This document shows, piece by piece, positions 1 through 64,000 of a stretch of 64,000 bases of DNA; the first letter of the stretch is position 1; each line of letters starts with the position of its first letter. The position numbers were made by a program, and so were the translations under genes. The DNA is from Arcobacter cloacae (GTDB taxonomy: Bacteria; Campylobacterota; Campylobacteria; Campylobacterales; Arcobacteraceae). The DNA lies in contig NZ_CP053833.1 in assembly GCF_013201935.1 (NCBI RefSeq), positions 1,922,001 through 1,986,000 on the forward strand, in the 5' to 3' direction. The notes beneath the pieces are model-generated. The model saw nothing but the letters and a program-made list of their open reading frames with translations. It did not search any database and was not told where the DNA came from.

Positions 1-1
1 T

Positions 2-700
2 ACATCAAAATCAAGAAAAAAATATGATGAAAAATCAGAAGATTATAAATTTGTTGGAGAACCAACAGATATAATTGTAGCTAATAGAGAAACTGCAAGA
101 ATAATTAAAAATTTCTATGATAATTCAAATAATATAATTGAAGCTAATAGATTTTATAAATTAGAAATGAATAAAAGAATGGAAGAATATAAACTTTTAG
201 AAAAAAGTGATTATCGTACATTTGAAAGATTAATATTTATTTTTCATGAATATAGCTCTAATCATTCTCAAAATTGGTTTTTAGCTTTTTTTTGGATTAT
301 TTCAATTACATTTTTTTATTCATATATTAATTATGATTTTTTACTTTACAAGAATGAGTATAATTTTATTAACAATGAAATACTAGAAATGACTTATGTT
401 AAAATAGTTATATTAGTTGGTAGTTTTATTATGCTATCCTATCTCATTCTTTGGAAAATAGGAGAAGAAAAACAAATTTCTCATTCATTAATAGTTTTTT
501 TACTAATTAATTTTTATATTATTTATACATACATGACACATGATGCATATTTGAAATGTTTTTCAAATTCATTAAATCCTTTCTCTATTATGACAGGAAA
601 TGAAAAACTTACATTTTTAGGATTAATATATAAAACAACTATTGCTTATTTAATTTATCAATTAATTATTTCAATAAGACAAAATACAAGAAGAAAATAA
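2..700 (+). CDS. C-terminal part of a membrane protein, truncated by the window edge
   Basis: The frame is open from base 2 to the stop at 698-700, so the gene begins left of the window; the ATG at 167 is only an internal methionine. The visible part is 232 residues. The first 75 or so are hydrophilic and contain IIEANRFYKLEMNKRMEEY, a charged helical stretch that in other bacteria often links pentapeptide-repeat or similar cytoplasmic domains to C-terminal membrane segments; that comparison is from memory. Four strongly hydrophobic stretches follow (FFWIISITFFYSYI, IVILVGSFIMLSYLILW, SLIVFLLINFYIIY and a last one near the end), so the C-terminus is an integral membrane domain. A strong hairpin terminator follows the stop. 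The function cannot be assigned without the N-terminal part. Confidence 0.75.
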   Translation, partial: TSKSRKKYDEKSEDYKFVGEPTDIIVANRETARIIKNFYDNSNNIIEANRFYKLEMNKRMEEYKLLEKSDYRTFERLIFIFHEYSSNHSQNWFLAFFWIISITFFYSYINYDFLLYKNEYNFINNEILEMTYVKIVILVGSFIMLSYLILWKIGEEKQISHSLIVFLLINFYIIYTYMTHDAYLKCFSNSLNPFSIMTGNEKLTFLGLIYKTTIAYLIYQLIISIRQNTRRK

Positions 701-705
701 ACTTT

Positions 706-735
706 ATAAGAAAGATGTTAAATCATCTTTCTTAT
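706..735 (+). terminator. Intrinsic terminator after the truncated membrane protein gene
   Basis: A perfect 12-bp inverted repeat (ATAAGAAAGATG / CATCTTTCTTAT) with a 6-nt loop starts 5 bp after the stop codon and is followed by a T-rich stretch. It lies between two convergent genes and could work in both directions. Confidence 0.8.
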
Positions 736-780
736 TTATTATAAAATTTTTATTGCTATTTCAATAGCATCATATGTTGT

Positions 781-1455
781 TTAATTGTATATTATAAAGT
801 TTAATACCACTAAAATTGGACTAAGCACTAAGACATAAAACATAACTCTTTTTTTCCAAAATAATTCAGTTTTATCTCTTTTAAAATATTTTTGTTCATA
901 ATAATCATAACCTGCTATTAAAAAAAGACTTAATATTGAAGCTAAATAATGAAATTGATACATAACATTAAATATAAATATATATGCTAAAACAAAAAAT
1001 ACAGCAAAAATAGTTCTAAATTTTATTTTATTTTTACGATTTTCAGCATCATTATCTATATTTTGAATAGCTATGATATTTTTTAGTTCTTCTTCTGTAG
1101 GAGTATATTCTTTACCCTCTGTTGCAAATAAATGCCCGTAATTCAATTGAAGTTTCCAAATAAGATACAAAAATCCATAAACAAATACTAAAGTCATGAG
1201 TGCATATTCTGTCCTAAAATAATAAACTGCCCATAAAATTAAATACATTAATAAAATAAAAATAAAATATATTTTTGCTCTTTTTATCCAAAATACATTA
1301 TTATGTACGAGCTTATTAAGATATATATCATTTAACACCATCATATATGGTGCAAATATAATAGTAAAAAACAAGAATTTATCTATAACAAATATAGACT
1401 TCTCAAAAAATCCTTCTTCAACATATACTTTTGTTAATGGGTCTTTTTCTCTCAT
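781..1455 (-). CDS. Small polytopic inner-membrane protein of unknown function
   Basis: This 224-residue protein has about six hydrophobic helices: FLFFTIIFAPYMMVL, IYFIFILLMYLILW, LMTLVFVYGFLYLIW, then, after a charged central loop, IFAVFFVLAYIFIF, LASILSLFLIAGY and VMFYVLVLSPILVVL. The hydrophilic loop (about residues 110-145) contains EYTPTEEELKNIIAIQ, which resembles a small cytoplasmic helix. There is no signal peptide and no catalytic motif I recognise. The ATG at 1455 has a plausible Shine-Dalgarno (AAAGGAAT) just upstream. The gene is convergent with the truncated gene to its left, and about 60 bp separate it from the 45-codon gene to its right. I cannot assign a function. Confidence 0.7.
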   Translation of the reverse strand: MREKDPLTKVYVEEGFFEKSIFVIDKFLFFTIIFAPYMMVLNDIYLNKLVHNNVFWIKRAKIYFIFILLMYLILWAVYYFRTEYALMTLVFVYGFLYLIWKLQLNYGHLFATEGKEYTPTEEELKNIIAIQNIDNDAENRKNKIKFRTIFAVFFVLAYIFIFNVMYQFHYLASILSLFLIAGYDYYEQKYFKRDKTELFWKKRVMFYVLVLSPILVVLNFIIYN

Positions 1456-1516
1456 TGATATTCCTTTGTTTTAGGTATTCTAAAATATAATAGAATAATT
1501 ATTAATTTACTATAAA

Positions 1517-1654
1517 TTAAACATATAAAATTATTTTTCTTAAAACTTGTAACCAACTGTTTCTTGTTTTTTTAACTTTTAACTTATTTTTTGCTAAGTC
1601 TTGTTCTAAATATTTGATTGATTTATTTAGTTCATTTCTTATTATTTTTCTCAT
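1517..1654 (-). CDS. 45-residue basic peptide gene downstream of the DotA/TraY-like gene
   Basis: An ATG at 1654 is preceded by AAAGGATTAAAA, a good ribosome site at normal spacing, and the frame runs 45 codons to a TAA at 1517-1519. The peptide is strongly basic (MRKIIRNELNKSIKYLEQDL, then a Lys/Arg-rich half ending in a hydrophobic tail IILYV). It could form one amphipathic helix. It is the last open frame of the long minus-strand block, separated from the preceding gene by a hairpin, so its expression may be attenuated. No family is recognised. The good ribosome site is the main support that it is real. Confidence 0.45.
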   Translation of the reverse strand: MRKIIRNELNKSIKYLEQDLAKNKLKVKKTRNSWLQVLRKIILYV

Positions 1655-1686
1655 TTTTAATCCTTTGTAAAACTTATAAAATAAAA

Positions 1687-1709
1687 GAGCAAGAATTAAA
1701 TTCTTGCTC
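1687..1709 (-). terminator. Hairpin terminator overlapping the 3' end of the DotA/TraY-like gene
   Basis: GAGCAAGAA / TTCTTGCTC form a perfect 9-bp stem with a 5-nt loop, and on the minus strand the stem is followed by TTTTATTTTAT. The stop codon of the 958-residue gene lies in the loop region. It probably ends most transcripts of the element's main operon, with some read-through to the 45-codon gene. Confidence 0.7.
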
Positions 1710-4572
1710 CTCCTAATGTTTGAATTCTCTCACCAAGTAAATTTGTTAATCCACTATCACTCTCATCTTTATATTTGAATTTAGCTAGTACCATGTCATC
1801 ACCTTTTAAGATGATTACATAAGCTAAAATCATTCCAATGAAATAAACAAATATATCTGCAAATCCTCTAATTACACTTTGTGTAACAGTTGAAGTTGCA
1901 ATGCTAGAATCTTCATATAACGAATTGGATAAATTTAACATTGATTGAATAACATCAAATAAAAGGGAATAAAGTGCAATAAGTATCTCGTAGCTAACTA
2001 TAAACATGAAAAAAGAAATTACCATTAGTGTAGGTCTTGCCATGAAAAGCACAAACCCATCCACGAAATAAGCATTTACTCTATTTGTTTTTTCTTTAAC
2101 TGTCATTTGCCACAGTACAATAAACGGAGATACAAAAAAGTACATAAAACAATCCCAGAAATACAAACCTATTTTCAATATTGCTAATAGTGTAACAACT
2201 GCTGCGAAAATTCCTTGAATCATAAGCTTATATACGATTACGGCAAGTGTAAAACTAACTGTATAAGATAGGAATGACTTAAATCCAGAACTTAATACAT
2301 CTATATTTTTTTGATTTAAAATATTACGCTCTTTACTATTTTTTGATTTTTGTTCATTAGTCTCTTTTACAAATTTATCTAAAGAAGATTTTGCAAAAGA
2401 CAAAAGCTTACTTTGTGGCAGAAATATCCCTGCAATTTCAAATAAAGATTCACCTGTTCCCTCAACAGCTTTTTCAAAAAACTCTCTAATGTCACCAAAA
2501 AAAGGAAACATATTATATACCTGATAAGACATCATTGTTGAAAAAGAGTTTTTAATCCAGTTACTTGCCGTTGAATTTAGAATCTCTGTATCAAGAGTTT
2601 GTTTACTTATATCCTCACCTTCTTTTTCATATACATCATTTGCTTTATTAACTAACATAGTAGTTACAGCTTCACCATTTGTTGTTCTTGATAATCCATC
2701 GTAAGCATTATTAATTATGTTTGAATTTAACATAAATACATGACTCACAGGAAGTGTTGAAGCCATAAACCAACCTATACTTTTGAAGCCAAGTAATTGA
2801 GTATCAATGTATAAATGACTCATTGTTGAGTATGAACTATTATTAGTCGTAAAATTTACATTTGAGTTTTTTGATAGATTTGAAATAGTTTTTTCACTAA
2901 CTGCTTTGGTTCTCTTTAAATATTCTCTTCCTATCATAAGAGATATTTCTAAATTTTTACACATAAGAGGTGAAATAGTTCCAGTGTCATTAAAGATTTT
3001 ATTACTTCCAGTGTTTACATTCCATAATAAATCAATGTGAGAGTCTGCCATCTGAAAACCATTATATTTCTTATAACTTGATTCATGAGAGGCTATACAA
3101 TTATCTTTAAAAAATGATTGAAGCACTGCTTGTTCCACAATATCTCTTCTATTTTGATTTAGTAGTGTTATTGTGTCTGCATAACCTTTTGTGTGAGTTA
3201 CTTCCGTTAAGTAAGTCATATAAATAACACCAATATTTGATGCAGTTAAATCAGCTATTTGAGCTCCCATACTTGCTAAAAAGCCAATTACTTCTTTGAA
3301 TACAGTTGAATGAGAATCCATTTGTATATTTTGATTATTAATAGTAGTATTTACTTCTAGCATTTTATCACTATCATTATTGTTTAATGATACAGTTTGA
3401 GAATTTCCCGTAGGAAAATGAAGAAAAAATACAACTAACATAACAATAATTGCTGTAAACCTACTTAAAAAAGGAAAATCCCACTCTTTGTTTTCATTAT
3501 TGTTATTAATTCTAAACATTATATATTTATATCCAATTACTCCACCTGAATATAAAAATACCATTGCAAGTATCAAAACTCCTGCATAATCAAAAATTGA
3601 TTGCCAACCTAGAGACATAAATCGGTAATAAAGGGCAAATATCTTTTTATCAAAATATTGCTCAAAACTATATACATTTGTATAATTTACATCTGTAATT
3701 CCATTTCCAGTTGCACTTTTATAGATTTCTGAAACTTTATCTTTAAATTTATCCCATATTCCTTTTTGATACTCAATTGAATCTAAAATAGCCATTTTAT
3801 TTTCAACATCAGAAGCTATACTAATATCTCCCATTGAATCTACACCTGTTACAACACTACTGTTTAAAGTTATTAGCCCTGTTACAAATTGAGATACTGT
3901 AAAATTTTCTTTATCTTTATTTTGATTCAAAAATGTAAGTCCTAAACCATTAGCTCTAGACATTACATCGTATGGAGTTGTCACTAAACTACTTGAATCA
4001 TCTGTACTATTTCCAATAGTTAGTATTTTTTTTCCTAATCTTTTAACCGCTTCCCAAGTAGTTTCGTAATGTTTAAATTCTGGAAGTACACTAAGATTTG
4101 AAGGTTTATATTCACCATTGAATAGATTATACACATCATTTATTTCAGAAGGTACATCAACTAAACTTTTTCCTGATTTTGTGCCATCAATATAGCCTAA
4201 AAGTAGTGTGTAATTTGGAATAGAAAGCGTTATTGATTTACTAGCACTTCCAAACTCTTTTTCATTTACATAAGAGCAAGTAAAAGTTCCTTCTTTATAA
4301 TTGAAATCGATTAGATATTTTTGGGCATCTACTTTTGATTTTGATTTAATATTTTCATTTTCATCATATACATATTTGTACAAATCATTACATATTGGAG
4401 TACTTGTATTAAATTTTAGACTTTCAGAACTTGCCATTTTTATTATAGTACTTGCCATTTTATCATCTAATAAGGAGCTTCTATTTTCAGTTTGGTATCT
4501 TATTATTTCAGCTCCCATACTATTTACTGAACAAATAATCAGCAAAAAGATGTGTAATATGTACTTTTTCAT
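1696..4572 (-). CDS. Large polytopic DotA/TraY-like conjugation membrane protein
   Basis: This 958-residue protein starts with a clear signal peptide (MKKYILHIFLLIICSVNSMG). A roughly 300-residue periplasmic domain follows, then membrane spans (FDYAGVLILAMVFLYSGGVI, FTAIIVMLVVFFLHF), a second long extracytoplasmic region, and a C-terminal cluster of at least four spans (SYTVSFTLAVIVYKLMI, FAAVVTLLAILKIGLYF, ARPTLMVISFFMFIVSYEIL, FADIFVYFIGMILAYVII). A signal peptide, big periplasmic loops and a C-terminal membrane cluster match the DotA/TraY family of type IVB (I-type) secretion, where the protein sits in the inner membrane beside the DotL coupling ATPase; a DotL-like gene lies 1.6 kb upstream in the same operon. 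TraG-N-type proteins of F-like systems have a similar outline and are the main alternative. The family call comes from architecture and context, not from a signature motif. Confidence 0.55.
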   Translation of the reverse strand: MKKYILHIFLLIICSVNSMGAEIIRYQTENRSSLLDDKMASTIIKMASSESLKFNTSTPICNDLYKYVYDENENIKSKSKVDAQKYLIDFNYKEGTFTCSYVNEKEFGSASKSITLSIPNYTLLLGYIDGTKSGKSLVDVPSEINDVYNLFNGEYKPSNLSVLPEFKHYETTWEAVKRLGKKILTIGNSTDDSSSLVTTPYDVMSRANGLGLTFLNQNKDKENFTVSQFVTGLITLNSSVVTGVDSMGDISIASDVENKMAILDSIEYQKGIWDKFKDKVSEIYKSATGNGITDVNYTNVYSFEQYFDKKIFALYYRFMSLGWQSIFDYAGVLILAMVFLYSGGVIGYKYIMFRINNNNENKEWDFPFLSRFTAIIVMLVVFFLHFPTGNSQTVSLNNNDSDKMLEVNTTINNQNIQMDSHSTVFKEVIGFLASMGAQIADLTASNIGVIYMTYLTEVTHTKGYADTITLLNQNRRDIVEQAVLQSFFKDNCIASHESSYKKYNGFQMADSHIDLLWNVNTGSNKIFNDTGTISPLMCKNLEISLMIGREYLKRTKAVSEKTISNLSKNSNVNFTTNNSSYSTMSHLYIDTQLLGFKSIGWFMASTLPVSHVFMLNSNIINNAYDGLSRTTNGEAVTTMLVNKANDVYEKEGEDISKQTLDTEILNSTASNWIKNSFSTMMSYQVYNMFPFFGDIREFFEKAVEGTGESLFEIAGIFLPQSKLLSFAKSSLDKFVKETNEQKSKNSKERNILNQKNIDVLSSGFKSFLSYTVSFTLAVIVYKLMIQGIFAAVVTLLAILKIGLYFWDCFMYFFVSPFIVLWQMTVKEKTNRVNAYFVDGFVLFMARPTLMVISFFMFIVSYEILIALYSLLFDVIQSMLNLSNSLYEDSSIATSTVTQSVIRGFADIFVYFIGMILAYVIILKGDDMVLAKFKYKDESDSGLTNLLGERIQTLGGARI

Positions 4573-4811
4573 AAGAAACTCTTTTTAAATTTATTTTTTA
4601 AGTCTCTTAAATATAGTAAATCACTTACATTTAAATCTAATTTTTTAGCAATTAAGCCTAATGTAACTACTTCATATTTACTAGGATTTGTTTTTTTTAA
4701 GCTAATTAGTGAATGAACTGAAATATTATTTGCATCGCCAATTAAATCTGTAGATTTTTTTCCTCCGATTGCTTTTGCAATTTCAGTGGGAGATAACAAC
4801 TGTAAATCCAT
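4569..4811 (-). CDS. 80-residue helix-turn-helix-like protein in the transfer operon
   Basis: This small protein (MDLQLLSPTEIAKAIGGKKS at its start) overlaps the ATG of the DotA/TraY-like gene by 4 bp (ATGA), which suggests translational coupling. The middle section, ISVHSLISLKKTNPSKYEVV followed by GLIAKKLDLNVSDLL, has the spacing of a Cro/CI-type helix-turn-helix in which a second helix-turn unit recognises DNA. It may be a small operon regulator, or it may use this fold to bind another protein. There is no signal peptide or membrane segment. It is odd for a DNA-binding protein to be the penultimate gene of a long operon. The assignment is tentative. Confidence 0.55.
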   Translation of the reverse strand: MDLQLLSPTEIAKAIGGKKSTDLIGDANNISVHSLISLKKTNPSKYEVVTLGLIAKKLDLNVSDLLYLRDLKNKFKKSFL

Positions 4812-4829
4812 TTTACATCCTTTTAATTG

Positions 4830-5183
4830 TCATTTAAAGAACAATGCAAAAAGTAAAAAAACAATAATTATCATTAAATAGAAAACTTTATTATTGCTTT
4901 TTGTTTTTTGATTATTCAACATTTTTTCAAACTGCAATTCAAACTCTTCCATTGATTTTGAGATACGGGCATTTATCTCTAGTTCACTTTGAGAGTTCAA
5001 TTTTGCTTTTTGCTCATTTACTTGTAAAAGGATTATCTCTTGAAGCTCTTCCATAATCTCAAACATATCTTTTATCTTTGATTCATAAATATCAAGCTTT
5101 GAGACAACTTGTTTAATTATCTCTTCGCCTAAAGCTTCATGTAAAACTTCTAAGTTATCTCTCTTTTTCTCTTGAGAACTCAT
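4830..5183 (-). CDS. Tail-anchored coiled-coil protein
   Basis: The 117-residue product is a nearly continuous charged helix (residues about 5-95, heptad-like Leu/Ile spacing such as LEELQEIILLQVNEQKAKL in outline) followed by one C-terminal membrane span, VFYLMIIIVFLLFALFF. This is the layout of a tail-anchored inner-membrane protein with a cytoplasmic coiled coil. Its start codon lies 29 bp inside the upstream gene, so the two are probably translationally coupled. The 133-residue protein at 10592-10993 in the same operon has the same coiled-coil plus C-terminal-anchor plan. No family can be named; a scaffold for the coupling ATPase complex is an inference from context. Confidence 0.65.
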   Translation of the reverse strand: MSSQEKKRDNLEVLHEALGEEIIKQVVSKLDIYESKIKDMFEIMEELQEIILLQVNEQKAKLNSQSELEINARISKSMEEFELQFEKMLNNQKTKSNNKVFYLMIIIVFLLFALFFK

Positions 5184-5652
5184 GAGTATTTCCTTTTACA
5201 TTTTCTGCTATATTTTCTTTTACATTTTGAGGATTAACATATTTTTCAAACTTTTTATCATCAAAAATTTCATATAAACTATTACTATTTAAAAACTCTT
5301 TTAAGTCCAGACTTTCAGCTTTTTCAATAATATTAATTCTTTCTGTCATTTGCTCGAAGAAATCGTTAATTAACTTCTCTTTTTCTGTTGTAGTTTCATT
5401 TTGATTTTCCAGTCTATTTAGCTCTTTTTTTGCTAATTCTTTTTTTGTCAGATAATAAATATCAACTAAAGCCATCAATCCAAGAACATCATGATTAGAA
5501 TTTTGAATCTCTCTTAACTTAGATGAAAAAGTTTTATAATCTTCATCTTTTTCATCAATCTGTTTTAGAAGTTCTTTTTTAGAGTTTTTTGTTCTTTCTT
5601 GCATATCTTTTATTTTTTGCATAAAATCTATTTTTTTAGCATTTGTTATCAT
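5155..5652 (-). CDS. Cytoplasmic coiled-coil protein
   Basis: The product has 165 residues, is very rich in Lys/Glu and is predicted to be almost all helical (QKIKDMQERTKNSKKELLKQ near the N-terminus, then ELAKKELNRLENQNETTTEK). It lacks a signal peptide, membrane spans and cysteine motifs. It sits 1 bp downstream of the next gene and overlaps the following gene by 29 bp, so it belongs to the same operon as the coupling ATPase. Such small coiled-coil proteins are common accessory parts of conjugative elements, but no specific family is recognisable. Confidence 0.6.
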   Translation of the reverse strand: MITNAKKIDFMQKIKDMQERTKNSKKELLKQIDEKDEDYKTFSSKLREIQNSNHDVLGLMALVDIYYLTKKELAKKELNRLENQNETTTEKEKLINDFFEQMTERINIIEKAESLDLKEFLNSNSLYEIFDDKKFEKYVNPQNVKENIAENVKGNTHEFSREKER

Positions 5653-5653
5653 C

Positions 5654-6163
5654 TTATAATCCTTTCTCTCTCCATCTTTGTTCTCTAGTTCTTTGTTTTT
5701 CCTTTTCTGTCTCTTTATATGTTCTGTAACTTTGCAGTTCTTCCTCTTTTTTAACTTCTAAATCATTACCATTAATTACACTTTTAATAGTTGCTATCTC
5801 TTTTTTTAATTGTGCTAATTCATCAACCTTTGAGTCAAGTTCTGAAAGCTTTGAGTTATAGTTTTTTATAAAATCTAAAGCCTTTTGTTCATTTCCACTT
5901 AAAAATTCACCTTTAGCTTTTCTATCTTCAAAATCTTTAAACTCCTGCTTTAAATCATATTGAGTGCCATAAACATCTTTTTTCAATCCCTCTTCTTTAA
6001 ACTTTTTTGTAAAAAGTAGTAGTTCTAAATCTATAGAGTTTTCTCTCATTTGATGAAGAGTTAAAAAATCTCTTGAAGTTCCATATTCACCTTTTCCAAA
6101 CCATCTTTTAACTTTTTCTTTAACTTGTTGCCAAGCAGTTAATTTAAGTGTTTCTTTTGGCAT
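5654..6163 (-). CDS. Charged helical protein encoded next to the coupling ATPase
   Basis: The 169-residue product begins MPKETLKLTAWQQVKEKVKR and contains WFGKGEYGTSRDFLTLHQMR, then a long coiled coil (LSELDSKVDELAQLKKEIAT) and an extremely basic, Arg/Glu-rich C-terminus (KQRTREQRWREKGL). The Arg-rich tail could bind nucleic acid or act as a docking or secretion signal. It lies directly after the coupling ATPase gene with no gap, and the next gene follows 1 bp later. DotL-type ATPases work with adaptor proteins encoded nearby, so an adaptor role is possible, but this is inference from position only. Confidence 0.55.
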   Translation of the reverse strand: MPKETLKLTAWQQVKEKVKRWFGKGEYGTSRDFLTLHQMRENSIDLELLLFTKKFKEEGLKKDVYGTQYDLKQEFKDFEDRKAKGEFLSGNEQKALDFIKNYNSKLSELDSKVDELAQLKKEIATIKSVINGNDLEVKKEEELQSYRTYKETEKEKQRTREQRWREKGL

Positions 6164-8245
6164 TTAAACTCCTAGCTCAATTTGTTTTTTTCTAATAACA
6201 TCAACATCTACATATCTATTTAGAACAACATCATCTTTTGTAGTTTTGTATAAGCTTTTTTGAACTATATACTTAGCCATAAATGGTGATGCAATAGAGT
6301 TTCTAATTATGTACCCTTCACCATTTTTAATATTGCTTAACATTTCAGGTTTAAAGAAATCCTCTTCACTTTTTGAGAGTTTTGAGTCTTCATTGTTATG
6401 AGATTTTTTTAGATTTTTATCCCTTTTCATACTCTCTTCAAGTGTAATTTTTTCAACTTTTTGCACTTTAGAATTAAGAAGTTTTAGGAGTTCTACATCT
6501 TCAAGTTTTAAAGATATGATTGTTTTTACATTTGCTATTATTTGAGAGTTATCAATACTTCCCATTGTCTCTTTTAAATCACTTTGGAAACTTAAAACTG
6601 CTCCCATGTACAAACCTCTAATAACTGATAATAAATCTCCAATTTGATAGCTTTGATTGTTCTTTGTTTTAAGCCACGAGTTGATTTCATCAAGTATTAC
6701 AAGTGTTGTAGTATCTGGAATAAAATCTTTACCTCTTCTTTCAGCTAGTAGATTTAAAGTTGATACTAAAAGTTCCGCTAAAATTGGGCTATAGATTTTA
6801 TTTTGTCCTGGCAAGTTCACTATTACAATTTTATTACTATCTATAGCATCTAAGATATTTAAGTCACTATTTATATTTTTTAGAATTGGTGCAAAAGAGT
6901 CAAAAAAATTAACTAATTTATCCATCAATCCTTGAGCTACTGAAAGGTCATAGAAAGTTCCACTTCTTTGTGGATATCTTAAACTTACAGCTTCAATACC
7001 TTTAATAACAGTTCCATTCTCAGTTGTTACTCCACCTATATATGTATTTTTTAAACTCTGCCAATCTGGTACATTTGAAAGCATAATTACAACATTTTTT
7101 AATTCATTGTGAAATTGGTTTTTTACACTACTATCTAAATGAGAAAGTGAACTATTATTTTTACTTTCAACTTCAATAATTTTAATGAACTTTGAATATA
7201 ACTTAGTGTTAATTTCATTTTTATTTGTTTCATAAATCTCATCAAAAATTAGTAAAAACTTGATTAATAAATCTGTTTCACTAAGAAGCCTGTTAAATGA
7301 GAAATAGTCAAGTTTTACTAAGTGTTTTTGATATTCTTCAAACTTATTAGTTGAATTAAAAACTTTGTCAATTTTACTAATATCTAAAAATAAATTTGCA
7401 TCTCTTAAAGTTAATATAACCTTTAGAAGTGAAGATAGAAAAAGTTTTGCTTTTCCATTCCATGAGCCATCATCATTTCCCTCTAAGTCAGCTATACTTG
7501 TTAGCATAGTAATAATATCTTTTGAAGCACCTAGTTCAAATAGATTTATTGTATTTGAGTTGAATTTTCCTCTTTTATCAGGATTCCAGTCCAATATGTG
7601 TAAATCAGACATTCTATTAAAAGTTGTGGAAATAGACTGAACTCTTTGAAGCATTGAGTTATCTGCTTTTCCAAAAATTGCAAACACTCCTGAACCTCTT
7701 GATATACTTGATTCTATATACGAATTTAATAGCAACTCTGTTTTCCCACCACCAGAAGTAGCCATTAAAGCACAATGCTCTCTTAGAATTACATCATCAA
7801 TTAAAACTGGGGTAATAGCATTACTTTTACTTGAAGTTAGTTTTTGAGACGGGATTGTTTTTTCAATCTCATAATCAAATCCAAAAAATCTTTTAACTTG
7901 ATTGTAAAAAGTTAAAACTTCCAAATCCTTTTTGTGTTTTTTTACTAAATTCCCTAAATGAACGCTATATTTACTCTTTAAATTGTCGTTATTTAAGAGG
8001 GCTAACTCCTTTATCTTTTCATCTTTATTTTTGTTTCTTAATAAATTTTTTTGAAATTTAAAAGAGAAAAAATAGATAAAAAGTGCAAAAGCAAAGAAAT
8101 GAATCTTCAAACCAATACTAAATACAAAAAATAAAATTATCCATAAATAGCTCGACCAAAAAATTTCATCTAATAATTTGTCTTCACTGCTATCAATTTC
8201 TGTATAGGTATTAACCCTTATTTTATCATTGTTATTATTTTCCAT
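6164..8245 (-). CDS. Type IV coupling protein, VirD4/DotL-type ATPase
   Basis: This 693-residue protein has two adjacent N-terminal membrane spans (LWIILFFVFSIGLKI, FFAFALFIYFFSF, residues 33-63) followed by a RecA-like motor domain. The Walker A is ATSGGGKT (about 162-169) and the Walker B is TLVILDE (about 514-520). The stretch around 430-480 (DLSVAQGLMDKLVNFFDSF, then IVIVNLP) resembles the region before Walker B in DotL/TrbC proteins more than the F-type TraD consensus; this is a judgement by eye. Coupling proteins hand relaxase-DNA or effector substrates to a type IV channel at the inner membrane. A GTG or ATG choice is not at issue: the ATG at 8245 gives a protein of normal length for the family. 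The motor family is secure; the IVB subtype is less so. Confidence 0.85.
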   Translation of the reverse strand: MENNNNDKIRVNTYTEIDSSEDKLLDEIFWSSYLWIILFFVFSIGLKIHFFAFALFIYFFSFKFQKNLLRNKNKDEKIKELALLNNDNLKSKYSVHLGNLVKKHKKDLEVLTFYNQVKRFFGFDYEIEKTIPSQKLTSSKSNAITPVLIDDVILREHCALMATSGGGKTELLLNSYIESSISRGSGVFAIFGKADNSMLQRVQSISTTFNRMSDLHILDWNPDKRGKFNSNTINLFELGASKDIITMLTSIADLEGNDDGSWNGKAKLFLSSLLKVILTLRDANLFLDISKIDKVFNSTNKFEEYQKHLVKLDYFSFNRLLSETDLLIKFLLIFDEIYETNKNEINTKLYSKFIKIIEVESKNNSSLSHLDSSVKNQFHNELKNVVIMLSNVPDWQSLKNTYIGGVTTENGTVIKGIEAVSLRYPQRSGTFYDLSVAQGLMDKLVNFFDSFAPILKNINSDLNILDAIDSNKIVIVNLPGQNKIYSPILAELLVSTLNLLAERRGKDFIPDTTTLVILDEINSWLKTKNNQSYQIGDLLSVIRGLYMGAVLSFQSDLKETMGSIDNSQIIANVKTIISLKLEDVELLKLLNSKVQKVEKITLEESMKRDKNLKKSHNNEDSKLSKSEEDFFKPEMLSNIKNGEGYIIRNSIASPFMAKYIVQKSLYKTTKDDVVLNRYVDVDVIRKKQIELGV

Positions 8246-8248
8246 TTT

Positions 8249-9091
8249 TTATACCTCTTTAATATAGTAAATAGCATGTTTAAGGCTTAAACTAGAGTAT
8301 TTATCATGAGAGTAGTCTCTTAGAAAATTTAAAAATTCTGTTTCTTCTGGAGTTGCAATTTGAAAAAGTTGTGAAATACTTGGAAAGTATTGATTCTCTT
8401 TGAAGATTTCAAATTTTGAAAGGATTAAAAACTTTAGAGTTTTTACTGTTTTTATTTGTTGTAAATCTTCATTTGAAATTTTTTGATATTCAAAAATTTC
8501 AGATTTTTTGTTGATATACTCTATTAATTTTGAGTAAAATTGAGTTATTTGAACTGGTTTATCTTGTAACTCTTTGAACTCTTTCATATCAGCTTTTGAA
8601 ATGTTGATTGTTACATTTTGGATAGTAAAATCTTTTGGGCTATAATCATAACTTATACCACTGTAGAAATGGGCATAGTCTCTTATTTTTTTAACAGTTC
8701 TTTGAACTGGAGTCAAATCAAAAGGTGTATCTTGATTAAGCTTTACCACTCTTTCATCTATTAACTCTAATTTTCTATTATAAAAATAGTTAACAACTAA
8801 AAAAAATAAAGCTAACAAACCGAAAACTTGGAATTTAAAAACACTCTCTGCTTTATTAATACTATTTTGAAATTGCTCAAAAACAAGTGTCAAGATGTTA
8901 TTTAAGCCCATAGATAAACCAATTAATGATATTAGTATAACTGCTTGTTTTATAACTAAGTTTGTGCGATTAGAACGCTGATAGCCTGTTAATTTTTTGT
9001 CTTTTGTCAAACCCCAGAGGATTGACAATAGGATAAAAAAAGTAATGAAAAAAATGTAGTAAAATACTACTCTGTCACTTAGTGGTTGCAT
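8249..9091 (-). CDS. Membrane protein with a cytoplasmic C-terminal domain
   Basis: The 280-residue product has three N-terminal membrane helices (YYIFFITFFILLSILWGL, AVILISLIGLSMGLNNIL, VFGLLALFFLVVNYFY). The remaining 165 residues are soluble and form a mixed alpha/beta domain (SPKDFTIQNVTINISKADMK, then helical segments to the C-terminus). It ends 3 bp before the coupling ATPase and overlaps the upstream gene by 1 bp, so the three genes are one transcriptional unit. It may belong to the inner-membrane part of the same transfer machine. I do not recognise the family. Confidence 0.6.
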   Translation of the reverse strand: MQPLSDRVVFYYIFFITFFILLSILWGLTKDKKLTGYQRSNRTNLVIKQAVILISLIGLSMGLNNILTLVFEQFQNSINKAESVFKFQVFGLLALFFLVVNYFYNRKLELIDERVVKLNQDTPFDLTPVQRTVKKIRDYAHFYSGISYDYSPKDFTIQNVTINISKADMKEFKELQDKPVQITQFYSKLIEYINKKSEIFEYQKISNEDLQQIKTVKTLKFLILSKFEIFKENQYFPSISQLFQIATPEETEFLNFLRDYSHDKYSSLSLKHAIYYIKEV

Positions 9092-10203
9092 TATCTCTCC
9101 TTTTGGTTATCATTTAGATTTTCATAATCTTTGATTAGTTGAGATTCAGGCTTATCTTTGTATGTTATCTTATTTTCAGTTGATGATTGAAACTCATTTT
9201 TTGAGGTTTGAGTCTTGTTTTTTAGGGCTTCGATTTTATCTTTTAAAGTAGAATTATTTTTTTCTAAAATAAATTTATGAGACTCTATTTTATTTTTTTC
9301 AACTAAAAGTTCTAACTCTTTTTTTAGGTTTTGATTCTGTTCTTTAAGCTTATCAACTGCTGATTTAAGATTTAAAATATCTTTTTCAAGCTCCGCGAAC
9401 AATTTATTTTTTTCGCTTTGAGGTAAAGAACTGTTTGATAAATCATCGATTTTTTCATCAACTTTTTCGCTTTTATCCTTTACATCTTTTATATCTGTTT
9501 CGATTTTTTCAGCTTGTTTTATTTTTTCTAAAAAAGCATCATTAATAAGCCCAATATTTAGGCTTAAATCTGATTTGAATTTGTAAAATTGATTTAAAAA
9601 ACTTGAATCATCTTTTTCTAGTTCGATTTTTTTATCTTGATTTTTTACATTTTCAAAATAAAGTGGATTAAGTTTATCATTTATAATTATTTCTATTTTT
9701 TGCTCTTGCTCTTGGATTTTTTCTGATACTTTTTTTAATTCAGTTTCATTTTTTAATCCCCACTCTTTTATAAATTGTGGAAAAAAATGTTGCTCTAGCT
9801 CTTTTTTTGCCTGGTCTTGATTTATGTTATGACTTGCATATTCGCCATTGTTTCTTACGGTTAAAATTTTAATTTCAGTTAAATCTGAACTTGCAAATAA
9901 GTATCTATTTTCTAGTTTTTCATCAGATTTTATTTCTAGTTCTGGATTAAACTCGATATTTAATCCAATATTTTTAGGGTATTTCTTTTGAAAATCTTCT
10001 ATAGAAAAAGAGTTAAATTTTATAGGAGTAAGTTCAAAAATCTTTTTATTTTCAATTGATTCAAACTCTTCTTTTTGAAGTTGTTTTATATCTTGAATTT
10101 CTTCCTTAAAATAAGATTTTATTTCTTTCTCATCATTATTTGTAGCTTCTAATTCAACATATACCGTTCTTTCTTTCATATTTACTTTATAGAAATTTTT
10201 CAT
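9091..10203 (-). CDS. Long coiled-coil protein of the transfer block
   Basis: The product has 370 residues. The first 150 or so form a mixed domain (KVNMKERTVYVELEATNNDE), and from about residue 155 to 340 the chain is an almost uninterrupted coiled coil with repeated Glu/Lys/Leu heptads (LKSAVDKLKEQNQNLKKELE). There is no signal peptide or membrane span. The N-terminal segment of the next gene upstream (10207-10581) has a similar beta-rich flavour, so the two may be partners. It overlaps the downstream membrane-protein gene by 1 bp. A structural or DNA-organising role is possible; none is demonstrated. Confidence 0.6.
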   Translation of the reverse strand: MKNFYKVNMKERTVYVELEATNNDEKEIKSYFKEEIQDIKQLQKEEFESIENKKIFELTPIKFNSFSIEDFQKKYPKNIGLNIEFNPELEIKSDEKLENRYLFASSDLTEIKILTVRNNGEYASHNINQDQAKKELEQHFFPQFIKEWGLKNETELKKVSEKIQEQEQKIEIIINDKLNPLYFENVKNQDKKIELEKDDSSFLNQFYKFKSDLSLNIGLINDAFLEKIKQAEKIETDIKDVKDKSEKVDEKIDDLSNSSLPQSEKNKLFAELEKDILNLKSAVDKLKEQNQNLKKELELLVEKNKIESHKFILEKNNSTLKDKIEALKNKTQTSKNEFQSSTENKITYKDKPESQLIKDYENLNDNQKER

Positions 10204-10206
10204 TTT

Positions 10207-10581
10207 TTACTCCAAATCAAGTTTAAGTTTATATATAAAAATTTTTGTACTAGTACTATTTCTCTTTTCAACTTCCATTTCATTTCCATCTTTTTTACAA
10301 AAATAAAATTGATACTCATCAATATCTTCAATTTCAAATTCATTTTTGATTTTTTTTGCAAAAATCTCAACATTATTTGTGTCCCAAAATATTTTAAGAT
10401 TTTGAAAATATCCATCTATTACAACGATTTGATGGTAAGTGTCAATTAAAAAAGGGATTGACTCTATACCTGTTACTTTTACATTTATCTCAATATTTTG
10501 CTCTTTTAGTTGTAATTCTTTTTTCACTATTTTTTTAAGATTTTTCTCAAAAGAATCTATTTTATTTTTTATTTCTTCCAT
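10207..10581 (-). CDS. Small soluble hypothetical protein
   Basis: The 124-residue product begins with a charged helix (MEEIKNKIDSFEKNLKKIVK) and continues into an alternating, beta-rich domain (IEINVKVTGIESIPFLIDTY, HQIVVIDGYFQNLKIFWDT). It has one Cys and no obvious catalytic motif, signal peptide or membrane span. It lies 3 bp upstream of the long coiled-coil gene and 10 bp downstream of the tail-anchored coiled-coil gene, so operon membership is clear. A second frame across part of this gene (10200-10415) is a shadow. No family is recognised. Confidence 0.6.
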   Translation of the reverse strand: MEEIKNKIDSFEKNLKKIVKKELQLKEQNIEINVKVTGIESIPFLIDTYHQIVVIDGYFQNLKIFWDTNNVEIFAKKIKNEFEIEDIDEYQFYFCKKDGNEMEVEKRNSTSTKIFIYKLKLDLE

Positions 10582-10591
10582 TTTTTTACCT

Positions 10592-10993
10592 TTATTTTAA
10601 GATTATAAAATTTATGCCAGTTGTTATAACTGCAACTATAACTGCAACTTTAAAAACGGATAGATTAACTATGTAATCTGTTTTATCAAGTATCTTTTCC
10701 AATTTTTTTAAATTCTCATTTTTTAATAAATCATCAATTTTTTTCGATAAAAAAGCTAAATATGAAGAATAATTTGCTGTTAGTTCTTGTTCATTTTTGA
10801 AATTAAACTTATTCAAAATAGATGTATAACTTTCCAATTTATCTGTTATCTCTTTTTGAGTTTTTTGAATCTCATCAAGTTTATTTATCACGCCAGTTAT
10901 TTTTTGAAGCTCTTGAAGATATATTGATTTTTGAAAATCAAAAGTATCCATTAACTCATTTACTTCTTTCTCATCTAGTACTATTTTGCTCAT
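10592..10993 (-). CDS. Second tail-anchored coiled-coil protein
   Basis: The 133-residue product is helical and charged over most of its length (LQELQKITGVINKLDEIQKT in the middle) and ends in one hydrophobic segment, VFKVAVIVAVITTGINFIIL, typical of a C-terminal membrane anchor. The layout repeats that of the 117-residue protein at 4830-5183, although I see no convincing sequence similarity. It sits between the parA-like gene (10 bp upstream) and the rest of the transfer block. It could tether a soluble complex to the membrane. No family is recognised. Confidence 0.6.
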   Translation of the reverse strand: MSKIVLDEKEVNELMDTFDFQKSIYLQELQKITGVINKLDEIQKTQKEITDKLESYTSILNKFNFKNEQELTANYSSYLAFLSKKIDDLLKNENLKKLEKILDKTDYIVNLSVFKVAVIVAVITTGINFIILK

Positions 10994-11003
10994 TTCTAAG
11001 CCT

Positions 11004-11801
11004 TTACAATGCTTTTTTAAGCGGTTCTAATTGATTAATCAACTCAACTACCATTTTTGCAAATCTGTATCTCTTGTTATTTGATTTAAATACCTCTTGA
11101 CCCTCTTTAATCCACTCTTGTCGATAAGTATCAATGTTTGAAACTAAATCAATTGAAGATAAATAACTATCCAATAGACTTACCTTGTAATGAGATTTTA
11201 AAATCGAAAATATAGGACTGTTTGGAACAAAAAAAACATTATCAACTTTTAAATTATCAAGCTGATTAGGTATATCTAGCTCATGATTCCCGAAAATATT
11301 AATAAACTGCCCTTGAATTTCCTCTTTTTCTAGAGTGAAACATCTGTTAAGAACTAGATTAATTTTTGCTGATTTATCAAAATCTCGAATTAAGGTAATT
11401 GTGTCGAGTAGATTATCTATTTGTTCCATATCATCATTAACTGGTACATAATAATTTAATCCTGATAGGTCTATTTCTTTTATTTTTTCTAATATTAATT
11501 TTGTATCGTTTCCACCACCTGCATCTATTATATTTGAAATATTACTATCAGCTAGGCTAGTAAACTGTATGTCATCAATTATAACTTCACTATCTTTTAA
11601 TTTTATGCTTTGGTGATTGACATAATTAGAATTGATTCTGCTCTTATTATTGTCATCAATTTCGAAAAGATTTATTTTTTGATTTTGATTTTGCAAGTAC
11701 AACAATGTAGCAACAATGCCTGATATTGTAGTTTTACCTACACCACCCTTTGTTTGAGGGATAACATATATGTTTGATTTTTTAATTTCTTCTTTTTTCA
11801 T
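11004..11801 (-). CDS. ParA/MinD-type partition ATPase
   Basis: The 265-residue product carries the deviant Walker A KGGVGKTT at residues 18-25, with the signature first lysine of the ParA/MinD family, preceded by the typical beta strand IYVIPQT. A second conserved element, IIDAGGG (about residue 90), takes the place of the usual D-x-x motif for Mg2+/hydrolysis. The NLVLNRCF strand fits the C-terminal half of the fold. These ATPases segregate plasmids or position protein complexes on the nucleoid. The gene overlaps its upstream partner by 4 bp (ATGA), the usual arrangement for a partition pair. The four palindromes at 12219-12296, just upstream of the partner, are the obvious candidate centromere. 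A positioning role for a transfer machine is the alternative. Confidence 0.9.
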   Translation of the reverse strand: MKKEEIKKSNIYVIPQTKGGVGKTTISGIVATLLYLQNQNQKINLFEIDDNNKSRINSNYVNHQSIKLKDSEVIIDDIQFTSLADSNISNIIDAGGGNDTKLILEKIKEIDLSGLNYYVPVNDDMEQIDNLLDTITLIRDFDKSAKINLVLNRCFTLEKEEIQGQFINIFGNHELDIPNQLDNLKVDNVFFVPNSPIFSILKSHYKVSLLDSYLSSIDLVSNIDTYRQEWIKEGQEVFKSNNKRYRFAKMVVELINQLEPLKKAL

Positions 11802-12166
11802 ATTTTCTCTTTTAATATTTTTTTTTCAATTTGAGTTAAATCTTCAGTTTTACACTTAAGATGAATATTATTATCAGTTATGAGCGTAAATGCATCTAAT
11901 TTAGTCTCTAGCTTAATGTCTTGGATAAAACAAGGTAAACCATTAATTTCAATTATTTTGCCTTTTAAGACAAGTATCTGCTCTTTTTTATAATCTTGCA
12001 AAAAATCTGCAAAATTATCTAAGGTCATTTCATCATTTGCGAGTAAAGAAGCAAATATTTTTTTACGATGTAGTCGTTCTGATTTTTTTGCTTTTAAACC
12101 ATCAGCCTTTAACCAATCATAAAATTTATCAAAGAGTTCAATCTTTTGATTTTCATTAATGCCCAT
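11798..12166 (-). CDS. Small partner of the ParA-like ATPase
   Basis: The 122-residue product has a helical, basic N-terminal half (FDKFYDWLKADGLKAKKSER, then LHRKKIFASLLAND) and a beta-rich C-terminal half (ILVLKGKIIEINGLPCFIQD). It is the first gene of the two-gene unit with parA, and its promoter region contains four 15-bp palindromes. Plasmid ParA proteins are normally encoded beside a small DNA-binding centromere protein that also represses the operon; the position fits that role, but I do not recognise a ParB, ParG or ribbon-helix-helix signature. Function is therefore inferred from context only. Confidence 0.55.
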   Translation of the reverse strand: MGINENQKIELFDKFYDWLKADGLKAKKSERLHRKKIFASLLANDEMTLDNFADFLQDYKKEQILVLKGKIIEINGLPCFIQDIKLETKLDAFTLITDNNIHLKCKTEDLTQIEKKILKEKI

Positions 12167-12218
12167 TTTCTTCTTCCTCTTCTTCTTTATGGATATTGTT
12201 ATATATATTATTATATGT

Positions 12219-12296
12219 GTCTAAATTTTAGACGGTTTTTGTCTAATTTTTAGACGCTTTCAATCTATTTTTTAGATTCTCGTCTAAATTTTAGAC
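12219..12296. repeat. Four phased 15-bp palindromes: candidate centromere or iterons
   Basis: Copies start at 12219, 12241, 12263 and 12282. Copies 1 and 4 are the perfect palindrome GTCTAAATTTTAGAC; copy 2 is GTCTAATTTTTAGAC; copy 3 is ATCTATTTTTTAGAT. Start-to-start spacing is 22, 22 and 19 bp, close to two helical turns, so bound proteins would lie on one face. The array sits between the Rep-like gene, whose stop codon lies inside copy 4, and the parA operon. This is the usual place for a partition centromere with operator function, or for replication iterons. Confidence 0.8.
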
Positions 12297-12625
12297 GGAT
12301 GTCCAATTTCAAAATTAACAAACTCATCCCACCATAATTTAGTGGTTTTTAGAAATCCACTTTCTGCATTTTTTTCAACAAGTTTTTTTTCTATAAGCTT
12401 TGTGATACTGTTATATGCTGATGCTCGACTCAAATCAAACATTTTGCCTAATGTCTCAACTTTACCATGATACCAACCTTTAAAAATTGAATCAGGATTA
12501 TTTGATAGATGATATATTGCATTTGCAATACAATAATCATTATTTGAAAGCTCATATTTAACTCTTGGATGATGTTTAATTGTTGTATAATCAGCTAATT
12601 CAGTTTTTTTATTTTTTTCACTCAT
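12284..12625 (-). CDS. Winged-helix, plasmid Rep-like DNA-binding protein
   Basis: The 113-residue product contains a helix-turn-helix/winged-helix region: VETLGKMFDLSRASAYNSIT, followed by LIEKKLVEKNAESGFLKTTK as the wing. The N-terminal part (YELSNNDYCIANAIYHLSNN) resembles the helices before the wing in replication initiators and MarR-like regulators. It is far shorter than a full initiator (usually 250 residues or more). The ATG at 12625 has a strong ribosome site (AAGGTAAGGA). It is surrounded by parA, the palindrome array and an upstream hairpin, which suggests replication or copy control. A plain regulator of the parA operon is equally possible. Confidence 0.55.
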   Translation of the reverse strand: MSEKNKKTELADYTTIKHHPRVKYELSNNDYCIANAIYHLSNNPDSIFKGWYHGKVETLGKMFDLSRASAYNSITKLIEKKLVEKNAESGFLKTTKLWWDEFVNFEIGHPSKI

Positions 12626-12720
12626 AAAAAAGTATCCTTACCTTTTATTTATCATGATTTAAAAACTAAGTTACTATGTTGTAGTATTCTCTTAGTTAAA
12701 GCCAAAAGTCGTTTTAACAG

Positions 12721-12764
12721 CTCTCTCTTATCTACTCGCCAAAGTCTTTTAAGAGGGAGTTTTT
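12721..12764 (+). terminator. Hairpin with T-run between the Rep-like and AlpA-like genes
   Basis: CTCTCTCTTA (12721-12730) pairs with TAAGAGGGAG (12750-12759), 10 bp with one G-T, across a 19-nt loop. TTTTT (12760-12764) follows on the plus strand. It is oriented to stop plus-strand RNA, although no plus-strand gene is present here. It may also fold in the minus-strand leader of the Rep-like gene. Confidence 0.45.
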
Positions 12765-12984
12765 AACTTACTTTTTCTAATTTTTTTTCCATCAAAAGTT
12801 TCTGATGATATGCCTCTTCACCAATATCGATATACAATTGTATCTCGCTCATTTTCCAACAAGCAGTACCTCCATATTTATGCTGTTTTGGAAATCTCAA
12901 ATTTTTGATTTTGTGATAAATTGTTGCACATTTAATTCCTACTCTTTTCTCAACTTCTTTTCGCCTTAATAATGTTTCACTCAT
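12763..12984 (-). CDS. AlpA-like excisionase/regulator
   Basis: The 73-residue product has the hallmark layout of AlpA/MerR-type small winged helix proteins: LLRRKEVEKRVGIKCATIYH (helix-turn-helix), KIKNLRFPKQHKYGGTACWK (the FPK wing motif) and a helical tail ending the wing contact (MSEIQLYIDIGEEAYHQKLL). Family members regulate integrase expression or act as recombination directionality factors on phages and integrative elements. Its presence supports an integrative element, even though no integrase is in the window. It overlaps the upstream helix-turn-helix gene by 4 bp, so the two form one operon. Confidence 0.8.
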   Translation of the reverse strand: MSETLLRRKEVEKRVGIKCATIYHKIKNLRFPKQHKYGGTACWKMSEIQLYIDIGEEAYHQKLLMEKKLEKVS

Positions 12985-13196
12985 TTTTTTAGCTCCTCTT
13001 TGATAAATTTACTTACAGTCTGCCGAGATGTTATTAGCTGATATGTAATTTTTAAATAATTAACTATTTGCTGAACTGCGTAACCTGTATTGTGTAATTT
13101 TAATATTTCCTCTTTTTTATTTTGCAAAATCTCTATTTTGCTTTTTTTTGATGGAATTTCTTTTTGCATAAATTCCATTAATTTATTTTTTGACAT
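12981..13196 (-). CDS. Small helix-turn-helix protein
   Basis: The 71-residue product is basic. Its C-terminal half, LHNTGYAVQQIVNYLKITYQ followed by LITSRQTVSKFIKEELKK, fits a helix-turn-helix with IVNYL as the first and TVSKFI as the recognition helix. This resembles small element-encoded proteins whose helix-turn-helix recalls transposase or MobC N-termini. It is first in the minus-strand operon with the AlpA-like gene (4-bp overlap), and is transcribed away from the repressor gene at 13383. It is probably a regulator of the element's early genes. Confidence 0.55.
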   Translation of the reverse strand: MSKNKLMEFMQKEIPSKKSKIEILQNKKEEILKLHNTGYAVQQIVNYLKITYQLITSRQTVSKFIKEELKK

Positions 13197-13382
13197 TTTT
13201 GTCCTTTTTTTAAATTTTTGTGAATTTGAAAACTTTTATTAACATTGAATTGTAAAGGAACATAAGGTATAATATGTTTTAAAACTAAAATATAACCTTT
13301 TGATAACTAAATTTTACTAATTGATTACTTATATTAGACTTAAATTATTGATAGGTTATTAATAAATTATAAAGGTTTCGAT
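13197..13382. promoter_or_regulatory. Divergent control region with three near-repeats
   Basis: The 186-bp gap between the two divergent regulator genes holds a good -10 (TATAAT at 13268-13273) and three related 11-mers: TTGATAACTAA (13300), TTGATTACTTA (13321) and TTGATAGGTTA (13348). These could be operators for the CI-like product of the gene at 13383. An AAAGG ribosome site (13371-13375) precedes the TTG start. In AT-rich DNA the repeats may be partly chance. Confidence 0.45.
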
Positions 13383-13817
13383 TTGAATGCTGAACAATTA
13401 ATAGGTAAACTTATGTCATACTATAATGTATTCAGTATGCATGAATTATCTTCTAAAATAGGTATATCTCAACCCGCAATATCTAAATGGAAGAATAACA
13501 ATTCAATTTTAGCTATAAAAAAGAAATGCCGTGAATTAGGCATCTACGATGAGATATTTGGTAATTTAAATAAAATAATTGATATTGCATCAGAAGTAAA
13601 TCAAGCGGCAAAAGAAATAAATGAAGTAGATATCGATGAAACAACACTACTTTTGTTTAAAGAAGCCTATCAAAAAGCAAAAAATAGCGATAACATTAAA
13701 GGATTAAGAGTTTATTTGATGGATTTTGACCAACAAATTAAACCAATAGATACTATAACACTAAATGACTTCAAAAATATATTAGATGAAACTTTAAAAA
13801 ATAGTAAAAAAAATTAA
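13383..13817 (+). CDS. CI-like phage/element repressor
   Basis: The 144-residue product has an N-terminal helix-turn-helix (MHELSSKIGISQPAISKWKN, about residues 19-38) with the Q-P-A-I-S-K-W recognition helix typical of CI/bacteriophage repressor N-terminal domains. The rest is helical (LFKEAYQKAKNSDNIKGLRV). It lacks the S24 autoprotease domain of lambda CI, so it is not an obvious SOS-responsive repressor. I accept the TTG start because AAAGG lies 7 bp upstream and the next in-frame ATG would remove part of the domain. It is divergent from the AlpA-like operon and probably represses it. Confidence 0.75.
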   Translation: MNAEQLIGKLMSYYNVFSMHELSSKIGISQPAISKWKNNNSILAIKKKCRELGIYDEIFGNLNKIIDIASEVNQAAKEINEVDIDETTLLLFKEAYQKAKNSDNIKGLRVYLMDFDQQIKPIDTITLNDFKNILDETLKNSKKN

Positions 13818-13836
13818 ATTTTTTAATTCTAATTTA

Positions 13837-13850
13837 TGCCACTTATGGCA
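13837..13850. promoter_or_regulatory. Palindromic operator before the Xre gene
   Basis: TGCCA-CTTA-TGGCA is a perfect inverted repeat ending 21 bp before the ATG at 13872, the usual position of an autoregulatory operator for a small Xre-type antitoxin or repressor. Confidence 0.5.
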
Positions 13851-13871
13851 CAATTAAATAAAGGATTTAAA

Positions 13872-14252
13872 ATGACTAGATTAGAACTGATACAAAAAAT
13901 AGAAAATAGAAAAAAACAAATTAATATAAGTATAGAAAATCTTGCAAGATTAAGTAATTTAGGTGTTAGAACAGTAAATAGATTTTTTGCAGGTGATGAT
14001 GTAAAACTTAGTACAATAGAAAGAATTACAAATTTACTAGGTCTTGATTTTGCTGGAAATGAAGTGGTACCATTAAATCAGTTAGAAAAACAAAGAGCAA
14101 AAGAAAAAGCTTTATTTATGGCTTCTTTAGTTCAAAGTACATCTGCTTTAGAAGTTCAAGGATTAGAAGAAGACTCTTTAAATAAAATAATAGATAAATT
14201 TGAAAAAGAGTTTTTACAGGGACAATATAAAAATAGATTATGGGTTGCATAG
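13872..14252 (+). CDS. Xre-family helix-turn-helix protein, likely antitoxin
   Basis: I place the start at the ATG at 13872 because AAAGGA lies 6-7 bp upstream; an earlier in-frame ATG at 13836 would start inside the operator palindrome. The 126-residue product has an Xre helix-turn-helix (ISIENLARLSNLGVRTVNRF, then DDVKLSTIERITNLLGL) followed by a helical C-terminal extension (QRAKEKALFMASLVQSTSAL). Similar proteins in related bacteria precede a toxin or HipA-like gene. Here the stop overlaps the ATG of a 27-codon frame by one base (TAGATG style), so the operon partner seems to have been lost or cut short. Confidence 0.7.
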   Translation: MTRLELIQKIENRKKQINISIENLARLSNLGVRTVNRFFAGDDVKLSTIERITNLLGLDFAGNEVVPLNQLEKQRAKEKALFMASLVQSTSALEVQGLEEDSLNKIIDKFEKEFLQGQYKNRLWVA

Positions 14253-14336
14253 ATGATTGATAGCATAAAAAGAATTATTGATGTAACACCTTTGATTGAG
14301 ATACATAGAATTACATATGAATTCATAAAAATCTAA
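14253..14336 (+). pseudogene. 27-codon remnant of a partner gene after the Xre gene
   Basis: An ATG directly follows the stop of the Xre gene and opens a frame that begins MIDSIKRIIDVTPLIEIHRI and stops after 27 codons. The abutting start suggests a co-translated partner. The piece is too short for any known toxin, so I read it as the 5' remnant of a deleted gene; it could also be a genuine small peptide. No family is recognised. Confidence 0.3.
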
Positions 14337-14397
14337 TATCACCTTGAAAATCTTTATTTTATTTATTTTAAAGTTACAATTTGAAATCTCAAAATAA

Positions 14398-15165
14398 TTA
14401 TTTATACTTTAATTTTATGATTTTATGTTGAGAATCAATATTATTTATAGCATCACTTAAATTAAAGCCTATGTGTATTAAAATTAATTCAATATCTTCA
14501 ATAATTTGATGTCTTCTTTTTCTTGTTTTATGGAATGGCTTATGATGAGCATTGTCATTTCTTGCTTTTCTTATTTCTTCAAAAATTCTTTCAAAAGCTC
14601 GTTTTCCAATTTGAGGAAAATTTATTCCATTTATTGTTTTAGCTACAAATAAACAAGACAAATCATTCCAAAAATCTTTATAAATTGATTGTAACTGCCC
14701 TAACATAATATAATCGAATATCTCAAAACTATCTAAATTATTTATATCTTCTCCATCTTGCTTTATCTTATTTTTTGCCTCTTGTAATGGTCTTATCATT
14801 TTATTAGGAGTTAAACTTGAATTATACAACCAATCATCATTTCCAGCAGAACTATATTTTAAAGATAGTTCAATAACTGCTTTTGAACGAATAGCTGTTT
14901 CAAAAATATTAAATAATAAAAACATTACTTGATGTTCTCTAAGATGTTTATTGTACAAACTCATTAAAAAATTGAAATTTGAAATTATCTCTTTTTCTGG
15001 ATTCTTAGTTTTAATATAATTAAACTCTTTTAATGCTATTTTTAAATAAGCTTGATTGACAACTGTTACTAATTTTTCAAATTTATAATATTCTTTATCT
15101 GATTTTGTAATTTGTAAATTTGTACATAAATCATGTAAACTTTTATCATATATATCCAAAATCAA
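14398..15165 (-). CDS. Abi-like protein with a HEPN RNase motif
   Basis: The 255-residue product has the Abi_2/AbiD-AbiF outline: N-terminal helices, a central segment with REHQVMFLLFNIFETAIRSK, and a C-terminal helical HEPN region. The HEPN catalytic motif R-x4-6-H is visible as ARNDNAHH (R202, H207). HEPN proteins of this type are metal-independent RNases that act in abortive infection or as toxins. The ATG at 15165 gives a normal length for the family. The gene is monocistronic and lies at the right end of the left accessory region, next to a structured intergenic stretch. The family call rests on the motif and helical layout; substrate and trigger are unknown. Confidence 0.7.
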   Translation of the reverse strand: MILDIYDKSLHDLCTNLQITKSDKEYYKFEKLVTVVNQAYLKIALKEFNYIKTKNPEKEIISNFNFLMSLYNKHLREHQVMFLLFNIFETAIRSKAVIELSLKYSSAGNDDWLYNSSLTPNKMIRPLQEAKNKIKQDGEDINNLDSFEIFDYIMLGQLQSIYKDFWNDLSCLFVAKTINGINFPQIGKRAFERIFEEIRKARNDNAHHKPFHKTRKRRHQIIEDIELILIHIGFNLSDAINNIDSQHKIIKLKYK

Positions 15166-15221
15166 ATCCCTAAATAAATCTTTAAACTTTTTTTTATTCT
15201 AACTATTATATAATACTCTTA

Positions 15222-15280
15222 CTTAGGCTTTCTAACGAACAAGCGTAGTTTGGTACTGTTTTTAACAGCCGAAAGCCAAG
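15222..15280. other. Potential structured RNA or palindromic site upstream of the HEPN gene
   Basis: CTTAGGCTTTC (15222-15232) pairs with GAAAGCCAAG (15271-15280), a 10-bp stem with one bulged A, and encloses a CTGTT-TTT-AACAG hairpin (15256-15268). It lies 57 bp upstream of the Abi-like start codon. It may be a folded leader, a small RNA or a recombination site. Confidence 0.35.
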
Positions 15281-15461
15281 TCTTCTTTATTAAATATCTA
15301 TTTATATAAATCATTCATAAAACTTCTTACCCTATTATGATTAATCCAAACCTTTGTTAAATCTATCTGAAATTGTTTTTAGTTTATTTTATAAATTGTT
15401 TTGATGAATTAAATCCCATCAAATGAAATTGAATCTATAAGATTTATATAATATCAATTTT

Positions 15462-15481
15462 TTACGGTAATTATTACGGTA
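15462..15481. repeat. Paired TTACGGTA direct repeats, candidate recombinase arm site
   Basis: TTACGGTA occurs at 15462-15469 and again at 15474-15481, 12 bp apart. Closely paired direct repeats of this kind are often found just inside the ends of tyrosine-recombinase elements. A pair with similar spacing but different sequence sits 73 bp past tRNA-Leu at 60141. Confidence 0.4.
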
Positions 15482-15674
15482 TTCATTTTAAGACTGCGAA
15501 TTGAAGTCCTAAAACAAGCACTTTAGAACAAGTTTAGATGTAGCACATCTCCACCAATAACTTCTTAAAAATTTTTAAATCCTGTAAAATAAAAAACTCA
15601 TTTCAAAACTTATTCGTAAATACTATTTATTTCATAAAATTTAAACTTTTTATACTTATCTTTTTTTAAAGTGC

Positions 15675-15697
15675 TATAATTCCAAAAAATTCAAGGA
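15675..15697 (+). promoter_or_regulatory. yaeQ -10 box and ribosome site
   Basis: A consensus TATAAT (15675-15680) is followed after a short leader by AAGGA (15693-15697), 5 bp before the yaeQ ATG at 15703. The -10 is the typical housekeeping form in Campylobacterota, where the -35 is often weak. Confidence 0.65.
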
Positions 15698-15702
15698 ACA
15701 CG

Positions 15703-16233
15703 ATGTCTACAAGAGCAACTATTCATAAGGCTTTACTAAATATTGCAAATATGGATACACATTATTACAATGAACATAATTTAACAATAGCACTTCATCC
15801 TTCTGAAACCCATGAAAGATTAATGGCAAGAGTTGTTGCATTTATTTTAAATGCAAGTGATGATTTAGCTTTTTGTAAAGGTATAGATGAAGATGACCAG
15901 CCAGATTTATGGGAAAAAGATTATGATGGAACTATAAAATTATGGATTGATTTAGGACAAGTTGATGAAAAACGTATAAAAAAAGCTTGTATTTCATCAA
16001 AGCAAGTAATAATATACACTTATCAATCAAATATGGCTACACCTTGGTTTAAAAAAATAGAAGGTAATTTACATAAATTCAAAAATTTATCAATTATTCA
16101 TCTAAATATGGAAGAAGAAATTGAAAAATTAGCTAATAGAAGTATAAATTTACAATGTAATATAAGTGATGAAGAACTAACACTTATTAATTCAAATGAA
16201 AGTATGATTATTCAACAAGAAAAGTGGAAATAA
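15703..16233 (+). CDS. yaeQ: YaeQ family protein
   Basis: The 176-residue product matches the YaeQ family along its whole length. Diagnostic features are the N-terminal MSTRATIHKALLNIANMDTH, the HPSETHERLMARVVAFILNA segment, and the acidic DDQPDLWEKDYDGTIKLWID block. YaeQ proteins have a PD-(D/E)XK nuclease-like fold; the D-x-W-x-K-D-Y-D-G stretch and the downstream E/D residues occupy the core position. Their cellular role is poorly defined: E. coli YaeQ was reported to compensate for RfaH loss, which was later disputed. It is a core gene at the edge of the accessory region, with its own promoter. Confidence 0.9.
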   Translation: MSTRATIHKALLNIANMDTHYYNEHNLTIALHPSETHERLMARVVAFILNASDDLAFCKGIDEDDQPDLWEKDYDGTIKLWIDLGQVDEKRIKKACISSKQVIIYTYQSNMATPWFKKIEGNLHKFKNLSIIHLNMEEEIEKLANRSINLQCNISDEELTLINSNESMIIQQEKWK

Positions 16234-16238
16234 GATTT

Positions 16239-16607
16239 TTATCTTATTTCTTTTATGAATCTTTTTTCTATCTCTTCATCACTTAATTCAATATTTTCTT
16301 CATTTAAAAATCCATATAAATAAGTTTCATCTTTATATAAAACTTCAATAACTAAAATATTTTCATCTTTATGATTTAAAACAAATTTTTCAACAGCTTC
16401 AATCGCACTATCTCTCCAATATTTTTCAATCTCTGCATTATTTCCTGCATCAAAAAACATACAATCTTCACACATTGAAAAGATATAATTTCCAGCACCT
16501 TCATATATTTCAAAACTAATAGATTCATTATCTAAAATCTCATTTGTAAAAGGACAATGTAAACTAAATCTTCCTGAATTTTTTGGCTTAATAACTACTT
16601 TTTTCAT
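16239..16607 (-). CDS. Hypothetical protein with paired cysteines
   Basis: The 122-residue product begins MKKVVIKPKNSGRFSLHCPF and contains CPFTNE and, 26 residues on, CEDCMFF. Three to four cysteines spaced like C-x26-C-x2-C could bind a metal. An acidic C-terminal helix (ENIELSDEEIEKRFIKEIR) closes the protein. There is no signal peptide or membrane span, so it is cytoplasmic. It converges with yaeQ, only 5 bp apart, and is followed upstream by the L,D-transpeptidase gene on the same strand. I do not recognise the family. Confidence 0.65.
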   Translation of the reverse strand: MKKVVIKPKNSGRFSLHCPFTNEILDNESISFEIYEGAGNYIFSMCEDCMFFDAGNNAEIEKYWRDSAIEAVEKFVLNHKDENILVIEVLYKDETYLYGFLNEENIELSDEEIEKRFIKEIR

Positions 16608-16632
16608 AAATAAATTCTCCTATAATAAATTT

Positions 16633-17292
16633 TTATTTTAATACAACTTTTATATCATTCATACTTCTAAAATCTATAAACTCATTTAATAAATAAACAA
16701 GCTGTATAACTTCACTATTTTTCATTCTTATACAACCACTTGATTCATAAGAACCTATTGTTTTTTCATCTATTGTTCCATGTATTCTAAAAGTATCTTT
16801 TCCATCAACTTTATGGGTTAAGTTTATTTTTGCAGAACCCATATAATTCAACTTATGACCTGCTGGTACTACTTTTGGTAAATCTATTCCTCTTTTTTTG
16901 AAACTTTGTATTGTATCATCAGTTGGATACCAAAGAGGATTTAATGCAATAGAAGTAATCTGCCCTACTCCTAAAGGTTTTTTTATATCTTTTTTTGCAG
17001 TTGAAACCTTGTAAGTTTTTAGTTTTTTTACACCTTTATCATTTTTTCCTTTTACATACATCATATTTTTTGAAGAATCAACTTCAATAATAAGTGTTTT
17101 ATAGGCTCCTGTTTCGGATAAAAGATTATCTACTTTTTTAAAAGTACTAAATTTAGGAGTATACCTATCTAATATTTTTGTACCAACTGCACTAAACTCT
17201 TTAAAATACTTATCTTCTAAAGAATCAGCATATAAAAACGAAGAAAAAAGAGTTAAAAAGACTAAAACCTTTTTAATCACTTGTTGCCTCAT
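16633..17292 (-). CDS. L,D-transpeptidase (YkuD domain), periplasmic
   Basis: The 219-residue product starts with a signal peptide (MRQQVIKKVLVFLTLFSSFL, cut before DSLEDKYF). The YkuD/ErfK catalytic motif is complete: FRIHGTIDEKTIGSYESSGC followed by IRM, with the catalytic cysteine in S-S-G-C-I-R. Upstream, NMMYVKGK and KTYKVSTAKKDIKKPLGVGQ match the early strands of the fold. Such enzymes form 3-3 crosslinks in peptidoglycan, attach proteins to it, or trim it; in helical relatives (Csd6-like) they affect cell shape. The start overlaps the end of the small lipoprotein gene by 20 bp, so the two are coupled. Substrate specificity cannot be told from sequence. Confidence 0.9.
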   Translation of the reverse strand: MRQQVIKKVLVFLTLFSSFLYADSLEDKYFKEFSAVGTKILDRYTPKFSTFKKVDNLLSETGAYKTLIIEVDSSKNMMYVKGKNDKGVKKLKTYKVSTAKKDIKKPLGVGQITSIALNPLWYPTDDTIQSFKKRGIDLPKVVPAGHKLNYMGSAKINLTHKVDGKDTFRIHGTIDEKTIGSYESSGCIRMKNSEVIQLVYLLNEFIDFRSMNDIKVVLK

Positions 17293-17440
17293 TTATACCT
17301 TTTTTTACAGATTTATAGACTTTATTTGAAGTATCTTTTGTAACTTCCCATGCAATTTCACTATCTTTTTTAATTCCCATCCAAGTTGCACAACCTTGAA
17401 AGAAGAATATAAGAATAACTAATAATAGAAATTTTATCAT
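17273..17440 (-). CDS. Small lipoprotein upstream of the L,D-transpeptidase
   Basis: An ATG at 17440, preceded by AAGGAG, opens a 55-codon frame with a clear lipoprotein signal peptide: MIKFLLLVILIFFFQGCATW, with the lipobox cysteine at residue 17. The mature part is about 38 residues and helical (DSEIAWEVTKDTSNKVYKSV). It ends inside the L,D-transpeptidase gene (20-bp overlap). Short helical lipoproteins such as Lpp are substrates of L,D-transpeptidases in enterics, where a C-terminal lysine is linked to peptidoglycan. This one ends in Asp rather than Lys, so the parallel is only contextual. It was too short for ordinary gene calling but has strong signals. Confidence 0.75.
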   Translation of the reverse strand: MIKFLLLVILIFFFQGCATWMGIKKDSEIAWEVTKDTSNKVYKSVKKGINEATSD

Positions 17441-17558
17441 TACTTAACTCCTTGAAAATCCAATCTATTCTTGAAGTTATAGCATAAATTTAATTAAGTA
17501 TTTTGAAGATTTTATTTAATCTGAATTTGGATACAATTGCCAAAAAATTAGGATTATT

Positions 17559-18710
17559 ATGTATAAACAAATAGAGACTTCTTTATGTCACATAGCAAAA
17601 TTTGCCCCTTTTGATGATGTTAGTGGAGCGTCACATTTCCCAATATACAACACTGGAACTTTTGATTTAAAAAAACAAAAAGGTGATAAAATCTATGATT
17701 ATACAAGAAGCGATAATCCCACACGTGAAGTTTTAGAAAACCTATTTACTCATGTTGAAAATGGAGCTGGTTGTGTGTGTACTCACACAGGAATTGCTTG
17801 TGTTTCACTTCTATTTGAAACAGTTTTAAAGGCAAATTCTCAAGTTTTAGTAGAAGCTGATTGTTATGGTGGAACATTTAGATTACTTAAAATTTTTAAA
17901 GAAAAATATAATATTCAAGTTCATTTTGCAAATTTTTGCGATGAAGAGATGATAGAACATATTTTAAAAACTCACGATATTGATTTGGTTTTATGTGAAA
18001 GCCCAACAAATCCTGGACTAAAAATAATTGATTTAGAACTTATTGCAAATTTATCTCATAAATACGATGCTTTATTTGCAGTTGATAACTCACTTGCAAC
18101 TTTTATTTCTCAAAGACCTTTAGATTTTGGAGCTGATTTTTCACTTTTTTCAACTACAAAATATATAAGTGGACATGGAAGTGTGGTTGCAGGTGCAATA
18201 GTTGCTAAAACAAAAGAGTTAAGTGATCAAATTCACTATTATGCAAATGCTCACGGAAGAAGTCAAAATCCAATGGATGTTTTTTTAATCTCTTTAGGAA
18301 TTCCAACTTTAAAAATCAGAATGATTGAGCATGAAAAAAATTCAATTGCTATTACAAATTATCTTGAAAAACAAGATTATATAAAAAAAGTAACTCACCC
18401 TGCACTTCCTTCTCATCCACAATATGAGTTGGCAAAAAAACAGATGAAGTATATTCCTGGAGTTTTTTGTGTTGATTTTGTCAGTGTTGAATTAGCTGAA
18501 AAATTCATAGAAAATACAAAAATCTTTGGTGAAAAATGCTCTTTTGGAAGTCCTGATAGTAGAGTTGAAATCCCTGCAAAAATTTCCCATGCAAGTTTTT
18601 CTAAAGAAGAGTTAGCTGCAATTGGAATAAGTGATAGTACAGTTCGATTTTCTATTGGATTAGAAAGTGTTGAAGATTTAATAAAAGATATAGAACAAGC
18701 AGTAAAATAA
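17559..18710 (+). CDS. Cys/Met metabolism PLP enzyme, cystathionine gamma-synthase-like
   Basis: The 383-residue product is a complete fold-type I PLP enzyme of the Cys/Met family. Visible motifs are DYTRSDNPTREVLE (active-site Tyr/Arg loop), CESPTNPGLKIIDL and FAVDNSLATFISQRPLDFGA (PLP-binding Asp), and the lysine loop FSTTKYISGHGSVVAGAIVA with the Schiff-base Lys. Family members make cystathionine or homocysteine from activated homoserine, or cleave methionine or cystathionine. Sequence by eye cannot separate gamma-synthase from gamma-lyase. It is followed 1 bp later by a second family member, so the pair is an operon. The CVCTHTGIACVSLL loop before the binding pocket is richer in Cys than usual. 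Confidence 0.85.
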   Translation: MYKQIETSLCHIAKFAPFDDVSGASHFPIYNTGTFDLKKQKGDKIYDYTRSDNPTREVLENLFTHVENGAGCVCTHTGIACVSLLFETVLKANSQVLVEADCYGGTFRLLKIFKEKYNIQVHFANFCDEEMIEHILKTHDIDLVLCESPTNPGLKIIDLELIANLSHKYDALFAVDNSLATFISQRPLDFGADFSLFSTTKYISGHGSVVAGAIVAKTKELSDQIHYYANAHGRSQNPMDVFLISLGIPTLKIRMIEHEKNSIAITNYLEKQDYIKKVTHPALPSHPQYELAKKQMKYIPGVFCVDFVSVELAEKFIENTKIFGEKCSFGSPDSRVEIPAKISHASFSKEELAAIGISDSTVRFSIGLESVEDLIKDIEQAVK

Positions 18711-18711
18711 A

Positions 18712-20211
18712 ATGAATAAAGAGATTTTTAGTCATATTCCTTGCGGACAAACTTTACCACAAAATAATATTCATGCGGTATCTGTATCAATGCCCTCTTT
18801 ACAAGATGTGATTGACTATGAGGAACAAACCCCTGAAATTTTGGAAAAAATAACTGTTGCATATCCAAGATTTGTGATGCATCCATATTTAAAACTTTTA
18901 GCAAAATATTTAAAAGAAAAATACAAAATAAGTGATTCTTACGAAGTAGTTCTTTTAAGTTCAAAAAAAGCTGTAGAGGTTGTAAGTAGTAAATATTTTA
19001 TCCATAACAAAATAGAAATAAATGAGCCATTTGGGGTTATTTTAGTTCAAAATGGAACTTCTCAGCTTCAAAAAGTTTTAAAATTTATTCAACATGTGGG
19101 ATACAATCTCTCTTCTAGATTGGCTGAAGATTATTTATATAAAGTTGGAATTGTTTCTAAACTTCATCAAGAAAACTTAGAAGAAAAAACAAAAGCAAAA
19201 GAGATTTTAATTTCAAATTTAGCAGCAGCTTACAAACAACCAATAAAAAACATCTGTTTAAATCCTTCTGGTATGAACTCTATGTACTGTGTTTTAAAAG
19301 GTTTAAAAGATATTCAAGCAAAAAATTCAAGAACTATTTTAGTTCAATTAGGATGGCTTTATCTTGATACTATGAATATTGTAAATCACTATTTTGAAGA
19401 GAACAAAATCTTTCACGATATTTCAAAACTTGATTTATTAGAAGAGTTTTTGAAAAAAGATGGATTAAAAGTATCTGCAATAGTTACAGAAATCCCTACA
19501 AATCCACTTGTTCAAACGGTTGATTTAGATAAACTAAAAAATCTTTGTAAAACTTACAATATTCCTTTGGTTATTGATTCAACTTTTGCAACTGCGTATA
19601 ATTTAGATTTAAATGCTTATGCTGATATTTATGTGGAATCTTTGACAAAATTTGCTTGTGGAAATGCTGATGTTTTAATGGGTGCAATTATTTTAAATGA
19701 AACTTCTAAAATCTCTTTTATTTCACAAGAGTTTTTTAAACACAGCGATGAACCATATATAAAAGATATTCAAAGAATGGCTTTTCAAATTAAAGATTAT
19801 AAAAAAAGAGTAAAACAAATCTCTTCAAATACAAAAAAATTGGTTCAATACTTTAAAACAGCTCCTTTTATTGATGAAATTTTTTATTGTTTACAAGAAA
19901 AATATGCAACTAATTATAAAAAATTGATGATAGATGAAGAGTCTATTTGCGGAATTGTTTCTGTTACATTTAAAAAAGATTTTCAAAAAGTTTATGATAG
20001 TTTAAACTTTGCAAAAGGTCCAAGCTTGGGGACTGAATTTACTCTTTTGATGCCTTATACTTATTTGGCTCACTATGATTTAATAACTTCAAAAGAGGGA
20101 AATAAATTTTTAGAAAAAATTTCACTTCCTATAAATCTTATTAGAATTTCTGTTGGTATTGAAAATATAAAAGAGATAATAAAAGAGTTTGAAAAAATAA
20201 ATAGTATTTAA
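18712..20211 (+). CDS. Second Cys/Met-type PLP enzyme with an N-terminal extension
   Basis: The 499-residue product has about 165 residues in front of a recognisable Cys/Met PLP domain. The domain shows NPSGMNSMYCVLKGLKDIQA, EIPTNPLVQTVDLDKL, IPLVIDSTFATAYNLDLNAY and the lysine loop YVESLTKFACGNADVLMGA. The N-terminal part (HIPCGQTLPQNNIHAVSVSM, then a VVLLSSKKAVEVV segment) appears in cystathionine gamma-synthase-like proteins from fungi and some bacteria. It is translated 1 bp after the first enzyme and the two may form a hetero-oligomer or act in consecutive steps of transsulfuration. The usual SxxKY(x)xGH loop is replaced by SLTKFACGNAD, so specificity is uncertain. Confidence 0.8.
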   Translation: MNKEIFSHIPCGQTLPQNNIHAVSVSMPSLQDVIDYEEQTPEILEKITVAYPRFVMHPYLKLLAKYLKEKYKISDSYEVVLLSSKKAVEVVSSKYFIHNKIEINEPFGVILVQNGTSQLQKVLKFIQHVGYNLSSRLAEDYLYKVGIVSKLHQENLEEKTKAKEILISNLAAAYKQPIKNICLNPSGMNSMYCVLKGLKDIQAKNSRTILVQLGWLYLDTMNIVNHYFEENKIFHDISKLDLLEEFLKKDGLKVSAIVTEIPTNPLVQTVDLDKLKNLCKTYNIPLVIDSTFATAYNLDLNAYADIYVESLTKFACGNADVLMGAIILNETSKISFISQEFFKHSDEPYIKDIQRMAFQIKDYKKRVKQISSNTKKLVQYFKTAPFIDEIFYCLQEKYATNYKKLMIDEESICGIVSVTFKKDFQKVYDSLNFAKGPSLGTEFTLLMPYTYLAHYDLITSKEGNKFLEKISLPINLIRISVGIENIKEIIKEFEKINSI

Positions 20212-20468
20212 ACTCTTCAAACACTAAATTAACAATTAAAGTTTAAAATTTCACAAAATGGTCAATATTTAAATAAATACCAACCTATATCATTTGATAA
20301 ATTTCAGTCTGCTCCTACTAATTTCTGACAAAAATTATCTTCATACTTAAAACTTTTGACCATTTTTTTCTCACTTTTTCAATAACATAAAATTAACAAA
20401 GTAGCAATAACATAGCATTTAGGTTTTACTTAAAAGTAAAAAACCAAAATTTATAAAAGGAGAAAAGA

Positions 20469-21812
20469 ATGGAACAAATTGGAATGTTTCCACTTTTTTA
20501 TTTTCCAGAAATCGGCACTGCATGGATTATGGGAATAACAGGGACAATTCATATCTTAGCATCTCACACATCTGTTGGAGCTGCACTATTATTTGCTTTT
20601 TTAGCACATAAAGCCTATAAAGAAGATAGACCTGAATTGTATGAATATATGAAAAAATATGGGATGTTTTTACTTATTTTTTCTTATGTGGTAGGTTCAA
20701 TTACAGGTCCAGGGATTTGGTATACAGCAACAGCTGCTAGTCCTAGAGGAATTAGTGCTTTGATTCATAACTTTGTTTGGGTTTGGGCGACTGAGTGGGT
20801 ATTTTTCGTGTTTGAAGTAGTTGGGGTTTTTGCACTTGTTTATTTTATCAATAAAATAGATAGAAAAACTCACTTAAAACTCACCTATGCATTTGCATTA
20901 GCATCTGTTGGAACACTATTTTTAATCATTGGAATTATTAGTTTTATGATGTGGCCAGGAAACGATGCTTTTTATCAAACAGGTTCTGTTAGTGATGCTT
21001 TTTTTGGACTTACAACTTTCCCTCACCTATTCTTAAGAATCGGATTTATGATTTTAATGTCTGGGGTTATTGGACTTATTATTGCCTCATCATTAAGTGA
21101 TAAAGAGTTAAAAAATGAACTAATAAGAAAAATGGGAATTACAAGTTTTATTGGTGGATTTATAACTGTTATCTGCTTTATGTGGTACATGACTACAATT
21201 CCAGAAAATGCAAAAGTGTTATTAAGTATTTATATGCCAGATATTATGACTACAAAAGTCGTTTTAGTAGTATTATTTTCAACTTATTTTGCAATTGCTA
21301 TTTTAAAACCAAACTTTATAAATAGACCATTTGCTATTGTTATGTTATTTATTATAGCTATTTTTGGATTATGGCCTGGAGAAAAACTAAGAGAAAGTAT
21401 TAGAAAACCTTATGTTGTTGGACAATATGTTTATAGTAATCAAATTATGGGAAGAGATGTTCCTGGGAAAAATATCAAAAATGAAGTTGAAATTATTGAA
21501 AAACATGGTTTATTAAAAGTAAATCCTTGGATTCCAGATAGATTAAAAACAATTACACCTGAAAACAAATTAGAAGTTGGAGAACTTCTTACAAAAATCG
21601 CTTGTTCAAATTGTCACTCACTTGAAACTACTGGAAAATATAGACCTCTATTAAAAAATTTTGTTGGTCAAGATAAAGAGATGATAAAAACATTTATGCA
21701 ATATTCACTAGCAACTGGTGCAATCCCTTATATGCCTAAAATCAGCCTTCCAGATGAAGAGTTTGATGCAATAGCACAATGGATTGAATCACAATTACCA
21801 AAGGAGAAATAA
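20469..21812 (+). CDS. bd-type oxidase subunit I (CydA-like) with fused cytochrome c domain
   Basis: The 447-residue product has the CydA-like first half: GTIHILASHTSVGAALLFAF (heme-ligand His), GPGIWYTATAASPRGISALI and FVWVWATEWVFFVFEVVGVF, then further spans, nine or so in total. It lacks the long quinol-binding Q-loop of classical CydA. The last 85 residues are periplasmic and contain a c-type heme site, KIACSNCHSLETTGKY, with a likely Met ligand at IPYMPK. This fits the divergent bd superfamily branches that carry a C-terminal cytochrome c, so the electron donor may be a soluble cytochrome rather than quinol; that is inference. Strong AGGAGAA ribosome site. Subunit II follows 2 bp later. 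Confidence 0.85.
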   Translation: MEQIGMFPLFYFPEIGTAWIMGITGTIHILASHTSVGAALLFAFLAHKAYKEDRPELYEYMKKYGMFLLIFSYVVGSITGPGIWYTATAASPRGISALIHNFVWVWATEWVFFVFEVVGVFALVYFINKIDRKTHLKLTYAFALASVGTLFLIIGIISFMMWPGNDAFYQTGSVSDAFFGLTTFPHLFLRIGFMILMSGVIGLIIASSLSDKELKNELIRKMGITSFIGGFITVICFMWYMTTIPENAKVLLSIYMPDIMTTKVVLVVLFSTYFAIAILKPNFINRPFAIVMLFIIAIFGLWPGEKLRESIRKPYVVGQYVYSNQIMGRDVPGKNIKNEVEIIEKHGLLKVNPWIPDRLKTITPENKLEVGELLTKIACSNCHSLETTGKYRPLLKNFVGQDKEMIKTFMQYSLATGAIPYMPKISLPDEEFDAIAQWIESQLPKEK

Positions 21813-21814
21813 TA

Positions 21815-23008
21815 ATGGATGCAGAAATTTTAAATCTACTTAGAGACCCAGCAGGAGTTCCTTTTTATCCTGTTGTTTTTCAAGGTTTATATATTTTAAC
21901 TTGGGCTTTACACGCTTTATTTGTATTTTTATCTTTAGGAACTATGGGTTTATCTTTATATGGTGGACTAAGACAAAAAAGTGATAATAACTGGAAAATA
22001 TTAACAGCACATTTATTACAAACTGGAAAAATTAGTGTTTCATTATTGATTGTTTTAGGAGTTGCTCCATTACTATTTACGCAAGTAATTTATGACCCAA
22101 ACTGGTACACAATAAACACTTTATCAGGACTTTGGGTTGTTATATTTATTTATTGTTTGTTAGTAGGTTATAGTATGTATTATTGGTACTATTATGCAAA
22201 TAAAAAACAAAGTTCAACAAGTAGTTTAATAGGTCTTATCTCTTTTTTACTTCTAATATTTTGTGGATTAATTATGCATGTATTTTCAGTTCAAGCAATT
22301 CAACCTGATAAATGGATGCAATGGTATGCTCCAAATGGAGTAGTTGATACTTCTGGAACAAATTTTCATATTGAAAATATTAGATATATATTTTTCATAT
22401 TTTTAAGTATTCCAGTTGTTGGACTTTTTTTACAAAACTATAGTGATTTTTTACAATCAAACAAAAATTTTGATGAAAAATTTATAACTTACACTAGAAA
22501 TCTAGGAACAAAAATTGCTATATTTGGACTTATTTTAAGTTTAGTTCTTTTTGTTTTATGGACATTTTCAATAGATAAATTGGCTGATATTTTATCACTT
22601 GTAATTTATGTATCTTTTATAGCTTTAATTTTATTGGCTAAAAATCTTAAAAATAGTTATATTACAACTCTGATTTTTGTTGTTCTTTTACTTTTAATTT
22701 CAGGTTTTAGAGAATATATTAGATATAACATTATGAATAGTGTTGGTTATGATATTTATTCTTATCCTTTAAATATTGAGTGGGCTTCAATTACAATGTT
22801 TGTTCTTACTTTTGTATCTTTAGGTGGAGTTGGTGTTACTTTTATAGCTTCAATGGCTTGGAAAGTTGGAAAAAACAATGGTTATTTTGATGCTTCAAAA
22901 GATAAAGCTGTTACAACTATGGCAAATATGGTTTTATGGATTTTATCTATTTGGTGTATAGTATATTTTGCGTGGGGATTTTATACTCTGTTTAAAAACA
23001 GTTTATAA
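21815..23008 (+). CDS. bd-type oxidase subunit II-like membrane protein
   Basis: The 397-residue product is a polytopic membrane protein with about nine or ten spans (FQGLYILTWALHALFVFLSL, SLLIVLGVAPLLFTQVIY, LIGLISFLLLIFCGLIMHVF and others up to MVLWILSIWCIVYFAWGFY). It follows the heme-c CydA-like gene by 2 bp and is its obvious partner. It does not closely resemble classical CydB; members of the c-type branch have a second subunit that is itself CydA-like, and the residues HALFVF, TQVIYDPNWYTINTLSGLWV and the EYIRYN segment support that view. The gene ends in a strong terminator. The role is an oxidase partner; heme content is unknown. Confidence 0.75.
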   Translation: MDAEILNLLRDPAGVPFYPVVFQGLYILTWALHALFVFLSLGTMGLSLYGGLRQKSDNNWKILTAHLLQTGKISVSLLIVLGVAPLLFTQVIYDPNWYTINTLSGLWVVIFIYCLLVGYSMYYWYYYANKKQSSTSSLIGLISFLLLIFCGLIMHVFSVQAIQPDKWMQWYAPNGVVDTSGTNFHIENIRYIFFIFLSIPVVGLFLQNYSDFLQSNKNFDEKFITYTRNLGTKIAIFGLILSLVLFVLWTFSIDKLADILSLVIYVSFIALILLAKNLKNSYITTLIFVVLLLLISGFREYIRYNIMNSVGYDIYSYPLNIEWASITMFVLTFVSLGGVGVTFIASMAWKVGKNNGYFDASKDKAVTTMANMVLWILSIWCIVYFAWGFYTLFKNSL

Positions 23009-23038
23009 AAAAAGGGGAAGTTGAAACTTCCTCTTTTT
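23008..23038. terminator. Bidirectional terminator after the bd-type oxidase operon
   Basis: AAAAGGGGAAGTT (23010-23022) pairs with AACTTCCTCTTTT (23025-23037) with one G-T pair, flanked by A- and T-runs. It lies between convergent genes and should stop both. Confidence 0.85.
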
Positions 23039-23042
23039 AAAG

Positions 23043-23705
23043 TTAAATATTTATTTTATAACCATTTGTTCTATTTGAAACTATTATATCATTTCCTATT
23101 AATTGTCTAATTTTGTGAATATGAAATCTAATCGAACCATTTTTAGAACTACTATTAGCTGGGTAAACTCCATTTTCTAAATCTTCTGAAGAAACAAAAT
23201 AACCTCTAAATTTTAAAAGATAATCTAAAATCAATAAAGGTTTTTCACCTAACATAACTTCATTTTTATTTATCAAAACTTTTTTTGTAAAGATTTCATA
23301 CTCTATATTATTTTTTAAATAGATTGAATCAGAATAAACTTTAAATTGTCTTCTAATAAGTGCTTTTATACGTAATATTATCTCTTGCTCATCTATATTT
23401 TTTATAATACATTCATCACAACCAGATAAAAAAGATGGTTTTATAATATTGGGAATTGAAGCAATTACCATTTTCATAGTCATATCTTTATATTCATTTA
23501 ATAACTGAATTAACTGAAATCTAGGAAGTGATTTTTCATTTATATTTATTAAATATAAATCATATAAATTATTGTAAATACATTCTAAAAATTCGCTATT
23601 ATTAGTGCAAACATCTACATAAAAATCATTATTTTTGAGAATTTCAATAATCTGAAAATTCAAATTATCATCACTTTCTAAAACTAAAATCCTTAATGTG
23701 TTCAA
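23043..23705 (-). CDS. OmpR-type response regulator with a degenerate receiver
   Basis: The 220-residue product has an N-terminal receiver and a C-terminal winged helix (KVLINKNEVMLGEKPLLILD, SIRFHIHKIRQLIGNDIIVS, NRTNGYKIN). In the receiver the acid pair is present (LESDD, residues 10-13) and a lysine lies at the expected place (ECIIKN), but the phospho-acceptor position is Asn54 (DLYLININEKSLP) where D-L-x-L-L-D is usual. It therefore probably works without phosphorylation, as known for atypical Campylobacterota regulators such as HP1043/CosR. No kinase gene is adjacent. The target cannot be inferred from position: it converges with the oxidase operon and is divergent from the GNAT gene. 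Confidence 0.85.
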   Translation of the reverse strand: MNTLRILVLESDDNLNFQIIEILKNNDFYVDVCTNNSEFLECIYNNLYDLYLININEKSLPRFQLIQLLNEYKDMTMKMVIASIPNIIKPSFLSGCDECIIKNIDEQEIILRIKALIRRQFKVYSDSIYLKNNIEYEIFTKKVLINKNEVMLGEKPLLILDYLLKFRGYFVSSEDLENGVYPANSSSKNGSIRFHIHKIRQLIGNDIIVSNRTNGYKINI

Positions 23706-23809
23706 ATATTTTCTCCATTTTCATAATAAATTAGATTTTAGAATAAATCTATTAATTATCTGTTAGTTGAAAAATTATAGAATCCAAAAAATTTTAATAA
23801 GAAGAGAAA

Positions 23810-24367
23810 ATGATTAAACAAGCGCAAAAAAACAATATCACAAATATTTCAACTCTAATTTTTGATGCAATTCATAATATAGCAAATACTTTAACAGGTG
23901 AAAATGAAGAAAAAAAAATATTAGAGACTTTAGATTTTTATATCAAAATGGATGTAAATAGATTAAGCTACAATAACATTTGGGTTTATGAAATAGAAAA
24001 TCAAACAGTTGGTTTAATTCTTGCTTATAATTCAAATGATATAAAAAAACTTGATGCCCCAATACTTCAACACTTAAAAACAAAAAATATCTTTTTAGAC
24101 TCTTTTGAAAAAGAGTCTTTTGCTGATGAATTTTATATAGATACAGTTAGTGTTTTAGAAAATTTTCAAGGAAGAGGAATAGCAAAAGAGTTGTTTATGT
24201 TTATTGAAAATAAAGCAAAACAGTTAGGTTTTAAAAAATTATCTTTATTGGTTGATTTTGAAAATCCAAAAGCTTTAGCTTTATATGAAAAATTAGGTTT
24301 TGAAAAAAATGAAATACTAAAAGTTTCAGGAAGTAATTTCCATCATATGATAAAAAAATTAGATTAA
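23810..24367 (+). CDS. GNAT-family N-acetyltransferase
   Basis: The 185-residue product carries the GNAT acetyl-CoA site, SVLENFQGRGIAKELFMFIE (Q/R-x-x-G-x-A/G at about residues 120-128), and motif B NPKALALYEKLGFEK near the C-terminus. The first 60 residues form the variable substrate region (IFDAIHNIANTLTGENEEKK), whose layout resembles acetyltransferases described as YhbS- or RimI-like in low-GC genomes. The substrate is unknown. The next gene starts 9 bp after the stop and is probably co-transcribed. The GAAGAGAAA ribosome site precedes the ATG. Confidence 0.85.
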   Translation: MIKQAQKNNITNISTLIFDAIHNIANTLTGENEEKKILETLDFYIKMDVNRLSYNNIWVYEIENQTVGLILAYNSNDIKKLDAPILQHLKTKNIFLDSFEKESFADEFYIDTVSVLENFQGRGIAKELFMFIENKAKQLGFKKLSLLVDFENPKALALYEKLGFEKNEILKVSGSNFHHMIKKLD

Positions 24368-24376
24368 AGAGGGAAA

Positions 24377-24697
24377 ATGTCAAAAAAAATATATTGTATT
24401 GCTTCATTTGAAGCAAAAGAGGGTTTAAATGAAGAGTTATTTAAAGTATTACAAGCTTTAGAACCACAAACACTAAGAGAAGATGGTTGTATTCAATACA
24501 TTGTTACAAAACATATAAGTCATCCAAATGCTACAGGAAAAAGCTTTCCTATAGTTTTTAATGAAATTTGGGAATCAAAAGAGGCATTTGAACTTCACTG
24601 TAACAAACCTTATATCAAAGAGTTTTTCCATAAACATTGTATTTTAGAAGATGGTCTTGTAAAAGATTATAATGTTTGTGTTTACAGTGATGAATAA
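24377..24697 (+). CDS. Antibiotic biosynthesis monooxygenase (ABM) domain protein
   Basis: The 106-residue product is a single ABM/YgiN-type ferredoxin-like domain. Typical elements are IYCIASFEAKEGLNEELFKV, LREDGCIQYIVTKHI, FNEIWESKEAFELHCNKPYI and the C-terminal strand. The family includes cofactor-free quinol monooxygenases such as YgiN and heme-degrading relatives. The conserved aromatic and His residues (WESKEAFELH) are present. It follows the GNAT gene by 9 bp and ends 3 bp before the convergent NicO-family gene. A specific substrate cannot be named. Confidence 0.85.
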   Translation: MSKKIYCIASFEAKEGLNEELFKVLQALEPQTLREDGCIQYIVTKHISHPNATGKSFPIVFNEIWESKEAFELHCNKPYIKEFFHKHCILEDGLVKDYNVCVYSDE

Positions 24698-24700
24698 TCC

Positions 24701-26161
24701 TTAAATAGTTATACTAAAAAATAGTAAAAGAGCTAAAATAAACATAAAAATTGGTGAAACTATTTCTAAAATATTTACCAATTTTTTTGATTTTTGCGAT
24801 ACTTTATGAATTGAAACTCCCAAAAAAGATGAAGCAAAAATCACAACTGCCATACCAAGACTAATACTAATACTAGCTAAAATCACAGCAAAATAAGTTT
24901 CCAATAAAAAAGCATAAACAAAAAGTAAAACTGTCCCTGGACAAGGAATAATTCCTGCACTTAAAACAAAAAGTAAATCCTGTTTTTTGCTTCTTGATTT
25001 TATTAAAACGGGACTTTGTTGAGCTGTTTTTACAAAATTTAAATTTTTATTTGGTTTTATATCAAATCTTGCTTGGTTTAAACGAACACAACAAGAACAA
25101 CTATTTGATTTTTTAGTAAGTTTTCTATACAAAATATATAAAGCTAAAAACATAATAATCAAAGCACTAAAATTTGTAATATACAAAATAGAGTCTTGCA
25201 TAAATCTATTCATAACACTTTGAAGTACAAAAACTGAAAACATAACTAAAATAAATGCTCCAATTATATGAACAAAAGCTGTTCCTAAAGAGATTAAAAA
25301 AGCTTCAAAATATGAACTCTTAAAAGAAGAAAAATATGAAAATGCCAAAGCCTTTCCATGTCCTGGACCAAGAGAATGAATAATTCCATAAATAAACGAT
25401 GCCATAAGTAAAAAAATAAGTGCAAATTTATCTTCACCTTTTTGGATTTTTACTAAATACTCTTTTATTGTTTGATTAAATTTCTCTAAAAGATTTTCTT
25501 CTTTTACAAGCTGTTCTTCTTTTTGTTTTTCAACAATTTTTTCTTCTTTAATAACTTCTTTGTTTTCTTGAATAATCTCTTCTTTTTTATCTTCTTGAAC
25601 TTTTAAATCAGGAGCATCAATAGTAAAAATAACTTCATTTATGTTTGTTTGTTTTGAAACTTTATAAGGAATATACAATAACTGTTTTATATCTTCAAAA
25701 ATTATTGAAAAATACTCTTCTTTATCAACTATTTTTATATATAAAATATTTTTGTCATAAATTTTATAATTCAAATCAATGTTATATTCAAAACTCAAAG
25801 CATAATCTTTTAAATTTAATCTATAATTTTTCACCTCAAAGGGTAAAGATTTTTCATTTATTTTATTATCATAAGAGATTGTAGTTAAAAAATTTTTTGG
25901 TTCTAAATAATCAATCAAAGCGTTTTCAATTAATTTTAACTCTTTCTCATCAAAAGTTGCATCAAGATTTAAATCATAAATTTTTAATAACTCTTTTGTA
26001 AATTCACTTGGAAAAGACCAAGTTACTTTTAGAGTTTTTATATACTCTTTATCTGCTTTTATTTGGGTTGATACATGAGTTTTTGGGGAATAAATAGAGC
26101 ATAAAGAGCATCCAAAAAGGATACCCTTTAAAAATAAAAGTATAAATAAATATCTAATCAT
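24701..26161 (-). CDS. NicO-family metal transporter with DUF1007-like N-terminal domain
   Basis: The 486-residue product has a signal peptide (MIRYLFILLFLKGILFGCSL), a periplasmic domain (residues about 25-190, DUF1007-like: LKVTWSFPSEFTKELLKIYD), a charged Lys/Glu linker (about 195-235), and a C-terminal membrane domain of six spans. The membrane domain holds the NicO motif HSLGPGHGKALAFSYFSSFK and a second conserved patch, GIIPCPGTVLLFVYAFLLE. NicO/RcnA-type proteins move Ni, Co or related metals. Here it overlaps znuA by 4 bp and lies in a Zur-like regulated unit, so zinc import or exchange is the likely job. No ZnuB or ZnuC gene is present. A cysteine-rich loop (SNSCSCCVRL) may bind metal. 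Confidence 0.8.
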   Translation of the reverse strand: MIRYLFILLFLKGILFGCSLCSIYSPKTHVSTQIKADKEYIKTLKVTWSFPSEFTKELLKIYDLNLDATFDEKELKLIENALIDYLEPKNFLTTISYDNKINEKSLPFEVKNYRLNLKDYALSFEYNIDLNYKIYDKNILYIKIVDKEEYFSIIFEDIKQLLYIPYKVSKQTNINEVIFTIDAPDLKVQEDKKEEIIQENKEVIKEEKIVEKQKEEQLVKEENLLEKFNQTIKEYLVKIQKGEDKFALIFLLMASFIYGIIHSLGPGHGKALAFSYFSSFKSSYFEAFLISLGTAFVHIIGAFILVMFSVFVLQSVMNRFMQDSILYITNFSALIIMFLALYILYRKLTKKSNSCSCCVRLNQARFDIKPNKNLNFVKTAQQSPVLIKSRSKKQDLLFVLSAGIIPCPGTVLLFVYAFLLETYFAVILASISISLGMAVVIFASSFLGVSIHKVSQKSKKLVNILEIVSPIFMFILALLLFFSITI

Positions 26162-27069
26162 TTATAACTATTTGCTATCTCTTTTGCAACTGTTAACATA
26201 TTATTATGCCAGTCATCTGATAATGGATTTATAGCTACAACATTTGCACCAATATTTGAAGAGATAGTTTTTGCACTATTTTGTGAAAATTGAGGTGATA
26301 CAAAAACAATTTTTATATCATGTTTTTTTGCTTCTTCTACAAGTTTAACTAATTCATTAGGTTTAGGTTCTTTACCTTCAACTTCTATAGAAATTTGTTC
26401 TATTTCATATCTTTTTGCAAAATATCCCCAAGATGGGTGGAACACCATAAATGCCTTACCTTTATGTGGAGCTAAAATATTTTTAATTTCTACATCCAAT
26501 TCATCTAACTCTTTTATAAATTCTTCATAATTTGCTTTGAAAAAATCGCTATTTTGTGCATCAATTTTTATCATAGCTTCATAAATGTTTTTTACTTGAA
26601 TTTTTACAGAGGCTGGATCAAGCCAAATATGTGGGTCTAAACCTGAATGTTCATGTTTATCTTTGTGTTCGTGTTTGTGTTCATGCTTATGTGAATGATT
26701 ATGACCTTTATGATCATCTTCTTCCTCATGATGTGTATGTGCTACCATCTCTATTTTTTCTATTCCAATAGTTGTATCTACAAAAACTGTATTTTTTACA
26801 TTTTGTTTAAATTTTTTAATCCAAACTTTTTCAAAAGGGTCTCCAACTAAAAAATAAGCTTTAGAATTCATCAAAGATTTCATCTGAGATGGTTTTGGTT
26901 CATAATTATGAGGAGATGCTCCTGGCTTTACCATCACATTAATTTCATATTTATCTTTTACAATTTTTTCAACAAAATATTTTTGAGGAAGTATATTAAC
27001 TGTTAGTTCTGGTTTTGAAGCATATAGAAACGAAACCAAAGCTATAAATAAAAAAATTATTTTTTTCAC
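26158..27069 (-). CDS. znuA: Zinc ABC transporter substrate-binding protein
   Basis: I choose the GTG start at 27069 because AAGGA lies 7 bp upstream and the signal peptide then begins cleanly (VKKIIFLFIALVSFLYASKP). A TTG at 27090 would put the operator inside the coding sequence. The mature protein has the ZnuA metal site: His in GASPHNYEP, a His/Asp-rich loop (HTHHEEEDDHKGHNHSHKHE and on to residue 150), HIWLDP, FHPSWGYFAKRYEIEQISIE and a C-terminal Asp site. It binds Zn2+ in the periplasm and passes it to a permease. It is the first gene of a two-gene unit with the NicO-family transporter, under a Zur-like operator. Confidence 0.9.
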   Translation of the reverse strand: MKKIIFLFIALVSFLYASKPELTVNILPQKYFVEKIVKDKYEINVMVKPGASPHNYEPKPSQMKSLMNSKAYFLVGDPFEKVWIKKFKQNVKNTVFVDTTIGIEKIEMVAHTHHEEEDDHKGHNHSHKHEHKHEHKDKHEHSGLDPHIWLDPASVKIQVKNIYEAMIKIDAQNSDFFKANYEEFIKELDELDVEIKNILAPHKGKAFMVFHPSWGYFAKRYEIEQISIEVEGKEPKPNELVKLVEEAKKHDIKIVFVSPQFSQNSAKTISSNIGANVVAINPLSDDWHNNMLTVAKEIANSYK

Positions 27070-27086
27070 TTTATTATCCTTTATTT

Positions 27087-27149
27087 GCAACTTAGTTGCG
27101 ATGTTTTTTGTGATTTTAATTTAAAATTTCTTTGATGCAACTTAGTTGT
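27087..27149. promoter_or_regulatory. Two Zur-type operators between znuA and the fur-family gene
   Basis: GCAACTTAGTTGC (27087-27099, perfect palindrome) and GCAACTTAGTTGT (27137-27149) begin exactly 50 bp apart. They lie in the divergent promoter region, 18 bp before the znuA start and 38 bp before the regulator start. Spacing and position fit a Fur-family dimer site controlling both genes, most likely in response to zinc. Confidence 0.85.
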
Positions 27150-27174
27150 AAAACTAAATTTAAAAAAAAATTGA

Positions 27175-27187
27175 TATAATCTTAGTA
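27175..27187 (+). promoter_or_regulatory. TATAAT -10 box immediately before the fur-family ATG
   Basis: TATAAT occupies 27175-27180 and the ATG starts at 27187, so transcription should begin at or next to the start codon. No Shine-Dalgarno is visible between them. The mRNA may be leaderless. Confidence 0.55.
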
Positions 27188-27558
27188 TGAATAAAGTAGA
27201 TAATTTAACAAACCTTACGAATATTAAGCTCACAAGTGCTAGAAAATCTATACTTGAACTCTTAATTAAGTCAAATAAGCCTCTATCTTATGAAGATATG
27301 AAAGATAATATTTCTATGGATAAGGCAACTTTTTATAGAAATATTACAATTTTTGAAGAAGAAAATATAATAAGTTCTTTTGAATCAAATGATAAAAAAA
27401 GATATTTTGAAATAAAAAGAGTTGCGCACTCTCACTTTATTTGTTCTTCATGTTCAAAAATAGAGTGTATTCATCAAGCAATAGAAATAAAACTTGATAA
27501 TCATCAAATTGATACTATCATTATAAAAGGCTTGTGTTCGGACTGTTTGAAGAATTAA
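27187..27558 (+). CDS. Fur-family regulator, probably Zur
   Basis: The 123-residue product has the Fur winged helix (LTSARKSILELLIKSNKPLS, MDKATFYRNITIFEEENIIS) and a dimerisation/metal domain with HSHFICSSCSKIECI (C-x2-C plus His) and a C-terminal pair LCSDC. The two CxxC pairs form the usual structural zinc site. The DNA-binding helix has the typical ATFYRN variant of S/A-T-V-Y-R. It is divergent from znuA, with two identical-core palindromes between them, which makes a zinc-responsive repressor (Zur) most likely; PerR or Fur is less likely given the neighbours. The ATG appears leaderless. Confidence 0.85.
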   Translation: MNKVDNLTNLTNIKLTSARKSILELLIKSNKPLSYEDMKDNISMDKATFYRNITIFEEENIISSFESNDKKRYFEIKRVAHSHFICSSCSKIECIHQAIEIKLDNHQIDTIIIKGLCSDCLKN

Positions 27559-27623
27559 TTTATAAAAATTTAGAAAAAATAAGTTAGAATAGAAAACTTA
27601 TTCAAAATTTAGGAAGGTATAAA

Positions 27624-30449
27624 ATGTTGGAAACAATTGGTTTACCAATAATAGCTCTTTTGCCGTTTATTGGAGCACCTATAGTTGCTTATTTAGCAAC
27701 ATACAACCGTCTTGCCGCTGCTTGGGGTGCTGGAGTTATAACGGTTATGGCTTTTTCGGTACTTTTACTTTATATAAAGCTTCCCTTTGAAGGTATAACT
27801 ACCATTCAATCATGGACTTGGATTGAATCTATTGGATTACAATTTGCATTTAGATTAGATGGTCTTGGCTTATTATTTGCCTGTTTAATACTTGGTATTG
27901 GACTTCTTGTAATTATTTATGCAAGATATTATATTAGTGCAAAAGATTGTATGGGTAGATTTTATTCATACTTACTTCTTTTTATGGGTTCTATGCTTGG
28001 GATTGTTTTATCTGAAAATATAATTCAATTAGTTGTATTTTGGGAATTAACTTCTCTTAGTTCTTTTTTATTGATTAGTTATTGGCAACACAAAAAAGAG
28101 GGACGAGATGGTGCTAAAATGGCACTTACAATTACAGGAGCTGGTGGTCTTGCTATGCTTGCTGGGGTATTATTGCTTGGGCATATTGTTGGAAGTTATA
28201 ATTTAACAGATATTCTTGCAAATGGTGAACTAATTAAAAATCATGCACTTTATACTCCTATAATTATTCTTATTTTACTTGGTGTATTTACAAAATCAGC
28301 ACAATTTCCTTTCCATTTTTGGTTACCTCATGCAATGGCAGCACCAACACCAGTATCAGCATACTTACACTCAGCAACAATGGTAAAAGCTGGAATATTC
28401 TTACTAGCAAGATTATATCCATCTTTAAGTGGTACAACTGAATGGATTGTTTTAGTTAGTTTTGCTGGTATGGCTACACTTTTAATTGGTGCATTTACGG
28501 CTATGTTTAAACATGACTTAAAAGGTTTATTAGCCTATTCAACAATAAGTCATTTAGGTTTAATCACACTTTTATTTGGTTTTTCAACTCCTCTTGCTGC
28601 TGTTGCTGCTATTTTTCATATCATAAATCACGCAACTTTTAAAGCTTCACTTTTCATGGTTGCTGGAATTGTTGACCATGAAACAGGAACAAGAGATATG
28701 AGAAAACTAAGCGGTCTTTGGGCATTTATGCCTCATACTGCTACTTTAGCCATGGTTGCAGCTTCAGCAATGGCAGGAGTTCCACTGCTTAATGGATTCT
28801 TATCAAAAGAGATGTTTTTTGAAAGAGCCTTAGATGGAACAACAAGTATTAGTTTATTGATTCCTATTTTAGCAACCATAGCTGGTGTCTTTTCAGTTGC
28901 TTACTCTTTAAGATTTATACATGATGTGTTTTTTAATGGTAAAACAAAAGATTTACCTAAAACTCCACATGAACCACCAAGATTTATGAAAATTCCTGTT
29001 GATTTATTGGTAATTATCTGTTTTGCAGTTGGAACTATTCCTATGTTTACAGTTGCTCCTATGTTAGCAGTTGCTGTAATGGGTTCTTTACAAACAGAAT
29101 TACCGCAATATTCTCTTGCTATTTGGCATGGATTTAATACTCCACTTATTATGAGTATAATAGCTTTTGTTGGTGGTATTCTATTATATACACAAAGAAA
29201 AACAACTTTTGCTTTATATGAAAAATATTTAGAAAAAGTTGACGCTAGAGTTCCATTTAATTTATTAATGAAAGGTATTTTTAGTTTTTCAAATAAAATT
29301 ACTGCATCTTTTGATAAAAGTTCATTACAAAGCATGATAGCTTGGTTTATAGGAGCTTCACTTGTTATTGGTTTTGCTGGATTTACTTATGGAAATTCAC
29401 CATTATTTGGAAATAGAGAATTTTTAAGTGTAGACTGGATTAGTATAATAGCAGCTGGAATTTTAATATTTGCAACTTTTGCAACTGCATTTTTACACCA
29501 TAAAAGACTATTATCTTTAATTACTATTGGAATAGTTGGATTAATCGTTTCATTAATTTTTATTAAATTCTCAGCACCTGATTTAGCACTAACTCAATTA
29601 AGTGTTGAAGTTGTAACTATTGTTTTAATTTTATTAGCATTGTATTATTTACCTCAAACAACACCAAAAGAATCATCAAAATTAAGAATAAATAGAGATT
29701 TAATAATTTCTACTTTAGCTGCTGTTGGTGTGTTTGTATTAACTTTAGCCGTATTAAGTAGAGAATATACAACTATTGGTCAATACTTCTTAGAAAATTC
29801 TGTAAGCGGTGGTGGTGGAACAAACGTTGTAAACGTTATTTTAGTTGACTTTAGAGGATTTGATACACTAGGTGAGATTACAGTTCTTGCAATTGCTGGA
29901 CTTGGTATTTTTGCAATGCTTCAAGGGCTTAGACTATATGCACCAAAATATGATGAAAGAGGTTTTGCTTGGTCAAATGATATGCATCCACCAATGATGC
30001 AAACAGTTACAAGATTAGTTTTACCTTTAATGTTAATGGTATCTGTTTACATTTTCTTAAGAGGTCATAATTTGCCAGGTGGTGGATTTATAGCAGGACT
30101 TATTGCAGCTGTTGCTTTAATTGTTCAATATTTAGCAAATGGTATTGAATGGACAAAAGCAAAACTTAAATTTGAAAAAGAGTCACTTATTGCTTATGGA
30201 TTATTAGTAGCAACCATAACAGGACTTGTATCTATTCTTTTAGGATATCCATTCTTAACATCGGCATTTACTCATTTACATTGGCCAGTTGTTGGAGAAT
30301 TTGAAATTGCAAGTGCTATTGCATTTGACCTTGGAGTATTCTTAGTTGTTGTTGGTTCTACTGTTTTAATATTAGTTCAATTAGGACAATTAAGTAAAAA
30401 TTCTCACTCATTTAGTGAAAAAATAAAAGATGAAGAAGGTAAAAACTAA
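27624..30449 (+). CDS. mrpA: Na+/H+ antiporter subunit MrpA with fused MrpB domain
   Basis: The 941-residue product is the large subunit of the Mrp (Sha/Pha) antiporter. The N-terminal 480 residues form a NuoL-like proton channel (GRFYSYLLLFMGSMLGIVLS, HFWLPHAMAAPTPVSAYLHS, FKHDLKGLLAYSTISHLGLI with the conserved Lys and His). A NuoJ-like middle part follows, and the last 140 residues are an MnhB domain (MHPPMMQTVTRLVLPLMLMV, FLRGHNLPGGGFIAGLIAA), so A and B are fused as in many Gram-negative PhaAB proteins. It heads a seven-subunit operon with ATGA or near-zero spacings. The complex exports Na+ in exchange for protons at the inner membrane. AGGAAGG ribosome site. Confidence 0.95.
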   Translation: MLETIGLPIIALLPFIGAPIVAYLATYNRLAAAWGAGVITVMAFSVLLLYIKLPFEGITTIQSWTWIESIGLQFAFRLDGLGLLFACLILGIGLLVIIYARYYISAKDCMGRFYSYLLLFMGSMLGIVLSENIIQLVVFWELTSLSSFLLISYWQHKKEGRDGAKMALTITGAGGLAMLAGVLLLGHIVGSYNLTDILANGELIKNHALYTPIIILILLGVFTKSAQFPFHFWLPHAMAAPTPVSAYLHSATMVKAGIFLLARLYPSLSGTTEWIVLVSFAGMATLLIGAFTAMFKHDLKGLLAYSTISHLGLITLLFGFSTPLAAVAAIFHIINHATFKASLFMVAGIVDHETGTRDMRKLSGLWAFMPHTATLAMVAASAMAGVPLLNGFLSKEMFFERALDGTTSISLLIPILATIAGVFSVAYSLRFIHDVFFNGKTKDLPKTPHEPPRFMKIPVDLLVIICFAVGTIPMFTVAPMLAVAVMGSLQTELPQYSLAIWHGFNTPLIMSIIAFVGGILLYTQRKTTFALYEKYLEKVDARVPFNLLMKGIFSFSNKITASFDKSSLQSMIAWFIGASLVIGFAGFTYGNSPLFGNREFLSVDWISIIAAGILIFATFATAFLHHKRLLSLITIGIVGLIVSLIFIKFSAPDLALTQLSVEVVTIVLILLALYYLPQTTPKESSKLRINRDLIISTLAAVGVFVLTLAVLSREYTTIGQYFLENSVSGGGGTNVVNVILVDFRGFDTLGEITVLAIAGLGIFAMLQGLRLYAPKYDERGFAWSNDMHPPMMQTVTRLVLPLMLMVSVYIFLRGHNLPGGGFIAGLIAAVALIVQYLANGIEWTKAKLKFEKESLIAYGLLVATITGLVSILLGYPFLTSAFTHLHWPVVGEFEIASAIAFDLGVFLVVVGSTVLILVQLGQLSKNSHSFSEKIKDEEGKN

Positions 30450-30796
30450 TGGAAATATTACTAGCTTTAATCATTGCAATTCTTACAGGTGTTGGTGTTT
30501 TTTTAACACTAAGAGCTAGAACTTATCCTGTAGTTTTAGGTTTAACTTTATTAGCATATGCTGTTAACTTATTCTTGTTCGCTATGGGAAGATTAAATAT
30601 TAATATGGCTGCTATCATCCAAAACGATGTAACAAACTATGCAGATCCAATTCCTCAAGCTTTAGTTTTAACAGCTATTGTAATTAGTTTTGGAATGACT
30701 GCATTTGTTATTGTTTTATCACTTAAAGCTTACGGTGAAATGCACAGTGACCATGTTGATGGTAAAACAATTGAAGAAAAAGGAGAAAATAAATGA
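30449..30796 (+). CDS. mrpC: Mrp antiporter subunit C
   Basis: The 115-residue product has three membrane spans and is the NuoK-like subunit (IAILTGVGVFLTLRARTYPV, VVLGLTLLAYAVNLFLFAMG, PIPQALVLTAIVISFGMTAF). The D-P-I-P-Q-A-L-V-L-T-A-I-V-I motif is diagnostic for MnhC/MrpC. It overlaps mrpA by 1 bp and mrpD by 4 bp (ATGA), so the order A(B)-C-D is translationally coupled. It forms part of the membrane ion path of the antiporter. Confidence 0.95.
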   Translation: MEILLALIIAILTGVGVFLTLRARTYPVVLGLTLLAYAVNLFLFAMGRLNINMAAIIQNDVTNYADPIPQALVLTAIVISFGMTAFVIVLSLKAYGEMHSDHVDGKTIEEKGENK

Positions 30797-32304
30797 TGCA
30801 TACTCCAATTTTAACAGTTCTTCTTCCTTTAATAGTAGGTTTTGTTCTTTTAATTGTTAAAAGATACGGTTTAAAAACTCAACAAACTATCTCTTTATTA
30901 GCAGTTGGTTCATTGATTTTTATCTCTATTTTTTCTTTTATAAAAACTTCAACACAAGGTATACTTGTTTATAGTTTAGGAAATTGGGAAGCACCATTTG
31001 GTATTGTTTTAGTTTTAGATCAATTCTCAATTTTAATGGTATTAATAACTTCTTTATTAGCTTTTGGAGCATTATGGTATGCAATAAGTGAGGGAGTAGA
31101 TAAAAAAGGAGCACATTTTCATCCTTTATATCAATTACAACTTTTCGGAATAAATGGAGCTTTTTTAACAGGAGATTTATTTAACCTTTTTGTTTTCTTT
31201 GAAATTTTACTACTTGCAAGTTATAGTTTATTACTTCATGGACAAGGTGAAGGAAGAACAAAAGCAGGACTTCACTATGTAATTATAAATCTTGTAGGTT
31301 CAACTCTATTTTTATTTGCAGTTGGAACTTTATATGGAATTTTAGGAACTTTAAATATTGCAGATATGGCTTATAAAGTATCTACTTTAAGTCCTGATAA
31401 TGTGGGAATTGTTGCTGCTGCTGGTCTTTTACTTTTAGTAGTATTTGGATTAAAAGCAGCTATGTTCCCTCTATATTTATGGTTACCAAATGCTTATGGA
31501 AGAACAAGTGCTCCTATTGCTGCGTTATTTGCAATTATGACAAAAGTTGGAATTTATTCAATTATAAGAGTTCATGGTACTATTTTTGGAGCAAATGCTC
31601 AAGAATTAGCCTTTTATCACACTCCTTGGGTTTTATATATTGGTTTAATCACTCTTACTTTAGCAACTTTTGGTGTTTTAAGCGCAAAAGAGCTTAGAAA
31701 TCAAGTAGCTTATTTAGTTTTAGTATCTGTTAGTATTCTTTTAGTATCTATTGGGATTAATTCTAAAGAGGCATTAAGTGGAGCTATTTATTATATGATT
31801 CACTCTACACTTTTAGCAGGCGGTTTTTTCTTAGTTGCAGATATTATATTAAAAGCCCGAACAAGTGCTTGTCTTGAAACACAAATGCCAATTTTTCAAA
31901 AAGCAGTAATTATAGGAAGTCTATTTTTCATTTTTGCCATTGCAGCAGCTGGACTTCCACCATTATCAGGTTTCTTTGGAAAAATTATGATTTTAAATGC
32001 AGCACTAGAGCATAAACAAACAGCTTTAATTTTAACTGTTGTTTTAGCGAGTAGTTTACTTGTTATTGTAGCTTTAGCAAAAAGTGGAACAACTCTATTT
32101 TATGATACAACACCAAATGTTAAAGCATCAGAATACAAATTGTCAAAATCAACTTTAGCATCAATTTTTTATCTATTTGCTTTTGCACCTATTTTAGTAA
32201 TTTTTGCAAATCCAATTACTGAAATAACAAATCAAATAGCTAATAATTTATTTGATACAACTAGTTATTTATCAACTGTGTTAAATCTAAACGCAAGGCC
32301 TTAA
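30793..32304 (+). CDS. mrpD: Mrp antiporter subunit D
   Basis: The 503-residue product is a second NuoL/M/N-like channel with about 14 spans (LLPLIVGFVLLIVKRYGLK, NLFVFFEILLLASYSLLLHG, AAMFPLYLWLPNAYGRTSAP). The lysine in LLVVFGLKAAMFPLYLWLP and the glutamate in FVFFEILL are the conserved proton-path residues of the family. ATGA overlap with mrpC; the second ATG (30796) is an alternative start one codon later. The mrpE start follows 1 bp after the stop. It pairs with MrpA in proton translocation. Confidence 0.95.
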   Translation: MMHTPILTVLLPLIVGFVLLIVKRYGLKTQQTISLLAVGSLIFISIFSFIKTSTQGILVYSLGNWEAPFGIVLVLDQFSILMVLITSLLAFGALWYAISEGVDKKGAHFHPLYQLQLFGINGAFLTGDLFNLFVFFEILLLASYSLLLHGQGEGRTKAGLHYVIINLVGSTLFLFAVGTLYGILGTLNIADMAYKVSTLSPDNVGIVAAAGLLLLVVFGLKAAMFPLYLWLPNAYGRTSAPIAALFAIMTKVGIYSIIRVHGTIFGANAQELAFYHTPWVLYIGLITLTLATFGVLSAKELRNQVAYLVLVSVSILLVSIGINSKEALSGAIYYMIHSTLLAGGFFLVADIILKARTSACLETQMPIFQKAVIIGSLFFIFAIAAAGLPPLSGFFGKIMILNAALEHKQTALILTVVLASSLLVIVALAKSGTTLFYDTTPNVKASEYKLSKSTLASIFYLFAFAPILVIFANPITEITNQIANNLFDTTSYLSTVLNLNARP

Positions 32305-32305
32305 T

Positions 32306-32806
32306 ATGAAAAATAAAAATAGTTTTTTACCTCATCCAATTTTAAGTGTCATACTAGTTATTATTTGGTTATTGTTAAATAATACAGTTGCTGCTGGACA
32401 TATCGTATTAGGAATAGTTTTGGCTATCTTAATACCTTGGTTTACATCTAGTTTTTGGCAACAAAGAGTTTGTGTTGGAAGTCCTTTAACATTTTTTAAA
32501 TTCTCAGTTATTGTAATTTATGATATTGTAGTTGCAAACTTAACTGTTGCAAAACAAGTTATTGGTTCAAATGATAATTTAAATCCAAAATTCTTTAATC
32601 TTCCTTTAGATATCAAACACCCTTTAGGTATTAGTACATTAGCAAGTACAATATCTTTAACACCTGGAACTGTTAGTTGTGATTTAAGTGAAGATAAAAC
32701 TTACTTGATTATTCATGGTTTAGTTGTAGATGATGTAGAAGCAACTATTCAAGAGATTAAACAAAGATATGAAGCACCATTAATGGAGGTATTTAAACCA
32801 TGTTAG
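32306..32806 (+). CDS. mrpE: Mrp antiporter subunit E
   Basis: The 166-residue product matches MnhE/MrpE: two or three N-terminal spans (HPILSVILVIIWLLLNNTVA, AGHIVLGIVLAILIPWFTSS), a further hydrophobic segment (FKFSVIVIYDIVVANLTVAK) and a soluble C-terminal domain with LGISTLASTISLTPGTVSCD and a LIIHGL strand, all family hallmarks. It overlaps mrpF by 7 bp. It is a membrane-peripheral subunit needed for assembly and full transport activity. Confidence 0.92.
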   Translation: MKNKNSFLPHPILSVILVIIWLLLNNTVAAGHIVLGIVLAILIPWFTSSFWQQRVCVGSPLTFFKFSVIVIYDIVVANLTVAKQVIGSNDNLNPKFFNLPLDIKHPLGISTLASTISLTPGTVSCDLSEDKTYLIIHGLVVDDVEATIQEIKQRYEAPLMEVFKPC

Positions 32807-33069
32807 AATTTGTATTACCTGTAGCTTTTACTATGGTTACTATTGCAATGATTTTAAATATTTATAGATTAATCATTGGTCCAAGTGTTGCAGATAGAAT
32901 ATTATCTCTTGATACACTTTATATAAACTCTATAGCTTTATTAATAATTCTAAGTTTACATCTTGGAAATACTCTTTATTTTGAAGCCGCTTTATTAATT
33001 GCAGTTATGGGATTTGTTGGAACTGTTGCCCTTAGTAAATATTTACTTCGTGGCGATATTATGGAATAA
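32800..33069 (+). CDS. mrpF: Mrp antiporter subunit F
   Basis: The 89-residue product has three spans and the MnhF pattern VTIAMILNIYRLIIGPSVAD followed by RILSLDTLYINSIALLIILS and GFVGTVALSKYLLRGDI. The conserved G-P-x-x-x-D-R-x-x-x-L-D motif is complete. The start overlaps the end of mrpE and the stop lies 10 bp before mrpG. It is the smallest subunit with a proposed role in the cation path. Confidence 0.92.
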   Translation: MLEFVLPVAFTMVTIAMILNIYRLIIGPSVADRILSLDTLYINSIALLIILSLHLGNTLYFEAALLIAVMGFVGTVALSKYLLRGDIME

Positions 33070-33079
33070 AGGAGTCTTT

Positions 33080-33394
33080 ATGTTTGAAATAATTATATCA
33101 ATACTTGTATTCATAGGGGCTGTTTTTACCCTTATTGGTTCAATTGGACTTGTAAAATTACCTGACTTTTTTACAAGACTTCATGCACCAACAAAAGCTA
33201 CTACTCTTGGTGTTGGAGCTATTTTATTAGCTTCAACCCTATATTTTACTTTTAAAACTGGGGATTTAAGTCTTCATGAAGTTTTAATTACTCTATTTTT
33301 ATTTATAACAGCACCTGTTAGTGCTCATTTAATGGCAAAATCAGCTATTCATATTAAAAAAAATGAAGATAAAAAGAAAGAACAACAAATTTGA
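33080..33394 (+). CDS. mrpG: Mrp antiporter subunit G
   Basis: I place the start at the ATG at 33080 because AAAGGAG lies 6 bp upstream and the protein then matches the family from its first residue (MFEIIISILVFIGAVFTLIG). A longer frame from 32999 lies mostly inside mrpF. The 104-residue product has three spans and the MnhG signature GLVKLPDFFTRLHAPTKATT, followed by LFLFITAPVSAHLMAKSAIH. It closes the operon; the stop lies inside a terminator stem. Confidence 0.93.
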   Translation: MFEIIISILVFIGAVFTLIGSIGLVKLPDFFTRLHAPTKATTLGVGAILLASTLYFTFKTGDLSLHEVLITLFLFITAPVSAHLMAKSAIHIKKNEDKKKEQQI

Positions 33395-33412
33395 TAAGTT
33401 ATCAAATTTGTT
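33384..33412. terminator. Terminator at the end of the mrp operon
   Basis: AACAAATTTGATAA / TTATCAAATTTGTT is a perfect 14-bp inverted repeat centred on one base; in RNA the loop would be about 7 nt. It contains the mrpG stop codon and is followed by TATCTTAAATAG. It lies between convergent genes. The stem is AT-rich and the T-run weak, so it could also be an operator. Confidence 0.65.
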
Positions 33413-33432
33413 ATCTTAAATAGTTATTATAA

Positions 33433-34137
33433 TTATCTAGGATATGAACAGTTATTAATATCTAAACAAGTTCCATTTATATACTCTGGACAATCCGTTG
33501 CTAACCATACAATAGCTTTTGCAACTTCTTCTGCTGTTGCAAATCTTCCAGTTGCAACTGTTTTTTTAAACTCTGCTTTTCTCTCTTCTGAATTATCTTT
33601 TTGCATATCTGTTTCAGTTGGACTTGGAGCAACACAATTAACTGTAATTCCATAAGCTCCTAAAAGTTTTCCATAAATTTTTGTGGCATTTATAAGCCCT
33701 GCTTTTGCAATTCCATACCAAATATCTGGATGACCTATTTGACCTGCAATTGAAGCTGTATTTACTATTCTTCCATATTTTCTTTTTTTCATTCCAACAC
33801 TAAAAATATTCATTAACTCAACAGGAGTATATAAATCCACATTCATAATATGCTCACGTGCTTCTTTTGGATAATTATCATAACTATATTTTGGTTGCAT
33901 ATATCCAGCATTATTAATTAAAATATCAATATCTCCTACAACTTTTGCTAACTCTTGTAGTCCATCAACATTTGATAAATCATACTCAATAGCTGTAACA
34001 TTTGCAACTCCTACTATTGGACAATCACTAAAATCTCTTGCTACTATTATTATTTCATATCCAAACTCTAACATAGCTCTTGATACAGCTAGTCCTATCC
34101 CTTTATTTCCGCCTGTTATTAATACTCTTTTAGACAT
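33433..34137 (-). CDS. Short-chain dehydrogenase/reductase
   Basis: The 234-residue product is a classical SDR: nucleotide motif TGGNKGIGLAV (residues 7-17), NNAGYMQ, the catalytic Ser in IVNTASIAGQIGH and the Y-x-x-x-K motif YGIAKAGLINATK. The C-terminal end ATDCPEYINGTCLDINN is typical of FabG-like members. The cofactor is probably NADPH, given the basic stretch after the second strand (ARDFSDC). It stands alone, convergent with mrpG and divergent from the histidine kinase gene. The substrate is not predictable; FabG-like function is possible but there is no lipid-synthesis context. Confidence 0.88.
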   Translation of the reverse strand: MSKRVLITGGNKGIGLAVSRAMLEFGYEIIIVARDFSDCPIVGVANVTAIEYDLSNVDGLQELAKVVGDIDILINNAGYMQPKYSYDNYPKEAREHIMNVDLYTPVELMNIFSVGMKKRKYGRIVNTASIAGQIGHPDIWYGIAKAGLINATKIYGKLLGAYGITVNCVAPSPTETDMQKDNSEERKAEFKKTVATGRFATAEEVAKAIVWLATDCPEYINGTCLDINNCSYPR

Positions 34138-34248
34138 AAATTATTTCTCCTTATATTTATCTTTTGATTATATAAATTCATTGATTTTAATCATCTTAAT
34201 AAAATTTAATTTATGATAAAATTCCCGCAATCAAATCGCAGGAAACAT

Positions 34249-36153
34249 ATGATATACAAAAATGAAAATCAACTTATAAATATTATCAAATTTACACCCC
34301 CTATTTTTATAATTACTATTTCTATATTTATTACATTTTTTTTATATTTAGATAAGCAAAATGAACTTGAAAAAGAAAAATTTTTTATTAGAAGTGAATT
34401 TATAAAAAACAATAAAGAAACTGCAAAACAAGAAATAGAAAATTTATACAATTTTATTATTAATTCTCAAGAAAAAACAGAAGAGAAACTTAAAGAAAAT
34501 ATTAAAAATAGAGTATATGAAGCACACAGTATAGCAACTAGAATTTACAATGAAAATAAAGATTTAAAATCAAAAGATGAAATAAAAAAGATGATAAAAG
34601 ATGCATTAGTTGATATAAGATTCAACAATGGAAGTGGTTACTTTTTTATATATTCTTTTGATTATGAGTGTATTTTGCTTCCAATTAATAGAAAACTAGA
34701 GGGCACAAGCTTTTATAATTTTAAAGAAGGTAAAGGAGAATACCTTACTAGAAATATTATTGCCCAATTGAAAAATGAAAAAGAAGGATTTTTATCTTGG
34801 TGGTTTAACAAACCTGATGACTTAGAAAATCAATATAAAAAAATTGGTTTTAATATGCACTTTGAACCATATGACTGGTTTATAGGAACAGGTGAATATT
34901 TTGTTGATTTTGAAGATATTATAAAAAAAGATGTTTTAGATTATGTTTCTAAACTAAACAAAGATAAAAACAACTATTTTTTTATTCTTGATTATGATAA
35001 AACTACCCTTTCTCATATTATTCCTGATTTAGTAAATAAACCAGCAAATGATGTAACAAATATAGAAAATCATAAAATTTTTGATGAGATGATTGAAGTA
35101 GCAAAACAAGGAGAGGGTTTTTTAACTTATAATCACAAACCAATTAATATTAATACTTTTTCTACAAAAACAAGTTATATAAAAGGATTAAATAATTGGC
35201 AATGGGTTATTGGAAAAGGTTTTTATCTAGATGAAGTAAATACTATTATAAATAATAAAACAGTAGCATTAAATGATAAATTTCATAAAAAGATAATAAA
35301 TCTAATCTCTGTAGCTTTAATACTAACTTCTTTATTATTAATTATCTCAATTTATGTTTCTAAAATTTTAGAAAAAAAGTTTCTTAATTATAAAAAAGAA
35401 ATTGACAAATATATAGAAGAAAATAGTAAACAACAACATATTCTTTCTCAACAATCAAAAATGGCTGCAATGGGTGAAATGATAGGAAATATTGCCCATC
35501 AATGGAGACAACCCCTTTCAGTTATAACAACAGTTGCAAGTGGTATGAAACTACAAAAAGAGTTCAATACTCTTGATGATAAAACATTTAATGACTCTAT
35601 TGATAATATAACCAATTCAGCTCAATATCTATCAAAAACTATTGATGATTTTAGGAATTTTTTTAAATCAGATAAAAATGAATCTATTTTTAGTATAAGT
35701 GAATCTATTGAAAAAGTAATCAAATTAACTGAAGCACAATTTAAAAATAATGAAATTATTTTTATAAAAAATATTCAAGATTTTAATATTTTAGGTTTAG
35801 AAAATGAGTTCATTCAAGCTTTAATAAACATATTAAATAATGCAAAAGATGCACTTTTAGAGGAAAAAGTTTTAAAATTAATAATTATTAGTACTTATAA
35901 ATCTGAAAATAAAGCCTTTATAAAAATAGAAGATAATGCAGGTGGAATTGATGAAAAAATCATTGATAAAATTTTTGAACCATATTTTACAACAAAACAT
36001 CAATCAAAAGGTACTGGAATTGGACTTTATATGACACAGAAAATCATAAATCAACATATGAATGGAAACATTAGTATTAAAAATAGTGAAATAATTCATG
36101 AAAAAAACAGATATCAAGGAACAGAAGTTTTAATAGAACTTCCATTTAATTAA
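34249..36153 (+). CDS. Membrane sensor histidine kinase with a double Cache region
   Basis: I prefer the ATG at 34249 because AGGAAA lies 4 bp upstream; an earlier ATG at 34213 lacks such a site. The 634-residue protein has a first span (FTPPIFIITISIFITFFLYL), a long periplasmic region with two Cache-like units (NGSGYFFIYSFDYECILLPI, then WFIGTGEYFVDFEDI; and YFFILDYDKTTLSHI, then WQWVIGKGFYLDEV), a second span (LISVALILTSLLLIISIYV) and a kinase core. The kinase shows H-box IAHQWRQPLSV (about residue 420), N-box ALINILNNAKDALLEE, FEPYFTTKHQSKGTGIGLYM. Such kinases often sense small organic acids or amines. No response regulator is adjacent. Confidence 0.9.
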   Translation: MIYKNENQLINIIKFTPPIFIITISIFITFFLYLDKQNELEKEKFFIRSEFIKNNKETAKQEIENLYNFIINSQEKTEEKLKENIKNRVYEAHSIATRIYNENKDLKSKDEIKKMIKDALVDIRFNNGSGYFFIYSFDYECILLPINRKLEGTSFYNFKEGKGEYLTRNIIAQLKNEKEGFLSWWFNKPDDLENQYKKIGFNMHFEPYDWFIGTGEYFVDFEDIIKKDVLDYVSKLNKDKNNYFFILDYDKTTLSHIIPDLVNKPANDVTNIENHKIFDEMIEVAKQGEGFLTYNHKPININTFSTKTSYIKGLNNWQWVIGKGFYLDEVNTIINNKTVALNDKFHKKIINLISVALILTSLLLIISIYVSKILEKKFLNYKKEIDKYIEENSKQQHILSQQSKMAAMGEMIGNIAHQWRQPLSVITTVASGMKLQKEFNTLDDKTFNDSIDNITNSAQYLSKTIDDFRNFFKSDKNESIFSISESIEKVIKLTEAQFKNNEIIFIKNIQDFNILGLENEFIQALINILNNAKDALLEEKVLKLIIISTYKSENKAFIKIEDNAGGIDEKIIDKIFEPYFTTKHQSKGTGIGLYMTQKIINQHMNGNISIKNSEIIHEKNRYQGTEVLIELPFN

Positions 36154-36877
36154 ACCATTTAATCTTATCTCTTAAATTTACAACTTCTCCTATTACTATC
36201 ATTACAGGAGTTGGTAGATTTTTTGATTCTTCTACTATTGTTTCTAAAGTTCCAACTACTACTTCTTGCTCTTTTGTTGTTCCCTTTGAGATTACTGCAC
36301 ATGGGTAATCTCTTCTTTTTCCAAGGTTCATTAATTTTGAGGTAATTGATTCAAGATTATGGTATCCCATCAAAAACACAATTGTTTCATCATTTAAAAA
36401 AGTCTCCCATTCTATTTGAGAAATCTTTTTCTTTGGATTTTCATGTCCTGTTACAACTCTAAAAGAGGTTGTTATTCCCCTATGGGTTACTGGAATTCCA
36501 GCGTATGCTGGAACTGCAATAGCTGAGCTAATTCCTGGAATTATTTCAAATTTTATATCTCTTTGCTGTAAATAAAGAGCTTCTTCTCCTCCACGACCAA
36601 AAACAAAAGGATCACCACCTTTTAATCTTACTACATTTTCATATTTTAATGTTGCTTGATAGATTAGTTCATTTATTTCATCTTGGGGAAGAGTATGTTT
36701 TTTATCTTCTTTTCCCACATAAATTAAATCACAATCTTTTTTTACCATCTCCAAAATCTCTTTATTTACCAATCTATCATAGATTAAAACATCAGCATTT
36801 TGTATTACTCTTAAGGCTTTTAAAGTTAGCAGTTCAACATCACCAGGACCAGCTCCTGTTAGGTATACTTTTGGCAT
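36146..36877 (-). CDS. cobA: Uroporphyrinogen-III C-methyltransferase
   Basis: The 243-residue product has the full SUMT pattern: VYLTGAGPGDVELLTLKALR at the start, DVLIYDRLV, VVRLKGGDPFVFGRGGEEAL (SAM-binding P-loop-like), GISSAIAVPAYAGIPVTHRG, and TPVMIVIGEVVNL at the end. It makes precorrin-2, the precursor of siroheme. Siroheme is needed by the nitrite reductase NirB encoded 9 kb away, and its place at the edge of the nitrate block is consistent with that. It lacks the CysG N-terminal dehydrogenase/chelatase domain, so those steps must be encoded elsewhere. It overlaps the convergent kinase gene by 8 bp. Confidence 0.93.
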   Translation of the reverse strand: MPKVYLTGAGPGDVELLTLKALRVIQNADVLIYDRLVNKEILEMVKKDCDLIYVGKEDKKHTLPQDEINELIYQATLKYENVVRLKGGDPFVFGRGGEEALYLQQRDIKFEIIPGISSAIAVPAYAGIPVTHRGITTSFRVVTGHENPKKKISQIEWETFLNDETIVFLMGYHNLESITSKLMNLGKRRDYPCAVISKGTTKEQEVVVGTLETIVEESKNLPTPVMIVIGEVVNLRDKIKWFN

Positions 36878-36892
36878 ATTATTCTATCCTTC

Positions 36893-38659
36893 TTAATTTT
36901 TCATTGTATTTAATTGTGCAAATAATTCATCTAAAATATGCTCAATTTCATTTGAATAAACCAAAATAGATTTTTCATCTCTTTGTTTTATTGAAACTCC
37001 ATAAAGTCCCAATCTCTTATCAAGTTGATAGGTATTCTCTTTTATACTTCCAATCATTGGATGATTATCAAATTTTTTGATAAATTGCTCTATATTTTTT
37101 CTATTTACTATATCAATATTTATTGTTTCACTATTATTATTTACTTGATTTAAAATTGCTTGTTTATATTTAGCATAATCAATTTTTATATTGTTTATCT
37201 CTTGAACTAAACCAAAATTAGAGATTCTATTTTCTATTTGTTTATCATATTTATTCAAAGCTGCAGCTTTTATCATATTAAGTGCAACTTCATTTGTTTG
37301 TGTTGCTAAATCTTTTGTTTGTCTTGCCATATTTGCATTTTCTTGAGTGATATAATCAAGCCTATTCATAGTCTCACTAATTTGTGCTAAATTTCTCATT
37401 TGAACATCATTTGCTCTTGCAACATCATCAATTATTACTGTATTTTCTTCAATCATTGAAGCTAATTTTTCAAAACTATTTTTCATGTTTTGTGAATAAT
37501 TTTTACCATCAATTGATTTTTGACTTGCAACTTCAACAAGATGTTTAATTTCACGTGCAGCCTCCGCACTTCTATTTGCTAAGTTTCGCACTTCAGCCGC
37601 AACAACAGCAAATCCTTTTCCAGCTTCTCCTGCAGTTGCTGCTTCAACTGCTGCATTTAAAGATAAAATATTTGTTTGAAATGCAATTTGGTCAATTATT
37701 GTAATTGCTTCAGAAATGGCATTTGTAGAATCATTTATTTCAAGCATAGACTTTTCTGTATTTTCTACAAGTTTAATACCCTCATTTGCATAATTTTTTG
37801 TTTCAGTAGCAATTTCAAGCATATTTCTTGCTTTTTGAGAAGTTGTTGTGATATTTGTAGTTATCTCTTGAACAGCTGCACTTGTTTGCTCTAAAGAAGC
37901 TGCTTGACTTATTGTTGCATTATGTAATGAATTAACCAATGATAAAAGTTGATTTGATTTTTCATCTAATACATATCCATTTTTATTTATCATTGCTAAA
38001 AATTCAGATACGTTTGTTCCTATCATATTTAAACATCTTAAAAGTGTATTTACAATCGCTCCAATATCACTTTTATCAGCTTTTATCTGAAAGTTCCCAT
38101 TTGCATAACTAAGTGATGTTTGAAAAGAATTCACTACATTTTCCCTTAATGAATCAATCATATGATTGAAATTATCTTTTAACTCATTTATATAAACATT
38201 ATTTGCTTGACCATTTATTCTATAAACTAAAAAACCTTTTCCAATCATTTTTGAAACAAATTTTGCTTCATCAATAACGGCATTATCAATTACCAATCCA
38301 TCTTTGATTTTTTTGATATTCTCATTTAATTCTTTTGCCATATCACCAAATTCATCTTTTGTGTGTAAGTCTATAATATCAAGATTTTTTTCTGTCGAAG
38401 TTAAGTAGTTAAAAAATCTACTAAGTCCAGATTTTATAGTAATCATTGAATGATTAATACTATTAGAAATTAATAAAAACAAGCCAACCGTTGTAACTAA
38501 TATAAAAATTATAAAAACTATTGCAAAAGAAAGCCCATCTTTATTAGTTTCTAACAAATCATTTATATATAATCCAGAAACAAATAAAAAACCAAAAAAG
38601 GGAAACATAATCATAAAGATTAGTTTATTTTTTAAACTCACACTATCCAAAAAACTCAT
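36893..38659 (-). CDS. Methyl-accepting chemotaxis protein
   Basis: The start is set at the ATG at 38659 (AAGGAA 6-7 bp upstream); a longer frame would overlap the EAL gene. The 588-residue protein has two close membrane spans ([40 protein letters not shown]) with almost no periplasmic domain, so it must sense a membrane or cytoplasmic signal. A HAMP-like segment, then the highly conserved signalling tip [23 protein letters not shown] follow. The C-terminal 100 residues ([20 protein letters not shown], then [20 protein letters not shown]) recall a CZB domain that has lost its zinc ligands; this is tentative. It is coupled to the EAL gene (2-bp gap) and lies beside the nitrate importer. Confidence 0.92.
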
Positions 38660-38661
38660 TT

Positions 38662-39861
38662 TTAATTCCTTTTGATTATTATGTCTAGACATATAATATA
38701 TGTTTGATTCTCTAATTCAAATTTTCGTGCAAATGTTTTACACAAATTCCCAGTAGCATAAGAGATATAGTTATGACTTAAATATATTCCTTGTTTTGAC
38801 TCTAAAGTAATATAGTAATACTCTTTTAAAAAGTGTTCATCTCCATGTTTTGTAGGTCTAAACCTATCATTTACACTTTTTATTACAGTACTATTTATCT
38901 GTTTTGAAGTTTTTCCATCGATTAAATAAATCGCTTCTAAATCAAAATAATTTACTAACTCTTTATACATAATCTCTTCAGTCTTTAAAATATCAAAAAA
39001 CTGCCCGATTATATTTTGTGACACGTCACAATAATAGTTTATAAGCTTTCTTTTATCATTTATAGAAGTGATTGTTCTAGCTCTAAAAATAGTTCCTATT
39101 TCTATAATCTTTGACAAAATTTCATCTACTACAAACATATCTAAATTATATGTTGGTTTACAAAAATAATATCCTTGAAAAAGATTTATGTTTGATTTCA
39201 TTGCTACACAAATTGCATCTTCGTCTTCAACACCCTCAGCTAAAACTCTAATTCCTAGATTTTCACTCATTTTTGCAATTGCTTTTACTATCTCTTTATT
39301 AATATGATTATTTTTAACATCTCTAAATAAAGATTTGTCAATTTTGATTAAATCTGGTTTTATAATATTTATTCTGTCAAAAGTAGAATTTCCTGTTCCA
39401 AAATCATCTAATGCAATAGAAAATCCTAAAGATTTATAATAGGTACAAAACTCTTCCAAAGCTTTAGTATTTGAAATTTCATCCTCTTTTATCTCTATCA
39501 TAAAATTTTTATATGGGATTCTATATTTATCTATAGTTTCAACAAAACAGTAATTATTTTTATCTCTATTAAAATTATTTATCAGATTTGACTCAAAATT
39601 TAGAAATAAAATTAAATCACTATTTTCTAAATAGTAATGATAAAATTTTTCTATAGATTTATCTCTTGTTAATATGTCAAGTTCAAGGCTTAAATTCTCT
39701 TCTATTGCCATAGTAAAGAGCTCATAAGGAGGAATTACTTCCCCTTTATAATTACATCTTGTAAGTGCTTCAAAAGCATAAAGCCTTTTAGCTCTAATAG
39801 ATACAATAGGTTGAAAATGAATCTCAACAAGCTCATCTTTTATTATTTCTTTTATCATCAT
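38662..39861 (-). CDS. EAL-domain protein, probable c-di-GMP phosphodiesterase
   Basis: The 399-residue product starts with an EAL domain (residues about 5-250): the signature is FEALTR, with further catalytic motifs [42 protein letters not shown] and RVLAEGVED. The metal and glutamate residues of an active enzyme look intact. The C-terminal 140 residues ([40 protein letters not shown], then a [20 protein letters not shown] part) form a Cache-like sensor without membrane spans; similar cytoplasmic domains are seen in E. coli-type EAL proteins. It precedes the MCP gene by 2 bp, so the two probably share a signal. GTG/ATG: two consecutive ATGs at the start. Confidence 0.9.
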
Positions 39862-39910
39862 TTACTCAAAAGTTCAAATTTTTTCTCTATTATAAAGATT
39901 TTTTTTCTTT

Positions 39911-40708
39911 TTACTCATGCTCCTTTGCAAATTTTTTATACAGAAAGTCTAAAATTGCTTCTCTACATCTAATATACTCTTTATCACTTTGAAGAACTAC
40001 TCTATCCCTTGGTCTTGGAATATCTACTTTTAAAATTTCCCCAATTGTAGCTTCTGGTCCATTTGTCATCATAATAACCCTATCACTTAATAAAACTGCT
40101 TCATCAATATCGTGGGTGATTATAATTACTGTATTTTGTACATTTTGTTGAATTCTCATAAGATGCTCTTGTAAATTTGCCCTTGTTAAACTATCCAATG
40201 CTCCAAAAGGTTCATCCATTAATAAAACATCAGGTTTGATTGATAAAGCCCTTGCAATTCCAACTCTTTGTTTCATTCCCCCACTAATTCCACTTGGATA
40301 TTTATCTTTTGCATGGTCAAGATTTACCATAGAAACGAAGTGTTCAACCCTTTCTTTCAAATCTTTTGAGCTTAAATGTGGCATCACTTTTTTAACTGCT
40401 AATTCAATATTTTGATAAACAGTAAGCCATGGAAGAAGTGAATGATTTTGAAAAACCACAGCTCTTTCAGGTCCTGGACCTGTGATTTCTTTGTTGTTTA
40501 AAATAATATTACCTTTTGTTTGGCTATCAAGTCCAGCTATCATATTTAATAAAGTTGATTTTCCACAACCACTATGCCCAATGATTGAGACAATCTCATT
40601 TTTTTTGATATTTACATTTACATCAACAACAGCTTTGTACTCTTTTCCTCCACTTAGAAAAAAAGTTTTTTCTATATTTTCCAGTTGTAAAAATTTGTCA
40701 TTATTCAT
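39911..40708 (-). CDS. nrtD: ABC transporter ATPase for nitrate (NrtD/NasD-like)
   Basis: The 265-residue product has Walker A GHSGCGKST (about residue 43), the Q-loop VVFQNHSLLPWLTV, ABC signature SGISGGMKQRVGIARALSIK and Walker B VLLMDEPFGALD. It belongs to the nitrate/sulfonate/taurine branch (NrtD, SsuB, TauB); nitrate is inferred from nrtA and nasA nearby. It lies 9 bp downstream of the permease gene and probably ends the three-gene unit. Two copies are expected to drive the permease. Confidence 0.9.
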   Translation of the reverse strand: MNNDKFLQLENIEKTFFLSGGKEYKAVVDVNVNIKKNEIVSIIGHSGCGKSTLLNMIAGLDSQTKGNIILNNKEITGPGPERAVVFQNHSLLPWLTVYQNIELAVKKVMPHLSSKDLKERVEHFVSMVNLDHAKDKYPSGISGGMKQRVGIARALSIKPDVLLMDEPFGALDSLTRANLQEHLMRIQQNVQNTVIIITHDIDEAVLLSDRVIMMTNGPEATIGEILKVDIPRPRDRVVLQSDKEYIRCREAILDFLYKKFAKEHE

Positions 40709-40717
40709 AATATTACC

Positions 40718-41527
40718 CTACACTTTTTTTCTATAATCGAAATAATCAGCTATTTTCCCCATAAAAATATCTAATATAAACCCAACAAGTCCCACTATTA
40801 TAATACCGATGATTATATTGTGATATGCAAGATTATTATATTCATCCCAAATCCAAAACCCTATTCCAATACCACCTGTTAGCATCTCAGCAGCAACAAT
40901 AACAAGCCATGCAATTCCTAAAGATAGTCTCATCCCTGCAAAAATATATGGAACTGCAACTGGTAAAATAATTTTAAATACTTTTTCCAAAGATGTAAAT
41001 CTTAAAACCTTTGCAACATTTAAATAATCTTCACTCACATTTTTAACTCCAAGTGAAGTATTTATGATAATTGGCCAAATTGAAGTTACAAATATTGTTG
41101 AAATAGCTGTATTATCAATATCTTTAAAAGCAAATAACAATAAAGGTAACCATGCAAGTGGTGAAACTGGCTTTAAAATCTGAATAAATGGGTCAAGGGC
41201 ATAATGAATATTTTTACTCATTCCAACCATTAATCCAATAGGAACACCTACAATCACAGCTAAAGCAAATCCTGCAAATACTCTTTTTAATGACTCAACT
41301 AATTGCCAAAAAATTCCTTTATCATCTTGATTTTCCACATAAAAAGGGTCACTTAATGCCCCTTTTATCTCATCTCCACTTGATGTAGTTCCACCAAAAG
41401 CATATACAAAAGTATCACTAGGAGTTGGAAAACCACTAATAAAAGCAGCAACTCCCGACCAAACTTGAATAATTATAACCAACACTATAAGTGGTAGAAA
41501 TATCTTTTTTAAAAGCTCTTTATTCAT
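40718..41527 (-). CDS. nrtB: ABC transporter permease for nitrate
   Basis: The 269-residue product has about six spans (FLPLIVLVIIIQVWSGVAAF, FAGFALAVIVGVPIGLMVGM, and others) and the conserved binding-protein-dependent permease loop FTSLEKVFKIILPVAVPYIF AG. The segment LKPVSPLAWLPLLLFAFKDI is characteristic of NrtB/SsuC/TauC permeases. It lies 10 bp downstream of nrtA and 9 bp upstream of the ATPase gene. A periplasmic insert (GGTTSSGDEIKGALSDPFYV) between the first two spans fits the NrtB type. Confidence 0.9.
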   Translation of the reverse strand: MNKELLKKIFLPLIVLVIIIQVWSGVAAFISGFPTPSDTFVYAFGGTTSSGDEIKGALSDPFYVENQDDKGIFWQLVESLKRVFAGFALAVIVGVPIGLMVGMSKNIHYALDPFIQILKPVSPLAWLPLLLFAFKDIDNTAISTIFVTSIWPIIINTSLGVKNVSEDYLNVAKVLRFTSLEKVFKIILPVAVPYIFAGMRLSLGIAWLVIVAAEMLTGGIGIGFWIWDEYNNLAYHNIIIGIIIVGLVGFILDIFMGKIADYFDYRKKV

Positions 41528-41537
41528 GATAGATTCT

Positions 41538-42917
41538 TTATTTTTTTGTTACATATTTTGGATCTGCACAACCAGCTGGTCCATAAGGGCAAACATAAGA
41601 TGGTTGTTTTGTATCAACTTTCCAATTATTAACTTTTGCTAACTCCTCTTTAGAAACTTTTGGATTTGTCACTTCAAAATCATAAATATAATCAACAGCT
41701 TTATTTGGATCCCAAACTTTTCCATCTAAGAATTTGTTATATTCATCAACACCATCTTTTTTCCAAGCCGATTCAGGAAGAGAATATCCAACCTCTTTTG
41801 CAACAACTTCAAATAAATCAGGTCTATAAACCTTTTCAATTGTCTCTTTCATATTTACAGGTTTATCAATTTGTCCCCATCTGTACATTTGAGTCATAAA
41901 CCACATACCATGAGAGTAGTATGGATAAGCTGCGTAATAATTTGCAAATACATTAAACATTGGATTTTTACTATCAACATCTTTTGTATATAAAAAAGTT
42001 CCACTCATTGATTTTCTTAAAACATCAACAGGTGCTTTTACATAGTTATCTTTTGATAAAATTTTTATAGCTTCTTCCCTATTTTCCCACGATTCATCCA
42101 ACCACATTTGAGCTTTTAAAACAGCTTTCATAACAGCTTTTGTAGTTTCAGGATTTTTTTCTATAAAATCAGCTCTTGCTTGTAAAACTTTTTCAGGTGC
42201 ATTATTCCAAATATCATATTTTGTAACTAAAGCGCCACCTTGTCCACCTGAAACAACCCTAGTATTCCAAGGTTCACCAACACTATATCCATCAATATTT
42301 CCAGCTATTAAATTTTGTGGCATTGTTGGAGGTGGAAAAGGTTTGATAGTTGTATCCTCATCAGGTTTAATTCCACTTGCTGCCATCCAATATCTTAACT
42401 CATAATTATGTGTTGAAAAAGGGTGTGTCATACCAAAATTTAAAGGTTGATATTTTTTACCCTCTGCTGTTTTTTTCTCATCAATATATTTTTTTAAACT
42501 CTCTGCACTAACTGGTCTTTCCTCTTTATTTAAACCATATTTTTCCATTTCACTAATTAGTTTATTTGAATATGTGATTGCATTTCCATTATAATCAAGT
42601 GATAAAAGAGCTTGAAGATTAGCTTCACCATTTATTCCTAAAGTTGCAGCAATTGGCATACCAGCAAGGGCATGGGCATAATCATACTCCCCTGAAATTG
42701 TTTTTTGTTGGATTCCTGGCCATCCACCACCCTCTTTTGAAATGTGAACATTTAATCCCTCTTCTTCAAAAAAACCTTTCTCTTTTGCTATTACCAATGG
42801 CGCACAATCAGTTAGTGCAATAAATCCTATTTTTAAATCTTTTTTTTCAGGTGCTGCTAATAATGAACTAGCAATAAGTGAAATACCTAAACCGATTTTT
42901 AAAGTTACTTTTAACAT
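41538..42917 (-). CDS. nrtA: Periplasmic nitrate-binding protein (NrtA/CmpA family)
   Basis: The 459-residue product has a signal peptide (MLKVTLKIGLGISLIASSLL, cut before APEKK). The binding core includes LKIGFIALTDCAPLVIAKEK, GGGWPGIQQKTISGEYDYAH, FGMTHPFSTHNYELRYWMAA and NIDGYSVGEPWNTRVV, all typical of NrtA/CmpA. The C-terminal VCPYGPAGCADPK carries two cysteines. It binds nitrate (or nitrite) in the periplasm; bicarbonate (CmpA) is the alternative but nasA and nirBD beside it favour nitrate. It is first in its operon, divergent from nasA. A good AAGGAGAA ribosome site precedes the ATG. Confidence 0.92.
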   Translation of the reverse strand: MLKVTLKIGLGISLIASSLLAAPEKKDLKIGFIALTDCAPLVIAKEKGFFEEEGLNVHISKEGGGWPGIQQKTISGEYDYAHALAGMPIAATLGINGEANLQALLSLDYNGNAITYSNKLISEMEKYGLNKEERPVSAESLKKYIDEKKTAEGKKYQPLNFGMTHPFSTHNYELRYWMAASGIKPDEDTTIKPFPPPTMPQNLIAGNIDGYSVGEPWNTRVVSGGQGGALVTKYDIWNNAPEKVLQARADFIEKNPETTKAVMKAVLKAQMWLDESWENREEAIKILSKDNYVKAPVDVLRKSMSGTFLYTKDVDSKNPMFNVFANYYAAYPYYSHGMWFMTQMYRWGQIDKPVNMKETIEKVYRPDLFEVVAKEVGYSLPESAWKKDGVDEYNKFLDGKVWDPNKAVDYIYDFEVTNPKVSKEELAKVNNWKVDTKQPSYVCPYGPAGCADPKYVTKK

Positions 42918-43148
42918 CTTTTCTCCTTGATTTTTTTAATCATGTTTTTACTGTTGTCATTATAACAACAAAAAATTAGCTAATTTACAAATTTATTGTA
43001 TATTAAACATACAATAAATTCTTAATTTTTCATTAATTTAATATTATAATACCTTTATCAATGTGAATATTTTCAATTAATATTTAATAAACTTAGTATA
43101 TAATCTTATATTTACATTAAAAATTAATATTTTTTAAAGGGCAATAAT
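42918..43148. promoter_or_regulatory. Divergent nrtA-nasA control region
   Basis: The 231-bp gap holds a 6-bp inverted repeat (TGTTGT/ACAACA, 42952-42970), a 12-bp inverted repeat AATTTATTGTAT / ATACAATAAATT (42990-43020), and a 21-bp block (43019-43039) that recurs upstream of nirB with 20 matches. These are candidate sites for a nitrate- or nitrogen-responsive regulator of both operons. A TATAAT-like box is at 43051 and the nasA ribosome site is AAAGGG. Confidence 0.55.
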
Positions 43149-45140
43149 ATGTTAATAAAATCGGTTTGTGGCTATTGTGGTGTGGGTTGTGGTCTTGAAT
43201 TTGACAAAGAAAAATTAATAGGTGATGTTTCATATCCTATTAATGAAGGAAAACTTTGTTCAAAGGGTGTTTCAGAATTAATCAGTATTCAAACTCCATC
43301 AAGACTTTTACGACCCTATATAAGAAGTAACATAAATAATGAATATAAAATAACCACTTGGGAAAATACAATAAAAACAATTGCCCATAAAATAAAAAAT
43401 ACATCAAAAGATAAAATAGGTTTTTATCTCTCAGGGCAACTTCTAACAGAAGATTATTACATAGCAAATAAACTAGGAAAAGGTTTTATTGGAACAAACA
43501 ATGTGGATACAAACAGCAGAACTTGTATGTCAAGTGCCGTTGTTGCCTATAAAAAATCTTTAGGAATTGATTATGTTCCTGTACGAATGGATGATGTATT
43601 TAAAGCAAATCTTCTGATTTTAATAGGAGCAAATACAGCAGAAGCCCATGTTGTTTTTCATAATAGAATAAAAAAAGCACAAAAAATGGGTTTAAAAGTA
43701 ATAGTAATTGACCCTAGATTTACAGATACAGCAAAAATTGCCGATTTATATTTGCCTATAAAAGCAGGAAGTGATATTGATTTTTTAAATTTAGTCTCAA
43801 AAAGAATAATAGATGAAGATTTAGTAAATCATGAATTTGTGGAAAAATATGTAAATAATTTTGATTTATTAAAAAATAAATTCAAAAGAGTTGCCACAAC
43901 AAAAATGCTAAAAAGAACGGGTTTAAGTGAAGAACAATTTGAAGCATTTTGGCAAATATTCAAAGAGAATGAAAATATCATAAGTGCTTGGACTATGGGA
44001 TTAAATCAAAGTGTTCAAGGTGTTGATAAAAATCTAGCTTTGATAAATATTCATCTATTAACTGGGAAAATCTACAAAGAGGGAAATGGTCCATTTTCAC
44101 TAACAGGTCAACCAAATGCCATGGGAGGAAGGGAAGTTGGTGGACTTTCAACAATGTTGGCGGTTCATTTTGGTTTTGATAAAGAGAGCATCAAAAAAGT
44201 GTCAAAATTTTGGAACACAAATAAAATAGATGATAAAGCTGGATTAACAGCAACCCAAATGCTTGAAGCAAATTTGGATATTTTGATTATTTGCCACACA
44301 GACCCAGTTTATCACTTACCAAATAGAAATAAAACCGAAGAATTAATGAAAAAAATACCACTTGTTGTGGAAATAAACGCCTATGAAAATTCAGAGACTT
44401 CAAACTTTGCCCATATAAAACTTCCAGCAGCTCCTTGGGGAGAAAAAGAGGGAACGCAAACAAACCTAGATAGAACCATCACAAAACAAGAAAAACTAAC
44501 AAGAACTTCAATAGATTGCAAAAGCGACTGGGAGATTTTTCAATTATTAGCACAAGAGTTAGGATATAAAGAAGCTTTTAATTTTTCATCACCTAAAGAG
44601 ATTTTTGAAGAGTTTCAAGAGATGACAAAATTAAATCCCCACTTAAATATATACGATACATCTTATGAAAAATTAGCAATTGAACCTTTTATTTGGGGAG
44701 AAGATATAAGAAAAAATATGCAATTTTTCACAAAAGACAATAAAGCAAATCTATTTTTTGTGGAAAACAAACTTCTAAGTGAAAAAACCTCTTTAAAATT
44801 TCCTTTTATATTATTAACAGGAAGAACAAGAGACCAATGGCATAGCGGAACAAAAACAAATCTTCCAAGAACTTTATTAAAATACAAAGAACTAAATTTT
44901 TGTGAAATAAACCCAATAAATGCCAAAAATTTAGGAATCCAAGATGGAGATGAAATAAAAGTAATCTCAAGAAGAGGAGAACTAATCACAAAAGTACTAA
45001 TCACAGATGCAATAAAAGAAGACACAATTTTTATTCCAATAAGTAACCGAGAAATCAACTACCTAACAAATGATTTGTACGATAAAGAATCTTTACAACC
45101 TGATTATAATCATAGTGCTGTTAGGGTTGAGAGGGTTTAG
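43149..45140 (+). CDS. nasA: Assimilatory nitrate reductase catalytic subunit
   Basis: The 663-residue product is a molybdopterin oxidoreductase of the NasA/NarB/NapA branch. An N-terminal [4Fe-4S] site is visible (VCGYCGVGCGLEF, later GKLCSKG). Next come the Mo-cofactor motifs TNSRTCMSSAVVAYKKSLG (cysteine as Mo ligand), VIDPRFTDTA, LPIKAGSDIDFLNL, GGREVGGLSTMLAVHFGFD and, near the C-terminus, the dinucleotide-binding LLTGRTRDQWHSGTKT. There is no signal peptide, so it is cytoplasmic and reduces nitrate to nitrite for assimilation. It lacks the extra C-terminal [2Fe-2S] domain of longer NasA proteins, so a ferredoxin or NirB-linked donor is likely. Confidence 0.92.
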   Translation: MLIKSVCGYCGVGCGLEFDKEKLIGDVSYPINEGKLCSKGVSELISIQTPSRLLRPYIRSNINNEYKITTWENTIKTIAHKIKNTSKDKIGFYLSGQLLTEDYYIANKLGKGFIGTNNVDTNSRTCMSSAVVAYKKSLGIDYVPVRMDDVFKANLLILIGANTAEAHVVFHNRIKKAQKMGLKVIVIDPRFTDTAKIADLYLPIKAGSDIDFLNLVSKRIIDEDLVNHEFVEKYVNNFDLLKNKFKRVATTKMLKRTGLSEEQFEAFWQIFKENENIISAWTMGLNQSVQGVDKNLALINIHLLTGKIYKEGNGPFSLTGQPNAMGGREVGGLSTMLAVHFGFDKESIKKVSKFWNTNKIDDKAGLTATQMLEANLDILIICHTDPVYHLPNRNKTEELMKKIPLVVEINAYENSETSNFAHIKLPAAPWGEKEGTQTNLDRTITKQEKLTRTSIDCKSDWEIFQLLAQELGYKEAFNFSSPKEIFEEFQEMTKLNPHLNIYDTSYEKLAIEPFIWGEDIRKNMQFFTKDNKANLFFVENKLLSEKTSLKFPFILLTGRTRDQWHSGTKTNLPRTLLKYKELNFCEINPINAKNLGIQDGDEIKVISRRGELITKVLITDAIKEDTIFIPISNREINYLTNDLYDKESLQPDYNHSAVRVERV

Positions 45141-45230
45141 AAAAAATACATAAGGAAGGATTTCTCTTTTCTTATAAAAAATTGATTTTCATAAAACTTT
45201 TCATATTCTATTAATTGACATCAAGCATTA

Positions 45231-45271
45231 TTCTTAATTTTACATTAATTTTAAATATATTACTTTATTAA
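45231..45271 (+). promoter_or_regulatory. nirB upstream element shared with nasA
   Basis: TTCTTAATTTTACATTAATTT (45231-45251) matches 20 of 21 bases of the block at 43019-43039, and the similarity continues weakly to 45271. Both blocks lie about 130-135 bp before their start codons. The likely role is co-regulation of nitrate and nitrite reductase. Confidence 0.5.
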
Positions 45272-45365
45272 TATTTAAAATTGTATATTTTATATATATT
45301 TTATTTTTAAAATTACATAAATTAATTGTTAAAATTCTTTTATAATTTAAATACAAGGTTTATTT

Positions 45366-47831
45366 ATGAAAGAAAAACTAGTAGTAATCGGAAATGGAAT
45401 GAGTGGTCTAAGAACCATTGAAGACCTTTTAGAAATAGATAAAAACAGATATGACATCACAATTTATGGTGAAGAACCCCATGTAAACTACAATAGAATC
45501 ATGTTATCTTACATCCTCTCACAAGAAAAAACTTTTGAAGATACAATCATCAATCATTTATCATGGTATGAACAAAACAATATCACTTTACACAAAGGTG
45601 ATAAAATCTTATCAATAAACAAAAAAGATAAAACTATCAAAAGCCAAAGTGGAAAAATTCAATCTTACGACAAACTTCTAATAGCAACTGGTTCAACTGC
45701 CTTTATTCCTAAAACAAAAGGAAGTGACTTAGAAAATGTAATTGCATTTAGAACAAAAGCTGATGTTGATGCAATTATTAGCACTATTAGAAAAGAAAAA
45801 ACTGCTGTGGTTGTTGGTGGTGGATTACTTGGACTTGAAGCTGCTTATGGGATTGCAAAACATGGAATTAAAACTATTTTAGTTCATAGAAGTGGTTCTA
45901 TTTTATCACAACAACTTGACTCAACTGGTGGAAAATTACTTCAAAGAAATCTTGAAAAATATGGAATAGAGTTTAAATTAAACACAACTATAAAAGAGAT
46001 TTCAGGTGATGGAATCGTTGAAAAAGTAGAGTTTACTGATGGAGTTTGTGTTGAATCAAACTTAGTTGTTTTTGCAACTGGAATTATTCCAAATACAGCA
46101 CTTGCACTTGAAGCAGAACTTGAAACAAAAAAAGGAATTATCGTTGATGATTTCCTAAAAACTTCTGATGATTCTATTTTTGCCATTGGAGAGTGTGTTG
46201 AACACGATGGAAATACTTATGGTTTGGTTGCTCCACTTTATGAACAAGCAAAAGTCTTAGCAAAAGTTTTAGCTGGAAAATCAACAGATGGTTATTCTGG
46301 TTCAACTTTATCAACTAGACTAAAAATTTCAGGTGTTGATTTGTTTAGTGCAGGTGATTATTTAGGTGATGTTACAACTGAGGATTTGATTTTATTAGAT
46401 GAAAAAGCAGGAATATATAAAAAACTTGTAATTTACAATGATAAAATCATCGGTATTGTACTTTATGGCGATACAAGCGATGCTTCTTGGTATTTAAAAC
46501 TTCTAAAAGAAAATACCGATATTAGTGATTTAAGAATAAAAATCTTATTTGGAAAATCAGCACTTTTGGGTGATTCTGGTCATGGTGGAAACGATATAAA
46601 TGCCATGAGTGACGATGAAGAAGTTTGTGGATGTAATGGAATTTGTAAAGGTGATATTGTAAATGCCATCAAAGATAAAGATTTAAAATCCCTAAGTGAT
46701 GTAAAATCTTGTACAAAAGCTGGAGCTTCATGTGGTTCATGTTTAGGTTTAGTTGAGCAAATTTTAGTAAATACTTTGGGTGATGAATATAAAGCTATTG
46801 AAGAAGGAATTTGTTCTTGCACTCCTCTTGGACACAAAGAGATTAAAAAAGCAATTAATGAAGATGAGTTTGAAACTGTTTATGATGTATTCTCAAAACT
46901 TGAGTGGAAAACTGCCGATGGTTGTGCAAAATGCCGACCAGCAATAAACTACTACTTACTTGTTAAATACAATGATGACAAATACAAAAACGATAAAAGG
47001 TCAGCACTTGTAAACGATAGAATGTTTGCAAATATCCAAAAAGATGGAACATATTCTGTTGTTCCTAGAATTTGGGGAGGATTAACATCTCCACAAGAGT
47101 TAAAAGATATTGCAAATATTGCAGTTAAATACAATGTTCCAACTGTAAAATTTACAGGTGGTCAAAGACTTGATATGTTAGGAGTTAAAAAAGAACAATT
47201 AGCTCCTATGTGGCAAGATTTAAATGATGCTGGATTTGTGTCAGGACAAGCTTATGCAAAGGGTTTAAGAACTGTAAAAACTTGTGTGGGGAACACTTGG
47301 TGTAGATTTGGAACTCAAGACTCTATGAATATGGGTGTAATTATTGAAAAACTAACTTGGGGTTCGTGGACTCCACATAAATTTAAAATTGCAGTTTCAG
47401 GATGTCCACGAAATTGTGCAGAAGCAACTATCAAAGATTTAGGAATTATTGGGATTGATTCGGGTTGGGAGATTCATATTGCTGGAAATGGTGGTATAAA
47501 AGTGCGGGTTACTGATTTACTTTGTAAAGTTGAAACAGACGAAGAGTTATTAGAATATGTAAAAGCATTTATGCAATTTCACAGAGAAGATTCATATTAT
47601 TTAGAAAGAACTGCCCATTGGGTTGAGCGAACTGGATTACAATATATAAAAGATGTGATGTTAGATAAAAAACAAGTTAAAGCTTATGCAAAAAGATTTG
47701 AAATATCACAAGAATCAGCACAAGTTGACCCTTGGGCAAAAGCAATTAAAGATGGCTTTACTAAAGAGTTTGACACAATAGTAATCAATCCAGAAGAATC
47801 TCATAGTTTTGAAGCAAAGGAGCAAATTTAA
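45366..47831 (+). CDS. nirB: NAD(P)H nitrite reductase large subunit NirB
   Basis: The 821-residue product is a full NirB. The N-terminal 400 residues are a NAD(P)H/FAD oxidoreductase (VVIGNGMSGLRTIEDLL, VVVGGGLLGLEAAYGIAKHG, VFATGIIPNTALALEAE). A BFD-type [2Fe-2S] domain follows (EEVCGCNGICKGDIVNAI, then CTKAGASCGSCLG), with a second partial copy (GICSCTPLGHKEIKKAIN, KCRPAINYYL). The siroheme/[4Fe-4S] part has the cysteine motifs KTCVGNTWCRFGTQ and SGCPRNCAEATIKDLGIIGI. It reduces nitrite to ammonia in the cytoplasm. NirD follows 1 bp later. The shared upstream element indicates co-regulation with nasA. Confidence 0.95.
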   Translation: MKEKLVVIGNGMSGLRTIEDLLEIDKNRYDITIYGEEPHVNYNRIMLSYILSQEKTFEDTIINHLSWYEQNNITLHKGDKILSINKKDKTIKSQSGKIQSYDKLLIATGSTAFIPKTKGSDLENVIAFRTKADVDAIISTIRKEKTAVVVGGGLLGLEAAYGIAKHGIKTILVHRSGSILSQQLDSTGGKLLQRNLEKYGIEFKLNTTIKEISGDGIVEKVEFTDGVCVESNLVVFATGIIPNTALALEAELETKKGIIVDDFLKTSDDSIFAIGECVEHDGNTYGLVAPLYEQAKVLAKVLAGKSTDGYSGSTLSTRLKISGVDLFSAGDYLGDVTTEDLILLDEKAGIYKKLVIYNDKIIGIVLYGDTSDASWYLKLLKENTDISDLRIKILFGKSALLGDSGHGGNDINAMSDDEEVCGCNGICKGDIVNAIKDKDLKSLSDVKSCTKAGASCGSCLGLVEQILVNTLGDEYKAIEEGICSCTPLGHKEIKKAINEDEFETVYDVFSKLEWKTADGCAKCRPAINYYLLVKYNDDKYKNDKRSALVNDRMFANIQKDGTYSVVPRIWGGLTSPQELKDIANIAVKYNVPTVKFTGGQRLDMLGVKKEQLAPMWQDLNDAGFVSGQAYAKGLRTVKTCVGNTWCRFGTQDSMNMGVIIEKLTWGSWTPHKFKIAVSGCPRNCAEATIKDLGIIGIDSGWEIHIAGNGGIKVRVTDLLCKVETDEELLEYVKAFMQFHREDSYYLERTAHWVERTGLQYIKDVMLDKKQVKAYAKRFEISQESAQVDPWAKAIKDGFTKEFDTIVINPEESHSFEAKEQI

Positions 47832-47832
47832 A

Positions 47833-48150
47833 ATGGCAAATATAAAAAAATGGTACAAAATCACGCAACTTGAAAATATCCCTCTTATGGGTTCAAGAAA
47901 AGTAAAAATCGGCGAAATTGAAATAGCAATTTTTAAAACAAGAGATGGTTCAATTTTTGCAATAAACAATATCTGTCCCCACAAAAAAGGAAAATTAAGC
48001 GAGGGTTTAGTTCACGAAACGCAAGTAACTTGTCCTTTACATAGTTGGGAAATAGATTTAAAAACTGGCGAAGCTTTGGGGAATGATAAGGGTTGTACGG
48101 GAATTTTTGAAACTAAAATAAAAAATGAGACAATCTATATTTGTTTGTAA
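47833..48150 (+). CDS. nirD: Nitrite reductase small subunit NirD, Rieske type
   Basis: The start is the ATG at 47833, 1 bp after the nirB stop, with GGAG 9-10 bp upstream; an earlier in-frame ATG lies inside nirB. The 105-residue product is a Rieske-fold protein with both ligand pairs, ICPHKKGKLS (C-x-H) and TCPLHSWEID (C-x2-H), so it should carry a [2Fe-2S] cluster. NirD proteins of enterics often lack these ligands. It forms the small subunit of nitrite reductase. It ends at a strong hairpin. Confidence 0.9.
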   Translation: MANIKKWYKITQLENIPLMGSRKVKIGEIEIAIFKTRDGSIFAINNICPHKKGKLSEGLVHETQVTCPLHSWEIDLKTGEALGNDKGCTGIFETKIKNETIYICL

Positions 48151-48161
48151 AAAATCTAAAA

Positions 48162-48193
48162 AGATGGTTTTTCTAAAAATAGAAAAATCATCT
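48162..48193. terminator. Bidirectional terminator after nirBD
   Basis: AGATGGTTTTTCTA (48162-48175) pairs with TAGAAAAATCATCT (48180-48193), 14 bp with one G-T, loop of 4 nt, with A- and T-runs inside the stem. It lies between convergent genes and covers the stop codon of the small periplasmic protein gene. Confidence 0.8.
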
Positions 48194-48448
48194 AATCAAA
48201 TCCATTATTCTTTTTCTCTCATCATTTTTACAATTAGTAATATCTCTTTTACTTCTTGAATTTATAAAACATTGTAAAGTTTTATCCAATAATGCCACCC
48301 TATTTTCCGAATTAGTTTCTTCAGCTTCAAAAATTTTTAGGGAATAACTATCAATTAATCCTTTTCTCTCTTTTTCTAAATTTAATAAACTTACTTCATT
48401 TGAAAATGCATTACTAATAATAAAAAATAATATTATATTATACTTCAA
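48188..48448 (-). CDS. Small exported hypothetical protein
   Basis: The 86-residue product has a short signal peptide (MKYNIILFFIISNAFSNEVS) and a charged, helical mature part with two cysteines (LLDKTLQCFINSRSKRDITN then C). These could form one disulfide, giving a small helical hairpin as in some periplasmic chaperone-like or Cys-x-Cys proteins (DUF1104-like size). It is convergent with nirD and sits before the di-heme peroxidase gene on the same strand but with an 83-bp gap. No family is recognised with confidence. Confidence 0.6.
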   Translation of the reverse strand: MKYNIILFFIISNAFSNEVSLLNLEKERKGLIDSYSLKIFEAEETNSENRVALLDKTLQCFINSRSKRDITNCKNDERKRIMDLIR

Positions 48449-48531
48449 TAAAACCCTTTTTTTAGAGAATTATATCAATCTTAATATAATAAAATATTAA
48501 AAATAACTATAGAAATGAATTTTTAAAAAAT

Positions 48532-49659
48532 TTATTTCTCCAACAAATGCTCATATTTTTTATCTGTTAAAAGTTTCATAAAAGCTACAAGTGCTTCAAC
48601 TTTTCTATCATTTAAAGCTTTTGTTTTTAACTCTTCAAGAGAAATATTCTCTTTTACCTCTGGCTCATCCCAAAGTTTTTTAGTCTCTGGATTTATAGTT
48701 CTTTCTTTATTACTATATTTGTCATAAAATTCAACCACTGTTTTTAAATCTGCAAATACACCATTGTGCATATATGGAGCTGTAACTGCCACATTTCTTA
48801 ATGTTGGAGTTTTATATTTTCCTTTTTGAGCTTCATCTGTCACATTTGGATTTGCTAAAAGCCCCTCATCAATTGTTTTAACTCCATTTTTTTCTCTTAA
48901 ACTATGATTTGCAGGAGTTCCAATATTATGATATTCGTAATTTGTAAAAGTTTCACCCTCTTTATCTTCACCTTTTAAAACATGACATTTTGCACAAGAG
49001 TTATTGTTATTTGAGAAAAATATTGATTTTCCCAAATCCTCAAGTGGAGTCAAATCATATTCACCCTTTAAATATCTATCATATTTTGAATCAAAAGGTG
49101 AAAATTCATCACTTCTTTCAAAAGATGCAATTGCTTTTGTCATAGATTCATAAGCTAGCTCTTCATCTTTAAAAACATCTTGTCCATAAATCTTTTGAAA
49201 ACTTTCAACATATAAACTATTCTCTTTTAATCTTTCTACAACCTCTTTTTTATCTTTCATTCCCATCTCTATTGGATTCAATGGTGGTCCACCAGCTTGT
49301 TCTTCCAGCGTTGCTGCTCTTCCATCCCAAAATTGTCCTCCTATATACTTTTGTTTCTTCTCATCAAAATGAAAAGGAGGAGAAAATTTTGCATAAGATG
49401 CAGTTGGAGCTTGTCTATCTCCCAATGATTTTTCATCATCTCCTAATGATGCCATTTTTGAAACACCATTTTCTCTATCATCTACAAATCCTGTGTTTGG
49501 ATTGTGACAAGTTGCACAACTTTGAGTTCTATTTTTAGATAAATTTTTATCAAAAAATAGAATCTGCCCTAACTCTTGCTCTTTTAAAATATCATTTGCA
49601 TTTAAACTACTACTTAAAAATGCCAATAATATTGGTGTTAAAAGTTTTAAATTTCTCAA
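48532..49659 (-). CDS. Periplasmic di-heme cytochrome c peroxidase (MauG/CcpA family)
   Basis: The 375-residue product has a signal peptide (MRNLKLLTPILLAFLSSSLN) and two c-type heme sites: RTQSCATCHNPNTGFVDD near the N-terminus and NNSCAKCHVLKGED at about residue 225. The order, spacing and AVTAPYMHNGVFADLKTVVE segment match bacterial di-heme peroxidases. They reduce H2O2 or, in the MauG branch, oxidise protein residues. It is last in a five-gene minus-strand operon begun by imelysin and overlaps the hydroxylase-like gene by 50 bp. The link with iron-regulated genes suggests a redox step on iron or on a partner protein rather than only detoxification. Confidence 0.9.
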   Translation of the reverse strand: MRNLKLLTPILLAFLSSSLNANDILKEQELGQILFFDKNLSKNRTQSCATCHNPNTGFVDDRENGVSKMASLGDDEKSLGDRQAPTASYAKFSPPFHFDEKKQKYIGGQFWDGRAATLEEQAGGPPLNPIEMGMKDKKEVVERLKENSLYVESFQKIYGQDVFKDEELAYESMTKAIASFERSDEFSPFDSKYDRYLKGEYDLTPLEDLGKSIFFSNNNNSCAKCHVLKGEDKEGETFTNYEYHNIGTPANHSLREKNGVKTIDEGLLANPNVTDEAQKGKYKTPTLRNVAVTAPYMHNGVFADLKTVVEFYDKYSNKERTINPETKKLWDEPEVKENISLEELKTKALNDRKVEALVAFMKLLTDKKYEHLLEK

Positions 49660-50566
49660 AATAATTTCTCCCTTTTTTTGCTAAATTAATAAATGGTCTT
49701 AATATCAAATCTTTTAATGAAACATAATCACTCATTTGCTCTTTTCTTAATCCAAATTTCAAAATCTTCACATCTTTTGATAAACAAAGTGTTCCAAATA
49801 ATCTATCCCAAATAGCAATATATCCTCCATAATTCCTATTGAAATGTTTTTTATCATGATGTATTTGGTGCTGTTTTGGAGACATTAACCATTTTTCAAT
49901 ATATCTTCCATATGAAAAAGGCACGTGAGAATGCCTAAGATTAGAACCAAACAATGAAAAAATAAATAAAAATATATTTACTCCTAAAACCATATAGATA
50001 TCTATTTTTGCACCAAAAAAATAGATAAAAACACCTGTTACAAAACCAATACTTAAAGAATATCTCAAACCGAATAAAAAATTTTCTACTGGATGAACTC
50101 TATAAAAAGTAATTGGTGTTAAAACTTTTGCACTGTGATGAACCTTATGAAACTCCCATAAAATTGGAATAGTATGTAAAAATCTATGAAGCCAATATCT
50201 TGTAAAATCGCTTACTACAAAGATTGATATTGTATAAAGTAAAATAATTGTTCCATATGAAAAAAAACTATTTTCATAATAATCAAACTGTGCATATAAA
50301 AATTTATTTACATATAAAGCTATGGTTTTTGCACCAATAATATAAGGAATTAATAAAAATATATTTATGAAATATGATAAAAAAAAGTAGTAATAATCCA
50401 ATTTTGCACTTGGATGTAACCATAATTTTGATGATGTAATTACTCTACTATTTTTTTTACTTACATAAAAATATATAAATGCTAAAACTATTGAGCTAAG
50501 TATATAAACCCAAAATAATCTTTTATTTGGGTTTATTAAATACTCAAATGCAAACAACTCATTCAA
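49610..50566 (-). CDS. Fatty acid hydroxylase/sterol desaturase family membrane protein
   Basis: The 318-residue product has four or five spans and the di-iron histidine clusters of the family: YWLHRFLHTIPILWEFHKVH (HRFLH and HKVHHS) and KQHQIHHDKKHFNRNYGGYI (HQIHHDKKH). Family members hydroxylate or desaturate lipids. It is embedded in the imelysin/di-heme operon, 3 bp after the second imelysin gene and overlapping the peroxidase gene by 50 bp. A sterol substrate is unlikely in this organism; a membrane fatty acid or ornithine lipid is possible. Its placement in an iron operon is unusual. Confidence 0.88.
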   Translation of the reverse strand: MNELFAFEYLINPNKRLFWVYILSSIVLAFIYFYVSKKNSRVITSSKLWLHPSAKLDYYYFFLSYFINIFLLIPYIIGAKTIALYVNKFLYAQFDYYENSFFSYGTIILLYTISIFVVSDFTRYWLHRFLHTIPILWEFHKVHHSAKVLTPITFYRVHPVENFLFGLRYSLSIGFVTGVFIYFFGAKIDIYMVLGVNIFLFIFSLFGSNLRHSHVPFSYGRYIEKWLMSPKQHQIHHDKKHFNRNYGGYIAIWDRLFGTLCLSKDVKILKFGLRKEQMSDYVSLKDLILRPFINLAKKGRNYFEKFKTFNTNIIGIFK

Positions 50567-50569
50567 TTA

Positions 50570-51517
50570 TTAATCTCCATCCGCATCAAGGATTTTTCCT
50601 GTTATACTTAACTGTTGTATCAAAGAAACATAATAAGCATTATGCAATTCACTTGCTAAAGTAAATAATTTATTTGCCTTTGTAAAATCATCTTTAGGAA
50701 GTGTTTTTAACTCATTTTGCATTTCATTTATCTTATCAATTACCACTAAAAGCTCAATAGCAGCCCCTTTATCTAAAGCATAAGAAGCAAAATCATAATA
50801 TTTATGTTTTTTAACTATCTCATTATGTGCTTCTAAAATAGCCTCAATTGCAGCAAAAGAGTTTTGACTCAAAAAATACTCTGCTCTTTCATTTTTTGCA
50901 TCATTTTTAAATTTTGCAGAATTTCCACTTGCATTTCCAATTCTCCACTCTTTTAACCTATAAGAACTAGCAATCAAACCATTTATAACTAAAGCTGTTT
51001 CAAATTTTTCATCTTTATTTGGTTTTTCTAAATAAGCTTTGTAAACACTATTAATATCTTCTAAGTGTGAAATAATAGAATCCAAAATAGCTATACTTAA
51101 CTCTTTTTCTCTATTTGAAATTTCTTTATCATTAAATAAAACATACTCTAAAGCATTTATAGTTTTATAAGAATTCTTAAAAAGTGCTTTTTTAACCTCA
51201 TCATTTGATTCAATTACTCTTTTCATTTGAGAACTTAAGTCCTCTTTTAAATTATTAAAAACATCTATATATCTTGGTGTATCTAAAAAATCTTCATCTA
51301 AATCACCAGCAAAATATAAAGCTTCTACTTTTTTCCACGATTTCAAAAAATTTGTAAAATTCTCTTCATTTAAATCTTTTTGCAAAATTTTTGCATTATC
51401 TATACTATTTTGAACATTGATAATAGATACATTTTTCAAAATATTTAAAAATAATCTATCTTCTGCAAACAAAAATGTCGCACAAAATAGAACTAAAAAC
51501 AGAATCTTTTTCATCAT
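50570..51517 (-). CDS. Second imelysin-like periplasmic protein
   Basis: The 315-residue product has a signal peptide (MMKKILFLVLFCATFLFAED) and an all-helical imelysin-type domain (FTNFLKSWKKVEALYFAGDL, INALEYVLFNDKEISNREKE). The GxHxxE metal site of classical imelysins is not seen; the equivalent is INALEYVLF, so the His is lost. Second imelysins of this kind accompany IrpA and a DUF1111 di-heme protein in many bacteria. Start and upstream stop overlap by 1 bp (TAATG). It may be an assembly partner rather than the iron-binding member. Confidence 0.85.
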   Translation of the reverse strand: MMKKILFLVLFCATFLFAEDRLFLNILKNVSIINVQNSIDNAKILQKDLNEENFTNFLKSWKKVEALYFAGDLDEDFLDTPRYIDVFNNLKEDLSSQMKRVIESNDEVKKALFKNSYKTINALEYVLFNDKEISNREKELSIAILDSIISHLEDINSVYKAYLEKPNKDEKFETALVINGLIASSYRLKEWRIGNASGNSAKFKNDAKNERAEYFLSQNSFAAIEAILEAHNEIVKKHKYYDFASYALDKGAAIELLVVIDKINEMQNELKTLPKDDFTKANKLFTLASELHNAYYVSLIQQLSITGKILDADGD

Positions 51518-52920
51518 TATAATTCCTCTAAAAATTTAATTAATTTTTCTCTTTTCTCTTTTGGTAAGTTCATATAGTTTTCTTTACTACTTTTTGCTTC
51601 ACCACCATGCCATAAAATAGCCTCTTGAAAACTTCTAGCTCTTCCATCATGTAAAAGTCTAGGTTTCTCTTTGTTTATTTTCTCATGAAGTGCCAATCCC
51701 CATAAAGGTGCTGTTCTAAACTCACTTTGAGATGCCATAAATTCAACTCTTCCATCTGCTAAATCTTCTCCCATATCATGTAATAAAAAGTCAGAAAAAG
51801 GTGCTATTTTAAAACCTTTTTTTGTATCAAAACTTGGAATATGACATTTTGAACATGAGATTGCTTCAAATAAAGCTAAACCTTCATTATACTCTTTTGT
51901 ATCTTTTGGAATATAAGCTTTTATATTTTTTAAATAATATGTAATTGCTTCAAGTCTTTCATCGGGTAAATCTATAGCTTCTCTTGGTTTTATAGCTTCA
52001 TTACACTCTTTTTGAGCTTGGGTACAGTTTTCATTTGGGAAAAGTGAAGTTGTTAATCCCATATCATTTGATGCAGCACTTGCTACTTGTTCTTTTAAAA
52101 ATGCAACACTGGCTTTCCAAGTATATTTACCTAATTCTATCTGTTTAGTCAAAGCTGAATATACAAAATTTGCTCTTCCTGAAATTCCATCATTATTTGA
52201 ATCATATTCATCTACATTTGCTAAAATATCTTCATTTGATATTAAATCAATTAATCCCATACCATTTAATGTTGGTGCAATTCTATAAGAGATATTTACA
52301 TCTTTATGCATAGTTCCATAATTTAAATTTGTTAGTTGATATTTTGGTTTTAATAGTATTTGTTTTTCACCATCAGGGAAAATTATCTCTTTTTCTTCAA
52401 AATCAATTTTTATATTTCCCTCAAAATCAACATTCAAAGTACCGTTTATTGCCAATTGATTTCCATAAACAGGTTCTGGTACAAAACCTTGATATTTAAG
52501 TAATTCTTGATGTTCTAAACTATCATTTGCTTTGATTGATAATCTGGCAACTAATGCTCTTGAAGTTATATTATCTTTTGAGATTAAAGTACCTCTTCCA
52601 TTTTTTGGATGACATGAAACACAACTATTTGCATTAAAAAGTGGTCCTAGTCCATCCCTTGCTGTTGTTGCACTTGGAGCTTCAACCCAAGGAATTGTAA
52701 AAAAACTTCTTCCTAAAATAAACTTATCATACTCTTCATCATTTAAATTTGAAACAGGAGTTAAAAGTAATGAACTATTTTTATTTGTTGATAAAATTTC
52801 ATCACTATTACTAAAGGCAAAAAGCCCTGTAGTAAAAATTACTACAAGGCTTTTTATAAGAATAACTCTGCTTAAAAAAGAGTTATTAAATTTTTGTTTC
52901 TTCAGGGTCTGTAACATCAT
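51517..52920 (-). CDS. DUF1111 di-heme thiol oxidoreductase-like cytochrome
   Basis: The 467-residue product has an N-terminal signal/anchor (FLSRVILIKSLVVIFTTGLF) and two c-type heme motifs, NANSCVSCHPKNGRGT and EAISCSKCHIPSFDT. The segments LLHDMGEDLADGRVEF and EFRTAPLWGLALHEKI are diagnostic for the DUF1111/DHOR family. Such proteins are regularly encoded between two imelysin genes and are thought to do redox chemistry in periplasmic iron acquisition. The start codon lies 35 bp inside the preceding imelysin gene, so translation is coupled. Confidence 0.9.
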   Translation of the reverse strand: MMLQTLKKQKFNNSFLSRVILIKSLVVIFTTGLFAFSNSDEILSTNKNSSLLLTPVSNLNDEEYDKFILGRSFFTIPWVEAPSATTARDGLGPLFNANSCVSCHPKNGRGTLISKDNITSRALVARLSIKANDSLEHQELLKYQGFVPEPVYGNQLAINGTLNVDFEGNIKIDFEEKEIIFPDGEKQILLKPKYQLTNLNYGTMHKDVNISYRIAPTLNGMGLIDLISNEDILANVDEYDSNNDGISGRANFVYSALTKQIELGKYTWKASVAFLKEQVASAASNDMGLTTSLFPNENCTQAQKECNEAIKPREAIDLPDERLEAITYYLKNIKAYIPKDTKEYNEGLALFEAISCSKCHIPSFDTKKGFKIAPFSDFLLHDMGEDLADGRVEFMASQSEFRTAPLWGLALHEKINKEKPRLLHDGRARSFQEAILWHGGEAKSSKENYMNLPKEKREKLIKFLEEL

Positions 52921-54238
52921 CTGTACTTAAATTAATTCCATTAGCAGCTGCAACGTTAACCATCTCATCACCTAATTTTCTCATTTCATTTTTAAGTTTT
53001 ACGATAACTTTTGATTGTTCACTCTCAGGTCTAATTTGATAATCAAAATGAGCTTTTGTTCTTGCAACTTCATCAATATTTTTAATTTTTTCTTCAATTG
53101 AAGCCATTAATTTTTCAATTCTTTCTTTTGATTCTTTATCAACAGCATCAAATAAAGATTTACCATATTTTTTACCATTATAAGTAGCTGTTAAAATATT
53201 TTTGAAACCTAAATAGTTAGCTTCTATATCTCTGTGTGTATTATCAGAAAAACAAGAGTGTTCATCTTCTTCACTTGGAGTTAAAACAGCAACTGCAATT
53301 CTTTCATTTGCTAATTCTGATTTAATAAATACACCCATTCCCGCAATAATTTGTTTCAAAGCTTCTGTTGTTTCAATATTTTTTGAAGCATTATCACCTT
53401 TTAAAGTTCCGTTTAAAGCAGCTTGATATAAACCTTTTTCTCCATCAACTTTTTTCTCCCAAGCAGACGTTACTAAAGCTAAATCATCAACTAATTTATC
53501 AGTTGCAGCTTGTAAATAAGCTAATCTTCTTTTTGAATTTTTATCTGTAGTAAAATCAGAAAGTGGTCTTTGACCTGCTGTCATTGCACCATTTGTTACA
53601 GCATCTGTCATAAAGTTTGAATAATCTTGGTCTTGCCCCCATAATAAAAACTCAATTGCATGGTAACCTGTAGATACATTTGCTTCTCCACCATTTTCAT
53701 TTAAATCAGTAAGAGCTTCAACTGTTATTTTTGTTACATCAACTTCTTTTGATTCTTCTCCACCTGGATTAAAAACTCCAACTGTATCAATAATATTTCC
53801 AGAAGTAAGTTTACCTTCTGCATCAATTGTATAATCTATCATATTCTCATCAAGTGGCCAAGCATTAATCTGCCCTTCTAAAGCACCATAAGCTTCAGCT
53901 ATCCATCCCTCTTCAGCATCAATTGGTCCATTTGATAATCTAAAAATTTCAGTTTGACCATAAGATTCTCTTGATTGCAACCAAGCTTTTTTTGAAGCAT
54001 CAAAATTAGCTTGTGTAGGATTTTTTACAAAATTATCTATTGCTTTTTTCAAATTTTTTGCATCTTTTAATGCATCACTATAATTTGCTAATGCAATATC
54101 ACTATAAGCTTGCAAAATCGATTTTGCTTGAGAAACTTCCATTTTTTTTACTTCATTATTATTTGTAGTAGCATTTGAACTTAATGCAACAGCTGCTACC
54201 AAAGATAGAGAAATCAGCACTTTTTTTGTTAAATTCAT
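52886..54238 (-). CDS. Imelysin-family iron-regulated protein (IrpA-like)
   Basis: The 450-residue product has a signal peptide (MNLTKKVLISLSLVAAVALS, cut before TNNNEV). Imelysin motifs are SRESYGQTEIFRLSNGPIDA, GALEGQINAWPLDENMIDYT and STGYHAIEFLLWGQDQDYSN with the GxHxxE metal site. The C-terminal ETEALKQIIAGMGVFIKSEL and EDEHSCFSDNTHRDIEANYL segments also match IrpA. It acts in the periplasm in iron acquisition. It is first in the operon, with a Fur-box-like palindrome 82 bp upstream, in line with iron repression. Confidence 0.92.
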   Translation of the reverse strand: MNLTKKVLISLSLVAAVALSSNATTNNNEVKKMEVSQAKSILQAYSDIALANYSDALKDAKNLKKAIDNFVKNPTQANFDASKKAWLQSRESYGQTEIFRLSNGPIDAEEGWIAEAYGALEGQINAWPLDENMIDYTIDAEGKLTSGNIIDTVGVFNPGGEESKEVDVTKITVEALTDLNENGGEANVSTGYHAIEFLLWGQDQDYSNFMTDAVTNGAMTAGQRPLSDFTTDKNSKRRLAYLQAATDKLVDDLALVTSAWEKKVDGEKGLYQAALNGTLKGDNASKNIETTEALKQIIAGMGVFIKSELANERIAVAVLTPSEEDEHSCFSDNTHRDIEANYLGFKNILTATYNGKKYGKSLFDAVDKESKERIEKLMASIEEKIKNIDEVARTKAHFDYQIRPESEQSKVIVKLKNEMRKLGDEMVNVAAANGINLSTDDVTDPEETKI

Positions 54239-54319
54239 AATTTTCCTTTAATTTATAATTTTAATATTAATTATCATTTATGAATTAAATCAAATTTTTA
54301 CTTGATTTTCTCTTAAATT

Positions 54320-54332
54320 GATAATTATTATC
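54320..54332. promoter_or_regulatory. Fur-box-like palindrome upstream of the imelysin operon
   Basis: GATAATTATTATC lies in the 170-bp divergent region, 82 bp before the imelysin start and 77 bp before the rhodanese gene. A second related string, TTAATTATCATTTAT, is at about 54269-54283. They match the GATAAT inverted-repeat style of Fur sites; iron control of the imelysin operon is the likely consequence. Confidence 0.6.
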
Positions 54333-54408
54333 ATAAATTATATTTTATTAAGTATTTTTTCAAGTTATAAAATCTATACTGTCTCACTAAAAATAAAAAG
54401 GAAATTTT

Positions 54409-55107
54409 ATGAAATACTTCTTATTACCATTTTTAACAAGTTCTTTTCTTTTTTCTTCAAATATTTCTTTACAATATAAAGGAATAGAAGTTACTCATAC
54501 TTATTTAAATAACGAAAAAGAAAAATTTATAATAGAACGAGAAATTGCAAAAGATTGCATTAATATTGGAATAAGTCCTGAATATTTCACTGAACAAAAT
54601 ATTAGAAATAATACTTCAAATAAATGTAAAAAAACTATTATTACAAGTACGGGTATTATTCAACCCTTATACATTAATGACAAAATAAAAACTGTTGCTG
54701 AACTTGAAGTATTAGATTTTATTTTAAACAAATCATCAAAAGAACCTCAAAGTTACGCTTTAGTTGATTCAAGAAAATCTTCATGGTTTAATCAAGCAAC
54801 AATTCCAAGTGCTATAAATATTCCTTTTGAAGATTTAAAATTTGATGAAGATTTCAAAGAAGAGTTCCTAGAAGCTTATGAAAATTTGAATGTAAAAATT
54901 ATAGATTTAGAAAAAAATATTTATGATTTTACAAATGCAAAAACTATAATCTCTTTTTGCAATGGTTCATGGTGCCCTATTTCAACAAAAGCTATTGAAT
55001 ATTTATTAAGTATTGGTTATCCAGCTGAAAAAATTATGTGGTACAGAGGTGGAATGGCTGAATGGAATGCCTTATCAATGACTGTTACTAAAGAGCTAAA
55101 AAATTGA
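54409..55107 (+). CDS. Periplasmic rhodanese-domain protein
   Basis: The 232-residue product has a signal peptide (MKYFLLPFLTSSFLFSSNIS), a roughly 80-residue N-terminal region with a CxnC pair, and a C-terminal rhodanese domain: YALVDSRKSSWFNQATIPSA, NIPFEDL, the catalytic loop SFCNGSWCPISTKA with the active-site cysteine, and MWYRGGMAEWNALSM. The C-x3-W-C loop is a known variant. Sulfur transfer or cyanide detoxification in the periplasm are possible; the substrate is unknown. It is divergent from the iron-linked imelysin operon and might share its Fur-like site. Confidence 0.85.
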   Translation: MKYFLLPFLTSSFLFSSNISLQYKGIEVTHTYLNNEKEKFIIEREIAKDCINIGISPEYFTEQNIRNNTSNKCKKTIITSTGIIQPLYINDKIKTVAELEVLDFILNKSSKEPQSYALVDSRKSSWFNQATIPSAINIPFEDLKFDEDFKEEFLEAYENLNVKIIDLEKNIYDFTNAKTIISFCNGSWCPISTKAIEYLLSIGYPAEKIMWYRGGMAEWNALSMTVTKELKN

Positions 55108-57177
55108 TTTAAAATTTTTTATAAGCTCTTTAGCTTTTTCTTGTTCAATTTTATCACCTAAAACTTTATCTATCTTGTCGTTTATTTTATCTTTATTTTT
55201 TTCCAATTTTTTATCAATCTCTTGTTTTAATAAATCTTTAATATCTAAAGATATTTTTGGCTTATTCATTTCTCCTTGTAATTTAATAGAAAAATTACTA
55301 CTTTTTATTTGAGTGTCAAGTTTTGCATCAATTGTATTTTTTTCAAAATCTAAAAAAGAGTCTTTTATATCAATTTGAGTATTCTTACTCTTCATAATTA
55401 AATTTGAAATCAATTGCTTATCCTCAATATTACTATTTATTTGTACGCTTTCATAAATCTCTTTTGTTAAATCAAATTTTGCTAATTGATTGATTATTTT
55501 TGAAAATTCATTTGGTAAAAAATGCCCATTTAAAAGAGAGCCTGTTAAATTTCCTTTTTTTGATAACAAATCATAATCTAAAGTAAAATCAGCTTTAGAA
55601 TTAAAAAACTCTGGTTGTATCAACATATAAGATAACTCTTTGATACTAGCATTAATTAATTTTGCTTTTAATTCACTATTTTGTAGATTAAAATTAAAAT
55701 CTCCTCCTAAAATATTTGATTTTCCATCCACGAAAAGATCACTTTCACTTTTATAAATTTTTCCTAGAATTTTTGCTTCACCTCTTAACTTTACCTTTGT
55801 TAAATCTTTTATTTTTTCTAAAGATGCTATATCTATTAAATAATCACTATTAAAAGTGCTATCACTTAAACTATAAATAGCATTTTGTATTTTCATTTTT
55901 GCAATATTAGTATCAAAATCTATTTGCGATAAGATTTGATTAGGAACTAAAGAACTATTTGATTCTAAATTAAATGTAATTACATCTTTTAAGTCTTGAT
56001 TAAAAACTGCATTCACAACTTCATTTATTATTTTTCCATTATTAATTTTTGATTCAATATTTCCATCTAATTTAGCTATCTCACTATTTTTTATATCACC
56101 TCTTATACTTAAATCACCAGTTGCATGAATTGGTTCATTTAACATATTTAAAAGTTTTTCAACTTTTGTGTTTTCTACTTTAAAACTGATATTTTGTGCT
56201 ATGTTATTATTTATTTCAAATTTATAAAATGTATCACTATCTATAATATTTGATTTACCATCAACAAAAACAACAGAATCTTGGAACTTAATTCTACCAT
56301 TAGTAGAAAACTCTCCATTTAGTTTTTTCCCGATAATTCCCTCTAGTCTATTTAAATTCTTAACATCAATTTTATAATCTGAATCCACACCTTTATTCTT
56401 TAAATCTATTGAAGTTTTTTCAATGAATAAGTCAAACAATGAACTAACAAGTTCTGATTTAATATCTACTTTATCACCTAATAAAGAAGCATTAATATCT
56501 GCTTTAAAATTAACTGAAGAACTAATTTTTTGTTCAAATTCTTTATTTATAACTTCATTATCTAATAAACCTTTTGTAATACTTGCAGTTAATAAACCAT
56601 CTAAGTTATGCACATCAATATTTCTTACATTTGCATTTATTGTTAAAAGACCCTTTGTATAAATAGGTTTATTTAATAAATTTAATAACTCTTCTATTTT
56701 CGCATTTTTTAAATCCAATTGAATACTATTTGCTTTAAAATCTATCAAATTTATGTAGTACTTAGTTTCACTACTAGCAATATTTGAAAAACCATGAACT
56801 ATTGCTTCTTTAGAATCACCTTTTAAAATACCATTTGTAAAAAAACTTCCTTTAAACTCTTGATTAGTCAAATTTTTTAAAGTTGATAAATCATTTATTT
56901 TAATATCATAAACTAAATCAACGCTTTTTTTAAAAAGCGCTAAATCACCTGTTATATTCATATAAGAATCATCATTTATTACTGCATTAAAATCTAATTT
57001 ACTAAAAGTCAATCTAAAATTATTTATTTTTAATTTTACTTTCTCTTGACCTGCATTTACTCTATTTTCCAAATAAGATGAGATAATTCCATTACCATAT
57101 TTTGTAAATGCCAAAACATAAATAATAGATAAAATAAATATAATTAATATAATAAGAGATACAAATATTTTTTTCAT
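55096..57177 (-). CDS. AsmA-like protein with an internal repeat structure
   Basis: The 693-residue product has an N-terminal membrane anchor (IFVSLIILIIFILSIIYVLA) and a large beta-rich periplasmic part. Three similar units of about 180 residues are visible by recurring motifs: G-K-S-N-I-(L/I)-(D/G) (VDGKSNIIDSDTFYKFEINN, VDGKSNILGGDFNFNLQNSE, and a diverged HGFSNIASSETKYYINLIDF), then a helix before LLNLLNKPIYTKG or LLNMLNEPIHATG, then NLDGLLTASITKGLLDNEVI-like strands. The repeat suggests a long beta-groove as in AsmA/TamB/YhdP lipid-transfer proteins. The C-terminus is a charged coiled coil (about 650-690). The name is from fold analogy. Confidence 0.7.
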   Translation of the reverse strand: MKKIFVSLIILIIFILSIIYVLAFTKYGNGIISSYLENRVNAGQEKVKLKINNFRLTFSKLDFNAVINDDSYMNITGDLALFKKSVDLVYDIKINDLSTLKNLTNQEFKGSFFTNGILKGDSKEAIVHGFSNIASSETKYYINLIDFKANSIQLDLKNAKIEELLNLLNKPIYTKGLLTINANVRNIDVHNLDGLLTASITKGLLDNEVINKEFEQKISSSVNFKADINASLLGDKVDIKSELVSSLFDLFIEKTSIDLKNKGVDSDYKIDVKNLNRLEGIIGKKLNGEFSTNGRIKFQDSVVFVDGKSNIIDSDTFYKFEINNNIAQNISFKVENTKVEKLLNMLNEPIHATGDLSIRGDIKNSEIAKLDGNIESKINNGKIINEVVNAVFNQDLKDVITFNLESNSSLVPNQILSQIDFDTNIAKMKIQNAIYSLSDSTFNSDYLIDIASLEKIKDLTKVKLRGEAKILGKIYKSESDLFVDGKSNILGGDFNFNLQNSELKAKLINASIKELSYMLIQPEFFNSKADFTLDYDLLSKKGNLTGSLLNGHFLPNEFSKIINQLAKFDLTKEIYESVQINSNIEDKQLISNLIMKSKNTQIDIKDSFLDFEKNTIDAKLDTQIKSSNFSIKLQGEMNKPKISLDIKDLLKQEIDKKLEKNKDKINDKIDKVLGDKIEQEKAKELIKNFKSIF

Positions 57178-57269
57178 AACTCATCCTTTTTGTAATTTAA
57201 ATGATTATAACAAATTGTAGATAAAATATTTAATTATATTCTTTTAGCTATTTTTTAGCTTAATTTATT

Positions 57270-57351
57270 TATAATCCTGACAATCAAAGTGTCAAGTAGG
57301 GATACGCAAGCCGAACAGACTTTGAATATAATATTTTTTAAGGATTCTAGA
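57270..57351 (+). promoter_or_regulatory. atpE: atpE promoter and structured leader
   Basis: TATAAT (57270-57275) predicts a start near 57282. The roughly 70-nt leader begins with a potential stem, CAAAGT (57285-57290) with ACTTTG (57319-57324), enclosing a GC-richer 28-nt loop that contains TAGGGATACGCAAGCCGAAC. An AAGGA ribosome site follows. The GC-rich loop stands out against the AT-rich surroundings and may be a conserved element controlling translation of subunit c. Confidence 0.5.
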
Positions 57352-57657
57352 ATGAAAAAAATCGTTCTTTTAATGCTAGCATTTGCTGGTTTCGCTTTCG
57401 CTAACGATGGTGATTCAATGATTAAAGCTTACTCTGTAGTAGCTGCTGGAATTGGATTAGGTCTTGCTGCACTTGGTGGTGCTATTGGTATGGGTAATAC
57501 TGCTGCTGCAACTATTGCTGGTACTGCTAGAAACCCAGGTTTAGGTGGAAAGTTAATGACTACAATGTTCATTGCTATCGCACTTGTTGAAGCTCAAGTT
57601 ATTTATACACTTGTTATTGCTTTAATTGCATTATATGCAAATCCATTTTTAGGGTAA
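57352..57657 (+). CDS. atpE: ATP synthase F0 subunit c
   Basis: The start at 57352 follows AAGGATTCTAG and gives the normal N-terminus (MKKIVLLMLAFAGFAFANDG); a longer frame from 57289 would read through the leader. The 101-residue product has a signal-like first segment and two hydrophobic helices joined by the polar loop GTARNPGLGGKL. The ion-carrying carboxylate is Glu in FIAIALVEAQVIYTLVIALI. Helix one is Gly-rich (GIGLGLAALGGAIGMGNTAA). The remaining ATP synthase genes are not in this window, as is usual for Campylobacterota, where atpE stands apart. Confidence 0.95.
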   Translation: MKKIVLLMLAFAGFAFANDGDSMIKAYSVVAAGIGLGLAALGGAIGMGNTAAATIAGTARNPGLGGKLMTTMFIAIALVEAQVIYTLVIALIALYANPFLG

Positions 57658-57691
57658 TTTTTAAATCTACAGATTTAATAACTCCTCTAAG

Positions 57692-57723
57692 GGCAAGAAG
57701 TTTTCTTCTTGCCTTTTTTTTTG
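57692..57723 (+). terminator. Strong intrinsic terminator after atpE
   Basis: GGCAAGAAG / CTTCTTGCC forms a perfect 9-bp stem with a TTTT loop, followed by a run of 10 T. This is the strongest terminator in the window. Confidence 0.95.
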
Positions 57724-57794
57724 CCTTTTTTTTGACACCTTTTTGATACTATTTTCTATTATACTTTAGTTATTAGAAACAAAAGGTGTAAACC

Positions 57795-59918
57795 ATGAAA
57801 AGTAGCTCAATTAAAAACAAAATCTTAACACTAATATTAATTAGTGTATCTGTCTCTTTCCTTATCTTAGGATTTTACAATGCTTACAACAACTATAATT
57901 CAGAATATAACTTAATCAAACAAAAAGAGTTAGATTTGGCAAATGAAACTTCTAAATCTATAAATAGTTATCTTCAATCAAAGATTGATATAATCGAAGC
58001 TTTAGCTAATGAAATTGCTCCTTTAGAATTAAGTATTAATAATCAAAATATCGTTGATAAATTACGACTTGGAAATAGTTCAGGTAAATTTGCTGGCGTA
58101 TATATAGGTATTGAAGAAAATGGAAATTTTCTTCAGTTTGATGGAACTTATAGAGAACCACAAAAAGACAACTATGATTCAAGAGCTAGACCTTGGTATA
58201 AGCAAGTAGTGGAAACAAATAAATCACAAATTAGTGAACCTTATATTGATTTTTCTACACAAAAATTAGTAATCTCTGTATCAAGTCCAATTATAAAAAA
58301 TAATAAAATAATAGGAGTAGTAGGTTCAGATATTTTTTTAGACACTGTTGTTAATACTATTTTAAATATAAATCTTCATGAAGAAGGTTTTGCTTATTTG
58401 ATTGATGAAGAGGGAAAAACCATAATACATAAAGATGAAAAACAATTAAATACTCAAAATAAAATTTATGAACAAATTAAAACTCAAAATAGTTTACATT
58501 TTGCAGAAGCATATGAAGAAAATGAACCACAATTAATAGCTTATAGTACTATTCCTGTGACTAATTGGAAATTAGTACTTCAATTAAATAAAGATACTAT
58601 CTCGAAAAAAATTAATGCTGATTTAATAAAAGAGATATTTTTATATGTTGTATTACTAATTATTATTCAAATAATTTTATTTTTATTTTTGATTAAAATT
58701 TTAACTCCCTTAAAAACTTTAGAAAATGGTTTATACTCATTTTTTAAATATTTAAAAGGGGAACAACAAGAGATTAATAAAATCAATATTCAAACAAATG
58801 ATGAATTTGGAAATATGGCATTAGAAATTGATAAACAAATGGAAATAATTGCTAAAAATCTTGAAAATGATAAAAAATTAATAGAAGAAGTAAAAAATAT
58901 TGTAAATAGAGTAAAAGAAGGAAATCTTGATTTACAGATAAAATATAAAACTTCTAACTCTTCTTTAAATGAATTAAAAGATATGTTAAATGAAATGATT
59001 GAAACAATCAAAATAAATGTAAATGAAGATATAAATATTATTTTAGTTTCCCTTGAAAAATATGCAAAATTAAATTTTGTAGATGAGATAAAAAATCCAA
59101 CTGGAAATGTGGCAAGAGGATTAAACAATTTATCAAATATAATTAATCAAATGCTTCAAGAAAATAAGACAAATGGATTAACATTAGATGAAAGTTCTAA
59201 AATTTTATTGGAAAATGTAGATATTTTAAATAAAGCATCAAATGAAACAGCTGTTTCTTTAGAAGAAACAGCTGCTGCTTTAGAAGAAATTACAAGTACA
59301 GTTATTAACAATACTGAAAGAATCTCAACCATGGCAAATCATTCAAAAGAATTATCTGATTCTATTGAAAATGGTCAAAAATTAGCAACGGTAACTGTTG
59401 AATCAATGGATTCAATAAATGAACAAACTCAAGCAATTGCTGATGCAATTACTATAATTGACCAAATTGCTTTTCAAACAAATATTTTATCATTAAATGC
59501 AGCCGTTGAAGCTGCAACTGCTGGTGAAGCAGGACGAGGTTTTGCTGTAGTTGCAGCTGAAGTAAGAAATCTAGCAAGTAGAAGTGCAGAAGCTGCTAAA
59601 GAGATAAAAGATTTAGTTGAAAATGCAACGAGTAAAACTAATAGTGGTAAAAAAATTGCTGATGATATGATAAAAGGTTATGTAAAATTAAAAGAAAATA
59701 TATCTAAAACAACAGAAGTTATTCATGATATTTCTATCTCATCAAAAGAACAAAGAACAAGTATTGAACAAATAAATGATGTGGTTACAAGATTAGATAG
59801 ACAAACACAAAATAATGCATCTGTAGCAACACAAACACATGATATAGCAATAAAAACATCCAAAATTGCGAAAAAAATACTTGAAACAGTAAATGAAAAA
59901 AAGTTTAGAAACAAATAA
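57795..59918 (+). CDS. Methyl-accepting chemotaxis protein with a dCache sensor
   Basis: The 707-residue product has a first span ([20 protein letters not shown]), a dCache_1 periplasmic domain ([75 protein letters not shown]), a second span ([20 protein letters not shown]), HAMP and the signalling domain with the tip [20 protein letters not shown]. The RPWYK and Y-x-D segments in Cache resemble amino-acid-binding Cache proteins; the ligand is not certain. No methylation pentapeptide is seen at the extreme C-terminus. It is monocistronic. Confidence 0.93.
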
Positions 59919-59983
59919 ATTTGATTTCTAAACCTTAACCGTATATAAAGTATTTTGATTGTAATATTTCGACCTATTTTAAT

Positions 59984-60068
59984 GCGGTTATGGTGGAACG
60001 GTAGACACACTACCTTGAGGTGGTAGCGCCCTACGGGTGTGCGAGTTCAAATCTCGCTAACCGCACCA
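59984..60068 (+). tRNA. tRNA-Leu (anticodon GAG)
   Basis: The 85-nt sequence folds as a class II tRNA. The acceptor stem is GCGGTTA/TAACCGC (59984-59990 with 60058-60064), followed by discriminator A and an encoded CCA. The anticodon arm is CTACC-TTGAGGT-GGTAG with anticodon GAG. A long variable arm (CGCCCTACGGGTGTG) and the T-arm GCGAG-TTCAAAT-CTCGC are complete. It lies next to the right-hand accessory region and is a plausible integration site. Confidence 0.98.
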
Positions 60069-60140
60069 CATTCACAATCTTTTAAACTCCTATTATATAA
60101 ATCTTCTAAAGCTTCTTAAGTTTTATTTTTAATAAATATA

Positions 60141-60160
60141 TTCCAACCTATTTCCAACTA
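60141..60160. repeat. Paired TTCCAAC direct repeats after tRNA-Leu
   Basis: TTCCAACCTA (60141-60150) and TTCCAACTA (60152-60160) start 11 bp apart and lie 73 bp beyond the tRNA 3' end. Similar closely paired repeats flank many tyrosine-recombinase attachment sites. The 144-bp gap up to the fusion gene otherwise holds no gene. Confidence 0.4.
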
Positions 60161-60212
60161 TAAAAATATTTGTATCATTCTATCAATAAATAAATCTGCT
60201 TTTAATTTATTA

Positions 60213-63200
60213 TTAATTTACTCTTTCAACATCTACTGTTTGATTATTACCTTTAACTTTAATTTTAAATCCAAAATTCGACTGATAAATAATAACATCA
60301 GGATTATATGAATAAGAATAGCTATAGGCATATGTTGATTGTTTCCATTTTTGACCATTAATAAGCTCAATAATTGTATTCCCATCCCAGCCATTAAAAG
60401 TTCCTTTTATTTTACTTTGAATAACATTATTTAATTTTTCTACTACTACTTCTTTATTTGTACCATCTATTTTCATTTTATATTCATTTGAAGAAAATGC
60501 TATTGTTCCTTTAGGCATAAATGAATAATTGTTTAGATAGCAATATTCTACTTGTTTCCAAATTTCACCATTTGTAAGCTTGATAATAGTTTCTCCATCC
60601 CATCCCTCAAAATCTCCATCAACTTGTACATCTATAACACTATTAGGATTTAATAAATTTATATTAAAATCTTTATTGATTTTCTGCTCTATTTCTTCAA
60701 TATTAGATAACTCATTTGATTCATAATAATCATTTTCATTGGGTTTCTTTTCCCAATCCATACTACCATATTCATTCTCTATATCATTTATAGTACTCTC
60801 TATATATTCACTTGGATATTCTGAGCTAAATTCTTCATGTAATACATTACTTAACTCATAAGGTCCTCCGAATAAGTACTGATACCCACCTTCTTTAGTT
60901 TCATAAGGTAAAAAATTAGCAGGATCATCATAATTATCAAAAAACCAATCTTTCATTTCTGAAATTGCTAAATTTTTCTCTTCTAAATCATCGTCTGTAT
61001 TTCTATTTCTTGACGGATAAATATATAACAATCGTTCATTATCATTTTCATAAACATTACAATCTTTATCTACACCATATATAGAGCTACCATCATATTC
61101 AATAGTATATTGTTTTTTTACTAATAATGAATTATTATTTATTATATTACTTGCGTTATCATTTATTGCAAATTTAACTTCATTTAAATCATCTTGAATT
61201 TCATCTATTAGATCCATTAAATACGTAGTATCGAATTCATAAGAAATTAAAAAACTATCATTAGGAACATCATCTTCATCTGAATAATCCTCAGAATCAT
61301 ATACATATTCTCCCTCTGAATAAGGGATTAGATTTTCAATAAATTCTTCCAATACTTCTTCTTTCTCTTCTAAAGTAGAATAAAAAGTATTTTCATTTTC
61401 ACTTGAATCATCATAATCATCTATATCATTCTCTCTTGAATTAAACTCTAAAGAACAACTACCTTTTAAATTAATTATTCCACGACTCGAAACATCTCGA
61501 TGATTTTTAATTCCAATAGGATATTCCCAACAACTGAAAGTAATACTCATTTCATTAGAGCAAGTATCACAAGTCTTATAATATTCAGCCTCATGTTCTA
61601 TTTCTGCGCCCATATCACCTTCACTACCATTAACTTGTTCCCAATCTAATTCTTTACAATTTAAAGAATAAGCTGTATTACATTTCTCACAATTAAACGT
61701 TATATCTGGAATAATATCATTTGTTTTTAATTGATTTTGTATTTTATGAAGCGACCAATCAATTGGTTCAATATTAAGATTTTGCAAAATTTCATTTGTT
61801 TTAGAAAAATGTTTACAACCAAAAAAACCTTTATAAGATGAAAGTGGACTTGGGTGTGATGAAGTTAAAATATGATGTTTAGATTTATCAATTAATTTTG
61901 TTTTAGCAATTGCAGACTCTCCCCAAAATATAAATACAATATCACTACAATTTTCACTTATATATTTAATAATATTATCTGTAAATATTTTCCATCCAAC
62001 ATTGTGATGTGACTTTGGTTTTCCTTCTTCTACTGTTAAAATGCTATTTAAAAGTAGTACTCCTTGCTTTGCCCAAGACTCTAAACTTACAATACCATTA
62101 TAATCAATATTAAGATCATCTTTTAATTCTTTAAAAATATTCATTTGTGATGGTGTTGGTTTATTATTAAGAAGGAGAGAATATGCTAAACCATCTGCTT
62201 GATTAATACTATGATATGGATCTTGTCCTAAGATTACAACTTTTATAGAATTGAATTTTGTAATTTCAAAAGCCTTATACCAATTCTCTTTTGGAGGTAA
62301 TATAATTTTTCCATTCTTTTTTTCATTATCAAGAAAATTCTGAAGCTTTTTAAAATATTCTTTTTCCCACTCTTTTTTAAAAATATCTTTCCAAGAAGAA
62401 ATACTTTTATTTAAATTCTTTTCTGCTAATTTATCACTCTCAAAACCAGTTGCAACAATAGTGATTTTTACTTCATCTTTTTCTAATGTACTATCAGAAG
62501 TTGTTCCAAAAATAATCTCAGCGTTTGAATCCATTCTATCATTAATAGTTCCCATTACATCATTGATTGCAAATAATGAAACTTGTGGATGAATATTAAA
62601 GTGAATTAAAATACCTTTTGCACCATTTAAAGAGACTTTATCTAGTAAAGGAGAATCAATAGCATCTTCTAAAGCTCTTTGCGCAGCATTTTTTCCTTTA
62701 GCTTGACCAATTCCCATTAATGCCATACCTTTATGTTGCATAATAGTTTTAACGTCTGCAAAGTCAGTATCTATATCTGATTTTTTGGGATTTAAAACAA
62801 TTTCTGACATGGCATTAATAGCATTTAACAAAATATTATCAATTAGTTTGAAAGCATCTTTCATACCAATATTTTCATCAATTATTTCTAATAACTTATC
62901 ATTTGGAATTATAATTATTGAATCACTTACTTTTTTAAGTTCTTCTAATCCATGATCTGCAATTTCAGCTCTTTTTTTACCTTCCCAAGTAAATGGCTTT
63001 GTAACAATTGAAATAGTTAGTGCTTCAACTTCTTTTGCAATTTGAGTAATAATAGGTGTAGCACCGGTACCAGTTCCTCCACCCAAGCCAGCAGAAATAA
63101 AAACGATATCAGCACCTTTTAAAGAATTTTTTATTTCTTCATAACTTTCAAGAGCAGAATTTCTACCAATTTCTGGTTTCATACTTGCTCCAAGTCCTTT

Positions 63201-64000
63201 CGTAAGTTTTTTACCTAACTGGATTTTCTTTGAAGCATTAGATTTATTAAGTACTTCTAAATCAGTATTAGCTGCAATTAAATCTATTTTAGTAATACCT
63301 TCGTTTATAATGTGATTAATCATATTACAACCAGCACCACCAACACCAACAGCTACAATACGTATATTCTTTGAAGAATTAGTTAGGAACTCTGTTCTAC
63401 TATCCTCTTCAATATTTTTATCAGATATAGATATATAGCCATTTTGCAAACTATTAGCTAATTCTTTATATTTTCCTCCCATTTCTTTAAGTACGGAAAC
63501 AGATATTCTTGCAAATTCTCTATCTATTTCAGTAAATTCTTTATTTTCTTTTATTGATGATGGATCAATTATATAAGATAAAAAGTCAAAATTTCCACCT
63601 TGTTGCTGAATTATTTTTGATAATTTATCTGTAGTTTCAAAAGCTTTTTTTGGACCAATTTTTTTAATAAGTTTTTTTCGAATACCTTCTTCTTCATTCT
63701 CTGATTTATAAAATTGAAAAAAACCATTTACCTTATTCTCTCTGTTAATTATATTACTTATTAATATCTCACTTAAATGTTCCTGATTACTTTCAGATAA
63801 AAAATTTTGTTGAACTAATTTCATAATTGGAAAAGTTAGAGGTATCAAAGCAAATAACTCTAATAGTTCTTTTGATAAACTGCTTGCATACTTATAAAAA
63901 TTTTTTAGCCTATTTTCTGTTTCTATATCATTTTCTATCTTTAAAAATTTGTATTCACCAGTAAAGTCTTCTATTTCAAATATTGCTCCATCTATTCTAT
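60213..64000 (-). CDS. FtsZ-uracil-DNA glycosylase fusion protein, N-terminus outside the window
   Basis: The frame is open from the stop at 60213 through base 63998, so the gene starts right of the window; a TTG at 63848 is internal. Numbering from that TTG: residues 1-137 (LTFPIMKLVQQNF, then REFARISVSVLKEMGGKYKE) resemble a helical module of SUMF1/caspase/TIR-linked conflict proteins. Residues 162-470 are a full FtsZ domain (GVGGAGCNM, AGLGGGTGTGATP, DTDFADVKTIM). Residues 484-702 are a complete family-1 uracil-DNA glycosylase (GQDPYH at 541, HPSPLS at 665, NIEPIDW end). A zinc ribbon (C720/C723, C760/C763), an acidic linker, a GGPYE domain (about 960-1040) and two GWDG repeats (about 1070-1209) follow. 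Role unknown; a defence function is inferred. Confidence 0.93.
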   Translation of the reverse strand, partial: RIDGAIFEIEDFTGEYKFLKIENDIETENRLKNFYKYASSLSKELLELFALIPLTFPIMKLVQQNFLSESNQEHLSEILISNIINRENKVNGFFQFYKSENEEEGIRKKLIKKIGPKKAFETTDKLSKIIQQQGGNFDFLSYIIDPSSIKENKEFTEIDREFARISVSVLKEMGGKYKELANSLQNGYISISDKNIEEDSRTEFLTNSSKNIRIVAVGVGGAGCNMINHIINEGITKIDLIAANTDLEVLNKSNASKKIQLGKKLTKGLGASMKPEIGRNSALESYEEIKNSLKGADIVFISAGLGGGTGTGATPIITQIAKEVEALTISIVTKPFTWEGKKRAEIADHGLEELKKVSDSIIIIPNDKLLEIIDENIGMKDAFKLIDNILLNAINAMSEIVLNPKKSDIDTDFADVKTIMQHKGMALMGIGQAKGKNAAQRALEDAIDSPLLDKVSLNGAKGILIHFNIHPQVSLFAINDVMGTINDRMDSNAEIIFGTTSDSTLEKDEVKITIVATGFESDKLAEKNLNKSISSWKDIFKKEWEKEYFKKLQNFLDNEKKNGKIILPPKENWYKAFEITKFNSIKVVILGQDPYHSINQADGLAYSLLLNNKPTPSQMNIFKELKDDLNIDYNGIVSLESWAKQGVLLLNSILTVEEGKPKSHHNVGWKIFTDNIIKYISENCSDIVFIFWGESAIAKTKLIDKSKHHILTSSHPSPLSSYKGFFGCKHFSKTNEILQNLNIEPIDWSLHKIQNQLKTNDIIPDITFNCEKCNTAYSLNCKELDWEQVNGSEGDMGAEIEHEAEYYKTCDTCSNEMSITFSCWEYPIGIKNHRDVSSRGIINLKGSCSLEFNSRENDIDDYDDSSENENTFYSTLEEKEEVLEEFIENLIPYSEGEYVYDSEDYSDEDDVPNDSFLISYEFDTTYLMDLIDEIQDDLNEVKFAINDNASNIINNNSLLVKKQYTIEYDGSSIYGVDKDCNVYENDNERLLYIYPSRNRNTDDDLEEKNLAISEMKDWFFDNYDDPANFLPYETKEGGYQYLFGGPYELSNVLHEEFSSEYPSEYIESTINDIENEYGSMDWEKKPNENDYYESNELSNIEEIEQKINKDFNINLLNPNSVIDVQVDGDFEGWDGETIIKLTNGEIWKQVEYCYLNNYSFMPKGTIAFSSNEYKMKIDGTNKEVVVEKLNNVIQSKIKGTFNGWDGNTIIELINGQKWKQSTYAYSYSYSYNPDVIIYQSNFGFKIKVKGNNQTVDVERVN

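Follow-up and report, generated by a model that had tools for sequence, protein, structure and literature searches.

A five-gene imelysin operon of Arcobacter cloacae that probably aids iron uptake and encodes a membrane hydroxylase and a relative of MauG

Why would an operon headed by an imelysin also encode a hydroxylase of the membrane and one more di-heme enzyme? The question is raised by a locus in the window analysed here, a stretch of 64,000 nucleotides of the Arcobacter cloacae genome, where five genes follow one another almost without gaps on the minus strand: an imelysin (IME1), a DUF1111 di-heme protein (DHOR), a second imelysin (IME2), a hydroxylase (FAH) and a further di-heme enzyme (PRX). 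The operon probably assists the cell in taking up iron.

The five genes and their products

The initial annotation had proposed the order imelysin, DUF1111, imelysin, hydroxylase and di-heme peroxidase, and this order is confirmed, with all five genes at the positions it gave and every product scoring beyond the curated Pfam cut-off: M75, 227.5 bits for IME1; DHOR, 251.2 bits; M75, 78.4 bits for IME2; FA_hydroxylase, 91.9 bits against a cut-off of 31 for FAH; and CCP_MauG, 175.2 bits for PRX. The genes had also been described as overlapping. From the coordinates this holds for IME1 and DHOR (35 bases), DHOR and IME2 (1 base) and FAH and PRX (50 bases), whereas IME2 and FAH are separated by a gap of 3 bases. 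Because the stretch is rich in A+T, scanning it for promoters and terminators told little: 49 promoter-like matches were found against 40.9 expected, and 2 terminator-like against 1.2.

IME1 (52886..54238, minus strand) has a signal-like N-terminus, and its M75 domain and GYHAIE motif place it in the ICMP family; it matches the insulin-cleaving ICMP 7xrx with E=4e-55. The pattern GxHxxExL is found in 55 of 58 distinct IME1 rows and lacking from the other 3. IME2 (50570..51517, minus strand) carries TINALE at the place of GYHAIE, hence the previously reported loss of the GxHxxE His is real, and the Gly is changed too. The His is missing at this position in all 35 rows of the IME2 alignment, the C-terminal ADGD is kept in all of them, and W61 and W191 are kept in at least 90% of them; a GxHxxE string occurs somewhere in one of 59 distinct IME2 rows. 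A single-sequence search among solved structures found no convincing relative of IME2, and a profile search matched the IPPA structure 3pf0 at 1.7e-9. As an M75 protein without the His, encoded second among the imelysins of its operon, IME2 belongs to the IPPA family, of which the loss of this His is a known trait (PMC3143127) and not a novelty.

DHOR (51517..52920, minus strand) contains two CxxCH motifs. Its single-sequence search among solved structures gave no convincing relative, and its structural model matches the MauG fold with a Z of 14.8, tied with hydrazine synthase gamma. Residues H104, H360, H381, H424 and H438 are present in 38 of 38 rows; H438 falls at the place of MauG Tyr294, and from this motif position we infer that it may be a heme ligand.

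PRX (48532..49659, minus strand, TTG start, signal-like N-terminus) is about 50% identical to MauG of Paracoccus denitrificans. In a PDB search it matches MauG chains at about 1e-110 and cytochrome c peroxidases at 1e-30 to 1e-19; the scores are about 375 bits for MauG and at most 143 bits for BthA and MbnH. The two CxxCH motifs, Tyr294 (a heme ligand in MauG) and the distal-pocket residues Gln103, Pro107 and Glu113 are kept in 60 of 60 PRX rows, a count that left out rows below 400 bits (one in locus L134 and a second one in L102). Trp199, which in MauG serves as the relay to the protein substrate, is found in none of the 60, and Trp93 in only 34. The NCBIfam models are less telling, PRX reaching 112.5 of the 443.85 bits set for TIGR03791 (MauG), where P. 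denitrificans MauG itself reaches only 96.8, and 168.5 of 362.85 bits for TIGR04039 (MbnH). No match to methylamine dehydrogenase (PF06433) was found in the genome, and the control genomes gave none either. A tree groups Paracoccus MauG and Azospirillum proteins with the operon enzymes, but the outgroups are long and the support, 85/89, falls short of what counts as a firm branch. Tyr is the heme ligand in MauG, as opposed to Met or His in classical peroxidases (PMC7567364). By its predicted Tyr ligand, the similarity scores and the tree, PRX is a relative of MauG and not a classical cytochrome c peroxidase. The initial label was thus right as to the two hemes, whereas "peroxidase" understates an enzyme whose nearest solved relative is MauG.

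FAH (49610..50566, minus strand, TTG start) belongs to the FA_hydroxylase superfamily by its Pfam score and by three complete His motifs, HRFLH, HKVHH and HQIHH; H127, H131, H140, H143, H144, H212, H233, H236 and H237 are invariant in 61 rows. It shares superfamily and motifs with Scs7p and the ornithine lipid hydroxylase OlsE, but is distant from both: the Scs7p hydroxylase domain was the best of 30 chains in VIA-align with a Z of only 4.6, and the match to OlsE (NF052566) gave 57.3 bits, far below the cut-off of 475. Solved structures gave no sequence match, and the model (pLDDT 88.7) no significant Foldseek match. Its His cluster is predicted to face the cytoplasm, which makes a direct part for FAH in a periplasmic redox chain unlikely.

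The Fur-like site and the distribution of the operon

The Fur-like palindrome reported upstream, TGATAATTATTATCA, is a perfect 7-1-7 repeat at 54319..54333, about 80 bases upstream of the IME1 start. Upstream regions were scored by their best match to a 19-mer Fur consensus and compared with shuffled sequence. In the window the best match is 15/19, with a shuffle mean of 12.2 and 15/19 reached in none of 60 shuffles, so that the site exceeds chance. Across 85 regions upstream of IME1, a set that counts ten genomes twice, the mean best match is 14.47 as compared with 11.92 in shuffles; it reaches at least 15/19 in 61 regions, and a good match is missing from 24, including all six SUP05-like ones. 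In Leptospira the core imelysin-DHOR-imelysin operon is reported to be induced by dipyridyl (PMC13066512) and to respond to iron limitation (PMC13066512, PMC7567364). The conserved Fur-like site, together with this induction, supports iron control of the operon. A gene named mauG in A. pleuropneumoniae, reported to go down under iron restriction (PMC3091793), may count against the model.

The exact five-gene order was present in all 24 complete loci fetched from the same genus, and this conservation rules out a local curiosity or a single-genome artefact. In the phylum, DHOR was found in 21 of 298 genomes and FAH in 20, all of them among those 21. A scan of the genome collection with FAH gave at least 579 relatives, of which the 80 best were evaluated; being seeded with FAH, it gives no frequency for imelysin operons that lack it. 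All five genes occur in 47 of these 80 loci, which span several classes and include Campylobacterota, SUP05 symbionts, Pasteurellaceae, Alcaligenaceae and Moraxella. FAH is accompanied by DUF4856, another imelysin and a TonB receptor in 21 loci, and by Fbp-type ferric-transport genes in 4, two of which have FAH and FbpA in one open frame. Because it recurs in these three iron-gene arrangements, FAH would be a companion of iron uptake. Only three loci (L106, L140 and L156, the first cut downstream) have no imelysin, Fbp, TonB-receptor or DUF4856 neighbour. FbpA or FbpB lies in the fetched stretch of 16 of the 80 loci, in addition to the two FAH-FbpA frames, and an Fbp gene is absent from the fetched stretch, whose flanks vary in length, in 62. 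FTR1, known from EfeUOB/M, is near the module in 5 of the 80 and FeoB in 2, with examples confirmed by Pfam; several neighbour names (FbpC, and FbpB in L155 and L158) were assigned by eye. In two loci, L098 (by Pfam) and L099 (by similarity), a multicopper oxidase occupies the place of PRX. This replacement fits an oxidase role of PRX, and it may be a single event since the two belong to sister symbiont lineages.

Comparison with known systems

The first three genes resemble the P. aeruginosa PA4370-PA4373 and V. cholerae VC1264-VC1266 operons, which contain an imelysin, a DUF1111 gene and a GxxxxE imelysin and are under Fur control (PMC3143127), but here FAH and PRX follow; the P. aeruginosa operon as published shows no FAH. 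Neither was FAH present in two Azospirillum imelysin operons that were read. A DUF1513 gene, which belongs to the P. aeruginosa and Vibrio imelysin operons and was seen in those of Azospirillum, is absent among the five genes. As in EfeUOB/M, an M75 imelysin domain is combined with a heme peroxidase partner; unlike in EfeUOB, the five genes include no FTR1 permease or DyP peroxidase and have CCP/MauG-type di-heme enzymes instead. PRX differs from P. denitrificans MauG not only in Trp199 but also in its neighbours, which are those of an imelysin operon and not mau genes. Like BthA, which has a Tyr-His heme, and like MbnH, it is a MauG-like di-heme enzyme outside mau clusters, although BthA is described near a phosphatase gene (PMC6405878).

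A search of the openly licensed literature, whose scope leaves novelty unproven, found no paper that joins imelysin with a fatty acid hydroxylase or sterol desaturase. Imelysin and MauG appeared together there only in work on Leptospira, and nothing was found on DUF4856. Among the matches listed for MauG and iron uptake none was about MauG by title, and those for sterol desaturase, iron limitation and Fur were unrelated by title. The evidence supports an iron operon that exceeds the published imelysin operons in length and includes a hydroxylase that recurs with it and one more di-heme enzyme. To this extent the interpretation first suggested is supported in part, with FAH an improbable direct link of the periplasmic redox pathway.

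A model for iron handling and its alternatives

With somewhat more belief than doubt, we propose a Fur-controlled module whose proteins bind iron in the periplasm, adjust its redox state and deliver it to a separate importer, with FAH supporting the uptake. The gene order, protein families, catalytic residues, iron-transporter neighbours and Fur-like site are observed; we infer the chemistry of each step, the electron acceptor, the FAH substrate and the hand-over to FbpA. IME1 and IME2 would capture the iron, and the two di-heme enzymes would set its redox state: PRX would most likely oxidise Fe(II) through its paired hemes, using peroxide or oxygen, and DHOR would pass electrons or perform a related step. 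To our knowledge no MauG-type enzyme has Fe(II) oxidation as its task, which counts against the PRX step. The Fe(III) would then go to an FbpABC-type ferric ABC importer, whose genes are neighbours of the module in some relatives; in this genome an FbpA homologue, 57% identical to FbpA of L090, lies elsewhere. FAH, a putative di-iron hydroxylase of the membrane whose active site would face the cytoplasm, would contribute to this uptake; its most likely target for hydroxylation is a lipid of the membrane or an iron ligand that resembles a lipid.

FAH might instead make or remodel a lipid under iron shortage, being merely co-regulated and taking no part in iron transfer. Its complete His motifs, the sub-threshold OlsE match and the predicted cytoplasmic His cluster agree with this reading, which its presence in three different iron-gene arrangements, the FAH/FbpA open frames of two genomes and the rarity of loci without such neighbours make somewhat unlikely.

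MbnH modifies MbnP, as MauG modifies methylamine dehydrogenase, and in the same manner PRX might create a metal site in an imelysin or in DHOR by oxidising some of the protein's residues. The identity to MauG, the invariant Tyr294 and distal pocket, the conserved tryptophans of IME2 and a MauG-like gene heading the imelysin operon in two of four Azospirillum regions read all argue for such a function. We nevertheless judge it improbable, given that Trp199 is lacking throughout and Trp93 is often lost, that core imelysin operons lacking a MauG-like gene have been published, and that a multicopper oxidase can replace PRX.

No better are the chances that PRX and DHOR remove peroxide, shielding the periplasm from Fenton chemistry during iron import. 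Sequence places PRX in the CCP/MauG superfamily, the modelled fold does the same for DHOR, and the Leptospira imelysin operon is also up under lethal peroxide (PMC7567364). The MauG-type Tyr in place of Met or His speaks against a classical peroxidase, although BthA has a Tyr ligand and is still an active peroxidase (PMC6405878); the exchange of a peroxidase for a multicopper oxidase would not be expected. That the module serves copper or another metal is very improbable in view of the Fur-like site and the recurrent neighbours found in a search for iron transporters, even though the M75 protein EfeM can bind iron and zinc as well as copper in vitro (PMC9174327) and a MauG-like protein is linked to copper homeostasis (PDB title, 6e1c).

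Imelysin systems have been tied to iron uptake without an agreed mechanism, and under the uptake model the hydroxylase and the MauG relative that regularly accompany them provide two testable chemical steps. The finding also suggests a role in iron uptake for genes next to imelysins that are annotated as "cytochrome c peroxidase" or "sterol desaturase". More tentatively, and with greater doubt than for the model itself, FAH-type and MauG-related enzymes may be overlooked general parts of iron acquisition, in which high-valent heme chemistry would serve uptake through Fe(II) oxidation or imelysin maturation. The finding thereby offers a possible origin for MauG: the TTQ-making enzyme of Paracoccus might have been recruited from the iron-operon lineage, and the MauG used by Methylobacterium would belong to another branch.

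The operon and its upstream region

The five genes lie on the minus strand, from 54238 to 48532, in the order imelysin (IME1), DUF1111 di-heme protein (DHOR), second imelysin (IME2), FA_hydroxylase-family membrane protein (FAH) and MauG-related di-heme enzyme (PRX). The composition and overlaps described in the initial annotation were confirmed: Pfam assigned imelysin, DHOR (DUF1111), imelysin, FA_hydroxylase and CCP_MauG, every one above cut-off, and by their coordinates three adjacent pairs overlap by 35, 1 and 50 bases, with a 3-base gap at the remaining junction. IME1 and IME2 are the only imelysins found by search of the whole 2.81 Mb genome, which in the trees is closest, among named relatives, to Aliarcobacter.

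FAH is present in 27 of 31 same-genus genomes, once as a contig-edge fragment only, and DHOR also in 27, the two sets differing by one genome each way; in genome G001 IME1 and a truncated DHOR persist but FAH is missing, and G016, which carries the contig-edge fragment, gave no DHOR match. Of the 26 FAH loci outside the window, 25 were fetched (24 complete, one a contig edge with PRX), and the order is the same in all 24 complete loci. A same-genus locus (L078, 6884-8846), with IME1 and a truncated DHOR and no match for IME2, FAH or PRX within the fetched stretch, is a decayed operon. A phylum draw of 298 genomes yielded FAH in 20 and DHOR in 21, all 20 FAH genomes coinciding with DHOR. The five-gene order recurs at all eleven non-genus FAH loci of this draw, three of them (L075-L077) with an extra gene between FAH and PRX, which in L075 resembles an outer-membrane barrel (Pfam match below cut-off).

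The Fur-like site noticed initially, TGATAATTATTATCA (54319-54333), forms a perfect 7-1-7 palindrome. It lies in the intergenic region that IME1 shares with a divergent rhodanese-domain gene (54409-55107), whose product has a signal-like N-terminus. Against an E. coli-type 19-mer consensus, the best matches in 85 IME1 upstream regions (ten genomes present twice) averaged 14.47, versus 11.92 in shuffles, and 61 reached at least 15/19. Weaker matches were obtained in the other 24 regions, among them every one of the six SUP05-like loci (L097-L100, L103, L104), three of the four Pasteurellaceae (L116, L121, L127; L114 scores 16) and several Arcobacteraceae, e.g. L041, L049 and L087. A relative of the rhodanese gene occurs at only two of the 24 complete same-genus loci, plus L078. 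Since 19 of the 22 loci with no rhodanese protein match still score at least 15, the sequences indicate that the site goes with the operon. Further upstream, a 693-aa ORF (55096-57177) without Pfam match, in which overlapping partial alignments suggest internal repeats, has relatives adjoining the operon in many Arcobacteraceae.

Imelysins and di-heme proteins

IME1 is ICMP-like (7xrx, 4e-55), and IME2 groups with IPPA (3pf0, 1.7e-9). The loss of the GxHxxE His from IME2, pointed out initially, is real and is not new, because it has been published as a trait of the IPPA family (PMC3143127). The acidic tail ADGD (50573-50584) is almost invariant, occurring in 35/35 rows of one alignment and, across 59 distinct rows, in 57, with SDGD in two; IPPA likewise has a C-terminal DGD. 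The tail is a possible metal ligand. The DHOR model (pLDDT 86) has the MauG/peroxidase fold, matching MauG 4l1q with Z 14.8 over 247 residues, tied with hydrazine synthase gamma (5c2v). H438 occupies the motif position of MauG Tyr294, and we infer a bis-His heme.

PRX, initially called a di-heme peroxidase, does belong to the CCP_MauG family by Pfam, but is far closer to MauG. Among solved structures, MauG chains matched at ~1e-110 and up to 376 bits, versus 143 for BthA, 105 for the 6e1c protein and up to 110 for cytochrome c peroxidases; PRX is 49% identical to Paracoccus MauG over the alignment and by sequence is a MauG relative. Residues were counted in 60 operon rows (window included, three genomes twice), leaving out rows below 400 bits (one in L134 and a second one in L102) and same-genus L030-L054. 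His35, Gln103, Pro107, Glu113, His205 and Tyr294 are kept in 60/60, Trp93 in 34/60 and Trp199, the relay of MauG to its protein substrate, in 0/60. PRX could modify an imelysin by analogy with MauG, which modifies its dehydrogenase; the missing Trp199 counts against an identical route but not against imelysin modification as such. According to PMC7567364, MauGs conserve Tyr294 whereas peroxidases have another residue there, and the Tyr-His heme has been tied to bis-Fe(IV) formation (PMC6405878). In the similarity network of the latter, the MauG cluster holds 'largely' mau-operon enzymes, with Burkholderia enzymes as next neighbours; that source makes no mention of imelysin.

In the tree, the two Paracoccus MauGs group with Azospirillum and operon enzymes (42 rows; 85/89). 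In two of four Azospirillum regions read, a MauG-like gene directly precedes imelysin, DHOR, imelysin and DUF1513, which is a second context tying a MauG-like enzyme to imelysins, without FAH. Methylobacterium MauG falls outside the 42-row group. Between the Methylobacterium and Paracoccus mau clusters (L186 11343-12401, L183 6893-8056), MauB is 71% identical (84% query coverage) whereas MauG is only ~33% identical (Methylobacterium against P. denitrificans) and on a separate branch, which may reflect replacement of MauG in one of the two clusters. TIGR03791, the NCBIfam MauG model, gives P. denitrificans MauG (L183 6893-8056) 96.8 bits, with a cut-off of 443.85.

FAH and its neighbours beyond the phylum

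A scan with the FAH alignment, one genome per species, found at least 579 relatives, of which the best 80 were retained; neighbour genes were labelled by profiles, and example proteins checked with Pfam. In this FAH-seeded survey of the hydroxylase beside imelysins, all five genes lie within 7 kb at 47 of the best 80 loci. Four of the 80 are partial: L098 and L099 have a multicopper oxidase where PRX is expected, L101 lacks PRX, and L109 lacks IME1 and DHOR. The oxidase genes (L098 8967-10658; L099 8933-10654, identified by similarity only) are followed by FbpA- and FbpB-like genes. At 21 of these best 80 loci FAH accompanies DUF4856, another imelysin and a TonB-dependent receptor, and at two DUF4856 and FbpA/FbpB. 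At two more (L155, L158), which received no FAH label by profile and were read by eye, FAH and an FbpA-like protein occupy a single uninterrupted frame, and the ORFs after it resemble FbpB and FbpC. The frames (L155 5879-7939, L158 7881-10004) contain an internal signal-like stretch and may be either a fusion or adjacent genes in one frame. DUF4856 is the sole labelled neighbour in L157, near a contig end, and none of the profiled neighbours was found in L106 (cut downstream), L140 or L156. Anywhere in the fetched stretches of the best 80, profiles detected FbpA or FbpB at 16 loci, FTR1 at five and FeoB at two.

In the FAH tree, all 38 rows of five-gene or partial type fall to the same side of one branch (95/98), even though their sources range over Campylobacterota, SUP05 relatives, Pasteurellaceae, Alcaligenaceae, Moraxella and other groups; we infer transfer of the module between lineages. 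One SUP05 relative has a ferritin-like gene (PF00210; L104 5571-6020) between IME1 and DHOR.

The His motifs of FAH are complete in 61/61 rows, in all contexts. In the model (pLDDT 88.7), loop 36-51 has four basic and no acidic residues and loop 95-103 no basic and two acidic, so that the positive-inside rule predicts a cytoplasmic His cluster. The probable substrate of FAH is a membrane lipid or a lipid-like ligand. Because it shares an open frame with FbpA and recurs in three arrangements, we argue that it is not a mere passenger.

A probable role in iron import

The operon most likely serves iron import, since neighbour genes and the Fur-like site point there; iron chelation is reported to induce the core imelysin operon in Leptospira (PMC13066512). 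In the proposed mechanism, a periplasmic oxidase at the PRX position would oxidise Fe(II), Fe(III) would be handed on to a ferric ABC importer, and FAH would modify a membrane lipid or lipid-like ligand during import. That Fe(II) is oxidised and then passed on as Fe(III) is suggested because the oxidase appears exchangeable for a multicopper oxidase, beside a ferric ABC importer; an FbpA homologue lies elsewhere in the window's genome. As counterpoints, the multicopper-oxidase loci may reflect one single event, and 62 of the 80 FAH loci surveyed have no Fbp gene in the fetched stretch. Another counterpoint is a gene called mauG in A. pleuropneumoniae, whatever its relation to PRX, which is reported to be lowered by iron restriction (PMC3091793).

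The suggestion of a pathway more elaborate than described holds in part: the operon core is already known and not new, and the extension by FAH and PRX was not found in the literature searched. Beside the known imelysin operon, a bolder reading of the roles of MauG and FAH would be compatible with the evidence, and we put it forward tentatively, with more doubt than confidence.

Follow-up and report, generated by a model that had tools for sequence, protein, structure and literature searches.

Integrated decoys in plant NLR immune receptors are copies of a pathogen's target, fused into the receptor as bait. In bacteria, the closest described relatives of the locus reported here are the VMAP ternary systems (MoxR-vWA-VMAP), in which a protein with a vWA/SAV_2336 N-terminus has MoxR directly upstream, is accompanied by a gene in the VMAP position, and carries a variable domain after the vWA module (PMC7159879). 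Kaur et al. (2020) regarded the domains in this variable slot as effectors, mentioned rare FtsZ/tubulin domains and suggested decoys (PMC7159879). For uracil-DNA glycosylase (UDG), we note that the word 'uracil' is absent from their text, and that a DNA-glycosylase domain is mentioned there only for the GAP1-N1 GTPase systems (PMC7159879). In contrast, Dore et al. (2024) proposed an antigen-sensing role for the DGR-diversified FGE/CLec domains of vWA proteins, with the VMAP N-terminus as the effector (PMC10907252). CapRel-Ebc, described in 2026, is triggered only by the complex of T7 Gp0.4 with FtsZ (PMC13423816). MoxR-vWA systems with acquired cellular domains, the rare occurrence of FtsZ in them, the decoy idea and the sensing of FtsZ with a phage protein are thus already published, while a literature search found no description of a tandem FtsZ-UDG sensor, its host origin or its split conservation.

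The Arcobacter cloacae locus shares with the VMAP ternary systems all of the features listed above, but has two near-intact proteins of the host lineage in tandem, where those systems have mostly inactive or FGE domains. With the DGR-diversified vWA-CLec proteins it would have in common a sensor slot on a vWA protein, a MoxR relay and an effector at the VMAP N-terminus; however, both FGE/CLec and an element-borne reverse transcriptase are absent here, and specificity would derive from host mimicry. As with CapRel-Ebc, the trigger would be FtsZ with a phage inhibitor attached to it, but CapRel is a toxin-antitoxin system using free cellular FtsZ, whereas here FtsZ lies within the vWA protein, beside UDG. 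Compared with the plant decoys, the present case is bacterial and has a different receptor fold, and its decoy role is one that we infer.

The fusion gene

The window (the whole stretch of 64,000 nucleotides that was analysed) had been described in a first-pass annotation as encoding FtsZ joined to UDG in a single uninterrupted minus-strand frame. Checking of the open reading frame and its translation confirmed that the frame is open and that the FtsZ domain and the family-1 UDG are both complete. As a description of the entire protein it falls short, since FtsZ-UDG is the middle of the protein and not its whole: the vWA module, a C-terminal part of 510 residues and the operon had been missed. 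The full frame has 1,604 codons (G000:C1:1982213-1987027, minus strand, where G000 is the A. cloacae genome and C1 the contig). It starts with TTG, has AAGGAG 5' of the start codon, and runs from window position 60213 to about 65027, so that positions 60213 to 64000 (minus strand) lie in the window and about 1 kb, including the TTG near 65027, lies beyond its edge.

The domain order is SAV_2336-type vWA, FtsZ, UDG and then about 510 C-terminal residues. The vWA/SAV_2336 module (residues 23-480) occupies 63597 to 64000 on the minus strand and extends beyond the window edge to about 64970; its match to NF041121, at 191.7 bits, is slightly below the 200-bit cut-off, and relatives with the same module were found. 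The FtsZ domain (residues 546-877; 62406 to 63401, minus strand) gives an equivalog match to TIGR00065 of 378 bits (cut-off 295), and the UDG domain (residues 877-1097; 61746 to 62408, minus strand) matches the uracil-DNA glycosylase model NF003589 with 297 bits (cut-off 223). The fused FtsZ is without the C-terminal tail by which the free protein meets FtsA/ZipA-type partners: the cell's own FtsZ ends ...IPPLMRDYIVQYPLN, and the fused copy passes into UDG. The C-terminal part (60216 to 61745, minus strand) contains a Cys-rich stretch, a HEPN/RES-NTD1-like region (60741-60944, minus strand) and two SH3-like repeats, which resemble each other. AlphaFold predictions from single sequences (P0005, P0004) had pLDDT values of 34-35, and were set aside.

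Housekeeping ftsZ, adjoining ftsA, and ung are both present elsewhere on the same 2.62-Mb contig, and the fused copies are no replacement for them. An artefactual join of ftsZ and ung, through assembly or sequencing, would have been indicated by near identity of each half to the cell's own gene. The fused FtsZ and UDG are only 84% and 64% identical, respectively, to the products of the cell's own ftsZ and ung, and because these genes are located elsewhere on the same contig the join is excluded for practical purposes; the synteny with relatives and the clean att sites described below also argue against it.

The operon and its mobile element

Directly upstream of the fusion gene, on the same strand and with a gap of 13 nt, is a gene for a MoxR AAA+ ATPase of 324 aa, which aligns over its whole length with the MoxR proteins of two other genomes of the order (G119 and G131). 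Beyond it, outward from the fusion, come genes for a 517-aa hydrolase/VMAP-like protein, a 228-aa protein and a 461-aa protein, and all five frames are open. The 517-aa protein has an N-terminal serine-hydrolase domain (DUF676; PADLOC model 3.7e-23) and occupies the VMAP position. Its match to VMAP-C is marginal, with 11.6 bits for PF20028 (cut-off 27) and 8.2 bits for an iterated profile; its counterpart in G131 gives 32.7 bits. Profile searches gave no match for the 228-aa protein, which is encoded on the same strand. The 461-aa protein (G000:C1:1990354-1991736; L005:15351-16736) has an R-x4-H motif, RNSISH, which is probably of the HEPN kind. A stretch of about 100 residues close to the C-terminus shows weak matches to ORFs of 490-520 aa in five genomes of the order.

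The operon is located at one end of an integrative element, which is 29.4 kb long and inserted in tRNA-Leu(gag) (59984 to 60068, plus strand). The 26-bp att repeats are the 3' end of the tRNA: attL, GAGTTCAAATCTCGCTAACCGCACCA, is at 60043 to 60068 on the plus strand (C1:1982043-1982068), and attR is at G000:C1:2011415-2011440. A tyrosine integrase gene is found immediately inside the far end, and the element also carries genes resembling those for TraG/D, primase and ParA. When the tRNA and the far flank are joined into one query, this matches contiguously in the sister-species genomes G300 and G302, and therefore the integration site is empty there. No reverse transcriptase is found on the 29.4-kb element; a genome-wide profile search located RVT_1 matches at C1:219694 and on a second contig, C2. 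The suggestions of the first-pass annotation that there is a tRNA integration site next door, and that the setting is that of a conflict system, are both borne out.

Searches of 299 genomes of the order Campylobacterales and of other loci found the vWA-FtsZ-UDG fusion in one genome only. IMG/VR, searched with the vWA module and with FtsZ-UDG peptides, held no relative. A plasmid search returned vWA relatives that were all below 60% identity, and no match spanning 80% of FtsZ-UDG. The congener G299 has an isolated remnant of the C-terminal part (G299:C1:2472740-2473432; L066:9740-10433), with 86% identity to fusion residues 1210-1438 and surrounded by transposase and integrase-like genes, which points to a related vWA gene having formerly been present in this genome.

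A variable slot after the vWA module

The search of the 299 genomes with the vWA module produced three relatives, and in all three an FGE-sulfatase/C-lectin domain directly follows vWA (by Pfam in two of them). A domain search found no FGE domain in the fusion protein. In G119 and G131, MoxR and a VMAP-position protein are encoded upstream, the latter with a caspase or TIR N-terminus and, in G131, a VMAP-C match above the cut-off. Pieces of the C-terminal part of the fusion are shared with the G119 and G131 proteins, which carry FGE instead of FtsZ-UDG. FtsZ-UDG thus fills the slot equivalent to that of FGE/C-lectin in the relatives.

A wider sample gave a similar picture. The slot contains FGE in 23 of the 32 other loci that had enough sequence, where about 450 residues past the vWA module could be read, and WD40, NB-ARC, GUN4, TPR or caspase domains in the remainder. 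In a comparison of 20 loci, the genes follow the order VMAP-MoxR-vWA wherever the upstream side is covered.

Origin of the two domains

A tree of FtsZ across the genus places the fused copy inside the subclade of the host species with support of 100/100, on a long branch (0.27), while free FtsZ copies in that subclade differ by 0 to about 0.01. In the tree of whole UDG, placement with the host clade (p-AU 0.3) is neither shown nor rejected. Because the whole UDG is too diverged to place, only its C-half is informative on origin: this groups with ung of the sister species (96/87), inside a group made up of the cell's own, G300 and G303 genes (83/85). From the tree positions of FtsZ and the UDG C-half it is concluded that both domains derive from the host lineage or close congeners; the vWA system itself is rare and mobile.

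Uneven conservation

Sequence change is distributed very unevenly along the fused FtsZ. Compared with the cell's own FtsZ, 49 of 201 positions are changed in the N-domain and 3 of 112 in the C-domain. Distant free FtsZs of the genus have no such contrast (39-51 changes in the N-domain and 24-45 in the C-domain), and the difference from them has p values of 4e-5 to 7e-8. The dN/dS ratio is about 0.2 overall and about 0.02 in the C-domain. For dS the values are 0.56 (N-domain) and 0.65 (C-domain) and the bootstrap intervals overlap, whereas those for dN do not. Simple gene conversion from the resident ftsZ, considered as a source of the near-identical C-domain, was rejected because the dS of this domain to the cell's own gene is as high as that of the N-domain. 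The C-domain DNA groups with that of G308 (83/88), to which it also has its nearest dS (0.305), and the conserved part may be a recombinant block from the ftsZ of a congener and not the product of selection. Selection or recombination, either way these parts stay host-like. UDG follows the same pattern, with 56 of 109 positions changed from the cell's own UDG in the N-half and 16 of 102 in the C-half, although the contrast is weaker in comparisons with individual free ung genes (median p 0.01, up to 0.26). Both N-parts also differ at many sites that are otherwise invariant (29/168 in FtsZ and 24/103 in UDG).

FtsZ positions are given in E. coli numbering, and changes are counted against the host's own FtsZ. 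As stated in the first-pass annotation, the GTP signature GGGTGTG and the T7 loop are present, the T7 loop being kept apart from G204K, K at 205 and N207D; the T4 loop is that of the cell's own protein. The loops required for polymerisation are altered (G21A, Q47E, G71S, G204K, K at 205 and N207D), and the changed T1, T2, T3 and T7 residues belong to loops in both polymer interfaces. Q47K has been used as a monomeric FtsZ mutant (PMC13423816). The UDG likewise has the annotated GQDPYH and HPSPLS motifs, with the catalytic Asp, Asn and His. Its loops that contact uracil and DNA are altered at positions that do not vary among the congeneric ung genes examined: F952Y, which we take to be the uracil-stacking Phe (F77Y in E. 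coli numbering), G943S (the G after DPYH), and the Pro loop, where NPPS has become PTPS.

Phage inhibitors of both FtsZ and UDG are documented (PMC13423816, PMC11897509, PMC3961180, PMC10303552). Gp0.4 protects FtsZ segments 199-206, 262-270 and 292-303, and Icd contacts H10-S9 (PMC13423816, PMC11897509). Within 214-316 only 2 of 103 residues differ, and segments 262-270 (0/9) and 292-303 (0/12) and the Icd contacts (0/7) are unchanged. By contrast, 4 of the 8 residues in 199-206, the portion of the Gp0.4 site in the synergy loop, have changed, which counts against a role as bait. In UDG the loop HPSPLS...GFFG is retained; its apical Leu is trapped alike by Ugi, p56 and SAUGI (PMC10303552). 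By this alignment-based comparison, both domains combine fast-changing N-parts with preserved C-parts bearing most of the known phage-inhibitor faces.

Possible function

The presence of two virus-attacked cell proteins inside one protein of a defence class suggests built-in bait. The balance of probability tips slightly, in our view, towards a mobile MoxR-vWA (VMAP-type) conflict system, in which the vWA sensor carries host FtsZ and UDG as integrated bait. As in an integrated decoy, the putative bait comes from host proteins that pathogens target, on the evidence of the trees and the documented phage inhibitors. More specifically, but more tentatively and a little short of an even chance, it may be an immune receptor whose two integrated decoys, acquired by a mobile element from the host lineage, sense phage proteins that inactivate division or uracil repair; selection, or recombination with congeneric ftsZ/ung, would keep the inhibitor-binding parts of these decoys host-like. 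We infer that inhibitor binding, signalling, effector action and defence would proceed as follows. A phage protein that disables host FtsZ (Kil/Gp0.4/Icd-type) or Ung (Ugi/p56/SAUGI-type) would also bind the matching sensor domain; its docking on the bait would alter the complex of vWA and MoxR; and MoxR, through its ATPase, would then switch on a partner effector that kills or arrests the infected cell. The likeliest candidate for this effector is the serine-hydrolase domain of the VMAP-like protein encoded upstream, and the HEPN-motif protein may act as well. This would fit the scheme of Dore et al. (2024), in which the vWA protein senses and the VMAP N-terminus acts. The equivalence of the slot, the host-lineage origin, the split conservation, the largely preserved inhibitor faces and the direct precedent of CapRel-Ebc speak for integrated bait. 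Against it stand the changed synergy loop, the possible recombinant nature of the FtsZ C-domain, the effector role given to this slot by Kaur et al. (2020), the marginal VMAP match of the hydrolase gene and the single occurrence of the fusion.

It is unlikely, though deserving of consideration, that FtsZ-UDG is instead an effector, released once VMAP-MoxR is triggered. The tail-less FtsZ would co-assemble with the Z-ring and poison division, or passively soak up phage proteins, and the UDG would attack uracil-containing DNA. An effector role has been assigned to slot domains, among them cell-division domains and the rare FtsZ (PMC7159879), and the loss of the FtsA/ZipA-binding tail from a mostly intact GTPase core, together with the retained UDG catalytic motifs, would suit such a role. 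However, a polymer poison needs working interfaces, and residues of T1, T2, T3 and T7 are altered; UDG by itself is no evident toxin; it is the inhibitor-binding side that stays preserved; and the slot mostly holds the ligand-binding FGE domain. Slightly less likely still is a relic, that is, a chance capture of host genes that has drifted since and is retained only because the element is recent. The many changes at otherwise invariant sites in the N-parts and the restriction to one genome are what a relic would look like, but the intact 1,604-codon frame, the five open genes, the low dN/dS ratios of FtsZ and above all of its C-domain, and the occurrence of two unrelated phage targets side by side in a sensor slot are not. 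The function proposed in the first-pass annotation, a GTP-driven filament that focuses uracil excision on foreign DNA, draws on the GTP-binding signature and the catalytic Asp, Asn and His of UDG, all of which are kept. It is improbable, given the changed loops of both FtsZ interfaces (Q47E, G71S, G204K, N207D), the absent FtsZ tail, and the F77Y change and altered Pro loop of UDG; moreover, the switch is supplied by the vWA-MoxR context instead.

If the integrated-bait reading is correct, immune receptors with built-in copies of pathogen targets occur in bacteria as well as in plants. The locus is also relevant to the disagreement over whether the vWA-fused domain of MoxR-vWA ternary systems is a sensor (Dore et al., 2024) or an effector (Kaur et al., 2020), a question that known phage peptides make testable, since inhibitors of FtsZ and of UDG are available. 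The slot could in addition serve to discover phage targets in other hosts.

Other FtsZ fragments and slot domains

A free ORF of 111 aa in A. cloacae (G000:C1:1565605-1565940; L067:3606-3941, minus strand) resembles the FtsZ C-terminal domain only. It adjoins a WYL-type regulator-like gene, and G299, G300 and G302 have matches of about the same size. G299 has a second copy of its ftsZ 3' end (L065:5468-5887), which lies downstream of ftsZ on the other side of a transposase insertion; this extra partial FtsZ was considered as a second fusion and rejected, being an IS-linked duplicate of the genome's own ftsZ 3' end. Finally, three vWA proteins of this family from cyanobacteria (L106, L114, L119) have GUN4, a tetrapyrrole-pathway protein, in the variable slot, and these domains too may be host-derived.
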